Shown here: positions 1 through 7,504 of the stretch, piece by piece
How positions within the stretch are numbered: the stretch's first letter is position 1
How the letters are laid out: each line of letters begins with the position of its first letter
Origin: Actinomycetota bacterium
Lineage (GTDB): Bacteria > Actinomycetota > Thermoleophilia > Gaiellales > Gaiellaceae
DNA: 7,504 bases
Assembly (NCBI GenBank): GCA_005883235.1
Contig: VAYE01000290.1
Span: 1-7,504, forward strand
Reading direction: 5' to 3'
Notes under the pieces: generated by a model
Seen by the model: the letters and a program-made list of their open reading frames with translations, nothing else
What the model was told of the DNA's origin: nothing
The model's database searches: none
Translations under genes and position numbers: made by a program

Positions 1-239
1 TCCACCTCCGTCCGAGCGCGGAGGTGAACGCGGCGCTGCGACGGCTGGCGGCGGACGGCGTTCGGCTCGGCGCCTTCACTGACGCGCCCGAGTCGCTCGC
101 GCGCGTCGCCGCCGCACAGCTGGGCGTCGCCCGGCGGCTCGAAGCGCTCGAGGCGGGCGAAGGAGCCCTCGAGCGGCTTCTGGAGCAGCTCGGTCCCGGG
201 ACTCGAGTCGTCCGCAGCCGCGCCGATCTGCCCGGCTAA
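1..239 (+). CDS. HAD-like hydrolase, C-terminal fragment (5' end outside window)
   Basis: The open frame enters from the left edge (first full codon at base 3, reading HLRPSAEV...) and ends at TAA 237-239. A GTG at 24 is in frame, but coding clearly continues upstream of it, so it is probably internal. About 78 residues are visible. The stretch GVRLGAFTDAPESLARVAAAQ looks like the HAD superfamily core strand with the motif II Ser/Thr (the T of FTDAPE), followed by helices and a closing strand (TRVVRS). I do not see the usual acidic motif IV (GD...D) in the C-terminal part, so it may be a divergent or non-catalytic member. The catalytic Asp motif I would lie outside the window. The next gene starts 9 bases downstream on the same strand, so the two are probably co-transcribed. 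Family assignment is by pattern recognition; substrate unknown. Confidence 0.55.
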   Translation, partial: HLRPSAEVNAALRRLAADGVRLGAFTDAPESLARVAAAQLGVARRLEALEAGEGALERLLEQLGPGTRVVRSRADLPG

Positions 240-248
240 GATCGCACC

Positions 249-470
249 ATGGATCGCAAGGATCTCGGCGACCGGCAGCTCGACGCCGTGCTCGAGCGCC
301 TCGACCGGATCGGCGACGAGCTCCGTGGGCTGAATCGCAAGCTCGACCAGCAGGAGCACCTGCTGCGGATCTCCCGCGAGCTCGCGAGCTTGAACGAGTC
401 GCTCCAGGCGCTCGCCTACGCCGCTCTCGGCCAGCAGGGCCCGTCGGTACGGCGGCGGCGAACCGGCTAG
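249..470 (+). CDS. small coiled-coil protein, hypothetical
   Basis: ATG at 249 to TAG at 468-470 encodes 73 residues with the strong G/C third-position bias of its neighbours, which supports real coding. I do not recognise a named family. Residues about 8-58 are highly charged and heptad-like (LDAVLERLDRIGDEL..., then LNRKLDQQEHLL and LASLNESLQAL), typical of one long amphipathic helix or coiled coil. The tail ends in an Arg-rich run (VRRRRTG). No signal peptide, membrane segment or cysteine is present, so a cytosolic oligomeric or partner-binding protein is the likely form. No clear Shine-Dalgarno sequence precedes the ATG. The short gap after the HAD-like gene suggests translational coupling. 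Its last four bases overlap the end of the convergent minus-strand gene. Confidence 0.6.
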   Translation: MDRKDLGDRQLDAVLERLDRIGDELRGLNRKLDQQEHLLRISRELASLNESLQALAYAALGQQGPSVRRRRTG

Positions 471-486
471 CGCTTAGGAAGCCGGT
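462..486. terminator. possible bidirectional hairpin at the convergent stop codons
   Basis: ACCGGCT at 462-468 is perfectly complementary to AGCCGGT at 480-486, giving a 7-bp GC-rich stem with an 11-base loop. It covers the ends of both convergent genes, where any terminator for either would be expected. Neither strand has a T-run after the stem, so it is not a canonical intrinsic terminator. Actinobacteria are reported to use hairpins without U-tracts, which keeps this plausible. A 7-bp stem in GC-rich DNA can also arise by chance. Confidence 0.35.
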
Positions 487-1891
487 AGATGTCGAGGAAG
501 CCGCTCGTGCTGTGGCTGTTCGCGCTGCCCTCGGGGAGCGCGATCCGCCCGTCGGTGACGATCGGCGACGACCAGTGGCCCGACCCGGCAGGCAGGGTCG
601 CGACCGTGGCGCCGGTCGTCGGCCGGTAGACGCGCAGCCCGCCCCCGTCCGGGTCGTAGACATACAGCAGGCCGCCGGCGACGACGGGGCTCGTTCCGGC
701 CCCGGCCTTCCGCCACACCGCCTGGAGGCGCCCGCCGCTCAGCTCGAAGGCGCGCGTCGAATCGCCGGTCGCGACGAAGAGCCACGTCCGCCCGGCCGAG
801 CTCCACACGGCCGGCGTCGAGAAGAGGCCGGCGCCGAGCGAGAGCGTCTGCAGCTCTCCGCCGCGGCGCGCGCCGGCGCTCGCGGTTCCGTTCAGCCGGG
901 CGAGGCCGAGGAGCCGCAGCTGCGCATCCTTGCCGCTCTGGACGATCAGGCCCGACGAGACGAGAGCCGGAGCGGTCGAGCCGAGGTCGACGTCGTTCGC
1001 CTCGAGGCGGGCCTCGTCGGTCGGTGTCCAATTCTGGAGCAGGCGGCCCGCGTCGGGGCTGAGCATGAGCACGCTGTCGCCCCAGTTACGGCTTCCGTCC
1101 CACTTGCCGTTGCCGGTCGCGAGGAGCAGCCGTCCGCTGCCGGGAAGGACGACGACGCCCGAGCGCGCCCAGATCGCCGAGCCGCTCTCCGAGCAGCTGC
1201 TCGGGGAGATCAGCGTGTGCCGGTCGCTGCAGAGCGCGTTCCAGACGTGCACGAGCCGTCCGGTACGCGCGTCGATCGCGGCCACGTGCCCCTGGTACGG
1301 GGCCGCGTCGCCGATGTAGCCGCCGGTGGTCGCGAGCACGAGGCCGCGCGAGAGGTTGAGCGCAGTGCCGAGCTTCTCGCGCGCCGGAAGCCGCGAGATC
1401 GCCCTCGACCAGATCTCGCGACCCGTGTCAAGCGCGAGCTTGTGGATCCGCCCGTCAGGTGCGCCTGCCCAGACGAAGCGGCGGTCGCTGACCGGGCTCG
1501 AGTTCGTGATCCGGTAGGAGCCGGCCCACGACGAGTACCCGCGAGGCGTGAACCGCCAGAGGATCGCGCCCGAGTCCGCGTTCACGGCGATCGTGCGCCC
1601 GTACGAGGTCGTGAGGACGAAGACGTCGCGCGTCGTGCCCCGCACGCGGACGCCGCGGAGGTAGATCGGCGACGAGTCGGCCGTGCCCGGGATCGAGATC
1701 CGCTGGCGGCGCAGCCGGCCGACGTTCCCGGCCGTGATCCCGGTCGACGCGGGCCCCGCGTTCCGGCGTGCCGCGTCGTAGCCGAAGCGCGTCCAGTCCC
1801 CGCCCGCGCGGACGGCGGCCCGGTTCGGGGCGGCGCTGGCGCAGGCGACGGCGGGCAGCGCGAGCGCGATGCAGAGGAGGGCGAGCCTCAC
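467..1891 (-). CDS. exported PQQ-type beta-propeller repeat protein
   Basis: 474 residues from GTG 1891-1889 to TAG 469-467. The start is chosen because the GTG overlaps the TGA of the upstream gene by 4 bases (GTGA) and opens directly onto a signal sequence: a hydrophobic run at residues 3-16 (LALLCIALALPAVA), then Cys17. This could be a lipoprotein site (AVAC, although Pro at -4 is atypical) or a signal peptidase I site near ASA (18-20). The mature part begins with DWTRFGYDAARRN, typical of quinoprotein/BamB-like propellers. Repeated blade signatures follow: ADSGAILWRF (105-114), LDTGREIWSR (154-163), DARTGRLVHVW (207-217), SPDAGRLLQNW (278-288), SGGRLQAVWRK (385-395) and TTGATVATL (425-433). 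Cys221 and Cys233 could form a disulfide. Many such proteins bind no PQQ, and no catalytic residues are evident; a binding or scaffold role outside the membrane is inferred. It is last in the minus-strand operon. No strong ribosome site is visible, consistent with coupled translation. Confidence 0.85.
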   Translation of the reverse strand: MRLALLCIALALPAVACASAAPNRAAVRAGGDWTRFGYDAARRNAGPASTGITAGNVGRLRRQRISIPGTADSSPIYLRGVRVRGTTRDVFVLTTSYGRTIAVNADSGAILWRFTPRGYSSWAGSYRITNSSPVSDRRFVWAGAPDGRIHKLALDTGREIWSRAISRLPAREKLGTALNLSRGLVLATTGGYIGDAAPYQGHVAAIDARTGRLVHVWNALCSDRHTLISPSSCSESGSAIWARSGVVVLPGSGRLLLATGNGKWDGSRNWGDSVLMLSPDAGRLLQNWTPTDEARLEANDVDLGSTAPALVSSGLIVQSGKDAQLRLLGLARLNGTASAGARRGGELQTLSLGAGLFSTPAVWSSAGRTWLFVATGDSTRAFELSGGRLQAVWRKAGAGTSPVVAGGLLYVYDPDGGGLRVYRPTTGATVATLPAGSGHWSSPIVTDGRIALPEGSANSHSTSGFLDIYRLPKR

Positions 1892-3340
1892 GCGGCCGTC
1901 AGGTCGCGGCGTCCCCAGGGGCCCGGCGGAGTCAGGAGCGACTCGACGCGCAGGAAGGCGAGCCCGACGACGGGGAAGTCGAGCACGCGCTCGACGCAGA
2001 TGTAGCGCGGCCGCCACAGGGGGTGGAACTTGCGGTTGAAGCTGAGCAGCCGCTCGAGCTGGAAGAACCGGTCGAGCCGCAGGAGCCCGAAGCGCGCCGC
2101 GCGGCGCCAGACGGCCCTCCGCTCGCAGCCGCGCAGCAGGTCGGCGAACACGGAGAAGTTGAGCGAGACCTCGCTCGCGCCCCGAAGCCGGGCCCATTCG
2201 ATCGTCTCCACGACGAGGCTCTCCATCAGGCCGTTCGGCGTGTCGCTGCCACGGCGCATGGCTGCGAGCGAGTAGCCGCCGCTCGCGGGCGAGGGAACGA
2301 GCTGGAGGAAGCCGCCGACCTCGCCCTCGGCGTCCTCGGCGATGGCGAGCATCCCCTCCTCGTGGGCGAAGAGCGCGTCCATCGCCATCGTGAAACCGCG
2401 CTCCGGCCACCGCCCTCGCCATTCGTGCGACACGCGCTCGAGCTTCACGCGGAGCTCCGGAGTGACCGAGGTAGATCGAGCGCAGCCCGCAGTCCCGATA
2501 CAGCGGCAGCAGCTCTGCGCTCGCCCCCACGAGCGCGACCCGCCAGGCGCGGTCGTGGGCGACGCGACGGAAGGCGTCGAGCAAGGCGCGGAAGTCGGCC
2601 GGCACGCCGATCGGATCGCCGGCCACGAGAGCGCAGCCGTTGACGACGCGGTAGGCGAGGAACGAGCGGCCGCTCGAGGAGAAGAAGTAGCTCTTGTCGC
2701 GACGGAGCGAGAAGAACGCGAGGCTGTCGTGTCCGTGCTCGCGGACGAGCCGCTCGGCCTGCAGGCGCTCCGGCGGCGTCTGGCGAACGCGGAGCGCGAG
2801 CGGGCGGAGCCACAGGTAGAGCGCACGGGCGCCGAGCGCGAGCGCGAGCAGGCCGAGCGCCTCCTCGATGCGGTCGGAGAAGACCATCCGGTCGGACACG
2901 CGCAGAGTGCCGAGAATCCCCACCGCGACCAGCGCTCCAAGGACGCGGACGAGCGGCCTGATCGTCTCCGGGTCGCCCTGGGCGACGAACTCGTGGCGGT
3001 AGCGCCACAGCGCAGCCAGGAGGACGAGGTGGACGGACGCTTCCTCGACGTCGAGGCCCTTCACCAGGTGCGCGATCGCCGAGACGGCCACGAAGGCCAC
3101 CGCAAGCAGCCAGGCGCGGCGCTTCCGGCGCGCGAGCGACCGCGAGAGCCACACGAGCGCGAGCCCGAGCGAGAGCGCGAGCACACGCGCCGCTTCCGGC
3201 ACACCGGGCGGAAGGACGCCGCGGACGATGTCGAAGCGGTCGGCGAACTCCGGTGTCAGCGCCGAGACGATCCCGATCATCCCGGCGACGGCCGCGCCGA
3301 GCCCGAGGAGGGTCGGCGCGCTCGGGCCACGAACGCGCAC
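1888..3340 (-). pseudogene. MprF-like DUF2156 membrane protein, disrupted by internal deletion and frame change
   Basis: The gene starts at GTG 3340 with GAGG a few bases upstream, 22 bases after the preceding stop, and ends at TGA 1890-1888. The first frame gives 292 residues: about five or six membrane helices (near 10-28, 50-66, 76-93, 100-112, 130-147, 160-178), then the start of the DUF2156 domain of phosphatidylglycerol lysyltransferase-like proteins (HGHDSLAFFSLRRDKSYFF 202-220, GDPIG 241-245, GLRSIYLG 285-292). At about 2455-2470 the coding frame changes. The other frame carries the rest of the domain for about 190 residues: ERVSHEW, ERGFTMAMD, DTPNGLMESLVVE, SLNFSVFADLL, FNRKFHPLWRPRYI. 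The conserved block normally between these parts (FSLEGR...RKVRQSV..., about 43 residues from memory of the family) is missing. Intact relatives transfer an aminoacyl group from tRNA to membrane lipid; that role is inferred by family. As written, no functional protein would be made. Confidence 0.8.
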
Positions 3341-3362
3341 GGACCTCAGGCTAGCGGGCGGC

Positions 3363-3921
3363 CTACTTCTTGAGGAGGACGCGGCGCAGCTCGTCCTCCT
3401 TGCCGGGCTCGAGGATCGCGAGCACCTGGTCGCCCGGCTGGAGCTCGGTCGCGCCGACGGCGATCTCGGCCGTGCCGTTTCGCATCACGGAGATCAGCCG
3501 CGAGCCCTCCGGAAGCGGCAGCTTCTCGACGCGCTTCCCGGCCGAGGGCGAGTCCTTGTCGATCTGCACCTCGACGATCTCGAGGTTCTCCTTGCGCAGC
3601 TCGAGCAGGTGCACGAGCTCGTGCTCGGGCACCTCGTGCTCGACGAGCGCGAGGATGTTCGACGTCGCCGAGACTGTCGGGGAGATCCCGAGCAGGTCGA
3701 AGTGGGCCTGGTTGCGCGGGTCGTTGACGCGCGCGATCACCTTCGGGACGCCGTACTTGTCACGCGCGAGCTGGCAGATGATGATGTTGTCCTCGTCGTC
3801 GCCGGTCGCCGCCACCACGAGGTCGCCGCTGCTCGATCAGGGTCACCTCGTGCCCCATGCGCGTCAGGCTGCGCGTGACGTTGGCGCCGGCCTTCCCTCC
3901 GCCTGCGACAAGCGTGTACAT
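3363..3921 (-). pseudogene. TrkA/CeoC-like K+ uptake regulatory protein, disrupted by internal deletion and frame change
   Basis: ATG 3921-3919 directly abuts the TAG of the upstream TrkA gene and has a good ribosome site (GGAGGT, 3937-3932). The first 31 residues are the Rossmann start MYTLVAGGGKAGANV... with GxGxxG (GGGKAG) and an acidic residue (E30) at the end of strand 2. After LIEQ (about 3829) the frame changes. From 3827 a second frame continues with GDLVVAATGDDEDNIIICQLA, DPRNQAHFDLLGI and an RCK_C domain (DSPSAGKRVEKLPLPEGS ... LQPGDQVLAIL) to TAG 3365-3363, 154 residues. Alignment by eye with the neighbouring TrkA protein shows about 34 residues missing (strand 3 and the following helix); adding them restores about 220 residues, the usual TrkA length. 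The family binds NAD(H) and gates K+ transporters from the cytosolic side. An assembly artefact is as likely as a true pseudogene. Confidence 0.85.
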
Positions 3922-4359
3922 CTAGGACTGCACCTCCGCCGGCTCGCGGACCGGCACCTCGCAGCTGCGGACCGCCTCGCTGAGCGTGTCGATCGCCGTC
4001 TTCGTCGGGCAGACCGTGCGCAGGCCGAGCTCGCGGTAGAAGTCGGCGCGGGCCGGGTCGAGGACGCGAACGACGACGCACTGGATGTCGAAGCGCTTCT
4101 GGGCCACCTGGGCGATCACGAGGTTCGTGTTGTCGCCGTTCGTGGCGACGACGACGGCGTCGGCCTCCTCGATCCCGGCCTGGCGGAGGACTTCCACGTC
4201 CATGCCGTGGCCGGCGATGAAGCCGCCGCCCCAGTGGCTCCCGAGCCGGTTCAGCGCCTCCTCCTTCTCGTCGATCGCGACGACGTCCCAGCCTTCGTGG
4301 TCGAACTGGAGCGCGATCGACGAGCCGACGCGGCCGCATCCGATGACGATCAATTTCAT
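3922..4359 (-). CDS. TrkA-N (RCK_N) domain protein, CeoB-like, short form
   Basis: 145 residues from ATG 4359 to TAG 3924-3922. MKLIVIGCGRVGSSIA carries the Rossmann GxGxxG (GCGRVG) and Asp30 closes strand 2, the usual NAD(H) ribose contact. GGGFIAGHGMDVEVLRQAGI, ADAVVVATNGDNTNLVIAQVA and VVVRVLDPARADFYRELGLRTVCPT complete a full RCK_N fold. The protein stops after about 145 residues with no RCK_C domain, whereas TrkA proteins are usually near 220. The domain ends cleanly and the next gene begins immediately, so this looks like a genuine short form. It probably pairs with the second TrkA protein to gate a membrane transporter, as CeoB/CeoC are thought to do. Only a weak ribosome site is visible. 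The 46 bases before it (4360-4405) hold no convincing promoter or hairpin. Confidence 0.85.
   Translation of the reverse strand: MKLIVIGCGRVGSSIALQFDHEGWDVVAIDEKEEALNRLGSHWGGGFIAGHGMDVEVLRQAGIEEADAVVVATNGDNTNLVIAQVAQKRFDIQCVVVRVLDPARADFYRELGLRTVCPTKTAIDTLSEAVRSCEVPVREPAEVQS
3932..3937 (-). promoter_or_regulatory. Shine-Dalgarno site for the second TrkA gene
   Basis: GGAGGT on the minus strand lies 10 bases before the ATG at 3921, inside the last codons of the upstream TrkA gene. It is the clearest ribosome binding site in the operon, and together with the TAG-ATG abutment it fixes the start of the second TrkA gene even though that reading frame is broken about 90 bases later. Confidence 0.75.
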
Positions 4360-4405
4360 TGGCTCAGCGTAGCTCGTGGTGGGGCTGTTGCGGGCCTGTC
4401 AGCGG

Positions 4406-6295
4406 CTACGTGACCGCGCCGTCGCCCTCGCCTTCCAGGACGCCTTGCGGGAACGCGACGATCAGGACCTCGCACGGCGCCTTGCGGAGGACGTAGTCGA
4501 CCGTCGGCGAGAAGAACCGCGACTGGCGGCGCCAGCGCGGCGACGAGCCGAGGACGATCAGGTCGGCGTCACGAGCCCGCGCCTCGTCGACGATCGCCTG
4601 CCCGATCGAGCGCGCGCGCACCGTCGCGCCGTTGACCTGCACGCCGTAGTCGGCCCCGAGCAGCGTCGCCTCGGCGAGCGACGCGGCCGCTCGCTCGTCC
4701 GCGTCGGCGAGCTCCGCGTCGAGGGGCAGGTCGAGCGGCACCTGGATCACGTAGAGCGCCTCGACGGCGGCCCCGCTCTCCTGGGCGAGCTTCACCGCCG
4801 TCGCGATCATCTCCTCCCCGATCTCGCCGAGCTTCATCGGCACGAGGATCCTCGAGTACGTGGCCTCCGGAAGCACCTGCTCGTCGGCCGAGCGGACGTG
4901 CTCGAGGAGCCCCGCGCCGCGCCCCCGACGGACGAGGAGGTAGACGGCGAGCCCGATCACGAGCCAGACGGGACCCCCGTAGCGGGCGCCACGGTGCGTC
5001 ACCATGGCGTCGACGAAGATCGTCGCGGTCGCGAGCGCACCGAGCGCCGAGGGCAGCGGCACGCCGCGGTAGACGAGCGGAACGCGGAAGGGACGCCGCA
5101 GGTCGGGTCGCGTCATCCGGAGCCGGATCACCGCGAGCTGCGCCGCCGTGAAAGCCAGCAGCACGCCGAAGCTGAACAGGCTGGCCAGGAACGCGACGCG
5201 GTCGTGGAGCAGCGACGTGACGCCGAGGAGCGCGACGGAGATCACCGCGGCCGAGGCGATCGCCACCGGCGCGACGAGCGTGCGCCGGTTCAGGCGCCCG
5301 AACGCCGCCGGCAGCTGCCCGTGCTCGCCGAGCGAGTACGCGAGCCGGCCGAACCCGGAGATCGAGGTGGTCGCCGCCGCCAGCAGGACCAGCGCGCCCG
5401 TGATCCCGACGTAGACCCGAAGCGCGGACTGGAACCAGCTCGGCAGGTGGCCGTGGAAGGCCGAGACGATCCCCACGAGCGGCGCGTGCAGCCAGGTCGT
5501 CCCGAGCGCCGTCGTCCCGCCGCGGGCCGGGAAGGCCGAGAGCGCGACGAGGGCGATCAGGACGTAGATCACGACGACGAGCCCGACGGCGCCGAAAAGG
5601 CCTCGCGGCAGATCGCGACCCGGCCGGCGGATCTCCTCGGCGAAGTTCGCCACGGTCTCGAGACCGGTGTAGGCGAGCATCGCGAGCGGCACCGCGAAGG
5701 CGATCGCATGCCACGAGGGGTTCGTGCCGAGCGACGTCCCCATCGTGAGCGCATGGGGGGAGAAGACGGCCGCGAAGCCGACGCCGACGAGCAGCAGCTG
5801 CGTCACGAGATCGAGCGCCGGGACGACGATCCCGAACGTGTGGACGGCCGGGCGCCGGAACGCGCGCGCAAGCGTGACCAGGACGATCGCACCCATCCCG
5901 ACGACCACGTCCCACGGCTTGCGGCTGAGCGCGTCGACGTGGAGCGCCGTCCCGAGATAGTGCGGCATGAAGAGCGCCGACAGCGCGATGACGATCAGGT
6001 AGTCGAGGAAGAGGGCCCAGCCGGTGAGGAACCCAGCCAGGTCGTTGAAGGCGATCCGGACGAACGTGGCGGCCCCGCCGGTCTCGCGGATCGCCGCCGT
6101 GCCCTCCGCATAGGAGAGGGCGACGAGGAGGAAGAGGAGCCCGACCAGCCCGAGGACGAGCGGCGTGAAGCCGAGCGCGTGCAGGGCGACGATCCCGAGG
6201 GCGAAGTAGATCGAGGAGGCGATCTCGCCGTAGGCGACCGAAGCGAGCGCCGGGGCGTCCAGCACACGCTGCAGCCGCGGCAGCTTTCGAGCCAT
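4406..6295 (-). CDS. APC family permease with C-terminal universal stress (Usp) domain
   Basis: 629 residues, ATG 6295 to TAG 4408-4406, complete. Residues about 15-455 form a 12-helix APC-superfamily transporter: ALASVAYGEIASSIYFALG (17-35) is the unwound first-helix region and resembles the SSVAYG motif of the K+ transporter KimA; AYTGLETVANFAEEIRRPGRDLPRG (208-232) is the classic APC helix-6/loop signature; FGRLAYSLGEHGQLP (315-329) is the conserved loop before helix 9. Residues about 479-615 form a cytosolic Usp domain (YSRILVPMK ... VDYVLRKAPCEVLIVAF). Its nucleotide-binding motif G-x2-G-x9-G-S/T is degenerate: it reads GSSP at 583-586, with Ser where the last Gly should be, so ATP binding may be lost. 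The length matches actinobacterial Rv2690c-like permeases. Substrate is unproven: K+ is suggested by the adjacent TrkA genes, amino acids by the fold. It starts 12 bases after the small membrane gene, with no strong ribosome site. Confidence 0.85.
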   Translation of the reverse strand: MARKLPRLQRVLDAPALASVAYGEIASSIYFALGIVALHALGFTPLVLGLVGLLFLLVALSYAEGTAAIRETGGAATFVRIAFNDLAGFLTGWALFLDYLIVIALSALFMPHYLGTALHVDALSRKPWDVVVGMGAIVLVTLARAFRRPAVHTFGIVVPALDLVTQLLLVGVGFAAVFSPHALTMGTSLGTNPSWHAIAFAVPLAMLAYTGLETVANFAEEIRRPGRDLPRGLFGAVGLVVVIYVLIALVALSAFPARGGTTALGTTWLHAPLVGIVSAFHGHLPSWFQSALRVYVGITGALVLLAAATTSISGFGRLAYSLGEHGQLPAAFGRLNRRTLVAPVAIASAAVISVALLGVTSLLHDRVAFLASLFSFGVLLAFTAAQLAVIRLRMTRPDLRRPFRVPLVYRGVPLPSALGALATATIFVDAMVTHRGARYGGPVWLVIGLAVYLLVRRGRGAGLLEHVRSADEQVLPEATYSRILVPMKLGEIGEEMIATAVKLAQESGAAVEALYVIQVPLDLPLDAELADADERAAASLAEATLLGADYGVQVNGATVRARSIGQAIVDEARARDADLIVLGSSPRWRRQSRFFSPTVDYVLRKAPCEVLIVAFPQGVLEGEGDGAVT

Positions 6296-6307
6296 CTCGC
6301 GCGGAGG

Positions 6308-6478
6308 TTAACGCTGACGCAGGAGGTGGAGCCTGGCCGCTCCGAGGGCGACGAAGAGCGCGCCGAGCACGAAGCCCACGAGGCCGCCGCCGGCGAGCGC
6401 GGTCACGACGAGGAGCGCGACGCCGATCCCGACGAACAGGACGGCGAAGACGGCGACGCCGAGCCGGTAGGCCCTCAC
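6308..6478 (-). CDS. small two-helix membrane protein, hypothetical
   Basis: 56 residues from GTG 6478-6476 to TAA 6310-6308. The GTG overlaps the TGA of the upstream permease by 4 bases (GTGA), the same coupling seen at 1888-1891, which supports this start over the much longer open frame running upstream through it (a shadow of the permease). Nearly the whole protein is hydrophobic: helices at about 6-28 (LGVAVFAVLFVGIGVALLVV) and 30-50 (GGLVGFVLGALFVALGAARL), with a Gly-rich turn between. Arginines at both ends (R2, R5; R49, R54, R56) suggest a hairpin with both termini in the cytosol. No family recognised. Its place between two paralogous permeases suggests a small accessory subunit, which is inference from position only. 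Confidence 0.7.
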   Translation of the reverse strand: MRAYRLGVAVFAVLFVGIGVALLVVTALAGGGLVGFVLGALFVALGAARLHLLRQR

Positions 6479-7504
6479 GCCGCTCGCGAGGCAGCGGCGA
6501 CCATGACCCGGCAGGGCGCGTGCTTCAGCACGTAGTCGACGGTGTCGCCGAAGATCGCCCGCTGCGCTCCGATGGCACGCGCCTCGTCGAGGAGCTCGTT
6601 CGCCCTGCGCTCCTCCTCGGGAAGCCGCGCGTCGAGCGGAAGCTCGAGCGGCACCTCGATCACGCTGACGGCGGTGATCGACGCTCCCCGCTCGGCCGCC
6701 AGCCGGCACGCGAGGTCGACCGCCTCCTCCGACTCGAGCGCATCCGAGACGGGAACGAGGAGCTGCCGGTACTCGAGCGCGATCGCCCGGCCGATCGGCA
6801 CCGGAGCGCGCACCGTCTCGGCAAGGGGGGCCTGGACGAACCGTCTGCGGAAGACGGCGTAGAAGGCGAACCCGGCCACGAGCCAGCCGAGGCCCGCGTA
6901 GCGGGTCGGCGCGTCCTGGACGACCACGACGAGCCACGCGACCCCCGTGCCCAGGCCACCGAGGATCGCGAACAGCGGCCAGTCCACTCCGCGGTAGCGA
7001 ATGTTGGGACGGGCTCGGAACACCGCCTCCTCCTCGCGCCGCTTGTACCGGAGCGCGACCACGGCGGCGTGGGCGACCGTGAACGAGAGCATCGCGCCGA
7101 ACGCGTACATCCGCCCGATGAAGTCGACATTCCCCGGGAGGAGGAACACGATCGACGCGATGCCGGCGAAGACGACGAGGGAGAGCCACGGCGTCTTGAA
7201 GCGCGGATGCAGGCGGCGGAAGACCTCCGGCAGCTGCCGGTACGAGGCCATCGAGTACGTGATCCGTGAGGCGCCGATCACGCCCGCGTTCGTGGCGATG
7301 AAGAGGATCGTCGCGGCGAGGATGCCGACGTAGACCTTCGCCGCCTGGAGGATCTGGCCGTGCAGGCCGAGGTTCTCGACGAGGCCGAGCACGGGGTCGT
7401 TCTTGAACCCGCCCCCGCCGTGGGCGCCCGGCGCCTGGCCGAGCCTCGTCACGAAGTGCCCGGCCGAGTCGCGGTGAACCGGGAGCGCCGAGAGCGCGAT
7501 CCAC
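6475..7504 (-). CDS. APC family permease with truncated C-terminal Usp domain (5' end outside window)
   Basis: The open frame enters from the right edge (first full codon at 7503, reading WIALSALPV) and ends at TGA 6477-6475; 342 residues are visible. A GTG at 7452 is internal to the coding region. The permease part covers the C-terminal half: VYVGILAATILFIATNAGVIGASRITYSMASYRQLPEVF matches the helix 8 and conserved-loop region of the complete permease downstream, followed by about four more helices and a basic RRRF linker. The Usp domain starts at YRQLLVPVSD and shares VIEVPLELPLDARL with the paralogue (VIQVPLDLPLDAEL), but jumps from LLDEARAIG to FGDTVDYVLKHAPCRVMVAA. By alignment to the paralogue about 42 residues (126 bases) are absent, including strand 4 and most of the nucleotide-binding motif. 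The frame is kept, so a protein could be made with a defective Usp domain. It is the first operon gene visible; the promoter is outside the window. Confidence 0.82.
   Translation of the reverse strand, partial: WIALSALPVHRDSAGHFVTRLGQAPGAHGGGGFKNDPVLGLVENLGLHGQILQAAKVYVGILAATILFIATNAGVIGASRITYSMASYRQLPEVFRRLHPRFKTPWLSLVVFAGIASIVFLLPGNVDFIGRMYAFGAMLSFTVAHAAVVALRYKRREEEAVFRARPNIRYRGVDWPLFAILGGLGTGVAWLVVVVQDAPTRYAGLGWLVAGFAFYAVFRRRFVQAPLAETVRAPVPIGRAIALEYRQLLVPVSDALESEEAVDLACRLAAERGASITAVSVIEVPLELPLDARLPEEERRANELLDEARAIGAQRAIFGDTVDYVLKHAPCRVMVAAASRAA

Follow-up and report, generated by a model that had tools for sequence, protein, structure and literature searches.

Local faults in short-read metagenome assemblies are the closest described counterpart of the locus considered here. 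In the cases set out in PMC7111523, local assembly errors and scaffolding gaps lie within good consensus sequence and leave protein-coding genes incomplete or wrong. Pseudogene formation by deletion also yields truncated or frame-shifted reading frames. The window (the whole stretch of DNA that was analysed, 7504 bases) carries a minus-strand operon of six genes, three of which are interrupted by internal gaps. Judged from its sequence, it resembles the cases of PMC7111523, where read support is the test, in having local faults in good consensus, but it contains no Ns. Compared with pseudogene formation by deletion, the window differs in showing no decay elsewhere, three events of like size, and a near-identical whole copy of one of the affected proteins. 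Other copies of the operon offer a further comparison, as blocks of 35 to ~150 nt are missing from one conserved gene with protein matches on both sides (in L020, for the preceding part only). Unlike the window, these copies show one loss per locus rather than three, at other positions. We consider it very likely that the three gaps are assembly errors and that the genome carries whole genes.

Position and context of the three gaps

The first-pass annotation of this DNA had proposed that three operon genes each lack one clean internal block, and alignment to L001 (VAXK01000292.1, from soil MAG AC_30), the closest of the relatives identified and our reference for gap sizes, bore this out. Nucleotide identity between L001 and the window is 83–88% on every aligned piece. 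L001 stops short of the first 229 minus-strand bases, and the last 705 nt of the pre-gap part of permease-1 align to L001 1–705. The losses had been placed at about 126 bases near 6565 in the permease-1 Usp domain, 101–104 bases near 3829 in TrkA-2, and about 130 bases near 2463 in the DUF2156 gene. These positions and sizes agree with the measured values to ~5 nt (Table 1).

The gaps alter what can be read from each gene. In permease-1 of the window, the Usp profile (Pfam, 141 positions) is matched at positions 2–67 only, compared with 2–139 in L001. The callable TrkA-2 ORF (3363–3818) starts at an internal GTG. Following its frameshift, the DUF2156 frame reads on into the PQQ gene, which gives a 957-aa ORF (467–3340).

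Table 1. Features of the window operon and block losses in other copies of the operon. Gap sizes in the window are relative to L001.
Locus	Feature	Position	Strand	Description and basis
Window	Junction 1, permease-1 Usp domain	6570..6571 (+6570/6571)	-	129 nt (43 codons) absent, frame kept; seen with 32/34 references
Window	Junction 2, TrkA-2	3825..3826 (+3825/3826)	-	104 nt absent, frameshift; seen with 31/31 references
Window	Junction 3, DUF2156/LPG_synthase_C	2467..2468 (+2467/2468)	-	125 nt absent, frameshift; seen with 8/10 references
Window	Permease-1 (AA_permease_2 + start of Usp), pre-gap part	6571..7503	-	Extends past window end; ORF and Pfam
Window	Permease-1 C-terminal Usp remainder	6475..6570	-	Alignment to L001
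Window	Permease-2 with Usp domain	4406..6295	-	629 aa, intact; ORF, relatives' loci, Pfam
Window	TrkA-1 (TrkA_N only)	3922..4359	-	145 aa, intact; relatives' loci, Pfam
Window	TrkA-2, first 32 codons, pre-gap	3826..3921	-	Alignment to L001, relatives' loci
Window	TrkA-2 remainder (end of TrkA_N + TrkA_C)	3363..3825	-	ORF, homologues, Pfam
Window	DUF2156/LPG_synthase_C membrane protein, first 291 codons	2468..3340	-	Relatives' loci, P0121
Window	DUF2156/LPG_synthase_C protein, last 192 codons	1888..2467	-	Alignments, P0121
Window	PQQ-repeat beta-propeller protein	467..1891	-	Intact, start codon picked by eye; ORF, relatives' loci, Pfam
L034	Loss in permease-2	near L034:8821		85 nt lost; AC_ set
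L030	Loss in permease-2	near L030:8843		87 nt lost; AC_ set
L008	Loss in PQQ			~70 nt lost; AC_ set
L012	Loss in permease-2			35 nt lost; AC_ set
L020	Loss at 3' end of TrkA-1			Less clean; sequence after loss aligns poorly, only preceding part matched; AC_ set
L022	Loss in PQQ	L022:13032-13033		~150 nt lost, in frame; non-AC MAG

Several other features of the layout were recorded. Two larger differences from L001 were considered as further losses from the window and rejected: the 827 and 453 extra nt of L001 near rc 4136-4145 and 7025-7035 look like insertions in L001, and L008 and L014, and L002 and L012, match the window arrangement. L001 has a PIN-domain gene (L001:4309-4890) in the interval from TrkA-2 to DUF2156, and the spacing between these two genes in the window, L008 and L014 is too small to hold it. 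The two TrkA genes differ in domain content, with TrkA_N alone in TrkA-1 (3922–4359) and TrkA_N plus TrkA_C in TrkA-2 (3363–3921). At 467–470, the PQQ gene on the minus strand converges with a small plus-strand ORF (249–470), and their ends overlap by 4 nt.

Ambiguity at the junctions is near chance, and no repeat is present through which recombination or a k-mer join could have arisen. Against L001, the joining point can be shifted by 2 nt in permease-1, 1 nt in TrkA-2 and 2 nt in DUF2156, while random L001 places with the same spacing slip by 0.88 nt on average, with a probability of 0.23 for at least 2 nt. A direct repeat or overlap at the block ends, which repeat-mediated deletion or k-mer collapse would call for, is absent beyond these 1–2 nt shared with L001. 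Short repeats were also rejected as a cause: repeats of 9 nt lie at or across two of the window junctions, yet the block ends on L001 match over 1–2 nt only.

Purifying selection is evident on both sides of each gap. Relative to L001, dN/dS on the two sides is 0.15/0.23 in permease-1, 0.22/0.28 in TrkA-2 and 0.19/0.30 in DUF2156, within the range of 0.12–0.40 seen in the intact genes (permease-2, 0.12; TrkA-1, 0.40; PQQ, 0.19). No further stops or frameshifts were found in the gene pieces flanking the gaps. Divergence from L001 shows no clear step at the junctions. Pseudogene formation by decay was rejected, since neither relaxed selection nor extra lesions were seen (dN/dS 0.15–0.30 on six flanks).

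Missing segments in relatives and near-identical proteins

The missing segments are conserved, as the first-pass annotation had assumed. We identified 34 syntenic loci, including L001, by scanning genome contigs with permease-2. With the L001 proteins as queries and L001 counted, the segment was present in every locus that covers the place: 33/33 for permease-1 (L025 has no permease-1), 33/33 for TrkA-2 (L030 has no TrkA-2) and 10/10 for DUF2156, whose place is uncovered in 24 loci. Among 103 genomes from L001's family, a TrkA match was found in 96, and 74 listed TrkA-2 copies (rows counted by hand) run unbroken from residue 10 to at least residue 217. The remaining family genomes have partial or merely distant TrkA matches. 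Two of the partial matches were inspected: one ends at a contig end (G077) and the other is frameshifted near residue 170 (G046). The latter change of frame (L047; G046:C1:67500-71500) lies on a contig of 3.28 Mb.

Database homologues gave the same picture. Finding all three gaps in close homologues would have spoken against an assembly error, and no such homologue was present among those examined. The gap of the window, with both of its ends, is absent from the 119 listed homologues of each protein, some of which do not cover the place. Internal gaps of at least 10 residues in these sets occur in two TrkA-2 homologues (P0060, 13 residues; P0062, 21 residues), two DUF2156 homologues (P0122, 13 residues; P0139, 84 residues) and one permease-1 homologue (P0245, 13 residues). 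Three TrkA-2 matches (P0088, P0096 and P0119) are 151–152 aa long and start near the start of the window's TrkA-2 ORF.

A search with the last 193 DUF2156 residues found P0121, a 525-aa protein (source 'ena') encoded on a 2151-base contig, which matches the window pieces at 288/290 residues on the left and 192/192 on the right (480/482 in total). P0121 carries the 42 residues missing from the window, which shows that the DUF2156 gene is whole in what is very probably the same species. The corresponding copies of the other two proteins are more distant. The best copies seen that match both halves, P0004 for TrkA-2 (31/31 and 135/146) and P0242 for permease-1 (304/342), both carry the missing part, and no near-identical whole copy of either protein was present among the homologues examined. 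A second protein near-identical to the window DUF2156, P0139 (source 'src', 441 aa), lacks 84 residues; its left endpoint is that of the window (291/292) and its right endpoint differs. Judged from these two sequences, the common left endpoint hints at something sequence-bound at this place in DUF2156, where reads may end.

Similar losses across assembly sets

Losses of the same kind occur elsewhere among the operon copies (Table 1). To find them, a panel of whole copies was searched against all 34 loci, followed by alignments, and events were called by eye. The permease-2 blocks missing from L030 and L034, which come from different soil samples, overlap without being identical. Block loss was found in 5/13 AC_ soil MAG loci compared with 1/21 others (L022; Fisher p = 0.021, a post hoc test on few events in which loci were sorted after the losses had been seen). 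The p value becomes 0.059 without L020, 0.015 without L020 and L022, and 0.079 when the N-gap of L032 is added as a second non-AC event. This is suggestive of loss tracking the assembly set among relatives.

Judging by sample names, the AC_ set corresponds to the MAGs of PMC6784897. The assembly account in that paper gives IDBA-UD for the MAGs, and MEGAHIT with the IDBA-UD scaffolder for sample 14_0903_13_30cm, from which L020 comes. The same account states that scaffolding errors in bins were corrected, and the losses remaining in the AC_ set therefore need not be scaffolding errors.

Gaps marked by Ns were also seen. L032 has a run of 34 Ns inside permease-2 where comparison with 31 references gives a median of ~70 nt (range -30 to 70), and secA of the same genome (G101) is broken by a run of 175 Ns. 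As a control, the 34 genomes were also considered for rpoB (matches in 22) and secA (matches in 29). Apart from the N-run in secA of G101, no clear within-contig loss was seen by eye, although this control is too small to compare the operon with other genes, as many genomes had no match or a partial one. One rpoB copy (G005) is cut by a contig end.

Three losses in one contig exceed chance. If losses fall at the rate of all 34 loci together (6 events over ~169 kb of gene sequence that could be matched, a rough figure given that events were called by eye), the probability of at least three losses in an assumed 6.9 kb is ~0.002. The rate of AC_, the worst assembly set (5 events in ~61 kb, also rough), gives ~0.02. 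Since three losses of 104–129 nt exceed even the AC_ rate, the assembly of the window would need to be worse than that of the AC_ binned contigs. Poorer assembly would plausibly fit an unbinned metagenome contig, a status that is our guess.

Origin of the gaps

A systematic assembly error had been named as the likeliest cause in the first-pass annotation, and the conserved segments, whole P0121, blunt junctions and losses in other assemblies support it. The sub-causes suggested there, collapsed strain variation or a mis-joined graph, fit less well, as the junctions share only 1–2 nt and divergence shows no clear step. We infer instead a blunt join of neighbouring contigs from the same genome. 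The window is probably a short-read scaffold in which such contigs were butted together across unassembled stretches of 104, 125 and 129 nt, with no Ns left. The exact step could have been a gap estimate at or below zero, the stripping of Ns, or a local assembly error. A strongly underestimated gap, as in L032, could emerge with no Ns and so produce the blunt joins of the window. Consistent with blunt joining, the missing segments are found in all covering relatives and in P0121, and like faults are found in similar assemblies, with the AC_ and other loci counted above excluding L032, whose N-run underestimates its gap.

The three gaps hold no biological novelty and clearly illustrate that contig joins can mimic gene decay. 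Clean losses of ~100 nt without Ns pass as gene decay or as short protein variants, and enter databases in that form. In this one operon, 6/34 loci show such a loss, although the sample is small and one of the six is less clean. Block losses should be checked for whenever pseudogenes or truncated domains are counted in contigs from metagenomes. Here, a near-identical protein from another assembly was enough to expose one of three gaps without reads.

Collapse of strain variation, or a join of different genomes, is very unlikely as the source of the gaps. Soil metagenomes contain many close strains, and P0139 looks by eye like a strain mosaic. However, strain collapse or a graph join fits less well because a repeat or overlap would be expected at the junctions, which have no common word and 1–2 nt only, and a join of different genomes fits less well because divergence would be expected to change there. 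L001 is the best-scoring locus overall and matches all pieces at the same 83–88% identity. We regard it as similarly improbable that the gaps are real, recent, non-homologous deletions of ~100–130 nt in a strain that is losing the operon and whose genes have otherwise yet to decay. Clean block ends agree with this scenario, and unchanged selection on both sides fits artefacts and very recent events equally well. However, the scenario needs three separate deletions of similar size, each in a different gene, with intact neighbours spared; the near-identical DUF2156 protein is whole, the block ends have no repeats, and like losses among relatives track the assembly set (on few events). That the three proteins are natural short forms is extremely unlikely: TrkA-2 matches of 151–152 aa exist, as noted above, but the TrkA-2 and DUF2156 losses shift the frame, the segment is missing in 0/33, 0/33 and 0/10 covering loci, and no listed homologue (not all of them cover the place) shows the gap of the window with both its ends.

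Structure-driven loss is unlikely overall. Here, blocks folding into hairpins would make polymerases stall or jump, either in vivo or while the library is prepared, and reads would stop at these places or skip them. The library form of this idea overlaps with the assembly error that we favour, as a cause behind it. The evidence differs among genes. The DUF2156 block of L001 folds more stably than shuffled versions of it (z -2.32; 3/200) and its ends pair, with a fraction of 0.039 of other places at least as closed; the TrkA-2 block is weaker (z -1.43; 20/200; end closure 0.116). P0139, with the same DUF2156 left endpoint as the window, is also in keeping with this cause. In contrast, the permease-1 block does not fold well (z +1.15; end closure 0.50), four losses in other loci (L034, L030, L008 and L012) have end closures of 0.30–0.69, and the blocks folded are those of L001, not those of the window. 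Across the seven losses tested for end-closing hairpins there is no clear excess, and DUF2156 alone stands out. The G+C content of the missing blocks is not extreme within L001, which averages 72% (percentiles 0.76, 0.49 and 0.76); this speaks against structure-driven loss, and GC drop-out was rejected on the same grounds. A broader form seems quite unlikely, in which polymerases halt or skip, in vivo or in the library, at hairpins formed by certain stretches of these very GC-rich genes of soil actinobacteria, and blocks of ~100 nt are lost repeatedly at the same places across independent data sets. If it were true, two observations would be its traces: the left endpoint at which the window and P0139 both break off, and the overlap between the permease-2 blocks lost from L030 and L034.
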